Positions 1-35,664 of a stretch of DNA of 35,664 nt are shown piece by piece (position 1 is the first letter of the stretch; each line of letters begins with the position of its first letter). A model generated the notes under the pieces. It did no database searches. It was not told where the DNA came from and worked only from the letters and a program-made list of their open reading frames with translations. The position numbers and the translations under genes were made by a program. The DNA comes from a virus. The DNA lies in IMG/VR virus record IMGVR_UViG_3300049596_000342, positions 1 to 35,664 of that record; one strand, 5' to 3'.

Positions 1-127
1 TAAGCATATAAGTTAGCATCCTCAACAATAGCGTGCACAATAAACAAGTCATCATCATAACGCCAATCACTTGTGCCCGTTATTGCTTGGTTTTTTCTGC
101 GTGTTATTTCAATCGTATATCCTGCAC
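1..127. repeat. Direct terminal repeat, left copy (contig overlap)
   Basis: The first 127 bases are identical to 35538-35664. The repeat lies inside one continuous reading frame that is restored when the two ends are joined, so the unit genome is 35,537 bp. A length of exactly 127 is a common de Bruijn assembler k-mer size, so this is best read as an assembly overlap on a circular or circularly permuted molecule, not a physical terminal repeat. Confidence 0.95.
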
Positions 128-1751
128 TTATAAGGTCAGACATTAAGTCTAACTCAGTTGGGTTTGAGTCGATGTTTCTGCGATATTGTCGCTCGGTATT
201 CATCTCATCAAGCCCGTTATACTCTTCGGCTTCCCACTTGTTATAACCTACGTTAATAGTTCCGTAAATCAAATCTTTTGCGGTTGTGAATATAGCTTTG
301 TCAACCAAACCGACATCGACAACTATTGTTGACTTATAAAACTCTTCAATACGTGCAATCTTTAATTCAGTTTCGTTGTTGTCAAACCCCCAACCGATGT
401 TAAATATTTTGCGACATTGCTCAAATAAATATTCGTATGATGTAAATAATTTTGGAACACTTGGCTCGGTTACTTGGCGAATAAATGAGCCCTTAGTTAT
501 TTGATAAAAGTCTAAACATTGATTTAACTCCTCTTCCATAACTACGGATGGGCAATCCTCATCCATGTATGCAGTTGGTAAAAACTTTAACAACTCTGGC
601 AAATAAACTGATGTGGCAACTGATGGCTCGCATGCTGAGCCTATTTTTTGCTCAAAGTAGGTATCATTTTCGTATACAATTTGAAAATCAGTTGGGTCAT
701 TAACACCTATACCTCCACCAGTTGACTTAAAAATTTCTATGTGATAGTAAAAAAACAAATATTCATTGTCATATAAAATTACTGTGCTGTTCGTTAACCC
801 CTCATCAAATGTAAAGCTCGCAGGCACACCATTTGTTAATGTAATGCCTGATGCTATTGTAGTAGTTCCTAAATCAACTAATGCTCCAGTAAATGGATTT
901 CTTTTGTTAACACGTAATATAACTGAAAAGTTTCCATTATACGATGGTGTTAATGTAAATGTACCTTTTGCATTCCAATTTACAACAAACTCATTTCCAT
1001 TAACGCAATTTTCAACATCGTTTTTGTCAAAGCCAGTAATGTATAAAAACTGACCATGTTTTACCCAATCAATTAAATCCATTGGGAATGCTAAGTTATC
1101 ATCGCCTCCCGCTTTTGCTACATAATTTGCACTTACATTATTAATATTAAATAAATAAAATTCATTTATAATATTGTTAGGTAAGTAAACTGGTATATCT
1201 ATAAACTTATTGCCCGTTGAAACTGTATTAAAAAAACCCGAATGCGTTTGGCCAGTATTGTTTGCCTTATCTTGCAACAATATATCTTGCCCCTCAATGT
1301 TTAATACCCTCAACAATGGTGGTGTAATCGCTTGCCCATCAAAGTTAGTTGTTGCCTCAATGTCAACATCTTGACCCATTCTACTCATAAACACATCGGT
1401 GCACTTCGATGCGGTAACGCTTAACTTAATGAAGCAATAATCGGCACATTGTCTTTCAAATGTATTGAAATCAAATGCACCAATAAAATAGTTTGTATAG
1501 CCATCGCCATCGGCACATTCGTAATCGATTTGCACTTGGTATTGACCGTTAGCGCCATTGGTTTGATACTCGGTATAAAGCAAATCGTAAGCCTCACCAA
1601 CCCATTCAAATGAATCAGTTGAGATGTTTATATTGATGCCATGATGCACAATGTTACGCGTTAAGTTGCCACCAATACCATTCCAACCTACTGGCGATTC
1701 AACAACGGTTGAAACACTTGAACTGTCTATTAATGTGAACTTCCAATTCAT
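1..1751 (-). CDS. Large tail protein (5' part of a gene that crosses the contig join)
   Basis: The ATG at 1749-1751 overlaps the TGA of the tape measure gene (ATGA overlap), and the frame stays open to base 1. Joined to 35075-35537 it gives 2,214 nt, a 737-aa protein. The N-terminus begins MNWKFTLIDSS. I recognise no catalytic motif. The residues look like a beta-rich structural protein, with many short N/D/T-rich strands. Its place directly after the tape measure is where siphoviruses encode the distal tail and tail-associated (baseplate hub) proteins, so a baseplate or tail-tip role is inferred from position, not from a recognised domain. The first 584 codons or so are on this piece. Confidence 0.8.
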   Translation of the reverse strand, partial: MNWKFTLIDSSSVSTVVESPVGWNGIGGNLTRNIVHHGININISTDSFEWVGEAYDLLYTEYQTNGANGQYQVQIDYECADGDGYTNYFIGAFDFNTFERQCADYCFIKLSVTASKCTDVFMSRMGQDVDIEATTNFDGQAITPPLLRVLNIEGQDILLQDKANNTGQTHSGFFNTVSTGNKFIDIPVYLPNNIINEFYLFNINNVSANYVAKAGGDDNLAFPMDLIDWVKHGQFLYITGFDKNDVENCVNGNEFVVNWNAKGTFTLTPSYNGNFSVILRVNKRNPFTGALVDLGTTTIASGITLTNGVPASFTFDEGLTNSTVILYDNEYLFFYYHIEIFKSTGGGIGVNDPTDFQIVYENDTYFEQKIGSACEPSVATSVYLPELLKFLPTAYMDEDCPSVVMEEELNQCLDFYQITKGSFIRQVTEPSVPKLFTSYEYLFEQCRKIFNIGWGFDNNETELKIARIEEFYKSTIVVDVGLVDKAIFTTAKDLIYGTINVGYNKWEAEEYNGLDEMNTERQYRRNIDSNPTELDLMSDLISAGYTIEITRRKNQAITGTSDWRYDDDLFIVHAIVEDANLYA

Positions 1752-4048
1752 GCTCTGTATCTCATTTTTTTGTTTCTAAATTCAACGCGGCTATTTTCTT
1801 TCAATAAAAAAGTTGTTAATCCTTGCTCATCAATATTGACATTCAAATTCGATTTGTGCTTGGCCATAATTCGGTCTAACTTATCGTAGTTAATGCCATC
1901 ACTACTTGCACTCTGTTTAGTTTGAAATTGTGCCGCAAGGTCGAATGTTCCGTTGGCTAATGCAGTTAAGATATTGTTTGCGAATGTAGGCTCAACTTCG
2001 CCGCTATTAAGCACTTTTAAAGATGGTAAATAGTCGGATGTAGATTGTCTATTGATTACGTATTCGCCTCGCTCAGCCTCAATCAATGTGCCTCCGCTTG
2101 AATGCAATTGACCTCCTACCATACCACCATCGGCAAACTTTGGCGGTTGTGTAGAACTAATGATGGCTATTTGTGCCGCTCCTGCAACCCCAGCGGCAGC
2201 CGCAGCAAATATGTTTGCAGGCGGTGGAACTGTTGCAAATGCCTTGGTAACTGCTAATGCAGTATTGATAATTGCTTGTGCTAAATCGGCTTGTTTTTGT
2301 GCCTCCCAAGCGCGTTGTTTTATTTGTGCTTCTTGTTGTGCGTATCTCTCCTCAATCTGTAAGCGTTGTGCATCTGTTAGATTCTTGTTTGCCAACTCAG
2401 CATCTTTACGCTCACTAAGTGATTCTAATATCGATGCGGTTTCGGCATCTCTATTTTGTTGGTTGATAGTGAAGATGGTGTCGGAAAGAGTTTGTGCTGA
2501 GGAAATTGCTAATTGAGTATATTCCTTTATTGCTTGTTCTCTCCTTAGTTTGTCTTCGGCTGCTGTTTTTGCTGCTGCCGCTTTTTCATCATCTTGTTTT
2601 TTTTGTGCGGCTGCTGCCCATGCTTCTAAATCTGCATCGTAATAGTCATCTTGCGCGTATTTTTTATCCACCAACATTCTAACAAATGCATCATATTCTT
2701 TGTCAAATTGGTCATACTTTAAAATTAATTCGCTATCAGTAAAATCTTGAGTTAAAAAAAATTGTTCTTTCTTTAATTGAGTTAATTTTTCAAAGTAAGC
2801 CGCTTGTTCTGTAATTGATGTGGAAGACTCAATTGCTAATTGATTAGCCGCCATTTCTTCACGTATTTGTCGCAATCTATCTTGTAGTGATTTATCGTTA
2901 GCTGCCTTTAAATCTTGCAATGCTTTATTATCAGAAATCTTTTTATCTTGTGCTGCCTTTTCGCGGGCTGCTTTATCTGCATCGGCTTTTTGTTTATTGT
3001 ACTTATCATTTATATCAGCCTCTTCTTGTTTAAATTTCTTAAATAATAAAATAGTGTTTTCTTCAATAACTGCTCCATCGGCTTTACTTGTCATCAAATC
3101 CGATTTTTCCTTTTCGTATGATTGCCTTAATAATGCCAATTCACGCTCACGTGCATCTTTAATTAATTCAGCACGTATTTTATTATTCTTTTCAATCAAT
3201 TCATTGTTAGCGCCAAGTGTAGCAAGTTTTTTTTCTAACTTTGCGGTTTCATCTTCTGCAAATATCATTTCGGTAACCAAATAAGCTATACCCGCAATCA
3301 ATAAAGTTAATCCAGCAGTTGCAACCGCAGATGCAGTAGCTATGCTTGTACCCATTACTCTTGCACTAACAGTCACCGCCTTTTGTGCCCCATCCAACAC
3401 ATACGTTCTTAAGGCCCCCTCAGTTGTGGCTATGTTTGCTAATTCTTGAACACCTTGCAACAATGCCATTGCGCCTTGGGCTTGCGCTAATGTTTTCGTT
3501 AACTTCTCGTTCTCACTTCCAAACAATGATGCAGCACCCGCAGCAACTGAAGCCGCTGCCGCTATTCCTCTAAATGCAGTCACAACCGCATCAATTCGCT
3601 TTGTGTCGCTCGCTAATGCCTTAACCTTATCGTTAACATCGCCGATCGTATCGGTTAACTCTGCGGCGCGTTTTGTGGCTTCTCTTAATTCCTTTTCGCC
3701 TAATGACCCACTACTAATCTGCGCCTTTAATTCTTTCAACTCCTGCTTCATTGACTTAAAGCCACCACCCGCTTGCTTGGTTTCTTTCGTTACCTCAGCT
3801 AAATGGTCGGCAAATCCTTCCATCACACCCGCTTGAATCTCGGCCATAAGCCCATCGACCTCGTTGGACAATTTGCCCATTTCGGTTGTGGATTTATTTA
3901 AGTTTTGGATAAATTCCTTTTGCTCATTGTTTACTTGCGCAAACGCGGCCGCATCATCTTTGCTTATCTTACCAAGTAATTCAAGTTGCTTTATAGCAGG
4001 CTCAAGTCCTGATGTGTCTGCAACGAATTTAATTATTACATTTTCCAA
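1748..4048 (-). CDS. Tail tape measure protein
   Basis: This 766-aa protein should set tail length and be ejected with the DNA. The N-terminus (VIIKFVADTSGLEPAIKQLE) is typical of tape measure proteins. Long charged coiled-coil stretches follow (about residues 60-150 and 270-560, rich in K/E/A/Q). A hydrophobic segment lies near 235-265 (AVATAGLTLLIAGIAYLV), with a second Ala-rich hydrophobic stretch near 615-655. The start is a TTG (4046-4048), because the first in-frame Met is about residue 57 and the conserved N-terminus would be lost. An in-frame TAA lies 6 nt upstream. At roughly 1.5 angstroms per residue the tail would be about 115 nm, which is inference. The stop overlaps the next gene as ATGA. 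Confidence 0.88.
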   Translation of the reverse strand: MENVIIKFVADTSGLEPAIKQLELLGKISKDDAAAFAQVNNEQKEFIQNLNKSTTEMGKLSNEVDGLMAEIQAGVMEGFADHLAEVTKETKQAGGGFKSMKQELKELKAQISSGSLGEKELREATKRAAELTDTIGDVNDKVKALASDTKRIDAVVTAFRGIAAAASVAAGAASLFGSENEKLTKTLAQAQGAMALLQGVQELANIATTEGALRTYVLDGAQKAVTVSARVMGTSIATASAVATAGLTLLIAGIAYLVTEMIFAEDETAKLEKKLATLGANNELIEKNNKIRAELIKDARERELALLRQSYEKEKSDLMTSKADGAVIEENTILLFKKFKQEEADINDKYNKQKADADKAAREKAAQDKKISDNKALQDLKAANDKSLQDRLRQIREEMAANQLAIESSTSITEQAAYFEKLTQLKKEQFFLTQDFTDSELILKYDQFDKEYDAFVRMLVDKKYAQDDYYDADLEAWAAAAQKKQDDEKAAAAKTAAEDKLRREQAIKEYTQLAISSAQTLSDTIFTINQQNRDAETASILESLSERKDAELANKNLTDAQRLQIEERYAQQEAQIKQRAWEAQKQADLAQAIINTALAVTKAFATVPPPANIFAAAAAGVAGAAQIAIISSTQPPKFADGGMVGGQLHSSGGTLIEAERGEYVINRQSTSDYLPSLKVLNSGEVEPTFANNILTALANGTFDLAAQFQTKQSASSDGINYDKLDRIMAKHKSNLNVNIDEQGLTTFLLKENSRVEFRNKKMRYRA

Positions 4049-4054
4049 CTGCCA

Positions 4055-4336
4055 TTACTTTTTAGGCGTTTTTGGTTGTGGCTTCTTTGCCTCATTAGCA
4101 AAGAAAAAGAAATCCCACAAATTTAGTAAATTAATTTGATAATTCGCGGGTAAATATTTTAATACGGTAATCTTTAATCTTTCTCGGCTTGCAATTCCAT
4201 CCCTAATGTCTGTAACGAAAGAATATCCCGTTGAATCTGCTCGACTTTTTCCACTATCGCCAAATACGTCAGGGAAGTGTCGCCTGACTTCGCTAAAAAC
4301 GGCACTAATTTCTTTATTGGCATTGACAAAAAAAAA
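4055..4336 (-). CDS. -1 frameshift extension of the tail assembly chaperone (gpGT-like)
   Basis: This open frame of 93 codons has no usable start codon. It begins directly after an in-frame TAG (4337-4339), exactly at a run of nine T (4336-4328 on the minus strand). It lies in the -1 frame of the 196-aa gene upstream of the tape measure. There the run reads AGT TTT TTT TTG in frame 0, so the heptamer T TTT TTT is a perfect X XXY YYZ slippery site. The frame continues past the upstream gene's stop and fills most of the 125-nt gap before the tape measure, ending in a K/P-rich tail (KKPQPKTPKK). This matches the G/GT arrangement of lambda-like tail chaperones. The predicted fusion is about 236 aa. 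No Shine-Dalgarno-like stimulator was identified. Confidence 0.62.
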   Translation of the reverse strand, partial: FFFVNANKEISAVFSEVRRHFPDVFGDSGKSRADSTGYSFVTDIRDGIASRERLKITVLKYLPANYQINLLNLWDFFFFANEAKKPQPKTPKK

Positions 4337-4764
4337 CTATCGCCCGCGTTTTCTTTCCAGTTCTTAATCTTTTTTTCGTTAGCCTTAAAGTCATAACGTG
4401 TCAATGGCTCACTTTTATCCACAAATGCAACCGAAGCAACCTTATATATTATATCCTTGCTTATAATGAAGTTACAACGCTCCTCAAATCGCATTTGCAG
4501 TTTGATTATTTCGTTGAGGTTAATTTTCTTTGGATCACTTAACAACTTGCTCATTGCTGCGTTGTAATTCTTAATGTAATCGTTTGTGACTCCGTTTTGC
4601 ATTTCTTGGTAGAATGTTAACGCTTCTAACCCACGCTCATAAGGTAGGTTGTTTTTATCGACAAACTCAAAGTAGTCCACGCCTCCACACTTAAACGCGA
4701 ATTCAAGCGGGAATTCAGATTTATAAGTTGGTGGTAAGTTCTTGAATAGGTTTCGGAAGTTCAT
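4174..4764 (-). CDS. Putative tail assembly chaperone (frame-0 product)
   Basis: This 196-aa soluble, mostly helical protein has no motif that I can name. Its position immediately upstream of the tape measure is that of the siphovirus tail assembly chaperone, which coats the tape measure during tail assembly. A slippery T9 run lies at codons 143-146, and the -1 frame from there is open for 93 codons (listed separately), which supports the call. The start at 4764 overlaps the end of the preceding 66-aa gene by 44 nt. The next in-frame Met is about residue 56, so no better start is seen. In lambda the slip site lies close to the end of G. Here about 50 frame-0 codons follow it, which is unusual. 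Confidence 0.65.
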   Translation of the reverse strand: MNFRNLFKNLPPTYKSEFPLEFAFKCGGVDYFEFVDKNNLPYERGLEALTFYQEMQNGVTNDYIKNYNAAMSKLLSDPKKINLNEIIKLQMRFEERCNFIISKDIIYKVASVAFVDKSEPLTRYDFKANEKKIKNWKENAGDSFFLSMPIKKLVPFLAKSGDTSLTYLAIVEKVEQIQRDILSLQTLGMELQAEKD

Positions 4765-4921
4765 TGTTGTGAGTGTATTGTTTAGTTCTTAGATTAATTA
4801 TTACTTTATTGTCTGTTTTGTTATACGTGCGCTTCTTTGCACTGCCTCCACATCCGCACGTTTGACCAGTGTAAGTGTAGCCAAGTGATAGTAGAAACTT
4901 ATGTGCATCTTCAATCTCCAT
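4721..4921 (-). CDS. Small hypothetical protein with a CGCGG motif
   Basis: This 66-aa protein is not one I recognise. It begins MEIEDAHKFLLSLGYTYTG and then has TCGCGGSAKKR (about residues 21-31), a Cys-Gly cluster followed by basic residues. That cluster could bind metal or form disulphides, but only two Cys are visible. It overlaps the membrane-protein gene upstream by 11 nt and the chaperone gene downstream by 44 nt, so it is probably translated by coupling within the tail operon. The tight packing and the absence of a competing frame support it as real. Confidence 0.6.
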   Translation of the reverse strand: MEIEDAHKFLLSLGYTYTGQTCGCGGSAKKRTYNKTDNKVIINLRTKQYTHNNELPKPIQELTTNL

Positions 4922-5201
4922 GATAATACATTTTAGATGTTAACGCGTTAAGGCCACATAGTATAAGTAAGTAAGGTAACAAGTGTAAGTCGGTTACAAA
5001 ATATAACCAACCCATTAAACCCCAAACCGATGCCATACAAGGCGGGCAATCGAATAGCGGTTTGCTCCAATAGTCGCCAACATAAAGGCGAATATAGTTT
5101 GCTGCTTGCTCGAATAACATACCCTCACGCGTTAGGCAATGAACACCTAAACACGCTAAGCTATTCAGGACAAGGACAAGGGATAATGGCAGTTGTATCA
5201 T
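4911..5201 (-). CDS. Small membrane protein with a CPPC motif
   Basis: This 96-aa protein has three hydrophobic stretches: residues 3-22 (LPLSLVLVLNSLACLGVHCL), about 55-69 around CMASVWGLMGWLYFV, and about 74-84 (HLLPYLLILCG). FDCPPCMASVWG (about 50-61) holds a CxxC pair at the edge of the second segment. The function is unknown. A holin-like or virion-associated membrane role is possible but unsupported. The start overlaps the upstream gene by 41 nt. The next in-frame Met (about residue 28) would remove the first membrane segment, so the longer form is preferred. Confidence 0.6.
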   Translation of the reverse strand: MIQLPLSLVLVLNSLACLGVHCLTREGMLFEQAANYIRLYVGDYWSKPLFDCPPCMASVWGLMGWLYFVTDLHLLPYLLILCGLNALTSKMYYHGD

Positions 5202-5520
5202 CTTCAGTTATGTTTATGAAGTTAAGGGTAATCGATGAATAAGTTGTCCCACAAATATCAAAGGTTGTGACATCGCAGCCATTTAGAATCTCAACCTTTA
5301 CGATGCCAGTGCCGATGTTCCAGAATCCGTTGTTGTTCATTTCAATGACTGCATCGTATAGGCCGCTTGTTACATCTTTTTTTAATACCCATCCATTTAA
5401 ATAGGTAAACTTAATAACGTAGTTAGTATCGTTTGTGAATGTCGGTGAACTAAATTCTAATACCTCAGCGCAGCCGCTAATGTCTTGGGTGTAGCTTGTT
5501 AGGCAATTAAGTATGCTCAT
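5161..5520 (-). CDS. Hypothetical beta-rich protein
   Basis: This 119-aa protein contains alternating polar and hydrophobic strands and several Cys (SILNCLTSYTQDISGCAEV near the start, PCPCPE at the C-terminus). I recognise no family. Its position among tail and head genes suggests a minor virion component, perhaps an Ig-like decoration domain, which is inference only. The start lies 3 nt after the stop of a 23-codon micro-ORF. Confidence 0.6.
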   Translation of the reverse strand: MSILNCLTSYTQDISGCAEVLEFSSPTFTNDTNYVIKFTYLNGWVLKKDVTSGLYDAVIEMNNNGFWNIGTGIVKVEILNGCDVTTFDICGTTYSSITLNFINITEDDTTAIIPCPCPE

Positions 5521-5523
5521 GTT

Positions 5524-5595
5524 TTATTTTTTATATTGTGCCATACGTGTCCACCATATGATGACCGCAATGGCTATGTTTAGTAAGTCAATCAT
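5524..5595 (-). CDS. 23-aa single-span membrane micro-ORF
   Basis: This short frame starts with an ATG (5593-5595) that overlaps the TGA of the methyltransferase gene (ATGA coupling). It ends in TAA 3 nt before the next start, so it exactly fills the gap. The product starts MIDLLNIAIAVIIWW, then RMAQYKK: one hydrophobic segment of about 13 residues and a basic C-terminus, which predicts a tiny membrane peptide. The exact fit and coupling support translation. No function can be assigned. Confidence 0.5.
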   Translation of the reverse strand: MIDLLNIAIAVIIWWTRMAQYKK

Positions 5596-6119
5596 TTTTT
5601 TATTCCGTAAAAATACAAATCTTGTGGGAAGTCTATACGTGTTTTAAATTTATAATTAGAAAATATCTCATCACAATTTAACACACTTCTAATATCTGCC
5701 TCACTTAAGTTGCGATAGTAGTCATTAGTAAACGGTGAATCCTTTGGCGATGTGCGCTTTGTGCCATGCTCGGGTCTTCCTGGCGCCGCACAACTAAATA
5801 AAAACAAACCGCCATCTTTTAGTAAGTTGTTAATCACATTTTTTAACGTTTGTTGCCAATGCTCATCATGCTCAAAGCACTCAGTTGAAATCACAACATC
5901 GAATAAATCATCAGACTTAAACAAGTGACCACTACAAACTACATCAACATTCTTGCCCTCGCCGATATCGATACCAGTGTAGTTGCATTGCTCAAATAGG
6001 TAACGGTTGTTGCCATTAATGTCAAGTGAGCCGATGTCTAACACGCTTGTTCCGACAAAAAATTCATCGTGCGCGTATTTTACAAGCTCACACCATTCTC
6101 TTTGTTCTCTGTGTGCCAT
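5592..6119 (-). CDS. SAM-dependent methyltransferase, type 11-like
   Basis: This 175-aa protein has a class I Rossmann methyltransferase pattern. Motif I is VLDIGSLDINGNN (about residues 24-36). An acidic residue follows strand 2 (YTGIDIGEG), then FDVVISTECFEH (motif IV region) and LLKDGGLFLFSCAAPG (post-motif). The substrate is unknown. It is shorter than many family members but appears intact. The start ATG overlaps the stop of the glycosyltransferase-like gene by one base (TAATG), so the two are probably co-translated and may modify the same target, such as a virion or host surface glycan. That pairing is inference. Confidence 0.78.
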   Translation of the reverse strand: MAHREQREWCELVKYAHDEFFVGTSVLDIGSLDINGNNRYLFEQCNYTGIDIGEGKNVDVVCSGHLFKSDDLFDVVISTECFEHDEHWQQTLKNVINNLLKDGGLFLFSCAAPGRPEHGTKRTSPKDSPFTNDYYRNLSEADIRSVLNCDEIFSNYKFKTRIDFPQDLYFYGIKK

Positions 6120-6727
6120 TACTTTTTATATTTAGTTAAGAAAGTTTGATTGTCATTCAACTGAATCATTCCAAATTCAGGCAGTTGTGTAGTTGTGCTA
6201 ATCTCGGATTGAATACTTAAGCCATGCAACTCGTAAGGTGTTGAATTTTGTGCTAACCAGTCATCCCCATTTGCAATCAATAAGTCTTCGGGTATAGCAA
6301 CATACTTAGATTTATGCATCAACATCATACATCCCCATCCGTATGGGCGTTGCTTCATTGATTTCAAATGTATGTTAGCATCCTTTTTTAATTGATAGTT
6401 TTCAAATGCCATACCGATAACACCAACGTGCTGCAATGAATCATCGAATATCGATAAGAATGCAGGATTAAAGTTAATGTCATCGTTGCATATTAAGATG
6501 TTATCATACTTAGCGCGCTCAACTCCGTAATTCCACGCGGGATTTACGTAAATATTTTCAGCCATTAAGTGTATGTCATACTTAGCGTTAAGCGGCAACG
6601 GTCTATATTCGGTTGTGTCGTTGTCAATTATGATTACCTCGCCAACGGATTCGCAGTTGCATAGGTCTTCAACAAGCTTAATAATGCGTGGACTTCTCCA
6701 CATAGTTGGAATGATTACGCTAAACAT
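6119..6727 (-). CDS. GT-A fold glycosyltransferase-like protein
   Basis: This 202-aa protein begins with the nucleotide-sugar binding strand typical of family 2-like transferases (FSVIIPTMWRSPRIIKLVEDL). VGEVIIIDND (about residues 28-37) follows, then NILICNDDINF (about 76-86), whose DD is placed like the DxD metal/sugar-nucleotide motif. PYGWGCMMLMHKS lies further on, and NGDDWLA (about 148-154) could supply the catalytic acid. The donor and acceptor are unknown. It starts inside the 3' end of the large terminase (8-nt overlap) and is followed by a methyltransferase. It may decorate virion proteins, which is inference. Confidence 0.7.
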   Translation of the reverse strand: MFSVIIPTMWRSPRIIKLVEDLCNCESVGEVIIIDNDTTEYRPLPLNAKYDIHLMAENIYVNPAWNYGVERAKYDNILICNDDINFNPAFLSIFDDSLQHVGVIGMAFENYQLKKDANIHLKSMKQRPYGWGCMMLMHKSKYVAIPEDLLIANGDDWLAQNSTPYELHGLSIQSEISTTTQLPEFGMIQLNDNQTFLTKYKK

Positions 6728-8030
6728 TTGACAAATATATGAAATTTTTTAGATAAGTGTTACATGCATAACGAAATGTGTCTAATGCATCCGCTTGCTG
6801 AGTCGGATCGTTTCGGTCTGTTTTCTTTATTGTCCCATCGGGCAACACCGCAACGTTTTCCAAATCAAATTGTAAGCCCTTAGTAAACTGTGGGTCAAGT
6901 TCTACATTGCCACGCGCAAGAAGTGAGTTAACTAACATTCGGTTGTCTTCTAACGATGGGTTAACGCTTGGCACTAACATTTGATTGTTGCTAAGGTTAA
7001 ACTTCTGGCGAATAACAACATAATAGTTGAGGTTATCCTGCACTAATGCACTCGATGACTTGCCACTTGCATCGCCAGTTACTTGGTAAAGTGCATTGCC
7101 ATACTTAGACTTAATCACATCACAAAGTTGATAGATGTCGCTATTGGCTAACTTAATCGTTTCTTTAACGCGTATCGTTGATGGCGGCATTACTTGCAAC
7201 ACTGAACAACATATAGGATTTCGGTTAAAGTCAAAGCTAAGTATGATGGGCAGTTGTTTGTTAAGTTCAACGGGCTTAAGGTGTTTAGTCGAATCGTAAG
7301 CGTATGCCCATCGGTTGCCATCCATATCGAAGTTGGTCCAATCGCCACCGATAAACTGCCGCTTATAACGCTCATCCATACGTGACCATACCTTGCGTTG
7401 CTCCTCGGTTACGAAAGCATTGTCATCGGGCAAGGCTAACTGATAGTAAAACTCTGGCCCTAACTCGCCTTTTAAGTAAGGAATATGAATCTCATCCTTA
7501 ATCCACGTTTGCGTTGGGTTAAATGTTGCAAGTATCAAAGGTGTGGGCATCTTATCAATGTACCAGGAGCCAACGCGTGAGCTGCCGATATTCCATAACT
7601 TCTTACTCAACTCTTCAATCTGCTCAAAGTATATTCCGTTTGTTTCAAGTCCTAAGAAAGCATTTAACTCGGGGTCATGGCTAATATTTTCAGCCATAAA
7701 GAATATCTTTGATTTGGTCTTAGTATTTTCTAAGAAGTAGTTTGACTTATCGCGTGACCACCTAAAGTGTGTTGAGCCATCGATAATCTTTTCAAATGTC
7801 GGTATAATTGTCTTTACTAACTTAGGAAAGTCGGAACGTATAACGTGCCACTTACTGCCTGGATACATCGATGCCAAACGTAAACAGATCGTGGCACAAA
7901 TAAAAGACTTGCCACCACGAATTGCGCCGCCATAAAGCAAGTTGCGCTTCTCTGTCGCGCCTTGAGCAGCCGCCATCGCTTGTATGTAAAAGTCATATTG
8001 CTTTGGGTTGGCTTGTAAATCGACATTCAT
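6720..8030 (-). CDS. terL: Terminase large subunit (packaging ATPase and nuclease)
   Basis: This 436-aa protein cleaves concatemers and drives DNA into the prohead through the portal. The Walker A is GGAIRGGKS (residues 34-42), the Walker B is GIYFEQIEE (132-140) with E140 as the likely catalytic base, and the coupling motif is ATFNPT (168-173). The RNase H-like nuclease domain shows LSFDFNRNP (D267), VTGDASGKS (D320) and QQADALDTFRYA (D414/D417). The length is normal for a phage TerL. The start ATG at 8030 abuts the end of the small terminase gene. The downstream genes are unusual because the portal does not follow; it lies about 9 kb further along the transcript. Confidence 0.95.
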   Translation of the reverse strand: MNVDLQANPKQYDFYIQAMAAAQGATEKRNLLYGGAIRGGKSFICATICLRLASMYPGSKWHVIRSDFPKLVKTIIPTFEKIIDGSTHFRWSRDKSNYFLENTKTKSKIFFMAENISHDPELNAFLGLETNGIYFEQIEELSKKLWNIGSSRVGSWYIDKMPTPLILATFNPTQTWIKDEIHIPYLKGELGPEFYYQLALPDDNAFVTEEQRKVWSRMDERYKRQFIGGDWTNFDMDGNRWAYAYDSTKHLKPVELNKQLPIILSFDFNRNPICCSVLQVMPPSTIRVKETIKLANSDIYQLCDVIKSKYGNALYQVTGDASGKSSSALVQDNLNYYVVIRQKFNLSNNQMLVPSVNPSLEDNRMLVNSLLARGNVELDPQFTKGLQFDLENVAVLPDGTIKKTDRNDPTQQADALDTFRYACNTYLKNFIYLSNV

Positions 8031-8386
8031 TAAATTTCAATCTTAGTTCCATCAGGCATCGTAACCGTTGATGGTGGTCGCGTGTCGGTGATGGTCGTTT
8101 CGGTTTTAGTTATTTGCTCCTCTATTCCGTTATTCAATGTGTCAATGGCCTTAGCATTGCCCATCTTTGCGTTGTTAAATAAACTATCGACATACTCCTC
8201 AAGGTTGTTTGAGCCCGTTAACTTTTCGATAATCTTTTGAGTTAGTAACCTTTCCGCGCGCCTTGCCTCCCATCCTTTGCTCTTTGCTTCGGGTGTCGGT
8301 TGGTTATCTTTAGTAAATGATACGCCAGTCTCGAGTCCGTTCATTCTTACTCGAGGTTTTTTCGGTGTTTTGTCATCGGCTTTCAT
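8030..8386 (-). CDS. terS: Terminase small subunit, putative
   Basis: This 118-aa basic protein has a charged, disordered N-terminus with SFTKDNQPTPEAKSKGWEARRAERLLTQ split over residues 23-50, then helices (IIEKLTGSNNLEEYVDSLFNNA) and a beta-like C-terminal tail. The position directly before terL, the size and the composition match small terminases that recognise the packaging site, but the DNA-binding motif is not classical. A TATCTTTG promoter box ends 4 nt before the ATG, so its transcript may be leaderless. This would give the packaging and tail genes their own promoter. Confidence 0.7.
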   Translation of the reverse strand: MKADDKTPKKPRVRMNGLETGVSFTKDNQPTPEAKSKGWEARRAERLLTQKIIEKLTGSNNLEEYVDSLFNNAKMGNAKAIDTLNNGIEEQITKTETTITDTRPPSTVTMPDGTKIEI

Positions 8387-8390
8387 AGCA

Positions 8391-8423
8391 CAAAGATAAG
8401 TATTATTTTAATAAGTTAATCAA
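8391..8423 (-). promoter_or_regulatory. Bacteroidota-type promoter for terS (leaderless arrangement)
   Basis: On the minus strand TATCTTTG (8398-8391) matches the TAnnTTTG -7 element. A TTG (8423-8421) lies 22 nt upstream as a weak -33 element. Four bases (TGCT) separate the box from the ATG of terS, so transcription is expected to start at or next to the A of the start codon. Confidence 0.6.
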
Positions 8424-8933
8424 TTCAGTTTGCATCTGCTCAAACGATGTAGCTACTATGTAATTACCTCCATCGGCTTCAATTGCTGCTTTGCGTTTAA
8501 GTTGTGCTTCTCCCATTCGGTCACTGGGGCTTTTAATTTCGATGGCAAATAGTTTTCCTTTAAGAATACATTGAATATCCTCCATTCCTTTGTTAAGACC
8601 TGCAATGTAACCTATCCCTTTTCGATATCTGCCCTCACTACTTATTCGCCTTGCACTATTGCAACTGTGTACTGCTTTAAGATATGCAATAATCAAATCG
8701 GTAAACTTATTGGTGTTAAAAGCATCTTTGGTTTCTTTTGGCTGGACAACATTGTTCACTGGTAAATCCAAATGGTTTGTCGTGAGCTCCGCTTTTCGCT
8801 TCTTAACAACTTTCTTTTTGTTAAGGTTAAATCGTTCAATCGGTAATGTTTGCCAAAACGCTTGATTCATGTTAGATCGTTTAAATTGGTTGTGATAATA
8901 AAGTTCGAATTCGGGGATTGTGTAAATTTTCAT
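8403..8933 (-). CDS. VRR-NUC domain nuclease
   Basis: The C-terminal half of this 176-aa protein carries the VRR-NUC pattern: GIGYIAGLNKGMEDIQCIL, then LFAIEIKSPSDR and EAQLKRKAAIEADGGNYIV (about residues 128-163). Here D and E/K form the PD-(D/E)XK metal site and the Q...G-Y/V segment is diagnostic. The N-terminal 75 residues are basic and low in pattern, possibly DNA-binding. Phage VRR-NUC proteins are thought to be structure-specific or Holliday-junction-type nucleases, which would help resolve DNA before packaging. It sits between the putative origin and terS. Its end lies upstream of the terS promoter. Confidence 0.82.
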   Translation of the reverse strand: MKIYTIPEFELYYHNQFKRSNMNQAFWQTLPIERFNLNKKKVVKKRKAELTTNHLDLPVNNVVQPKETKDAFNTNKFTDLIIAYLKAVHSCNSARRISSEGRYRKGIGYIAGLNKGMEDIQCILKGKLFAIEIKSPSDRMGEAQLKRKAAIEADGGNYIVATSFEQMQTELINLLK

Positions 8934-9204
8934 ATTATTTATAATTTATAGAAAACTCAATTTTTTTCTAAGTCTTTTCTAATAACTTTTCTAAGTCTTT
9001 TCTAAGCTATAACCCTTACTACTACTATATTTTATATATATATAGAAAAAAGAAAGAGGTAAATGGCTAAAACTATTCCTATTATTATTTTTGATAATAT
9101 TTTTTGTAGTAATTTGCCAAATGCCTTTTCTATTTCTATTTTTTTCTAAATAATTAGTAATCAATAGTTTAATATAGAAAAGACTTTTAGAAAATACTTT
9201 ACTA
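8934..9204. other. AT-rich intergenic region with iteron-like repeats, candidate replication origin
   Basis: This 271-bp gap lies between the helicase and the VRR-NUC gene and is strongly AT-rich, with polypurine/polypyrimidine tracts and a TATATATATA stretch near 9034-9043. A 19-bp repeat occurs twice in direct orientation (8964-8982, 8987-9005), and an inverted variant lies at 9175-9194. Further TTTTCTA cores occur near 9126-9132 and 9142-9148. An origin next to the replicative helicase would fit. A frame on the minus strand can be read through it, but its composition is not protein-like. Confidence 0.45.
8964..9005. repeat. Tandem 19-bp iterons
   Basis: TTTTCTAAGTCTTTTCTAA occurs at 8964-8982 and again at 8987-9005 (23-bp period, spacer TAAC). 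A reverse-complement copy with a 2-nt insertion lies at 9175-9194, so the three copies bracket the AT-rich region. Confidence 0.75.
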
Positions 9205-10767
9205 TTAAAATGGTTGTTTATTTTCATAATCGCTATAAGATTCATATTCAACTGATTGGTTATTTTCCCTCACAAATAGAAATGGAGTGCCTTTCTTTTT
9301 TTCAAGGTAATTATTGCTATTAAATGGAAAATAATACTTATTCGGTTGCGGTGTCATTTTCATTTCATTTTTAAGGACTTTAAGAATGTAAGACATCTTT
9401 TCTCTTTCTTTATCAAACCACCTTTCTTTAATATCTTTTGCAGTTGCTTCAAACTCATTACAATCATTATTATCAAAAAAGTATTCAATGTATATTTCAA
9501 GTTCTTTTCTTAATCCGTTTTTACTTTCTTTTTTGATAAGTTCCAGCGATTCTGTTTGTATTTCCTCCTGCGTGAATACCATACGCGAATTTGAAAAGTC
9601 AATTTCAGGCAGTTGTTCTAAATATTTAAGGAATTTAGGAATCTCGTTAAACAAATCGTTTTCTATGTTGGTGTTCTTTTTGCCAACGATTGGGTTTATT
9701 TTCCTAATCCAAAATCGAATTTCTTCGTCATCTATTCGCATAAAATCGGTTTCCTTATTTGTGCAAACTATAATTTTACCAAAGAATGGCACACTATAAT
9801 GTTGCACAAATTTTTGTGATACTGAAATAGTTTTTGCAGTTGCTAACGATTTAAGTTTTTCAACAACGTGTTGCTTTTCAATTACCGTTTCATCTATCAT
9901 AATTATATTCTTTGTGGCATAGGCATCATTAAAACTACTCATTAAGTCACTTGGATTAATAAGTGTTGAATTTTCGCCAAATAGCATCTGAATATAATTC
10001 AAGAAAGTAGTTTTTCCTGTTTCCCTTTCAGTTGAAACTAAAGAAAGCACTGGTAATATTTGACAAGGATGCTCATAAAGTAACTTCATGTACTTCAAAC
10101 CTAACTCTAATTGCTCGCCAAAGATGTGACTTAATAAACCAAGTGTTACACTAATGTCATCGGTGTAAACCGTATCACTAAATTTAGTATGTGGAAATTT
10201 GGCATATAAATTATAACAATTGTTTTTAGATGGAATAAAAGTCACATTATTAGGAATAATTGTGAAGTCATCAAACTTATAAATTTTGCAAAGTATATTT
10301 TTCGTATGATCCTCTTTTATTTCATCTTTTTTCCATGACTTTAAAATAACATTAGTTCCTGAATAGCGGTCATCTTTTTTAATTACTTTAAAATAATCAG
10401 AGCCAACGCGAATATAAGGTATTTCGTTTTGCATTATATTATAAGAAACGTGACTCATAGCTTGAAAGTAATCGCCTTTAAATTTAACCGTTGTCAACAA
10501 TATAAATTTACTAAAGCTTTGTCCAGTTGCTAAATCAAATGGGTTTGACTTTTTAATGTCAATCTTTCCGTTTTTATTTAAAATAAAATTAGGGCTTTTA
10601 GACAAATCACTTGCATCACTTACGGGGTAAGTTGCTTCAGTATCTGAAAACGAAATACATTTTTTATCGCCCTCAAATATTTGCTGCATCGTTCCAAATT
10701 CGTTAAACCAATCTATTGGATTGTAGATTGAATTCTTTTCGGGTTTTTTAAATTTGTTCATTTTCAT
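9205..10767 (-). CDS. Replicative helicase, SF3/DUF5906-like (primase-helicase C-terminal type)
   Basis: This protein of about 520 aa unwinds DNA at the phage origin. The ATPase core shows a Walker A-like loop STERETGKTTF (about residues 246-256) and Walker B NIIMIDE (288-294). KSLATAKTISVSQKF and the sensor-type KIIVCTNKE (about 331-339) follow, then an arginine-rich RFWIRKI. The N-terminal 200 residues lack a recognisable primase catalytic triad, and the primase is a separate gene two frames upstream. The ATG at 10767 is preferred over a TTG one codon earlier. The start overlaps the 62-aa gene by 20 nt. The iteron region follows its stop. Confidence 0.82.
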   Translation of the reverse strand: MKMNKFKKPEKNSIYNPIDWFNEFGTMQQIFEGDKKCISFSDTEATYPVSDASDLSKSPNFILNKNGKIDIKKSNPFDLATGQSFSKFILLTTVKFKGDYFQAMSHVSYNIMQNEIPYIRVGSDYFKVIKKDDRYSGTNVILKSWKKDEIKEDHTKNILCKIYKFDDFTIIPNNVTFIPSKNNCYNLYAKFPHTKFSDTVYTDDISVTLGLLSHIFGEQLELGLKYMKLLYEHPCQILPVLSLVSTERETGKTTFLNYIQMLFGENSTLINPSDLMSSFNDAYATKNIIMIDETVIEKQHVVEKLKSLATAKTISVSQKFVQHYSVPFFGKIIVCTNKETDFMRIDDEEIRFWIRKINPIVGKKNTNIENDLFNEIPKFLKYLEQLPEIDFSNSRMVFTQEEIQTESLELIKKESKNGLRKELEIYIEYFFDNNDCNEFEATAKDIKERWFDKEREKMSYILKVLKNEMKMTPQPNKYYFPFNSNNYLEKKKGTPFLFVRENNQSVEYESYSDYENKQPF

Positions 10768-10936
10768 CAATTTGTTTTATCATTTCTTGAGCAAATTCTC
10801 TTGCAGCAAAACATATAATTTCTATGTCAAGTTCTTCAAAATCTTTATAACTTTCTTCCATTTTTGCAATAAAACTTTGCATTGCTAAACCTGCAAAGTA
10901 ATCAAATCTTTCTTGTTTTGTTTTTTTGTTTTTCAT
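10748..10936 (-). CDS. Small conserved phage-type protein of unknown function
   Basis: This 62-aa protein is acidic and helical (MKNKKTKQERFDYFAGLAMQ at the start, FAAREFAQEMIKQIDENEQ near the end). The FAGLAMQ and A-FA-EM pattern resembles a common group of small phage proteins with no known role. It begins just downstream of a terminator-like three-way junction element, so its expression from upstream may depend on read-through. It overlaps the helicase start by 20 nt. Confidence 0.65.
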   Translation of the reverse strand: MKNKKTKQERFDYFAGLAMQSFIAKMEESYKDFEELDIEIICFAAREFAQEMIKQIDENEQI

Positions 10937-10944
10937 AATTTTAA

Positions 10945-11071
10945 AAATAAAAAAGCCCTAGTGATTAAGTTTGCTTACGAAGCAAGTAAGGGATTGACTC
11001 CTTACACTTAATCATTAGGACTTCTAATGTTTTAATGTCAATCTATGTTACTTCGGTTCGTGACTCCGATA
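10945..11071 (-). ncRNA. Structured short RNA or attenuated leader with a three-way junction terminator
   Basis: A minus-strand promoter at 11075-11106 predicts a start near 11071. The transcript opens with a hairpin (11050-11056 with 11066-11073, one bulge). It ends in a compact three-way junction. The outer stem pairs 10957-10969 with 11007-11019 (13 pairs including one G-T), extended by AAG/CTT beyond one mismatch. Two inner hairpins are TTGCTT-ACG-AAGCAA (10971-10985) and GTAAGG-N8-CCTTAC (10986-11005). On the minus strand the stem runs straight into GGGCTTTTTTATTTTT, an intrinsic terminator. The product would be about 125 nt. It may be a free small RNA or a regulated leader for the 62-aa gene and helicase. 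Confidence 0.55.
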
Positions 11072-11074
11072 GTG

Positions 11075-11106
11075 CAAATGTACTTTATAATTATTTATTT
11101 TGCAAA
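11075..11106 (-). promoter_or_regulatory. Bacteroidota-type promoter (TTTG-N20-TACATTTG)
   Basis: On the minus strand TTTG (11106-11103) lies 20 nt before TACATTTG (11082-11075), matching the -33/-7 pair. The -33 half overlaps the end of the primase gene. TACATTTGCA recurs at two other minus-strand promoter candidates. Confidence 0.6.
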
Positions 11107-11972
11107 TAAGTAGGAAAATTTAAACCCTTATCCACCATTTCTTTGGCAGTTTTTTTATAAACATCTGGCTTTTTAGATAAATAGCTTTGCGAATCAATTA
11201 AGTTATTGATAAGTGAAATGGCATCATTATAATCAATATAATTCGCGCCAACATACCCACCGAGCAAATAACTGGTAGCACGTAAAATAATATGTCCAGT
11301 ATCGGTTATGGTATTAATACGTTTAGCAATTATCTTTTCAATAACCGATGTTTTGTCATCAATTATGTATTGTTTAGTCGCAGGCCTTACAATTTCAATG
11401 TGTTTTGTTGACCAAGTTTGTGCATCGTTTCTGTGTAGAATGTCGGCATCGTAACTGATAAACATTGGTAGTATGCAGTTCTTTGGTGCTGTATCAAACC
11501 CATTATAACAGTTGAGGTGTCGCTCAATGCCTGCATAATAGTGTTTAAATTCATCAACCGAAGTGCAAATAGGTATCTTAACCAGTGCGCGAACACCATG
11601 CCTTGAAGCCGATAGCCACGCAGTTATAATGTATTTATATTCGTTAAATAAATATTGTTTAAATTCAACTGCCACATCGCTTTCCAAATGGTCAAAATCC
11701 AAAACAAGCAATCCAGTCCAATGTTGAATATTAGAATACTTACGCGGCCCATCAACATAAACACATGGAGTAAACGAGTATAATTTTGACTTCAATGCTT
11801 GCTTTTTGGCCATGTCTTTATTTTCTTCAGCAATACGTATCTCCTCAAATACATTGCGGATATCTTTTTTTGGCGTTCTAATCGCATTAATTAGATATTC
11901 AAGCGTAACACTACCTAATGGAGTGCTACGTTTGATATCGGCTTCGTAATAGTTGAATGTTATTGGTTGCAT
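11091..11972 (-). CDS. Primase, BT4734/VirE N-terminal type (AEP superfamily)
   Basis: This 293-aa protein carries the BT4734-like domain of Bacteroidota mobile elements. It has a lead segment on limiting computation of the element (FTPCVYVDGPRKYSNI), then the catalytic acidic pair in GLLVLDFDHL (about residues 87-96). WLSASRHGVRALVKIPI (about 118-134) supplies the conserved Ser/His/Gly-R region. The C-terminal 80 residues (GHIILRATSYLLGGYVGANY, then DVYKKTAKEMVDKGL) resemble a PriCT-type helical domain. It should synthesise primers for the separate SF3-type helicase encoded downstream. The start overlaps the nuclease gene by 13 nt. Confidence 0.78.
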   Translation of the reverse strand: MQPITFNYYEADIKRSTPLGSVTLEYLINAIRTPKKDIRNVFEEIRIAEENKDMAKKQALKSKLYSFTPCVYVDGPRKYSNIQHWTGLLVLDFDHLESDVAVEFKQYLFNEYKYIITAWLSASRHGVRALVKIPICTSVDEFKHYYAGIERHLNCYNGFDTAPKNCILPMFISYDADILHRNDAQTWSTKHIEIVRPATKQYIIDDKTSVIEKIIAKRINTITDTGHIILRATSYLLGGYVGANYIDYNDAISLINNLIDSQSYLSKKPDVYKKTAKEMVDKGLNFPTYLQNK

Positions 11973-12517
11973 AGTTTATCCATCATAAACTCATAATTGG
12001 CTATGTGAACATTTGTGTAATCAATACCGTTTGGATGTATCTTATGCTCAAATACTGGTTTATTGTTAATACTAAACTGATAGCCTAATGGTTTCTTTCG
12101 CACTTCACCAATGTTGAACACACCAAGAAAACCGTTAAAAGAATGGTGATCATGTAGCTCCTCATGTCTATCGATGTGCAATTCTACTCCATCAATAATT
12201 GTTGATTGCTCATTTAAAATAAAATAGCTATAAGATAAAGGTGGGCAAATTAAAACAATAGCTTTAACAAATTCGCCTGGTTTATATTCCCATTCTGCGG
12301 TTGTGTATCTTTCGGCTTGTTTAATGTACTTGCCTATTTCCTCGCCTCTTTTTTTGTCGGGTATTTTACATTCAATTGCAAAGTGATATTTGCCATCAAT
12401 AGTTAAAAGCAAATCAATTCTATTTTTCTTGCACTTGCTTACTACTTCTCTTTGAACTTCAAAATACTTTTTAAATTTTAATTCAAGTTTGTTTACAAAT
12501 TCTTTTTCTGTTTTCAT
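11960..12517 (-). CDS. PD-(D/E)XK superfamily nuclease
   Basis: The N-terminal half of this 185-aa protein carries the restriction-endonuclease-like core: KKNRIDLLLTIDGKYHFAIE with D35 and E49, followed by C-K51 (AIECKIPDKK), then KRGEEIGKYIKQAERY (helix with a conserved Q). This is the D-Xn-ExK metal site. The C-terminal part is not recognised. Its place between the annealing-protein cluster and primase suggests a role in recombination or DNA end processing, perhaps as exonuclease partner of the RecT-like protein. That pairing is inference. It starts 1 nt after the stop of a 49-codon ORF. Confidence 0.72.
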   Translation of the reverse strand: MKTEKEFVNKLELKFKKYFEVQREVVSKCKKNRIDLLLTIDGKYHFAIECKIPDKKRGEEIGKYIKQAERYTTAEWEYKPGEFVKAIVLICPPLSYSYFILNEQSTIIDGVELHIDRHEELHDHHSFNGFLGVFNIGEVRKKPLGYQFSINNKPVFEHKIHPNGIDYTNVHIANYEFMMDKLCNQ

Positions 12518-12518
12518 G

Positions 12519-12668
12519 TTATTTTTTTTTAGGGTTTAGTTTATTGTACTCGGTTTGATTGTAATTAAAGCCATCGACAACCATTGCTTTTTGGATAGCG
12601 TGATAAATTGTTTCGGCCCATGTTGGAAGGATTTTCCCGCTTGGGGATTTTACTAAAAATATTTTCAT
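12519..12668 (-). CDS. 49-aa small ORF in front of the nuclease gene
   Basis: The ATG at 12666-12668 follows an attenuator-like element, and the frame runs to a TAA at 12519-12521, just before the nuclease ATG. The product begins MKIFLVKSPSGKILPTWAET and contains IYHAIQKAMVVDGFNY, then ends in a basic PKKK. The mix of a hydrophobic core and helical pattern looks protein-like, and it fits the gap exactly. The function is unknown. It could be a leader peptide for the attenuator or a small DNA-binding partner. Confidence 0.55.
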   Translation of the reverse strand: MKIFLVKSPSGKILPTWAETIYHAIQKAMVVDGFNYNQTEYNKLNPKKK

Positions 12669-12681
12669 ACTTATAAGAATT

Positions 12682-12768
12682 AAAAAAGCCCGCTAAACTT
12701 TGCATAGGATTCCACTTCTATACTCGGTTAAACGGGCCAATATTATTATGTTTCTATAATGTGGAATC
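12682..12768 (-). promoter_or_regulatory. Attenuator-like leader with alternative pairings and terminator
   Basis: Read on the minus strand, four segments follow in the order a-b-a'-b'. They are GATTCCAC (12768-12761), GGCCCGTTTAACC (12738-12726), GTGGAATC (12715-12708) and GTTTAGCGGGC (12698-12688), then TTTTTT (12687-12682). Segment a is perfectly complementary to a', and b pairs with b' (two mismatches) to form an intrinsic terminator. Because they interleave, the two helices either exclude each other, as in a riboswitch or attenuator, or form a pseudoknot. The element precedes the 49-aa ORF and the nuclease-primase genes. Confidence 0.5.
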
Positions 12769-12796
12769 GAAACAACTTGGTAAATATAAGTAATAA

Positions 12797-13291
12797 TTAC
12801 TTAATCTGCAAATTACGATGTGTTGCTATACTGCAACCAGCAACATCAACACCATCCTTTAATGCTGCTTTAATAGCTGCCTTATCTGCTTGTTCAGTAA
12901 CTTTGACCACCTTGTATGCAGCAGGCAGTTGGTTTACATCATCAACCTCAACTGTTTCAGATTTGCGAAAGTTAATCTTTACCAATGGTGTCTTTATTTC
13001 TTCAATGCTAAATAAATCCATTGCGTGTTTAATGCGGTCTTTAAGGTATTCAGATGCCTTTTCACGTTGCTTCTTTAAGTTCTGCAACCTCTTTATTTCA
13101 GCCTCAATGATGTCAACATCAGCATCCATTTGTTTTATTACAAATGAATAGGCAACAGATTTGTTTTGCAACTGTTCTTCAGTAATTGCAAGTGCTTCCT
13201 CAAGAGAGGGGGTTAACTCACCCCCATTCTCTATAAGTTCTTCTGCTAATTGATTATAGCTTTGTTCGATTTGAAAGATTGTAGTTTTCAT
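12797..13291 (-). CDS. Siphovirus Gp157-like protein
   Basis: This 164-aa protein matches the Gp157 family pattern. An N-terminal helix (IFQIEQSYNQLAEELIENGG) leads to a long coiled coil with DADVDIIEAEIKRLQNLKKQ (about 73-92) and SEYLKDRIKHAMDLF. A C-terminal beta region (KINFRKSETVEVDDVNQLP, then AYKVVKVTEQADKAAIKAAL) ends with GVDVAGCSI. In Streptococcus phages the family is linked to phage resistance in plasmid trials, but its biochemical role is unknown. It commonly sits with single-strand annealing proteins and SSBs, as here. The start ATG overlaps the stop of the RecT-like gene. Confidence 0.85.
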   Translation of the reverse strand: MKTTIFQIEQSYNQLAEELIENGGELTPSLEEALAITEEQLQNKSVAYSFVIKQMDADVDIIEAEIKRLQNLKKQREKASEYLKDRIKHAMDLFSIEEIKTPLVKINFRKSETVEVDDVNQLPAAYKVVKVTEQADKAAIKAALKDGVDVAGCSIATHRNLQIK

Positions 13292-13986
13292 TATGCTTCA
13301 GTTTTAGATGTTAATGAAATAGTTGTTAATTTAGCTTTCATATCATCCTTTGCAGCCAACACTCTTAAGTCAAGTTTAATGTCTTTAGGAACTGCTTTCC
13401 AAATAGCTTGTAATTCATTTAAACTAACACACACTTGAATATCATTGATAATCTCATCAATTGTTGTGTCAACTTCAATGTGGGTAGCATCTTCAGTAGT
13501 TACCACTTGCATTTCCTCTGGCACATACACTGGTCCACTAAAGATGTCCGGACAATACCACTTCACACCATTACTAATAGCCCTTGCGAATAACATATTC
13601 TTTGGAAATTTGTCAATATTCTTGGTTAGTGCTTTTTTCGCATCTTCAATGGTAAATGTGCTATTACCTATCTTTGTGTTACCTTGATAAAAGTCAATGC
13701 TGCAAACCTTTTCTGATGCCTCAACAACACGATAGTCATACTTGCCACTCCCTTTAAGTCTTGATGCAATAAGACCTGCTCCGATTGTCGGCTTTCCTTG
13801 AATAATGTGGATACCAGTCATAGCAGCGAAAGGAGGAATTCCAATTTCTTGCCCTGCTTGTATTTTTACTATTGCTTGGGCTGCTGATTTTGTGTCTGAA
13901 AACATTCCACTTTCTGCGAATGCTTTGGCCAAGTTCATAAGTTCTGAAATTGGCAATTGTTGTACGATTGAAACTTGTGTGTTCAT
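13291..13986 (-). CDS. RecT-like single-strand annealing protein, putative
   Basis: This 231-aa protein contains a pattern seen in phage annealing proteins of the RecT group: SAAQAIVKIQAGQEIGIPPF (about 34-53), then MTGIHIIQGKPTIGAGLIAS (about 56-75). TIEDAKKA and KFPKNMLFARAISNGVKWYC (about 128-147) follow, then PVYVPEEM. It probably anneals complementary single strands during replication and recombination. Gp157-like, OB-fold and nuclease neighbours support that. The C-terminal 60 residues are acidic and variable. Many relatives are annotated only as hypothetical, so the family call is moderate. The ATG at 13986 has an A-rich leader. Confidence 0.65.
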   Translation of the reverse strand: MNTQVSIVQQLPISELMNLAKAFAESGMFSDTKSAAQAIVKIQAGQEIGIPPFAAMTGIHIIQGKPTIGAGLIASRLKGSGKYDYRVVEASEKVCSIDFYQGNTKIGNSTFTIEDAKKALTKNIDKFPKNMLFARAISNGVKWYCPDIFSGPVYVPEEMQVVTTEDATHIEVDTTIDEIINDIQVCVSLNELQAIWKAVPKDIKLDLRVLAAKDDMKAKLTTISLTSKTEA

Positions 13987-14008
13987 TGTTATTTGTTTTT
14001 AAGGGTTA

Positions 14009-14332
14009 TTAAAATGGTACTTCTTGATTATTACTTGGTGCTGCTGCCTCCGTAAATGGATTACTATCAATCTTCCAACAAGCAATAGTGTTGAACACCT
14101 TTACTTCACCTTGCGGTGATGTCCATTCTCGCCCTCTGATGTTGATGTGCGCTTCAATGTCCTGACCAACTGAAAGCGAATCTGCAAGTGAGCAGGATTT
14201 CTGTTGCAGTTCAATTGATACGATTTGCGGATACTGGTCATTTGTGGTTAAGATAAGTTCCCTCTTTGAGAATTTTCCATCACTAACTGATACTGTTGCG
14301 CCAATGCGCTTAATTGTGCCTTTGATTGTCAT
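14009..14332 (-). CDS. DUF3127-type OB-fold protein, SSB-like
   Basis: This 107-aa protein starts with MTIKGTIKRIGATVSVSDGK and continues FSKRELILTTNDQYPQIVSI, the pattern of the DUF3127 family of Bacteroidota. The body is all-beta with alternating strands, as expected for an OB fold. The C-terminus is low-complexity and ends EVPF, which resembles the acidic hydrophobic tip (D/E..PF) through which SSBs recruit partners. A single-stranded DNA binding role is inferred from fold, tip and position next to the annealing protein. Confidence 0.7.
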   Translation of the reverse strand: MTIKGTIKRIGATVSVSDGKFSKRELILTTNDQYPQIVSIELQQKSCSLADSLSVGQDIEAHINIRGREWTSPQGEVKVFNTIACWKIDSNPFTEAAAPSNNQEVPF

Positions 14333-14341
14333 TTTGTTTGT

Positions 14342-14632
14342 TTATTTGTTTTTGTGTAAAAAATCGGTTAATACCATTGAAAGAAATGAGGTGTGCGGGA
14401 TGTAATCGTTAAATTGTAAGTTAATTTCGTGCTTGTCGTTACTAACTGCAAGGTCACATAGTTGCATTGTCCAGAATGCATCTTTACGGTCAATAGAAGC
14501 GGTTATTTCATTGTCTTTATTCCATACGTAGAATGTTTCGTTGTCGCTTTCGTATTCAATGCGCTCTTTAGAATTTTCGATTTGCCACGTTGTTAGCGTT
14601 GATACTTTTGTGATGATGTTGATTGAGTTCAT
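14342..14632 (-). CDS. Hypothetical protein
   Basis: This 96-aa acidic protein is of no recognised family. It alternates strands in the first half (TWQIENSKERIEYESDNETF) and ends in a helical FLSMVLTDFLHKNK. It lies 9 nt before the DUF3127 gene in the same operon, so it is probably an early or middle accessory replication gene. The leader AACTAAC lies just before the ATG. Confidence 0.6.
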   Translation of the reverse strand: MNSINIITKVSTLTTWQIENSKERIEYESDNETFYVWNKDNEITASIDRKDAFWTMQLCDLAVSNDKHEINLQFNDYIPHTSFLSMVLTDFLHKNK

Positions 14633-14662
14633 GTTAGTTTGTTTTTATTGGGTTAGTAAATT

Positions 14663-14690
14663 GGGGGTGTTTAGCCCCCTTTGTTTTGTT
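14663..14690 (+). terminator. Intrinsic terminator-like hairpin, plus orientation
   Basis: GGGGG (14663-14667), loop TGTTTAG, CCCCC (14675-14679), then TTTGTTTTGTT. The T-rich tail is on the plus strand, although all genes nearby are on the minus strand. On the minus strand it is a stem without a T tail. It may block antisense transcription or protect mRNA ends. Confidence 0.5.
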
Positions 14691-14895
14691 AGTTAAATAA
14701 AAATCCATTATGTGTATGATGCCAGTTTCCGTTTTTAACAACTGTTCTTATAACACCATTAGGACAAACAATAACACAACTATTTAAATTGTTTTTATTA
14801 ATGTAAGAAACAATTTTAGAATGTGCTTGATCTAAATTATTAGTTGTAGTTTGCAATTTTGCTCCGTTGTTAAATGTTAATTTGTAAGTGTTCAT
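14689..14895 (-). CDS. Hypothetical protein
   Basis: This 68-aa protein starts MNTYKLTFNNGAKLQTTTNN and contains LNSCVIVCPNGVIRTVVKNG. It has a beta-rich pattern with two Cys and no known family. The ATG is preceded by AAACTAACAAA, the leader shared by several genes in this arm. A good promoter (TTTG-N18-TACATTTG) lies 40-70 nt upstream, so this gene probably opens the replication operon. Confidence 0.6.
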   Translation of the reverse strand: MNTYKLTFNNGAKLQTTTNNLDQAHSKIVSYINKNNLNSCVIVCPNGVIRTVVKNGNWHHTHNGFLFN

Positions 14896-14935
14896 TTTGT
14901 TAGTTTTTAAAATTAGTAATTGTTATTTGTTGATG

Positions 14936-14965
14936 CAAATGTACACTTAAATTCATTACCTCAAA
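14936..14965 (-). promoter_or_regulatory. Bacteroidota-type promoter (TTTG-N18-TACATTTG)
   Basis: On the minus strand TTTG (14965-14962) is followed after 18 nt by TACATTTG (14943-14936). The predicted start is near 14931, giving a 36-nt leader before the ATG at 14895. It sits in a gene-free gap of about 96 nt. Confidence 0.65.
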
Positions 14966-14991
14966 ATAATATTTTCAACTAAAGTGTTAAT

Positions 14992-15240
14992 TTATGTTAA
15001 ATATGCTTTAAGAAAATCATAAATCATGAAATGTTGTGGCTTCCAACGGTCAACTTTGCCATTCATTAACCGAGCAATACCTGGCCGAGTGTACCCAAAT
15101 TGTTTAGCGGCTTCGGTTATCGGATTGCATTTCGCGGGTCGCGATCCGTTGTGTTCGACAAGTGCTAACATCTGTTTATATTCTTGCTTAAGTTGTTCCT
15201 TGCTTGGTTTGATTCTTGGTTGCTCTGCGGTTATGTTCAT
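14992..15240 (-). CDS. Small helix-turn-helix protein, putative regulator
   Basis: This 82-aa basic protein contains ITEAAKQFGYTRPGIARLMN (about residues 41-60), which has the spacing of a helix-turn-helix with the second helix TRPGIARLMNG. It could be a transcriptional regulator acting on the promoters nearby. No repressor or Cro family is recognised. The start ATG overlaps the stop of the preceding gene by 4 nt. The promoter for the next operon lies immediately downstream of its stop. Confidence 0.6.
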   Translation of the reverse strand: MNITAEQPRIKPSKEQLKQEYKQMLALVEHNGSRPAKCNPITEAAKQFGYTRPGIARLMNGKVDRWKPQHFMIYDFLKAYLT

Positions 15241-15614
15241 ACTTCTGACATTATTAATAACTGATTTGTATTCGTTTTTTTAGCCACCTTATAAGCGGCA
15301 TGTAGTTTGGCCCTTATTTTATCTCTAAATAACTGCCCATCAATCCATACACGAAACTCTTGTGTCCATTCCTTTTCGATAATTTTTGGTTTGTACTTTA
15401 AAAGCTCCACAACCGTTGCCAATATTTGCACAACTTCATACTTCTTTACGTGAAATAACATAGCGATTTCAACTTGGGTTAATCCTGCATTATGTTTCAG
15501 CCACATATCCCAGTGTTTAGGGTCGATTGCTTCAGGTCTAATGATGTTAACGTAGGCATCACTAATATAGCGGCTTATTTTTCTATTGCGTGTCTTAATT
15601 GATTCCTTTGGCAT
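15237..15614 (-). CDS. Hypothetical protein with a possible helix-turn-helix
   Basis: This 125-aa basic protein contains LTQVEIAMLFHVKKYEVVQI (about residues 45-64), a helix-turn-helix-like segment, and a C-terminal helix rich in K/R (RDKIRAKLHAAYKVAKKTN). DNA binding is plausible, the family is unknown. The start overlaps the end of a 55-codon ORF by 20 nt and the stop overlaps the next gene by 4 nt. Confidence 0.6.
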   Translation of the reverse strand: MPKESIKTRNRKISRYISDAYVNIIRPEAIDPKHWDMWLKHNAGLTQVEIAMLFHVKKYEVVQILATVVELLKYKPKIIEKEWTQEFRVWIDGQLFRDKIRAKLHAAYKVAKKTNTNQLLIMSEV

Positions 15615-15762
15615 GTTTAATGTTATATTGCATTAATACAAGTGCAGAATGTATGGCCTCTGCATTGCCACCTTTATACGTTAATTTTGCGCCTCCTTTA
15701 GGGGTGTAGGCTGCTGGGTTGTTTCGGTAACCGAATAGTAAGCGTTGGATAAGTTGTTTCAT
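15595..15762 (-). CDS. 55-aa basic small ORF
   Basis: ATG at 15760-15762, TAA at 15595-15597. The product begins MKQLIQRLLFGYRNNPAAYT and contains PKGGAKLTYKGGNAEAIHSA, so it is basic with a Gly-rich middle. The start has the same AACTAACAA leader as confirmed neighbours, and the frame overlaps the next gene by 20 nt, like other pairs here. No function is known. Confidence 0.5.
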   Translation of the reverse strand: MKQLIQRLLFGYRNNPAAYTPKGGAKLTYKGGNAEAIHSALVLMQYNIKHAKGIN

Positions 15763-15778
15763 TTTGTTAGTTGTTAGT

Positions 15779-15982
15779 TTATATTCCTGCTTTAAGTTTA
15801 AAATCGTTAAGTATTTCTATAAGTTCATCAATACTGTCAATAGCCCATCGTTCTGTTTCAAAAACTATGTATTTACCCGATCCGTTATCGCTTGTAAATA
15901 TTTTAAGTGACTGCCAGTCTTGGCTTGATTCATCACATTCTTGTGAGTATGTTATTGATATTTCTTCTATTACTGCTTGCAT
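15779..15982 (-). CDS. Hypothetical acidic protein
   Basis: This 67-aa acidic protein begins MQAVIEEISITYSQECDESS and ends with a helix DSIDELIEILNDFKLKAGI. No family is recognised. It has a leader containing AACTAACAAC directly before the ATG. The composition is protein-like, and no competing frame exists on either strand with equal support. Confidence 0.6.
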   Translation of the reverse strand: MQAVIEEISITYSQECDESSQDWQSLKIFTSDNGSGKYIVFETERWAIDSIDELIEILNDFKLKAGI

Positions 15983-15986
15983 GTTG

Positions 15987-16622
15987 TTAGTTGTTAGTTT
16001 TGTTTTTAATTAATTTCTTTATCAATTTAATTGCAGTTATAACATTTAATTCTTCATCAATATCAACATTGAATTCTTCCATAAAAAAATACTTGTATTC
16101 TCTATAATCTAATAATATTGTCTTATCTTCTATTGAAAAAAAGTCAATCAATTTTATAGTACAATATAATTTATTGTTGAATCCGTAATCAAATACTAAA
16201 ATGTCAATTGATACCCCATCAAAATATTTATCTAAATAAACTCGAGTAATATTTTCTTTTGATGTGTAAATTTTAATTATTCTTTTATCCAATACACCCT
16301 CATTAAATAGTATCTCATACCTTGCAACACATTCATTTGATGATACCCCAATTTTAGAATATTTTTGACTTAATGATTGGTAAGTGAAACCTTGATATTC
16401 ATTGAACACATATTTTAGATTAAAAAAATCAAATTCAATATCATACTTGTGCCAATTATATTTTTCTAATTCAGAAACATCAATAGTTTTATCTATTATT
16501 TCAGTTTTAGTGTAAGTTTCCCCATCAACCTCAACTGATTTAATTTTGCGTTCTATAATGTCAATAGTTCCACCTATTGTAAATTCATTATCCGATATTT
16601 TTTTAAAGAATAAATTATGCAT
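15987..16622 (-). CDS. Hypothetical protein, very AT-rich
   Basis: A 211-aa protein from the ATG at 16620-16622, which overlaps the upstream stop (ATGCATAA). A start nine codons earlier (16649) is possible but would overlap by 35 nt. The sequence is rich in I/K/N/D/Y/F with repeated strand-like stretches (FDGVSIDILVFDYGFNNKLY, then FMEEFNVDIDEELNVITAIK) and a Lys-rich helical end. No domain is recognised. The base composition is more AT-rich than its neighbours, which may mean recent acquisition. Confidence 0.6.
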   Translation of the reverse strand: MHNLFFKKISDNEFTIGGTIDIIERKIKSVEVDGETYTKTEIIDKTIDVSELEKYNWHKYDIEFDFFNLKYVFNEYQGFTYQSLSQKYSKIGVSSNECVARYEILFNEGVLDKRIIKIYTSKENITRVYLDKYFDGVSIDILVFDYGFNNKLYCTIKLIDFFSIEDKTILLDYREYKYFFMEEFNVDIDEELNVITAIKLIKKLIKNKTNN

Positions 16623-16860
16623 TGTCAAAGTTTTTAGATTCCGCTTCACGCAATTTTAAACCATCTTTATAAACTGCATTGTGCTGCGTTAATTTCATTT
16701 GAATATCTGCTCTCTTTAGTTCATACATTAAAGCATTGTTTGCTTGTTTTGCTAAATTAGCTTGTGCTGATGCAGTTTGCACATCGATTTCATTATTATC
16801 TAACTTCTCCATTTGTAAGAAGATAAATGCTAACATTGATTTGTTGTTTACTGGTGTCAT
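16615..16860 (-). CDS. Small helical phage protein of unknown function
   Basis: This 81-aa protein is helical: FIFLQMEKLDNNEIDVQTAS, then AQANLAKQANNALMYELKRA. The pattern resembles a family of small early phage proteins without an assigned role. It is the first gene of the leftward arm, 35 nt after a predicted transcription start, so it should be expressed early. The leader contains AACTAACAATT. Confidence 0.65.
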   Translation of the reverse strand: MTPVNNKSMLAFIFLQMEKLDNNEIDVQTASAQANLAKQANNALMYELKRADIQMKLTQHNAVYKDGLKLREAESKNFDNA

Positions 16861-16899
16861 TTGTTTAGTTGTTTAATTGTTAGTTGTTAAATTAGACCG

Positions 16900-16907
16900 C
16901 AAACCTA
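16900..16907 (-). promoter_or_regulatory. Leftward -7 box of the divergent control region
   Basis: On the minus strand TAGGTTTG (16907-16900) matches TAnnTTTG, 40 nt before the ATG at 16860. A -33 element at proper distance is not evident, because the upstream bases are an A/T run, so the promoter is weaker or activator-dependent. Confidence 0.4.
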
Positions 16908-16930
16908 CAACAATATTTTTAAAAATAAAA

Positions 16931-16961
16931 TTTGTATTTAATTATTTTTACTTTATCTTTG
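16931..16961 (+). promoter_or_regulatory. Rightward promoter of the divergent control region (TTTG-N19-TATCTTTG)
   Basis: TTTG (16931-16934) and TATCTTTG (16954-16961) are separated by 19 nt, the consensus Bacteroidota arrangement. The expected start is near 16966, leaving a 17-nt A-rich leader before the ATG at 16983. Confidence 0.75.
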
Positions 16962-16982
16962 CCAAAATTTAAAACTAATAAC

Positions 16983-17156
16983 ATGACAACAACACTAACA
17001 TTAACATTGCACTTTGATTACGAAAATGATGACCGCGAAAACAACATCAGAGGCGGTTGGGTATTAACGGACATTACTAACGGTAACACACCAGTTTATT
17101 TATCACCGAAATTAGAACAATTACTTAATGAGGAATTAGACCCCGAAAATTTTTAA
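16983..17156 (+). CDS. Small hypothetical protein, first gene of the rightward arm
   Basis: A 57-aa protein from the ATG at 16983. A longer reading from a TTG at 16932 would overlap the promoter elements and is rejected. The sequence is MTTTLTLTLHFDYENDDREN, then beta-like GGWVLTDITNGNTPVYLSPK and an acidic end. No family is recognised. It is expected to be expressed early from the strong promoter just upstream. Confidence 0.6.
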   Translation: MTTTLTLTLHFDYENDDRENNIRGGWVLTDITNGNTPVYLSPKLEQLLNEELDPENF

Positions 17157-17159
17157 AAT

Positions 17160-17351
17160 ATGAAAACAAAACCATCACTTATCCTATGGGCATTATCAGC
17201 CCTTTTTATGTCCTTTTGGGCAATCAAATTCGCAATGACTGGAGTTTTCTTTGGAAATTCCGAGTTGCTTACCTTTACTTTATCATTTTGCGCCTCGCTA
17301 ACAAGCGCGGTGTGCGGTGCTGGCTTTATGCAACAATGGTTGAAAAAATGA
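17160..17351 (+). CDS. Small two-span membrane protein, holin-like
   Basis: This 63-aa protein has two hydrophobic segments: about 5-29 (PSLILWALSALFMSFWAIKF) and 35-57 (ELLTFTLSFCASLTSAVCGA), separated by a short Gly/Asn turn, with a basic C-terminus WLKK. It lies 3 nt after the previous gene and overlaps the next as ATGA. The size and topology match small holins, but a superinfection or accessory membrane role is equally possible. Confidence 0.55.
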   Translation: MKTKPSLILWALSALFMSFWAIKFAMTGVFFGNSELLTFTLSFCASLTSAVCGAGFMQQWLKK

Positions 17352-17764
17352 AACTGCTCTATAAACCAACAAATCTATCGTGCGAATTTATTATTTCTCA
17401 TTTCGCGAAATCCGAAGGTGTGCAAAAGGTCATAGGCTTCAGCAGAGGTTGGCATCACTGGAATAGCATCCGTTTGGGCATCAGAAAAGAGGAAAACTAT
17501 TGCGTGTTGTATTTTTACGCTTACATCAAAGGGCAGCGCATTATCCAAAGATTAGGTAGATACCAAATCGGTGAACTTGTTAAGGTTAGATTGCACTGGG
17601 GTTATTACATTGAATGTAAGGCTAACGATGGTTATGCTTTTAGAGTAGCTCCGAAGTGTTCGTTTCCGATTGGTTATCTGCTTAACAGTTACGCAGAGAA
17701 AGATGGTGTAGAGGGCATAGAAGTGCCTTTTGATATTGAGATTATGAATTTAAAAATAAGCTAA
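17348..17764 (+). CDS. Hypothetical protein
   Basis: A 138-aa protein starting at the ATG that overlaps the upstream stop (ATGA). A much longer reading from 17186 would overlay the membrane gene and is not preferred. The product is basic and beta-rich: IGFSRGWHHWNSIRLGIRKE, then VLYFYAYIKGQRIIQRLGRY, a W/Y/R-rich pattern that might bind nucleic acid or glycan. No family is recognised. It sits between a membrane protein and the endolysin, overlapping the latter as TAATG. Confidence 0.55.
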   Translation: MKLLYKPTNLSCEFIISHFAKSEGVQKVIGFSRGWHHWNSIRLGIRKEENYCVLYFYAYIKGQRIIQRLGRYQIGELVKVRLHWGYYIECKANDGYAFRVAPKCSFPIGYLLNSYAEKDGVEGIEVPFDIEIMNLKIS

Positions 17765-18258
17765 TGAAACCAAATAGTTGTGCGTGTTATGGCTCGAATG
17801 ACATACACGAATGCTATTGTAATAAACAAAACAATATGAAACCCAGAGATGAAACCAAGCCCTTTGAATCACGTTTGATTGAGGAACTACACCCAACATT
17901 AGCCAACGCTTACAAGAAAGCAGAAGCGCAATTTAACGCTATTCACAACGATGTTCACGTTATAATTGTATGCACATACAGAAACAATGCAATGCAGGAA
18001 GTGTATTATGCTAAAAGACCGAAGATAACTAACGCTCGTGCCGGGCAATCACCGCATAATTATTATCCATCTCGTGCTTTTGACATAGCATTTGTCAAGG
18101 TTGGCAAACGTGAACTTGACTACTCGGCAAAGCATTTTAAAGAGTTTTGGGAGATGTTGCAATCGGCATCTAATAAGTTGACTTGGGGCGGTAACTTTAA
18201 ATCGTTCAAGGATATGCCTCACTATGAATTAACCAACTGGAAAATGACAATAGTATGA
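17764..18258 (+). CDS. Endolysin, M15 peptidase (L-alanyl-D-glutamate endopeptidase-like)
   Basis: A 164-aa protein that should cut peptide bridges in host peptidoglycan. The zinc-binding pattern is visible: SPHNYYPSRAFDIAF with H98 and D107, and WGGNFKSFKDMPHYEL with H153. These fit the M15 (VanY/peptidase_M15_4) fold. The first 24 residues are Cys-rich and lie before a second Met25 (17836), which has its own A-rich leader (AAACAAAACAAT). A 140-aa form starting there would be a standard enzyme. No signal peptide is seen, so release should need a holin. The stop overlaps the next gene (ATGA). Confidence 0.85.
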   Translation: MKPNSCACYGSNDIHECYCNKQNNMKPRDETKPFESRLIEELHPTLANAYKKAEAQFNAIHNDVHVIIVCTYRNNAMQEVYYAKRPKITNARAGQSPHNYYPSRAFDIAFVKVGKRELDYSAKHFKEFWEMLQSASNKLTWGGNFKSFKDMPHYELTNWKMTIV

Positions 18259-18440
18259 CAAGAGGAACACGCTACACTAATGGCAAGGAGGTTATAACCT
18301 TTGTTAAGATTGATTTCATTGTCATCGGTGGTCGAAAGATTGACCACGTTTATTTTCGCAGGAAAGATAAACACGATTTGATAATGCCCTTGCTTGAATG
18401 GAATATTAAGGGGAAGTTTGAGTGGGAAATAATTAATTGA
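18255..18440 (+). CDS. Hypothetical protein
   Basis: This 61-aa basic, beta-rich protein begins with MTRGTRYTNGKEVITFVKID and contains GGRKIDHVYFRRKDKHDL. It is coupled to the endolysin by an ATGA overlap. No family is recognised. Its place in the lysis arm may mean a regulatory or accessory role. Confidence 0.5.
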   Translation: MTRGTRYTNGKEVITFVKIDFIVIGGRKIDHVYFRRKDKHDLIMPLLEWNIKGKFEWEIIN

Positions 18441-18452
18441 AATAAATTAAAT

Positions 18453-18716
18453 ATGAAAAAACAATTTGGAATTTTTAAAATTAATACCGAAGCAAGGTAT
18501 TATAAAGATGGATTAAATTCAGTTGAATTTTTATCTGAGCGTTATTTACACGATACTGAAGAAGATGCTATTAGATTTTTTCCAAGTGAGGATGGTTATT
18601 ATGTTATTATGCCTGTTTATGTAACTACTGAACAAAAAGAGTTTAACGATTATCAGGATTATAAAATAAAGTGTGCTGAACAACTTTTGGATGCTTTTAA
18701 ACGTAGGTCTTTATAA
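18453..18716 (+). CDS. Hypothetical protein
   Basis: This 87-aa protein of mixed composition includes FGIFKINTEARYYKDGLNSV and FPSEDGYYVIMPVYVTTEQK, a small alpha/beta pattern with no known family. It begins 12 nt after the preceding gene, with an A-rich leader. The base composition is more AT-rich than the endolysin. Confidence 0.55.
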   Translation: MKKQFGIFKINTEARYYKDGLNSVEFLSERYLHDTEEDAIRFFPSEDGYYVIMPVYVTTEQKEFNDYQDYKIKCAEQLLDAFKRRSL

Positions 18717-18737
18717 CTACCATCCAATAAAACAACT

Positions 18738-18992
18738 ATGAATCTAAAACAAAAATACAGAAGCCCCGACAACCGCCAACTAAAAAAGATTGCAGATTAC
18801 TTAATTTACGTTTTGCTACCATTCATTCAGACATCGTTAGCACTCGCAGAAACGCAAGGATTAATCAGTTTAAAGCAAGCGTTTTGGGGTGGTTTGGCAG
18901 CGACATTCTTGTTGATTAATACAAAATTCTTAACTAAATTCACAACCGAAACACCTACCAAAACTGCGGTTATTGATGGGGATGGGTGCTAA
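18738..18992 (+). CDS. Holin candidate
   Basis: An 84-aa protein with a basic N-terminus (MNLKQKYRSPDNRQLKK), then two hydrophobic segments: about 20-36 (YLIYVLLPFIQTSLALA) and 44-63 (LKQAFWGGLAATFLLINTKF). A short hydrophilic tail follows. This topology, the size, and the position between endolysin and the spanin-like gene fit a class II holin that lets endolysin through the inner membrane. No holin family is recognised by sequence alone. Confidence 0.6.
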   Translation: MNLKQKYRSPDNRQLKKIADYLIYVLLPFIQTSLALAETQGLISLKQAFWGGLAATFLLINTKFLTKFTTETPTKTAVIDGDGC

Positions 18993-19002
18993 AAACAACA
19001 AT

Positions 19003-19569
19003 ATGAAAACACAATACCAACTTATCACATTCGCTATCCTATGCTTACTGCTAATTATCGGTCTTAACCATTGCGCCAAAGAGAAACCGAAAACTATTCC
19101 ATTCGACTACAAAGCAGAAGCGGAAATGATGAAAAAACAATTCGGCATTGAGCAGGCAATATTGCTGAATCAGTTAGAAGCAGTCAACCGAAGACTACAA
19201 ACTGCAAACAACGCAAAAGATTCGATTAGACAACGTGAAATATCTTTGAGCAACACTAACATAGCTTTATTAAAGAAACTGCGTGATAGGCTACCAAAAG
19301 AGTGCGATACTGTGTTTGTTCTATGTGATGAGATTATCAATGTAAAGGATTCAAGTTATGCAGCGTTATTTACTGCGTTTCAACTTTGTGATTCGGCTTC
19401 AACGATTAAGGATTCTTTAATAGTTGGCTACAAGGCGGAGAATGTTACCGATAGCACTCTGTTGGTTATCAGTAAACAAGAAACAAAACAACAAAGGAGA
19501 GGTAAAATAGCTGCGTGGTGTGTTGGTGGGGCAATGTTTTTATTGTGGTTAGTTGTGGGATTAAAATAG
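19003..19569 (+). CDS. Unimolecular spanin-like protein, putative
   Basis: A 188-aa protein from the ATG at 19003, with leader TAAAAACAACAAT. A longer reading from 18973 overlaps the upstream gene. The N-terminus is a signal-like segment (YQLITFAILCLLLIIGLNHC) with a Cys at about 24, like a lipoprotein export signal, although the residue before the Cys is His. A long helical middle (about 35-150) is followed by a C-terminal membrane span about 164-187 (IAAWCVGGAMFLLWLVVGLK). N-terminal lipidation plus a C-terminal inner membrane anchor is the layout of u-spanins such as T1 gp11, which fuse outer and inner membranes. Confidence 0.55.
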   Translation: MKTQYQLITFAILCLLLIIGLNHCAKEKPKTIPFDYKAEAEMMKKQFGIEQAILLNQLEAVNRRLQTANNAKDSIRQREISLSNTNIALLKKLRDRLPKECDTVFVLCDEIINVKDSSYAALFTAFQLCDSASTIKDSLIVGYKAENVTDSTLLVISKQETKQQRRGKIAAWCVGGAMFLLWLVVGLK

Positions 19570-19571
19570 TT

Positions 19572-19591
19572 TGTTCACGAATTCGTGAACA
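19572..19591. promoter_or_regulatory. 20-bp perfect palindrome, operator candidate
   Basis: TGTTCACGAATTCGTGAACA is perfectly self-complementary. It lies 15 nt upstream of a TATCTTTG box and covers the place where the -33 element should be, so a dimeric protein bound here could repress or activate the short transcript that follows. Confidence 0.6.
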
Positions 19592-19606
19592 TTTAAAATA
19601 ATATAC

Positions 19607-19614
19607 TATCTTTG
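19607..19614 (+). promoter_or_regulatory. -7 box for a short transcript
   Basis: TATCTTTG followed by CC matches the box used at 16954 and 19691. No good TTTG lies at 17-22 nt upstream; the palindrome occupies that place. The expected start is near 19619. Confidence 0.55.
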
Positions 19615-19618
19615 CCTC

Positions 19619-19676
19619 GTTCAGTGTTAGTTATTAGGTAGAAGCCCTTGCAGAAATGTGAGGGCTTTGTTTTTTG
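19619..19676 (+). ncRNA. Predicted short RNA of about 57 nt ending at a terminator
   Basis: Between the box at 19607-19614 and the hairpin AAGCCCT (19642-19648), 12-nt loop, AGGGCTT (19661-19667) with TTGTTTTTTG after it, the transcript has no start codon with a frame of meaningful length. It would be a small RNA or an attenuated leader of the next gene. A second promoter lies just after the terminator. Confidence 0.45.
19642..19676 (+). terminator. Intrinsic terminator
   Basis: The 7-bp stem AAGCCCT/AGGGCTT (19642-19648 with 19661-19667) and a T-rich tail TTGTTTTTTG. It ends the transcript that comes from the lysis genes and from the 19607 box. Confidence 0.7.
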
Positions 19677-19698
19677 TATGAATAAATCACTATCTTTG
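19666..19698 (+). promoter_or_regulatory. Promoter of a likely leaderless gene (TTTG-N21-TATCTTTG)
   Basis: TTTG (19666-19669) and TATCTTTG (19691-19698) are 21 nt apart. Four bases (CTCA) separate the box from the ATG at 19703, so transcription should begin at the start codon. The -33 element overlaps the terminator tail. Confidence 0.6.
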
Positions 19699-19702
19699 CT
19701 CA

Positions 19703-19924
19703 ATGGAAGCAACATTGAAATTTAATCTACCAGATGACAAAGGAGATTTTGAACTGGCAGTCAAAGCAAGTGCTATGTATTGTGTGCTTTGGGATTTCAA
19801 GCAGTTTATGAGAGATGAAATCAAGTACAATGGCAACCTCACAGACAAAGAGTATGAACTTGCAGAACGATTCCAAGAAAAATTCTTTGAGATATTGCAG
19901 GACAACGCAATTTCGTTAGATTAA
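19703..19924 (+). CDS. Small conserved phage-type protein of unknown function
   Basis: A 73-aa acidic protein: MEATLKFNLPDDKGDFELAV, then YCVLWDFKQFMRDEIKYNGN, and a helical end. The pattern 'FNLPDD..FELAV....Y..LWDF...MR..IKY' is familiar from many phages, but no role is known. The gene probably has a leaderless mRNA. It is followed 12 nt later by the phosphoesterase gene, likely the same operon. Confidence 0.65.
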   Translation: MEATLKFNLPDDKGDFELAVKASAMYCVLWDFKQFMRDEIKYNGNLTDKEYELAERFQEKFFEILQDNAISLD

Positions 19925-19936
19925 CACCATATACAT

Positions 19937-21103
19937 ATGCCACAAGTTACATCAGAATTTTATAAATATGATTCGATTGTAGCTGAAATGCTCCATCAGG
20001 GTTTGGCTTGCTCCGAAATAGTTGCAAAAATATTAAACACCAATGCAACCAGAGAGCAAGACCCGAAAGTAAGGTCATTTAGGCGCTATATTGAACGGCA
20101 TAAAAAGAGAATACTTGACCAACACGAGGGTATTTATAATGCCACCAACAATTTAGATGTGCCGAATACCTCCACAAAAAATATGTGGATAAAAAACAAG
20201 GAAGCATCTTTGTTTGTTGTTAATCCAAATTATAAAAAGCCAGAAGCAAAAGAACAAGAACATTTTAAAGAAGCACTATTAAAAGACTTACAAGCTTATG
20301 TGCCAAAGTTCCCACAAATAGAAAGAGTAAAAAGCAATGATTCTTATTTGCTTGTTTTGGATCCTGCCGATATTCACATTGGTAAATTATGCACATCGTT
20401 TGAATCAGGTGAAACATACGATAACCAAGTGGCAGTTAAAAGAGTTTTAGAGGGTGTAAAAGGAATACTGCAAAAAGTAAGCTCGTTTGATATAGATAAG
20501 ATATTGTTTATTGGTGGAAACGATATATTGCACATTGACAATCCAAAAAGAACAACTACCAGTGGAACACCCCAAGACACAGATGGAATGTGGCACACAA
20601 ACTTTTTAATTGCCAAACAGTTGTACGTTGATGTTTTAGAAATATTAATAGGTGTTGCCGATGTTCACTTTACTTTTAATCCAAGTAACCACGACTACAC
20701 AAACGGTTTCTTTTTGGCCCAAGTTGTAGAAACATATTTTAAAGATTGTAAGAATATAACTTTTGATTGTACCATAGCACATAGAAAAGGTTATAAGTAT
20801 CATAATAATTTGATTGGCACAACGCATGGAGATGGGGCAAAGCAAGGAGATTTACCGCTATTGATGGCGCAAGAATTTAGTCAAGAATGGGGCGAAACAA
20901 AGCACAGATATATTTATACGCATCACGTACATCACAAAACAAGCAAGGATTTTATAGGAGTAACGGTTGAAAGTTTAAGAAGTCCAAGTGGAACAGATAG
21001 TTGGCATCATAGAAATGGTTATCAGCACGCACCTAAAGCGGTTGAGGGTTTTTTACATTGTAAAGAAAATGGTCAAATAGCAAGAATAACACATATTTTT
21101 TAA
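19937..21103 (+). CDS. Calcineurin-like metallophosphoesterase
   Basis: A 388-aa protein with the metallophosphoesterase motif set: LDPADIHIG (D145, H147), GGND (193-196), PSNHD (249-253), THGDG (H297) and THHVHH (328-333). These bind two metals and cut phosphoester bonds. The first 65 residues are helical and might bind DNA (SEIVAKIL near 26-33). Relatives in phages are thought to act on nucleic acids or nucleotides, but the substrate is not known. All motif residues are intact. It is unrelated to the lysis genes and may take part in DNA processing or host takeover. Confidence 0.85.
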   Translation: MPQVTSEFYKYDSIVAEMLHQGLACSEIVAKILNTNATREQDPKVRSFRRYIERHKKRILDQHEGIYNATNNLDVPNTSTKNMWIKNKEASLFVVNPNYKKPEAKEQEHFKEALLKDLQAYVPKFPQIERVKSNDSYLLVLDPADIHIGKLCTSFESGETYDNQVAVKRVLEGVKGILQKVSSFDIDKILFIGGNDILHIDNPKRTTTSGTPQDTDGMWHTNFLIAKQLYVDVLEILIGVADVHFTFNPSNHDYTNGFFLAQVVETYFKDCKNITFDCTIAHRKGYKYHNNLIGTTHGDGAKQGDLPLLMAQEFSQEWGETKHRYIYTHHVHHKTSKDFIGVTVESLRSPSGTDSWHHRNGYQHAPKAVEGFLHCKENGQIARITHIF

Positions 21104-21139
21104 TGATTAATCACTCACTAACCACTAATTCAACCGATA

Positions 21140-21463
21140 ATGGATAATACATCATTCATTATAATGGACTGCATACATTGTATTTATGAGAAAGAATTCG
21201 ACAAAGATTTGTTAGATTATATTGACATTCCTACCAACGAATATAATGATGAGGTATTTGTTTTTGATGTTAAAGAGGTAAGAATAAAGTATTTTTATTC
21301 TACTAAAACGCTAATAAAAGAAAAGATGACAGACACTACTGTTATTGTGTTAACCGATGACAATGAGTTGTTAAGTAAATTAGAAATAACTGAATTTATT
21401 TTTATTTTTTTTAAGGATTATTCAGAAAAGTTAAAGCAATACTTTCCCGAAAACAAAGACTAA
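21140..21463 (+). CDS. Hypothetical acidic protein
   Basis: A 107-aa protein rich in D/E/I/F (MDNTSFIIMDCIHCIYEKEF at the start, TVIVLTDDNELLSKLEITEF in the middle), AT-rich codons, no recognised domain. Two Cys lie near the start (DCIHC). It follows the phosphoesterase by 36 nt. The acidic character could suit a mimic or inhibitor, but nothing in the sequence shows it. Confidence 0.5.
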   Translation: MDNTSFIIMDCIHCIYEKEFDKDLLDYIDIPTNEYNDEVFVFDVKEVRIKYFYSTKTLIKEKMTDTTVIVLTDDNELLSKLEITEFIFIFFKDYSEKLKQYFPENKD

Positions 21464-21466
21464 ATT

Positions 21467-21685
21467 ATGAGCATTGCAGAAAGAGTAAACACCTACAAAA
21501 CCAAGTATGAATATGGCTTTATCAAAGCAGAAATAGAAACTTTATTGAAAGAATATCCGATTGACATGGAAAGATTTAATCTATCTATGATGGGTCACAC
21601 TTGTATGCTTATCGACAATGAAACAATCTGGTATCATTGCGACATTATTAAGGCTATTAAGTATAGCATTCGTATGTATAAATAA
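21467..21685 (+). CDS. Hypothetical protein, last gene of the rightward arm
   Basis: This 72-aa protein contains IAERVNTYKTKYEYGFIKAE and a beta-like SMMGHTCMLIDNETIWYHCD, and has no known family. It begins 3 nt after the preceding gene. It ends 3 bp from the stop of the oppositely transcribed membrane gene with no hairpin between, so the two transcripts must overlap or stop by another mechanism. Confidence 0.55.
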   Translation: MSIAERVNTYKTKYEYGFIKAEIETLLKEYPIDMERFNLSMMGHTCMLIDNETIWYHCDIIKAIKYSIRMYK

Positions 21686-21688
21686 GTT

Positions 21689-21868
21689 TTATTTTTGCTC
21701 ATCAATGATGCCCAGCATCACCAACAACGCAACAACACCGCCTTTGAATAGTCTTCCCACATTCTTGGCAATTTCTCGGTATTGATACAACATCGCAATA
21801 AGATAAACTAACAAAATAATCAAGACTAATATCAATGGCTTTAATTCTACGATTTCTTGGTTAGTCAT
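21689..21868 (-). CDS. Single-span membrane protein, lysis-related candidate
   Basis: A 59-aa protein from the ATG at 21868, which overlaps the upstream stop (ATGACTAA). A start 7 codons earlier is possible. One strong hydrophobic segment lies at about 8-31 (VELKPLILVLIILLVYLIAM), then charged RE-K and a second weak segment GGVVALLVMLGI. It is the last gene of the virion transcript. It could be a holin or antiholin partner of the gene just upstream, but no family is recognised. Confidence 0.55.
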   Translation of the reverse strand: MTNQEIVELKPLILVLIILLVYLIAMLYQYREIAKNVGRLFKGGVVALLVMLGIIDEQK

Positions 21869-22067
21869 TCTTATTTTTCTTGGCAACACGATAAGAAGCC
21901 CACATTGACACCACTAATGCCCCTAACTTGGCGAAGTCATAAATCGTGTCATAAATGCCGACTAAATTCATATTACCGAACCAGTCTGAAGTCCATACAC
22001 CGGCTTGAATGATTATGCTTGTAATTATTACTAAAATGCTATTGTCGGGGTGGTGTGAATGTATCAT
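21861..22067 (-). CDS. Small two-span membrane protein
   Basis: A 68-aa protein with two hydrophobic stretches: about 9-25 (NSILVIITSIIIQAGVW) and 42-60 (IYDFAKLGALVVSMWASYR), then a basic tail KKNKND. It overlaps the next gene by 8 nt. Together the pair resembles a holin/antiholin set at the end of a late operon. A separate lysis cassette exists on the plus strand, so the job is uncertain. Confidence 0.55.
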   Translation of the reverse strand: MIHSHHPDNSILVIITSIIIQAGVWTSDWFGNMNLVGIYDTIYDFAKLGALVVSMWASYRVAKKNKND

Positions 22068-22070
22068 TGT

Positions 22071-22325
22071 TTAAATCTCGTTATATTGTTTTGGAGTATA
22101 AGGTATCAAAGGTAATTCTTTTACCCACATAAATTCGGGTGTTATTGTTTGTTCAATTTCTTCAACCGATATTATCCAGTTATTGTCAATATCTTGAATA
22201 GGATTATAATAAGAATCGGGAGCATATAACTGCCCTACTATTTCATCTTTTTGTAACTCTGTAAGCAAGCCTACATAAAGCAATTTTTCTTCTTTTGTTA
22301 GTTGTGTTAGTTTCATCTTATACAT
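22071..22325 (-). CDS. Hypothetical protein after the receptor-binding candidate, possibly fibre assembly chaperone
   Basis: An 84-aa protein: KLTQLTKEEKLLYVGLLTEL, then QDIDNNWIISVEEIEQTITP and a Pro-rich end with MWVKELPLIPYTPK. It overlaps the preceding gene by 8 nt. A start at Met4 (22316) is equally possible. The 'DIDNNWIIS.EEI' pattern is common in small proteins encoded after phage tail fibres. A chaperone or fibre-tip role is inferred from position. Confidence 0.55.
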   Translation of the reverse strand: MYKMKLTQLTKEEKLLYVGLLTELQKDEIVGQLYAPDSYYNPIQDIDNNWIISVEEIEQTITPEFMWVKELPLIPYTPKQYNEI

Positions 22326-23136
22326 TTCTACTTAAACTTGTTTGCATTGCTTGTACCGCAGTGTATAAACTACTTTCTTCTGCATCGCTTAATCCCGATG
22401 CTATTCCTGCAAATGCACATTCTTTGTTTGTAAAATAATTAGCTGTTCCAGATTCATTTACCGCACCAAGAAATATTTTCCCCGTTGACCTTTCCCAAGT
22501 TATTGTGCTTGAATTAGTATTTAACAAACTTCCATTTTTATAAATCTTCCTGCTATTTGATGCTGTTATTGAGCCTGATGTTAAACCTCTTGAATCTGTT
22601 GATGTGCTGTTGACAAACCCCGTAACCAATGTTGTTTCTGTTGCTCGGAATGATTTTAAATTTGTGTTTCTTCTTATAACTAATGAAAATTGTGTGCCTC
22701 CTAATGGAAGTGTCACACCCATTGGGATTTCATTCGTAACCGCACTATTTGTACGAGAATAGTAACTTAAATGTCCAGAGTTTGCGCCTAATGAAGCATT
22801 GGGAAATATAAATGTGTCTGCATATCCAGTAGTTCCATTTGGCAAAGCACCCGTTGATGAATGTGTCCATCCTCCTAAAAATGACAATCTAAACGCAGCG
22901 TCTAAATCTCTTGGGTCTTTAAGATTATATTTATGCGTTGTTGCTGTGCCTCCAACCATCGGATAAATGGCAACAAATTTAGTCCAAATACTTGCACTTT
23001 TTAAAGCAAGCACAAGTGTATTTATAGCACTTTTTTGAGTAAGGTTAGTGATGCCTGCTGCTGAAATAAACGCTTGGGCATCGGAGTCATATATTGACTT
23101 TCCCATTATCGGTAGTATGTATGAAGGTAGTCCCAT
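22318..23136 (-). CDS. LamG/concanavalin-like tail tip or receptor-binding protein candidate
   Basis: A 272-aa protein from the ATG at 23134-23136, which overlaps the fibre stop (TAATG). A start 8 codons upstream would overlap further. The N-terminal half has DAQAFISAAGITNLTQKSAI, KFVAIYPMVGGTATTHKYNL and DPRDLDAAFRLSFLGGWTHS, then NGTTGYADT, a pattern common in tail-tip proteins of Bacteroidota phages. The C-terminal half carries beta-strand repeats with SRKIYKNGSLLNTN and ends SGLSDAEESSLYTAVQAMQT. The fold looks like a LamG-type jelly roll that would bind host surface glycans. Receptor binding is inferred. Confidence 0.65.
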   Translation of the reverse strand: MGLPSYILPIMGKSIYDSDAQAFISAAGITNLTQKSAINTLVLALKSASIWTKFVAIYPMVGGTATTHKYNLKDPRDLDAAFRLSFLGGWTHSSTGALPNGTTGYADTFIFPNASLGANSGHLSYYSRTNSAVTNEIPMGVTLPLGGTQFSLVIRRNTNLKSFRATETTLVTGFVNSTSTDSRGLTSGSITASNSRKIYKNGSLLNTNSSTITWERSTGKIFLGAVNESGTANYFTNKECAFAGIASGLSDAEESSLYTAVQAMQTSLSRNV

Positions 23137-24989
23137 TATGCTACACCAACGCACCTCCATACGCTTGTTGCTTCATTCCAAATAAATGCAACATCTAACC
23201 TTGTGCTTATTACTGTTGTTGTTGGCAATGCTATTGTTGATGCTTCAAAACTTGCGCCCCACGCTATTGCCCTTGCAGTTCCATTGTCTTTAATTGAAAT
23301 CCACAATGTTTGACCTATTGTTGGCGTGCCGCTTAAATTAGTTGTAAATGATGTAATTGCTGCTGCTAAAGCGGTTATTGAATAATAATCAACATTGTCT
23401 GTGTTAATCGTTGGCGTTGCCGAACTTGTTGTTGTGCCAGTTCTTGCAGTTATGCGCTTGTTGGTAAGTGTGTTTGTGTCGGTTGTTCCTACAACTTGAC
23501 TACCTACACCTTTAACTTTTGATAATTCCGTTAAACTTGGATAGGTTGCAGTATCTAATGACCCTATCACTTGACCGCTTGTAAAGTAAGCTATTTGGTT
23601 AGCAGTTCCAACACCCGTTATTGCATCAATTGGAACACCATCTAAATTAATAACCCACGATGTATAAGTGCCACTACCAGTATGCGTTTTAACATCAACA
23701 ACAAGCGTAGTGCCACTATAACTTGTAACCGTTCCGTGCATGTGTTTTGATGGGTCATAAACTATCAATACCTCTTGCAATGGAATGTAAGCTAAATTAG
23801 CATCAACTGTGAATGTTTTGCTTCCGTTGCCTATTGTATTACTTGTTACCGATGAGGTTTTATATCTATCGGCTAAAGAATTTATTATTGGGTTTGTTGC
23901 TGTGCCAGTTACTGATATGTTTGTGCCTGCACTAACTGATGCAACAAGGCTTGTAATATCACTCAACATTGCAAAGGTTTCTATGCCTCCTAATTTGTTT
24001 GGGATTTCAAAATTAGTTGTTGTTGCAAGTGTTGGTGAAACTATTACTGCTTCTGCTCCTAATGCGTTTACTATTTTTATTTGGTTGTGCTTAATTACAA
24101 CGCTTTCAGTTCCATTATCAACAGTAATACCTACTGATGTTGTATTATTAACATCCGTTACTTGTTGTAGGTCGGGAATTCCACCGATTGCCCACACCGC
24201 AGCTCCCGTAGTTGCATCGCTGCAAACATAAACAGTTCCATCATCTAATGTCCATAATGAGCCAACTGAATATCCTAATGTGTCATCATCTGTAACAGTT
24301 GGAGTTGTGGTCAAATTATACAAAGATTGTCTAATAGTGTTTCCCGAACTGCCCATCACATACAACCTACCATTCTCCCACTTTAACTCATAGCCAGCAC
24401 CACATATCTGAGCAATGCCTTTTAATCCTCCAAGCCCCGCATCAATTGTGCCCTCTCTTAACCTTGATGCGTTGTCAAATAACAAACCTTGTGTGGCATC
24501 GAATTCAATATCGTTGGCGCCTGAAGTGTTGCCTAATATTAATGTTTGTGCTAATGTTTGTGCGCTACTAACAATAGGAGAAAATACATCGGTAGTAATA
24601 TCATACGTTCCTATTTCGCCCGTTGTGGCATCTATTCCAAATGGATATAAATTTATATTGCTTTCGGCAGTAACCAACAATGTTATAGTTGTTCCAACTG
24701 CATCATTTATTCTGTAAAACTTACCACCAACCGCTAAGTTAGCAGTTAAGTCAGAAATCAAATCGGCTCTTGAAATCTCCTCATCGTAATAGCTTGAAAA
24801 CATTTCATTGTTTGCATCGGTTGACACATAGCCATTTGCTTGACTTGCATCACTTAATATATTTGGACTGCTATCAAGTAAGTTTACAAACCTATCTTGC
24901 GCGTTTTGCCCCGTTATAAAGTTTATTAAATTGTTATAGATATTGCTTACAATATCTGTGAGCATGTTTGCCCTATTCTTTTGTGCCAT
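23136..24989 (-). CDS. Tail fibre protein
   Basis: A 617-aa fibrous protein with low-complexity T/S/G/N-rich beta repeats. The N-terminus is helical (LTDIVSNIYNNLINFITGQN) and should attach to the tail. Middle segments show DGTVYVCSDATTGAAVWAIG. The C-terminal 110 residues match a common fibre module: TLTNKRITARTGTTTSSATP, then SITALAAAITSFTTNLSGTP, TIGQTLWISIKDNGTARAI and WGASFE. It probably trimerises. It starts 2 nt before the stop of the second tube paralog and couples to the receptor-binding candidate. Confidence 0.78.
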   Translation of the reverse strand: MAQKNRANMLTDIVSNIYNNLINFITGQNAQDRFVNLLDSSPNILSDASQANGYVSTDANNEMFSSYYDEEISRADLISDLTANLAVGGKFYRINDAVGTTITLLVTAESNINLYPFGIDATTGEIGTYDITTDVFSPIVSSAQTLAQTLILGNTSGANDIEFDATQGLLFDNASRLREGTIDAGLGGLKGIAQICGAGYELKWENGRLYVMGSSGNTIRQSLYNLTTTPTVTDDDTLGYSVGSLWTLDDGTVYVCSDATTGAAVWAIGGIPDLQQVTDVNNTTSVGITVDNGTESVVIKHNQIKIVNALGAEAVIVSPTLATTTNFEIPNKLGGIETFAMLSDITSLVASVSAGTNISVTGTATNPIINSLADRYKTSSVTSNTIGNGSKTFTVDANLAYIPLQEVLIVYDPSKHMHGTVTSYSGTTLVVDVKTHTGSGTYTSWVINLDGVPIDAITGVGTANQIAYFTSGQVIGSLDTATYPSLTELSKVKGVGSQVVGTTDTNTLTNKRITARTGTTTSSATPTINTDNVDYYSITALAAAITSFTTNLSGTPTIGQTLWISIKDNGTARAIAWGASFEASTIALPTTTVISTRLDVAFIWNEATSVWRCVGVA

Positions 24990-24991
24990 TA

Positions 24992-25606
24992 TTAAGGTAT
25001 ATCAAATGATTCATCAAAACTATTGTCAAAACTTGCACCATAAACAACCGATGGGGCGCAAACAAATACACCATCTGGAATGCTAAACTCCAATGGCATC
25101 TTATCGTGTATCCACTTGTAATTCAATACAAAGTTTACCTCATCTTTTAATGAATTTGCAACGGGATTACTTGCAATCAATGTGCCTGGTCTTTGTGATA
25201 TTCGCATCAATGTTTCCGAGCAAAATGCTAAGTAAAAATTGCGGCTTCCCGTAATTGAATTGTAATGCGGTAAATTAGAAACGTAATCGGGGTCTTTATA
25301 ATTTACTTCAAAATTATAGGCAATCAATGTTTCATCACTCCAACCAAAGCCACGCCCAACAATAGGACTTCCACCGTTATACTCGCCATGTGTTTGCGGC
25401 AAAACTATAATCATTCCCGCAGTGATGCCCGTTTGCCAAATCAATGTCGATTCGGGGTCAGTCATTAACTGTTGGTAAAATGTTTTGTGTATCAATGCCA
25501 CCGAACGAACGCGAGCAAGCTCGATGCTTGTGCATCCTCCGCTTCCGCTTAAGCCGCAAGCAAAATGACTTTCAATAGTATTACAATTAGATGGATAGAA
25601 TGCCAT
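24992..25606 (-). CDS. Tail-tube-like protein, second paralog with C-terminal repeats
   Basis: A 204-aa protein clearly related to the 180-aa protein encoded just upstream. Shared landmarks include ELARVRSVALIHKTFY versus ELSRVRGTAFINKSYY, HYNSITGSRNFYLAF versus HYNSVKGSRNFHVAF, and YKDPDYV versus FKDPNYV. It ends in an extra tail with a repeated SFD unit (ASFDNSFDESFDIP), absent from the first copy. It could be a minor tube, a tube-tip or a decoration form. Which copy builds the tube is not shown by the sequence. The N-terminus (MAFYPSNCNTIES) is Cys-rich like its paralog. Confidence 0.68.
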   Translation of the reverse strand: MAFYPSNCNTIESHFACGLSGSGGCTSIELARVRSVALIHKTFYQQLMTDPESTLIWQTGITAGMIIVLPQTHGEYNGGSPIVGRGFGWSDETLIAYNFEVNYKDPDYVSNLPHYNSITGSRNFYLAFCSETLMRISQRPGTLIASNPVANSLKDEVNFVLNYKWIHDKMPLEFSIPDGVFVCAPSVVYGASFDNSFDESFDIP

Positions 25607-25623
25607 TATTTTAAAGTATTAAA

Positions 25624-25651
25624 GGCGGCCACCTTACGGGGTGTTACCGCC
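25624..25651 (-). terminator. GC-rich hairpin between the two paralogous tail genes
   Basis: On the minus strand GGCGG (25651-25647) pairs with CCGCC (25628-25624), and CACC (25643-25640) with GGTG (25633-25630) inside it, leaving a 6-nt loop. TTTAATACTTT follows, which is not a perfect T run. The hairpin may end most transcripts after the first paralog, or protect its mRNA, giving the first copy higher expression. Confidence 0.55.
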
Positions 25652-25656
25652 AATGA

Positions 25657-26199
25657 TTAAACTACGTAACAAGTAAACAAGTTAGCAGGAATAGCTGACT
25701 CTTCAGGGAAGTTGTCAGATGTCCACTTAACTTCTACATCCCAAGTGCGCTCAACTTTTAAGTCGTTAGCAATCGGATTCTTTGGTACGATTGTGCAAGG
25801 CTCATCACTGATGGCAAGCACTGTTTCTGATCTAAATGCTACGTGAAAATTACGTGAGCCCTTAACGCTATTGTAATGGTTTCTATTGCCTACATAGTTA
25901 GGGTCTTTGAATGACAATAAGAAAGTGTAAGAATTTAAACTCTCTTCAGTATCGCCATAACCTTGGCCCATGTTAGGTGTTCCACCATCAAATTCGCCTT
26001 GTGTTTCAGGGTAAACAATGATTGCGCCTGATGCTATGCCCGCATTCCACAACGCTTCATCTTCGAAGTCAGTAGATAATGTTGGGTAATAGCTTTTATT
26101 TATAAATGCAGTTCCTCTAACGCGCGATAACTCAACGCCGCAGGTACCACAACTGTGGGCGGTAATGTTTTCATCACAACCCGATGGATAATATGCCAT
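25657..26199 (-). CDS. Major tail (tube-like) protein, first paralog
   Basis: A 180-aa protein in the position of the major tail tube: after the tail-completion gene and before fibre genes. It begins MAYYPSGCDENITAHSCGTC, so Cys-rich, and continues AGIASGAIIVYPETQGEFDG, then NHYNSVKGSRNFHVAFRSET. The pattern is mostly beta, as in tube proteins. No direct family is recognised. A GC-rich hairpin follows its stop, which suits a strongly expressed structural gene. The leader before the ATG contains TAAAAACAAATAATC. Confidence 0.62.
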   Translation of the reverse strand: MAYYPSGCDENITAHSCGTCGVELSRVRGTAFINKSYYPTLSTDFEDEALWNAGIASGAIIVYPETQGEFDGGTPNMGQGYGDTEESLNSYTFLLSFKDPNYVGNRNHYNSVKGSRNFHVAFRSETVLAISDEPCTIVPKNPIANDLKVERTWDVEVKWTSDNFPEESAIPANLFTCYVV

Positions 26200-26211
26200 G
26201 ATTATTTGTTT

Positions 26212-26763
26212 TTAGCACTCGCAAATGACTGTGCAGCCTCTGCGATATGTTTGTTTGATTTCGTATCGAACTGCAAGCAGTCCATGGTTTAGACCGACTC
26301 TCACATCGGGTATTGAACATTCCTCTCTAAACACTAAAGTTGAATTCATTTCGGTTTCCGTTAACTCGAATGTGCAGTCAAATACGTTAATGCTCTCACA
26401 CACTAATTTACTTAACACACTGGGAATAGCCGAAACAAATATGTCCTTAATTGTTTGCGATGTTAATGTTTTATTTGCATAAATGACAAGCGTAACGGGT
26501 GTTGTTTCCTCCACCTTATCCATCTTGTCACCAAAATTGTTTTCAATTACTGTTAGTCGTGATGACTCCGAACGATGATACCAACTTATTGCGTATTGAT
26601 CTTGCAATAAACAGTTAGTTACTTCGCCATTAATGTTAATGCCAGGATAACGCTTCTCGCCATCGTAGTAAAACTCAGCAAGTCCAAACGCCTTGTTAGG
26701 TGTTAATGGTAACGCTGCGATAATAGCGTTGTCAATTTCGGTTATTACTTGCTTAAGATTCAT
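26212..26763 (-). CDS. Tail completion or terminator-like protein
   Basis: A 183-aa protein. The N-terminal helix LKQVITEIDNAIIAALPLTP and the alpha/beta body resemble small tail-terminator or head-tail joining proteins, and its position before the tail tube supports that. It has five Cys, three of them near the end (GCTVICEC). The exact family is not recognised. The start overlaps the previous gene by 4 nt. Confidence 0.55.
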   Translation of the reverse strand: MNLKQVITEIDNAIIAALPLTPNKAFGLAEFYYDGEKRYPGININGEVTNCLLQDQYAISWYHRSESSRLTVIENNFGDKMDKVEETTPVTLVIYANKTLTSQTIKDIFVSAIPSVLSKLVCESINVFDCTFELTETEMNSTLVFREECSIPDVRVGLNHGLLAVRYEIKQTYRRGCTVICEC

Positions 26764-27215
26764 TTGTTCATTATTAATAAAGCGGTTTCTTGCGCAACGA
26801 TTTGAGTCATCTCAAGCTCACGTTCTGACAATGCCCAAATTTCACCGTATTTCTCAGTTAAATATTCTGTTTTTGTTTTACTATCGTTTTCTATTGTGTT
26901 GCCTAAATTATCAATTGTGTAACCTTTCTCAGTTGCTTTTAATGTATAAGCACCCTCTAACTGCCTTGTCAACGATGCAATAACAGTACTATCCGCAGTT
27001 CGATTGTATTGTGATTGTCTTATCTTTAAATAGCTATTGCTATACGTTCCTATCTTACTACCATCCGTTTTTTTACCGCTTGTATGAATGCGATAATGCA
27101 ATTCAGGCAGCACCGCAACTGCCGCAGCCCTTGAAACCGTTTCAGGGTTTCCAAGTTCGCGAAACTTTGCAAGGATATTGCCAATCACAAATGGTATGTT
27201 AGATGTTATGTCCAT
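26760..27215 (-). CDS. Neck or virion morphogenesis protein (HK97 gp10-like position)
   Basis: A 151-aa basic protein. VLPELHYRIHTSGKKTDGSK and GTYSNSYLKIRQSQYNRTAD form the pattern of small minor head-tail proteins, in which a helix is followed by 'G..f..Y...R'. The second half is helical (GEIWALSERELEMTQIVAQE). It should connect the capsid portal to the tail. The ATG overlaps the stop of the connector gene (TAATG). Confidence 0.6.
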   Translation of the reverse strand: MDITSNIPFVIGNILAKFRELGNPETVSRAAAVAVLPELHYRIHTSGKKTDGSKIGTYSNSYLKIRQSQYNRTADSTVIASLTRQLEGAYTLKATEKGYTIDNLGNTIENDSKTKTEYLTEKYGEIWALSERELEMTQIVAQETALLIMNK

Positions 27216-28237
27216 TAAGGTAGTTGTGTAAACACTTGTACTTGACTATTGCACTCTAAACATGCATCACATTCTAATTTGATGCCGCCTAATGCGTTTT
27301 TAATTGCCTCCTCATAACGTGTGGTGTAAAGTGCTAATAACTCGTTTGCCTCCTCACGTTTTACCGTTGTGTAAAAGTTAGTTCTTTCCGAATATAAACG
27401 CTCGGTCATAAACTCGATGCCTAATGCATACCAATAAGCCTCTGCAAACAGCATTCTATTTGAGCACACCGCAGAATCATAACTGCATCCAAGTGTTAAT
27501 AGTACTTGTAATGAGTCAGCAATGGTGTTATATGATAGTGTTCCGTTTGCGCTTGTATTTGATGAAACAAAACCATTGATTTGGCCGCATGTTCCACAAT
27601 CATAATAGGCGCTAAAGCAACTTGCAAAAAACGTATCTGAATCGGTGGTCGAATAGGTAACACCGTTAATGTTTGTGTCTAAAAAACCGATGGCCAAAAT
27701 AGCGCAATCAAATTGTTTTATTATAGAGAATTCATTCCAACCATTAACCATATTTGCAACGGTTAAAGTCTTAGTGAATAGTACTTCCTTAGATAAGTAA
27801 TTAAAAAATTTTACATCAATTGTCGTTGCAGTTGTGGTGCTTGACTTGTAAAATCTTATTTTGTCAACCGTTGTTGTTTGCAATGGAGATATCTTCCAAT
27901 TGTCAACAAGTGTGTAAGCCGAATTTATAACGATGCCCTTAAACAAATTATTACTTGTTGAGGGTAATTCATCATCTCCAAACACATCGACTGTCCTACG
28001 CACTCTTTTAATATCGTAACGGGTTGACATATACGATATAATTTGATTCTTCATACGCGCCTCAGCACGTTCATTGATAGCATTCCATACGCCAATATAG
28101 TTTTGTTGCTCACTATTGGCTACTTGCTCAAATGATTTTAATGAAATGCCTGGCAGGCTGTTTAAAGAATAAACAGCCTGCGGCACCTCTGTAATTGAGC
28201 AACCGTTAAGTTTTACGATTCCGTCAAAACAACTCAT
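27215..28237 (-). CDS. Head-tail connector or neck protein, putative
   Basis: A 340-aa protein of uncertain family, placed directly after the major capsid gene. The ends look helical (NYIGVWNAINERAEARMKNQ near the start; EAYWYALGIEFMTERLYSER and LLALYTTRYEEAIKNALGGI near the end), as expected of an adaptor. The middle 150 residues are beta-rich, with DCGTCGQ in that part and the Cys cluster CDACLEC close to the C-terminus. The beta middle may be an inserted domain. It starts 3 nt after the capsid gene. Confidence 0.55.
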   Translation of the reverse strand: MSCFDGIVKLNGCSITEVPQAVYSLNSLPGISLKSFEQVANSEQQNYIGVWNAINERAEARMKNQIISYMSTRYDIKRVRRTVDVFGDDELPSTSNNLFKGIVINSAYTLVDNWKISPLQTTTVDKIRFYKSSTTTATTIDVKFFNYLSKEVLFTKTLTVANMVNGWNEFSIIKQFDCAILAIGFLDTNINGVTYSTTDSDTFFASCFSAYYDCGTCGQINGFVSSNTSANGTLSYNTIADSLQVLLTLGCSYDSAVCSNRMLFAEAYWYALGIEFMTERLYSERTNFYTTVKREEANELLALYTTRYEEAIKNALGGIKLECDACLECNSQVQVFTQLP

Positions 28238-28240
28238 TTA

Positions 28241-29353
28241 TTAAGAGTTAGTTGCGGTGTAACGTAAACTTCCATTGTTGCCAGTTAATCTGTCAGATGC
28301 TAAGTAAGCATCACTTGGCACTTGCCATAAAGCAAATCTCTTAGACATAATCAAAGAATATCCTGCTCCAAGTGTTGCAGATTCGTAACCAACTGTGGTT
28401 TCAGTAGGGCAGTCAATCTCTCTTAATTGGAAATCGATGTTTAACATACCTAATGTACCCTCACTTCCTGGCATTTCAAATGGCATTGCCATGTTCCAGA
28501 ATGTAGATAAACCAAGTTGTTGTGCTCTGAATCCTTTGTAACGGTCTAATTCAACAATACCAAAAGTTCCAGGCATCAATACTGCAAATTGATTTGACCC
28601 CCAAGATGTACCTGAGTAGATATCGTGGTAGTAATCAATGTTACCAGCAGCGGCCGCGTTGTTTAACGTAGCGTATTGAGTCATTGCAGGATTTAAAGAT
28701 TGCACGTAGGCAGAATCAACCAAACCACTACCAACAACGATTGGTCTACCTTGACCCTCATTGCTTCTGTAATCAGTTAACACTTTTGTCCAACCCTCAG
28801 AGAAGTTGTTTACAGTAGAGTCATCGTTGAAGTTAACGGTTGTTGATGTATTTACACCCGTAACGACATTTGTACCCCATGTAACTTGACCTAACAATGT
28901 TTGGTCAATCTTACCAACGAAACCATTCATTGCAGCCATTAATCCTGCTAAGTGCTCTTGCATAAATGGAGTTGGTGCACCACCGATTGATACAGTTGCA
29001 GAAGCCTCATCGCAGTAACGTGCGATAGTTGCTTGGTCAAAATGTAATCCGAATTTTACGATTGAAGTTGTATCAATAGTAATCTCATCATACGCTTGTA
29101 CTAAGTCAATATCACAGTTGTCAGCGGTTGACATTTGTGCAGGAGTTGTGCGTTGGTAGTATTTCAATCTTAAATCTTTAATATGACCCGCAGTGTTTGC
29201 AAGTTGTAAAGAGTCAGCGATTGGTGTCGCGTTTGCGCCTTTCTCTAAAGCAGCGCGTAAAAATCCCGTAGGAGTAATCTTATGTTCTGGTGCGTTTTGT
29301 CCAATTATGAATTTCATATGTTGGAGCATCGCGGGGCAATAACCTAATGCCAT
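28241..29353 (-). CDS. Major capsid protein
   Basis: A 370-aa protein located right after the scaffold, with the composition and length of an HK97-fold capsid protein. A helical N-terminal arm (MLQHMKFIIGQNAPEHKITP) precedes segments such as DEITIDTTSIVKFGLHFDQA, GRPIVVGSGLVDSAYVQSLN (the P-domain/A-domain style 'vvg...'), QFAVLMPGTFGIVELDRYKG and KRFALWQVPSDAY. No protease gene is seen, so the scaffold may leave without cleavage or the protease is unrecognised. The leader before the ATG is A-rich (AATAAACACTAAAATATC). Confidence 0.82.
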   Translation of the reverse strand: MALGYCPAMLQHMKFIIGQNAPEHKITPTGFLRAALEKGANATPIADSLQLANTAGHIKDLRLKYYQRTTPAQMSTADNCDIDLVQAYDEITIDTTSIVKFGLHFDQATIARYCDEASATVSIGGAPTPFMQEHLAGLMAAMNGFVGKIDQTLLGQVTWGTNVVTGVNTSTTVNFNDDSTVNNFSEGWTKVLTDYRSNEGQGRPIVVGSGLVDSAYVQSLNPAMTQYATLNNAAAAGNIDYYHDIYSGTSWGSNQFAVLMPGTFGIVELDRYKGFRAQQLGLSTFWNMAMPFEMPGSEGTLGMLNIDFQLREIDCPTETTVGYESATLGAGYSLIMSKRFALWQVPSDAYLASDRLTGNNGSLRYTATNS

Positions 29354-29366
29354 GATATTTTAGTGT

Positions 29367-30245
29367 TTATTTCTGCCCGAAACCTTGCAATGCGATGTCT
29401 AAGTCGCTTAAAGCGTTGGCTGCCGCGGCAGATGGTTTAGATGAGCTTTGTGGGCTCTGTGTCGACTTTAGTGGCATACCGCCTCCATTGTCAGATACTT
29501 TCAAAAACTTGTTGTCGGCCAAGGCCATATCTGTGAGAGTGTCAAGGTCGAGTTCCTTTCCGTTGTCAAAGATAAGCATTTTATCATCATCTTTTGCAAC
29601 TAATTTTAACTTACCATCAATTTTTTTTATTGCCGCACTTTTTTCAGCAAGTTTTTTATTCAAAAACTCACGCGCAATCTTACTTTCAACATCCAAACCA
29701 AACTGACCTGGCAACTTCTTAGATGATATGATGCGGTTAATCTCCATCTCTGTAAACTCTCCATCATACTTTGCAACAATTGCATCGATAGCACTTTGCT
29801 TTTCAAATGCGGCATCAGTTGCAGCCTTGGAAAGTTGTGCGCTTAGTTCGTTAATCTTACGTTCAAGTTCTGCTTTATCACCTTTGCCATCGATTTGCTT
29901 TGATTTCAATTCAGCAATCTTTTTAATTGCAACCTCAACTTTGTTGTACGTGTTAGGGTCATCGGTAATCAGTTTGATAGTGTCATCATCGGCACCATTA
30001 TCCTTTAACCATGTTGAAACTTTATTGTTAAACGGATCAAGTGCCTCGGCTTTAAAATGTTTCTTGATATCGATGTTATTCTTAGCCTCATTTGCACTCA
30101 TAAGAGTAGTCAATGATTGGTCAACCTCATCAGGTATCTCAGCAACAAGTTCTTTGATGCCTATAAGTTGTCTGTATGTTTCAGAGTTAAGGTCGAAACC
30201 CGCTTTGGTAAGTAATTTTTTAATTGTATCAGCTAATATTGCCAT
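29367..30245 (-). CDS. Capsid scaffolding protein
   Basis: A 292-aa, highly charged, helical protein directly upstream of the capsid gene. A coiled-coil region (KAELERKINELSAQLSKAAT, about 125-145) is followed by a K/D/E-rich stretch and a low-complexity Ser/Ala/Pro linker, then ANALSDLDIALQGFGQK at the C-terminus, where scaffolds usually bind the coat. No protease triad is visible. The ATG has leader AAAACATAAACAAA. Confidence 0.78.
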   Translation of the reverse strand: MAILADTIKKLLTKAGFDLNSETYRQLIGIKELVAEIPDEVDQSLTTLMSANEAKNNIDIKKHFKAEALDPFNNKVSTWLKDNGADDDTIKLITDDPNTYNKVEVAIKKIAELKSKQIDGKGDKAELERKINELSAQLSKAATDAAFEKQSAIDAIVAKYDGEFTEMEINRIISSKKLPGQFGLDVESKIAREFLNKKLAEKSAAIKKIDGKLKLVAKDDDKMLIFDNGKELDLDTLTDMALADNKFLKVSDNGGGMPLKSTQSPQSSSKPSAAAANALSDLDIALQGFGQK

Positions 30246-30268
30246 TTTGTTTATGTTTTAAATTATAA

Positions 30269-30325
30269 TTAACGTGAGCCACCGCATCCTTTGCAGCCGC
30301 CTTTAGGTTTAGTTTGCTTTGCCAT
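30269..30325 (-). CDS. 18-aa CxxC micro-ORF in the head operon
   Basis: The ATG (30323-30325) overlaps the TAA of the 114-aa gene (TAATG coupling) and the frame ends in TAA at 30269-30271, before the scaffold gene. The product is MAKQTKPKGGCKGCGGSR: basic, Gly-rich, with one CxxC pair. It is too small to fold alone but could bind metal as a dimer or attach to a partner. The coupling supports translation. Confidence 0.5.
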   Translation of the reverse strand: MAKQTKPKGGCKGCGGSR

Positions 30326-30669
30326 TATTTCTTTGGTTTAGTGGTTTCGTTTTTAGCCTCTAACATCTCCATTAACTTAGCATTTTGCGCAATAAGCATC
30401 TCCATGATGTTTGTGTTCGCTGCATTCGGTTGCCCTTTGCGTGTCGGTGGGTAAAGAATAGAGTGTGCTTCAGCAACACCTAACTCTGCCGCTTGCTCGG
30501 TTGTCAATTCAACTTCCTCAACTTTGTACTTCTCGCGTTTTTCATTGCTTAAAGAACGCTTGTAAGTTTCGTGAAATTGTTTGTTTGTGCGGTTTAGTGG
30601 GAAGTAATTAACTTCGTTTCGCACGTTGGTAATCTTTAATAGTTTAAATAGTGTCGGATTTGTTTCCAT
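30325..30669 (-). CDS. Hypothetical head-region protein
   Basis: A 114-aa protein with a basic N-terminal part (LLKITNVRNEVNYFPLNRTN, then SLSNEKREKYKVEEVELTTE) and a helical C-terminus NTNIMEMLIAQNAKLMEMLE of coiled-coil type. The function is unknown; its place between MuF and scaffold suggests capsid assembly. A TACATTTG promoter candidate lies 29-56 nt upstream of the start, inside the end of the MuF gene. Confidence 0.6.
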   Translation of the reverse strand: METNPTLFKLLKITNVRNEVNYFPLNRTNKQFHETYKRSLSNEKREKYKVEEVELTTEQAAELGVAEAHSILYPPTRKGQPNAANTNIMEMLIAQNAKLMEMLEAKNETTKPKK

Positions 30670-30686
30670 TTTATTATTGGGTTTAA

Positions 30687-31604
30687 TTATTTATTTGCAA
30701 ATGTAGCAATTATATTCTTAGGTACAAGCGAAGCGGGTATCGGATATGCTTGGTGACCGCAGTTATAACCACCGCGATAAGTTTGGAAGTTACTTGGGTT
30801 GGTGTCTTCAATCATTCCTTGCGGTAAGTCAGTGCGTGGATTGATTTCTCCTTGCATTTCTTTAAATTCTGCAAAGTTGCCTTTGATAATCTTTGGCAGT
30901 TCGCTTCTGTGATAGTATTGCTTTTGCGTTAATGCCTTACAAAACGTTCGTGTTGTCTTTATATTACTGCCTACATAACGAAACCAATCCCAACCCAAAT
31001 CCGCGCTAATAGCTTGGTTAACGGTGGCGTTGTATTGATTGATTGAGTCGGTTGCAATCAGTTTAGTGTATCTAACTAATGCGCCATCAATTGTTGGTGT
31101 GCCATTGATGTAGTTGTTTAGTTCCTTTGATAGCTTAGAGTAACTTCCACCAGTAGTCACATAGGTGTTAATCATTTCGCGCACTGGAGTGATGAGGTTT
31201 TGATTTAATCCCGATTCGGTTAGGTTATCTAACGTAACCGATATTGATTGTTGCCTTATTGCCTCAACTACTTTCGGCGGTTTGAATTTCTTTTCAAGTG
31301 CTTTGTAGTAAGAAAAGTTAAGCGCGTTTACCTTATCGTAAAGCTTTGCAAATTTCGTTACACTTTCGCCATAATCGGAATCATCTAAAATGATTGTTTC
31401 CAAATCACTTTTAAGACTGGATAATAGTTTGATATTCTTAACAGAGTTCGTTATCGTATCGCCTTGAACACCTAACTCGCGTTGAAATTGTAACAGTCTC
31501 CGATAGATTTGTTCTTGGATTTTAGGCATCGCCTCATTCCAAGTAATCAAACCATTGTCAATGGCGTTTAATGTTGCTTGTATTTCTTTATTCGCTTGCG
31601 CCAT
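30687..31604 (-). CDS. MuF-like minor head protein
   Basis: A 305-aa protein. The first 180 residues are helical (SSLKSDLETIILDDSDYGES; KFAKLYDKVNALNFSYYKAL), as in portal-associated minor head proteins. The C-terminal domain has DSINQYNATVNQAISADLGW, then DWFRYVGSNIKTTRTFCKAL and YRGGYNCGHQAYPIPASLVP, which match the SPP1 gp7/MuF core with its conserved C..H. It likely rides inside the head or aids ejection. It overlaps the portal gene by 17 nt. Confidence 0.8.
   Translation of the reverse strand: MAQANKEIQATLNAIDNGLITWNEAMPKIQEQIYRRLLQFQRELGVQGDTITNSVKNIKLLSSLKSDLETIILDDSDYGESVTKFAKLYDKVNALNFSYYKALEKKFKPPKVVEAIRQQSISVTLDNLTESGLNQNLITPVREMINTYVTTGGSYSKLSKELNNYINGTPTIDGALVRYTKLIATDSINQYNATVNQAISADLGWDWFRYVGSNIKTTRTFCKALTQKQYYHRSELPKIIKGNFAEFKEMQGEINPRTDLPQGMIEDTNPSNFQTYRGGYNCGHQAYPIPASLVPKNIIATFANK
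30698..30725 (-). promoter_or_regulatory. Candidate internal promoter for the capsid genes
   Basis: On the minus strand TTG (30725-30723) lies 17 nt before TACATTTG (30705-30698). The box is inside the last codons of the MuF gene, and the same TACATTTGCA string is found at 11082-11073 and 14943-14934. The predicted start gives a 24-nt leader for the ATG at 30669. Confidence 0.45.
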
Positions 31605-33324
31605 TATCTACAATAGTAGCACCAAATATCTGATTAAACAATATGTCTTTAGTGTTTATTTCTTTCAATTTCTCAACTGCAAATGCATTCAATACCGCTT
31701 GTTGCTTTGACTTATCTAAGCGGTTAAATTCAGGATTCTCAGCGTATGCACGTTGAACAAAGTCTTGAATGTATGTGCTTATAACCGCATCAGTTTTAGA
31801 TAACATTTTATTGCTTACCAATAACGCTTTCTCCTCTTGCGTTTTACCACTCGCAGGATCAAGGTTAAATGCATCGCGCAACATATCTTGCATTGCAATG
31901 TCGTTAGGGAATCTTTTAACGATATATTCTAACTCTTGCGCACTTAATACCGCATCGTTTAGACCGCTATCCTTAGCCGCTTTAATCTCCTCAAGTATTA
32001 GTTGACTACCTAAGATATCAAACTGATTAGGCACAACGCAAACGGGCACCATTGACTTAATGGTTTCCACATCGTAAATCTCTTTATATCTCCACATCGC
32101 ACATAACTCAGCAATGTTAGTCATTATAGTTCCTATGTCAACTGCAACACCATAAAAAGTGTTGTTTGTTTCATCTCTATCGTATGCCTTTGCAACACCA
32201 CTTTGAGCCGCGGGTTGTGCCTCTAAAAACTGCATATTGATGGCAGCTAACGAACGATAACGCATCTCATTTATGCGTTTGTCCTGCAACTCAGCAATCT
32301 CGGTTTGTTTTTGAATGTAGCCCATCGGTGGAGTCGGTGCTGGCACTTCTCCCATCGTTGTTTTGGCAGGTCTTACACGTATAGTTTCGTAAGGCGATGT
32401 CGGTATTTGCCCATCCTTACACTTGCTATTAGTACATGGCACACGCTCTTGCTCTTTTGTAAACGTAAAGCCTTGACCGTTGCAACTTTTACATTGCTCA
32501 TCTTGGTAAATCCAAACCGTTGAATGAATGTGCTGCGTTATTTCAGCACGTAAATCACTAAACTCAACCGTTGCCACGTTAAGCCATGGGAGCATCGCTT
32601 TCAATCTACTTTGATATTCGCGGCCAAGTTCTTCTTCTTCTTCAACAACACCTCCGATAGTAAAGCCAGGGAATACACCTAAGCCATGGAATGTTTCCTC
32701 AACTAAATCAAACCCGTTTCCTTTCTTTTTCTTTCGCCACTTAGACCAACTAATCTTATCAATCGAATAATATACATTGCCATTGTCATCATCTTTGTAA
32801 ATAATGCTATTGCCCTCGTAATGGTAAACAATACTGCTTGAATTAATTACGTAAGGTTTCGGCTTCTTATATTCGGTTGGCTCAGCTTGTTCTGCCCACA
32901 CAATAATAACACCATTAGCATCAATTGTATATTGTTTTAAGCCCACTTGAAAAGCCCAATTTATTAATGACTTGGAAGCGGTAAAGTTTTTAGTAAGGTA
33001 TGTTTTTAAGTCCTCATCTTTGGCAATTCGTGGATATTGCGTGTCTGGAAATTTTAAAAAGAATCCATCCGCACGTTGTATTTTATTTAGTGCATTTAAC
33101 ACGCGATCGTAAACCTCGCTAAATACCGCCTCATAAGTTTTCTTACGATACTCCTTAACGATTATGTGTTCGTTAGGTCTTACCTCATCGATTAATTTAC
33201 GCGGATATTCTCCATCGGAATAGTATTGAAAGTTAACATACTCCTCATCTTCTATGTGTGGATTACGTGCGACATCTGCAACGATATCAGCATCAATAAT
33301 AATGTATTTGTTTTCGGTTTCCAT
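31588..33324 (-). CDS. Portal protein with DnaJ-like zinc-ribbon insertion
   Basis: A 578-aa protein of portal size, located before MuF, scaffold and capsid genes. The middle has AMLPWLNVATVEFSDLRAEI, the C-terminal third is helical (RINEMRYRSLAAINMQFLEA; NDAVLSAQELEYIVKRFPND), as in the stem, wing and crown. An insertion at about residues 278-305 carries CKSCNGQG and CTNSKCKDG, i.e. CxxCxGxG plus a second Cys pair, the pattern of a DnaJ-type zinc ribbon. The portal forms the DNA channel for TerL. The ATG directly follows the stop of a glycosyltransferase-like gene. Confidence 0.75.
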   Translation of the reverse strand: METENKYIIIDADIVADVARNPHIEDEEYVNFQYYSDGEYPRKLIDEVRPNEHIIVKEYRKKTYEAVFSEVYDRVLNALNKIQRADGFFLKFPDTQYPRIAKDEDLKTYLTKNFTASKSLINWAFQVGLKQYTIDANGVIIVWAEQAEPTEYKKPKPYVINSSSIVYHYEGNSIIYKDDDNGNVYYSIDKISWSKWRKKKKGNGFDLVEETFHGLGVFPGFTIGGVVEEEEELGREYQSRLKAMLPWLNVATVEFSDLRAEITQHIHSTVWIYQDEQCKSCNGQGFTFTKEQERVPCTNSKCKDGQIPTSPYETIRVRPAKTTMGEVPAPTPPMGYIQKQTEIAELQDKRINEMRYRSLAAINMQFLEAQPAAQSGVAKAYDRDETNNTFYGVAVDIGTIMTNIAELCAMWRYKEIYDVETIKSMVPVCVVPNQFDILGSQLILEEIKAAKDSGLNDAVLSAQELEYIVKRFPNDIAMQDMLRDAFNLDPASGKTQEEKALLVSNKMLSKTDAVISTYIQDFVQRAYAENPEFNRLDKSKQQAVLNAFAVEKLKEINTKDILFNQIFGATIVDNGASE

Positions 33325-34194
33325 TTAATAAGTATGGCGTTCTGGAGCCCATCTTCTTTTAGGCTGTTGTAAAAATTTATATCGCATATTCATTCTTAAT
33401 GCATGAATTTGCACAAGGTTGTTATAGATTGTTAATTGCACTTCACTTATTCTGTTACCTCCAATAGATACACCACAATAGTCATCTGTTAAATCCTTTA
33501 AGCGCATTGTTTTAGTTGAATCCATTGGCCAAAAAGTAGGGTGATACATCTCTTGATGGCAGTCAACACCTAACTGGCACATTGCAATCCATAGCGGTAA
33601 CTCATCGGGTATGCATCCAGCAAACTCAATGTTCTTTACACGTATGTTTTCAAAGTTTTCTACCCACTTTGCAAACAATGGATGTCCTTTTTTCCACCAT
33701 ATAAACTCGGAATGCACATTCCAAATCTTTTCAGTTGTAAATCCAAACGCTTCTTTTACTTCTAATAAGTTAGCCCATTGCTTTGAATCGGCAGTAATCT
33801 CATCACTATCATAGTTTTTAAACCCGCTATTCTTTACCGCGAAATCAATTCCCTTTAGTGATTCGATTACCTCGTTTATTTTATGATTGTTAATCATAAT
33901 CACATCGGCATCAATAAACAACGTATAGTCATAAGGAGTTAACTGATCCATGTGCGCCTTTGCTTTAATGTAACAAGTTTCATTATCCTTTAACGTGTAA
34001 CAATGTGGCGGGATTTCTTTTATCTCTGTAAACAAAGCTTTATAATCCTCATCTAAACGCGTGATAGTATCGGCTTGCGTTACTAATGTTATAGGTAAGT
34101 GACAACCGTTTGCACGTAATGACATTGCAAGGTTTGCAGCCATGCACCCATAGTTTTTATGGCCGATTCCGATTAAAAGTATTCCAGTTGTCAT
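33325..34194 (-). CDS. GT-A type glycosyltransferase-like protein
   Basis: A 289-aa protein with an N-terminal Rossmann-like strand (GILLIGIGHKNYGCMAANLA). YDYTLFIDADVIM (about 88-100) contains the DxD metal motif, and FIWWKKGHPLFAKWVENFEN (about 164-183) is typical of family 8-like transferases. Substrate and target are unknown. It lies between a tail gene and the portal in the virion operon, so it may glycosylate virion proteins or prevent superinfection by modifying the host surface. Neither is shown. It overlaps the preceding gene by 4 nt. Confidence 0.72.
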   Translation of the reverse strand: MTTGILLIGIGHKNYGCMAANLAMSLRANGCHLPITLVTQADTITRLDEDYKALFTEIKEIPPHCYTLKDNETCYIKAKAHMDQLTPYDYTLFIDADVIMINNHKINEVIESLKGIDFAVKNSGFKNYDSDEITADSKQWANLLEVKEAFGFTTEKIWNVHSEFIWWKKGHPLFAKWVENFENIRVKNIEFAGCIPDELPLWIAMCQLGVDCHQEMYHPTFWPMDSTKTMRLKDLTDDYCGVSIGGNRISEVQLTIYNNLVQIHALRMNMRYKFLQQPKRRWAPERHTY

Positions 34195-35075
34195 TCGCAG
34201 TTAGAATTAAAGTTGTTAAATGGCGTTTCAAAGATAGTAAAATCTGAGCTCCAAATGTTTACGTTTTGCATTATTTCGGGATAATTATTGTTATACTCAT
34301 CCTCAAATCGTGCTTGTATTTGAGTTGTAAAGTTTTCGGGTGTGAAGTAAATGCCATCGTGATTCAATGCAATTACTAAGTTTTGATGCACTTCCTCTGG
34401 CACATCATCGACATAACCTTTATAACGCTTTGCCAATCGCGCCGATAATAGTTGGCGGCTTCCATCAGGGCGAACGTAAACAGTTTTGTCGCTGCTAATG
34501 TTTGGCTCTTTAAAGTATAATGGTAAACGGATTTTATTTATTGTCAATGCTATGTTTGGAAACGTGCCAAATGCTCTATAAACAAACCCAAAAGCGTTAG
34601 ATGTGTTTATGTATTCAAGTTTAGTTGTCAAACATTTATCGTTAACCTTTTTAAAGCATTGGTTGGATACAAAATATGCTAAATCAATACTGCCACCCGT
34701 AAGCATACCTATTTGAAAACAATCGCCCTCACTTATTCCATTAGTTAAATCACTCCCAAAAAAGTTAATATAAATATTATAAATCGGTATTGAGCCTCCA
34801 TAAATGCCATTAGCCACAACTGAAATGCTATACCCAGTTAAGGTTATTCCCGTTCCTGATGCGGGTATTAATTGAACATCTATATTGGCAGAAGTCAATA
34901 CTTCGCTTGATGCAATGTTTACTTGAAAAGCTAAATCTTTTTCATCATAAATCGGTAAGCAAAAGTCCTTTTGTATTCCGCATTCGGTATCAGTTACATA
35001 CTCGGGAATCCCTAAATCATTCGCCAAGTTGTAAAAGGTTACAAAGCTATTAGGTATATTTAATATCGCTGCCAT
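34191..35075 (-). CDS. Structural tail or baseplate protein, hypothetical
   Basis: A 294-aa protein of a beta-rich type with several Cys (TDTECGIQKDFCLPIYDEKD; SEGDCFQIG; CFKKVNDKCLTTKLEYINTS), and RPDGSRQLLSARLAKRYKGY (about 203-222). It follows the 737-aa tail protein with TAATG coupling. The N-terminal part resembles small beta-sandwich domains of tail proteins. The exact role is unknown, perhaps a tail tip component. A TATCTTTG box lies inside its 3' end but is within codons and not well supported as a promoter. Confidence 0.6.
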   Translation of the reverse strand: MAAILNIPNSFVTFYNLANDLGIPEYVTDTECGIQKDFCLPIYDEKDLAFQVNIASSEVLTSANIDVQLIPASGTGITLTGYSISVVANGIYGGSIPIYNIYINFFGSDLTNGISEGDCFQIGMLTGGSIDLAYFVSNQCFKKVNDKCLTTKLEYINTSNAFGFVYRAFGTFPNIALTINKIRLPLYFKEPNISSDKTVYVRPDGSRQLLSARLAKRYKGYVDDVPEEVHQNLVIALNHDGIYFTPENFTTQIQARFEDEYNNNYPEIMQNVNIWSSDFTIFETPFNNFNSNCE

Positions 35076-35664
35076 TATCTTCTAATTAAAAGTTTAAATT
35101 CTGCTAATCCCTCGTTTGGATCGTGATTGATTTCAACAATGTTACCAATGTAGTAAGTGTCTGAGCATCTAAAACGAATCGCACCATAAGGATTTACTTT
35201 AACATCTTCAAAGTCTGCCATCGAAAATGGTGCGGTAAAGGTCACATATTCAGTCTTCCAAATTGGTGTTTCATAATATACATCGCCCATTATCGCAGTG
35301 CTTATTGTTGCGTTTTCGGTTATAGGTTGGTTTTCTATTTGACAAATTGAAGTCATTTCACCCGTTGCAATATAATTACCAGTGCCACTTGTAAAGATTT
35401 GCGATTCATTTGTTGCTATTGGTGTCGCTGCGGCAATAGATTTAAACCACCTTAACAAGTTGCGCACTGGTGTCAATACATAATTCATTCGTGTTGATGG
35501 CGAATAGATGTTTGCAGCTCCATTGTCAACACCTCTATAAGCATATAAGTTAGCATCCTCAACAATAGCGTGCACAATAAACAAGTCATCATCATAACGC
35601 CAATCACTTGTGCCCGTTATTGCTTGGTTTTTTCTGCGTGTTATTTCAATCGTATATCCTGCAC
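35075..35664 (-). CDS. Large tail protein (3' part of the gene that crosses the join)
   Basis: The 3' end of the 737-aa gene whose start is at 1751. The frame passes the join in register, because bases 35538-35664 repeat 1-127. Visible segments include DLFIVHAIVEDANLYAYRG and YIGNIVEINHDPNEGLAEFK close to the end. The stop TAA (35075-35077) overlaps the next ATG. A TTG at 35582-35584 is only an internal codon. The bases beyond 35537 duplicate the left end. Confidence 0.85.
   Translation of the reverse strand, partial: AGYTIEITRRKNQAITGTSDWRYDDDLFIVHAIVEDANLYAYRGVDNGAANIYSPSTRMNYVLTPVRNLLRWFKSIAAATPIATNESQIFTSGTGNYIATGEMTSICQIENQPITENATISTAIMGDVYYETPIWKTEYVTFTAPFSMADFEDVKVNPYGAIRFRCSDTYYIGNIVEINHDPNEGLAEFKLLIRR
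35538..35664. repeat. Direct terminal repeat, right copy (contig overlap)
   Basis: Identical to bases 1-127. Removing one copy gives a circle of 35,537 bp with an intact tail gene across the join. Confidence 0.95.

Follow-up and report, generated by a model that had tools for sequence, protein, structure and literature searches.

A proposed replication origin with TAGAAAA iterons downstream of a phage DUF5906 helicase gene, and the apparent joint exchange of iteron word and helicase tail among its relatives

Introduction

Does an AT-rich, repeat-bearing gap between two genes of a phage serve as its replication origin, and if so, which protein would read the repeats? The DNA studied here is the whole of IMG/VR virus record IMGVR_UViG_3300049596_000342, a stretch of 35,664 nucleotides referred to below as the window. 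The original prediction, made from its letters alone, placed a candidate origin with iterons at 8934-9204, beside a replicative helicase gene. Our comparison with phage and chromosomal relatives, and with systems already studied, supports an origin with initiator-read repeats. The gap is very probably the replication origin of this phage, with the helicase as initiator and its C-terminal domain, a predicted winged helix, as the part that would bind the TAGAAAA words.

Results and discussion

Organization of the gap

The gap separates two minus-strand genes, a helicase (9205-10770) and an endonuclease-like gene (8403-8933), and has a GC content of 0.19, in agreement with its description as AT-rich. 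Its status as the largest gene-free gap depends on gene calling: the interval 12518-12796 is 8 bp longer but carries a 49-aa ORF at 12519-12668. Two tandem 19-bp repeats had been reported, and both exact copies are present (8964-8982 and 8987-9005, their starts 23 bp apart); the repeated unit, however, is the heptamer TAGAAAA, and the pair is resolved into four copies of it spaced at 11/12/11 bp. The inverted third copy was recovered as an 85% match over 20 nt at 9175-9194. Features of the gap are as follows.

8934-9204, minus strand: proposed replication origin, a 271-bp AT-rich gap with ten TAGAAAA iterons (repeat counts, shuffles, gap alignment)
8949-8955, plus strand: inverted copy between the four-copy array and the nuclease start codon (present too in the other TAGAAAA-type gaps displayed)
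8964-9004, minus strand: four direct TAGAAAA copies at 11/12/11 bp (8964-8970, 8975-8981, 8987-8993, 8998-9004; arrays with other words at 10-12 bp in relatives)
9026-9044, no strand: AT-only run, candidate unwinding element (same place AT-rich in 17 aligned gaps, by eye)
9043-9049, plus strand: inverted copy at the edge of the AT-only run (word count)
9126-9148, minus strand: two further direct copies on the helicase side (9126-9132, 9142-9148; word count)
9175-9194, plus strand: two inverted copies beside the helicase stop codon (9175-9181, 9188-9194; inverted copies with other words also at this end in relatives)

Of the ten copies in the gap, six read on the minus strand and four on the plus; all the rest of the window holds another ten. 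The first copy in the gap lies 10 nt past the helicase stop codon. When the gap was shuffled 200 times with dinucleotides preserved, its top 7-mer count averaged 2.8 and reached a maximum of 4, against 10 in the original. Among 1180 sliding windows of 270 bp, one over the gap reaches 10, and those without overlap stay at 4 or below. In both tests A/T-only words and words with fewer than three different letters were unscored. The GC skew, proposed as a check on the origin, proved uninformative, as it broadly tracks gene orientation and has no turning point at 9 kb.

Between the end of the four-copy array and the nuclease start codon are 30 bp. An array so placed would also suit an operator or promoter region, in which the words are bound by a regulator (a part that the helicase may play) of the nuclease-terminase genes beginning at 8933, with the origin located elsewhere; iteron binders often autoregulate. 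Sigma-70-like matches, the promoter type within the scope of the search, occur in the gap at shuffle level (5 versus a mean of 4.5), and the spread of words in both orientations across ~ 245 bp, together with the AT tract, would exceed the needs of a simple operator. Gene order in chromosomal relatives, presented below, adds to these points.

The single strand of the gap also folds better than its shuffles (z -3.3, 1 of 200 as good; calculated for the window's gap with its repeats present). This raises the possibility of a structure-dependent origin in which the inverted copies form a large hairpin and the words are stem arms only, comparable to the stem-loop origin of pRN1, likewise located just downstream of a helicase gene (PMC4234260). 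How the words change among relatives bears on this alternative.

The helicase and neighbouring genes

The helicase assignment of the neighbouring gene, part of the original prediction, holds by family and by fold. The product scores 65.5 bits with Pfam DUF5906 (PF19263; curated cut-off 27.6), a family that represents the AAA+ helicase part of D5-type helicases and NrS-1 (PMC9611036), while the PHROG profiles it matches carry the label DNA primase. DUF5906 was the sole family found in a Pfam scan of all 521 residues at E up to 0.001, and no Toprim primase domain was seen in that scan. The relevant genes and domains are listed below.

9205-10770, minus strand: DUF5906 / D5-type helicase, proposed self-loading initiator (Pfam, PHROG, model, fold search)
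9205-9570, minus strand: helicase C-terminal domain, residues 401-521, proposed iteron reader (secondary structure of residues ~ 419-500 fits a winged helix; word correlation, trees, exchanged block)
11091-11972, minus strand: BT4734-like primase gene upstream of the helicase, proposed partner (profile matches)
8403-8933, minus strand: endonuclease / Holliday-junction-resolvase-like gene, its start codon forming the edge of the exchanged block (profile matches, DNA comparison)

An AlphaFold2 model of the helicase, built on 26 sequences (mean pLDDT 79), has its best fold match in the C-terminal region of the NrS-1 PrimPol (6k9c; Z 23.7, rmsd 4.1, 349 aligned), followed by the SaPI5 primase-helicase (7ola; Z 17.3, rmsd 5.9, 366 aligned). 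Next come the African swine fever virus PrimPol and poxvirus D5/E5 (D5 8apl: Z 14.3, 288 residues). Foldseek returned the same leading entry. Residues 419-500 of the model follow the order helix, strand, helix, helix, strands, that of a winged helix, and we predict this fold for the C-terminal domain with moderate confidence; folded alone and without an alignment, the domain gave a poor model (pLDDT 53).

Sequence searches reached less far. A single-sequence phmmer search of the PDB with the helicase gave two chains of unrelated names at E 0.5 and nothing significant. In INPHARED, with records very near the window possibly excluded, there was no blastn match for 8200-10900 and no tblastn match for the helicase, so this collection offered no annotated relative to use. 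A search with the C-terminal domain alone, with a reach of close relatives, found 11 loci, all on contigs with the whole helicase, and no separate protein that borrows the domain.

BT4734-like proteins, to which the product of the upstream gene belongs by its profile matches, are a family of archaeo-eukaryotic primases (PMC5862659). Adjoining the primase gene, 11960-12517 encodes a PD-(D/E)XK-type nuclease-like protein. On the other side of the gap lies the large terminase gene (6720-8030), beside which methyltransferase and glycosyltransferase genes occupy 5592-6727.

Repeats behind the helicase in phage relatives

According to the original prediction, lack of the repeats in relatives would speak against an origin; repeats were found in phage and in chromosomal relatives. 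Two scans of IMG/VR gave at least 154 loci, one scan contributing the best 80 of 88. Some of these are stretches of a single contig that overlap each other, and the record of the window itself brings the number to 155. Among these 155 loci listed, both genes are on the expected strand in 92, and they yield 43 distinct gap strings, one of them empty (three loci). Three strings were set aside: the empty one, an 83-bp gap, and a 639-bp gap that contains an extra ORF. This left 40 gaps, or 41 with that of the window. In several types (e.g. L011, L013-L015, L029, L070) the nuclease match is partial or distant, and the far gap end was projected. The 639-bp gap, between the helicase stop codon and nuclease of L065, seems by eye to hold an RGTAAT-type origin and then the extra ORF, the start of which resembles a P-loop ATPase.

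The top 7-mer count was reached by none of 200 shuffles in 34 of the 41 distinct gaps (window included), and by one or two of 200 in the other seven. Viewed by helicase type, a repeated word behind the stop codon is present in 52 of 53 types (window included), a count made without shuffles. L077 is the sole type in which no repeated word was found behind the helicase; by eye, a coding sequence seems to start there at once.

Layout is common to the 17 gaps that were aligned. Beginning at the helicase side, inverted copies near the helicase stop codon are followed by direct copies, a middle part, the AT-rich tract, a partly kept GTAGTAAGG-like stretch, and, last before the following gene, an array of direct copies, usually four. 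The iteron word itself changes among relatives in all copies together, and appears as TAGAAAA, RGTAAT, TGTAAT, TGTAAA, TGTAAATG, GGTAAA, GTAACAA or GTAAAC. Copies in the array follow each other at 10 to 12 bp, most often 11, for TAGAAAA, RGTAAT, TGTAAA, TGTAAT, GTAAATG, GGTAAA and GTAAAC, as determined on 16 types with a pattern fitted to each (L054 with three copies). Iteron columns coincide in ten aligned pairs, but the alignment itself uses the words, and for the window and L045 two of 270 shifts are equally good.

When each gap was divided into a helicase-side and a nuclease-side half, the same word was best in both halves in 34 of 41 gaps, with seven ties (L011, L013, L014, L015, L026, L070, L072) and no conflicts. 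Five to seven of the ties arise because the far gap end was projected, not seen. Pairing in a hairpin would also predict a joint change of inverted copies, but direct copies on the same strand change together too, at intervals of 10-12 bp, beyond what pairing requires. A pRN1-like stem-loop is for this reason highly improbable, and we retain the reading of the words as iterons bound by the helicase.

In the window, the GTAGTAAGG-like stretch is located at 9006-9025, between the AT tract and the four-copy array, and at the same place in relatives it is partly kept while the word changes. It may be a second recognition element.

Repeats behind distant chromosomal helicases

From a scan of bacterial genomes, 80 of 120 relatives were kept, nearly all of them Bacteroidota by name, and their helicases share 32-47% identity in the region of the match. 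Of the 76 loci with enough sequence, 63 show a 7-mer count beyond all 50 shuffles in the 300 bp that follow the helicase stop codon, compared with 1 of 75 for the 300 bp before the gene and 0 of 70 for a stretch ~ 1 kb further on. In the other 13 of the 76 loci (L159, L168, L180, L212, L213, L214, L220, L224, L225, L227, L228, L230, L232), the 300 bp after the stop codon gave no repeat excess. Chromosomal words include TGATGCA, TCATCAA, TGATGAA, GCATCAA, GTTGACA, TACAACA, GTAAAAA and others, and they occur in both orientations in the 14 loci listed.

In the two loci examined for gene order, L175 and L162, an HTH_17 gene is followed by the DUF5906 helicase, the repeats and a CHC2/Toprim primase gene. 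Both (among L156-L235) look like integrated mobile elements. Like repeats thus precede a primase gene here instead of a nuclease gene, and since the downstream genes differ, the constant partner of the repeats is the upstream helicase. Together with the promoter counts and the extent of the repeats, this makes an operator of the nuclease-terminase genes improbable.

Based on the nearest chromosomal relatives and on the BT4734-like primase, we infer that the phage represented by the window infects Bacteroidota.

Iteron word and helicase C-terminal domain

A third explanation of the gap would be a packaging site (pac/cos), given the terminase genes nearby: the large terminase gene is ~ 900 bp away, and 8030-8386, a small-terminase candidate by position alone and without a family match in profile searches, is ~ 550 bp away. 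DNA on the two sides of the gap was compared with the window by BLAST (nuclease, helicase and gap of 24 of the 155 loci). Contigs of the RGTAAT type that share the nuclease (L020, L025, L028, L041, L042, L086) match the window at ~ 85-92% DNA identity once past the nuclease start codon. Their helicase, where it has an alignment of its own, is at ~ 71-72%, and BLAST aligned almost none of the gap. As judged from these alignments, the nuclease and terminase genes do not follow the iteron word. A packaging site is scarcely credible when the word changes while nuclease and terminase DNA stays ~ 85-92% identical (the first five of these contigs), when it tracks the helicase C-terminal domain, and when chromosomal loci have such repeats behind the helicase.

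The word tracks this domain in several analyses. Mantel correlation with gap 6-mer distance was 0.85 for the C-terminal domain, 0.65 for residues 1-120, 0.65 for 120-240 and 0.46 for 240-400, and a partial Mantel test of the C-terminal domain against gap 6-mer distance gave 0.70, reached in 0 of 999 permutations (n = 50 of 53 helicase types; L077, L074 and L051 left out). Among 176 pairs with residues 120-400 at least 95% identical, 133 have a similar tail and the same word, 41 have another tail and another word, and two are exceptions; in one of these, L059/L069, the word labels tie. The 41 pairs are not independent: the 39 listed all pair one of three TGTAAA helicases with an RGTAAT one.

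The boundaries of the change can be followed in L084 (RGTAAT) compared with L120 and L133 (TGTAAA). Their helicases are 93-100% identical to residue 400, and 39-67% after it. In 90-bp steps of DNA, identity is 83-100% upstream, save one outermost step (53% in L120), and 51-74% from ~ 640 bp before the nuclease start codon, corresponding to helicase codon ~ 400, up to the start codon. Nuclease DNA of L084 is again 82-92% identical to that of L120; with L133 the identity is 84-91% in the first 350 bp and then 66 and 58% within the gene. L115, used as a control with the same word as L084, is 87-100% identical to it across the exchanged block.

Trees were built for a well-sampled clade of 17 helicases with four outside it, a group picked once the tree had been seen. 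On residues 1-400, the three TGTAAA helicases (L120, L123, L133) do not form one clade (AU p 0.0008) and three word changes are needed, against one in the C-terminal tree. Parsimony over all 51 rows gives 13 word changes on the core tree and 13 on the C-terminal tree, and does not separate them. Taken together, the three versus one changes and the block in L084, L120 and L133 indicate that more than one helicase most likely acquired its tail and origin together.

Co-transfer and correlation both support the proposal of iteron binding by the C-terminal domain. Physical linkage would explain part of the joint transfer, as the codons of this domain lie right beside the gap. Tails may also diverge without a change of word, since L011 and L014 share the TGTAAATG word with C-terminal domains 48-58% identical.

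Elsewhere in the window, 12797-13291, 13291-13986 and 19937-21103 encode a Gam-like end-protection protein, a RecT-like annealing protein and an exonuclease, a recombination set that could help module exchange.

Proposed mechanism and comparison with known systems

We propose that the helicase encoded beside the gap acts as the initiator, with its predicted C-terminal winged helix binding TAGAAAA. The four-copy array lies on the nuclease side of the AT-rich tract and the opposed copies on the other side; with copies about one helical turn apart, the array would present them on one face of the DNA. Helicase rings could in this way be placed and loaded on both sides of the AT tract, which would melt, after which the separate BT4734-like primase would prime; its use and the direction of replication are likewise part of the proposal.

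The closest parallels are staphylococcal. SaPI Rep helicases recognise, through a C-terminal domain, iterons directly downstream of the helicase gene, and residues 400-538 of SCCmec Cch2 bind direct repeats downstream of its gene, with a 5-nt word, AAGTG, of which three were found (PMC7581432). SaPIbov1 Rep belongs to another helicase family than SaPI5 Rep and Cch2 (PMC7581432). Here as there, short repeats are located directly 3' of a D5-type helicase gene, and the proposed reader (residues 401-521) is at about the same place as in Cch2. In contrast to the staphylococcal islands, the present case is a phage, with another word, more copies, a primase on a separate BT4734-like gene and a helicase whose single-sequence search gave no significant match to solved chains. 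Most likely the gap is a genuine origin of the kind used by SaPI5 Rep and Cch2, carried by a phage that would infect Bacteroidota.

NrS-1 PrimPol and poxvirus D5 share the predicted fold but carry the primase in the same protein, not in a separate gene. The same difference in primase holds for pRN1 ORF904, which resembles the window in the place of its origin and in a C-terminal winged helix (here predicted) and differs from it in having a stem-loop, not iterons. In the phage P4 alpha protein, a C-terminal winged-helix domain reads short origin repeats, but a Toprim-type primase, not seen in the window helicase, is part of the same protein (in part PMC4234260).

Exchange of a reader with its origin has a precedent in the PLE satellites of Vibrio cholerae, where the DNA-binding domain of the initiator RepA and the origin are exchanged together and are mutually specific by experiment, and where selection for the exchange is attributed to Odn, a phage nuclease that mimics the initiator (PMC8263062); PMC7145576, also on the PLE origin, adds nothing to this. 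Alike is the swapping of DNA-binding domain and origin as one module, deduced here from sequence comparison. RepA differs in being a RepA_N initiator with an N-terminal domain and three iterons of ~ 30 bp, as opposed to a helicase C-terminal domain and heptamers. One narrow search, with the C-terminal domain, found no Odn-like, origin-directed nuclease here.

Conclusions

The anatomy of gap and helicase is, by analogy, already known from SaPI Rep/Cch2. Among the titles and abstract openings listed, with subscription journals thinly covered, no description of such an origin in Bacteroidota phages was found. The particular value of the case lies in a natural series of word-and-tail swaps, in which helicases near-identical to residue 400 have different tails and different origin words. 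With it, the recognition code of D5-type initiator helicases becomes directly testable, and an origin is predicted, directly behind the helicase gene, in many phages and integrated elements of Bacteroidota with a DUF5906 domain, which Pfam still labels as a family of unknown function.

Tentatively, the DUF5906 helicases of Bacteroidota phages and integrated elements might constitute a broad class of self-loading initiators, each with a swappable cassette made up of the winged-helix tail and ~ 250 bp of origin downstream of it, exchanged as a unit between phages. The word would then be under diversifying selection, perhaps by escape from origin cross-talk of co-infecting phages or from an Odn-like origin-targeting defence. 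If the diversity of words is indeed selected, it points to competition or defence among phages at the level of the origin.
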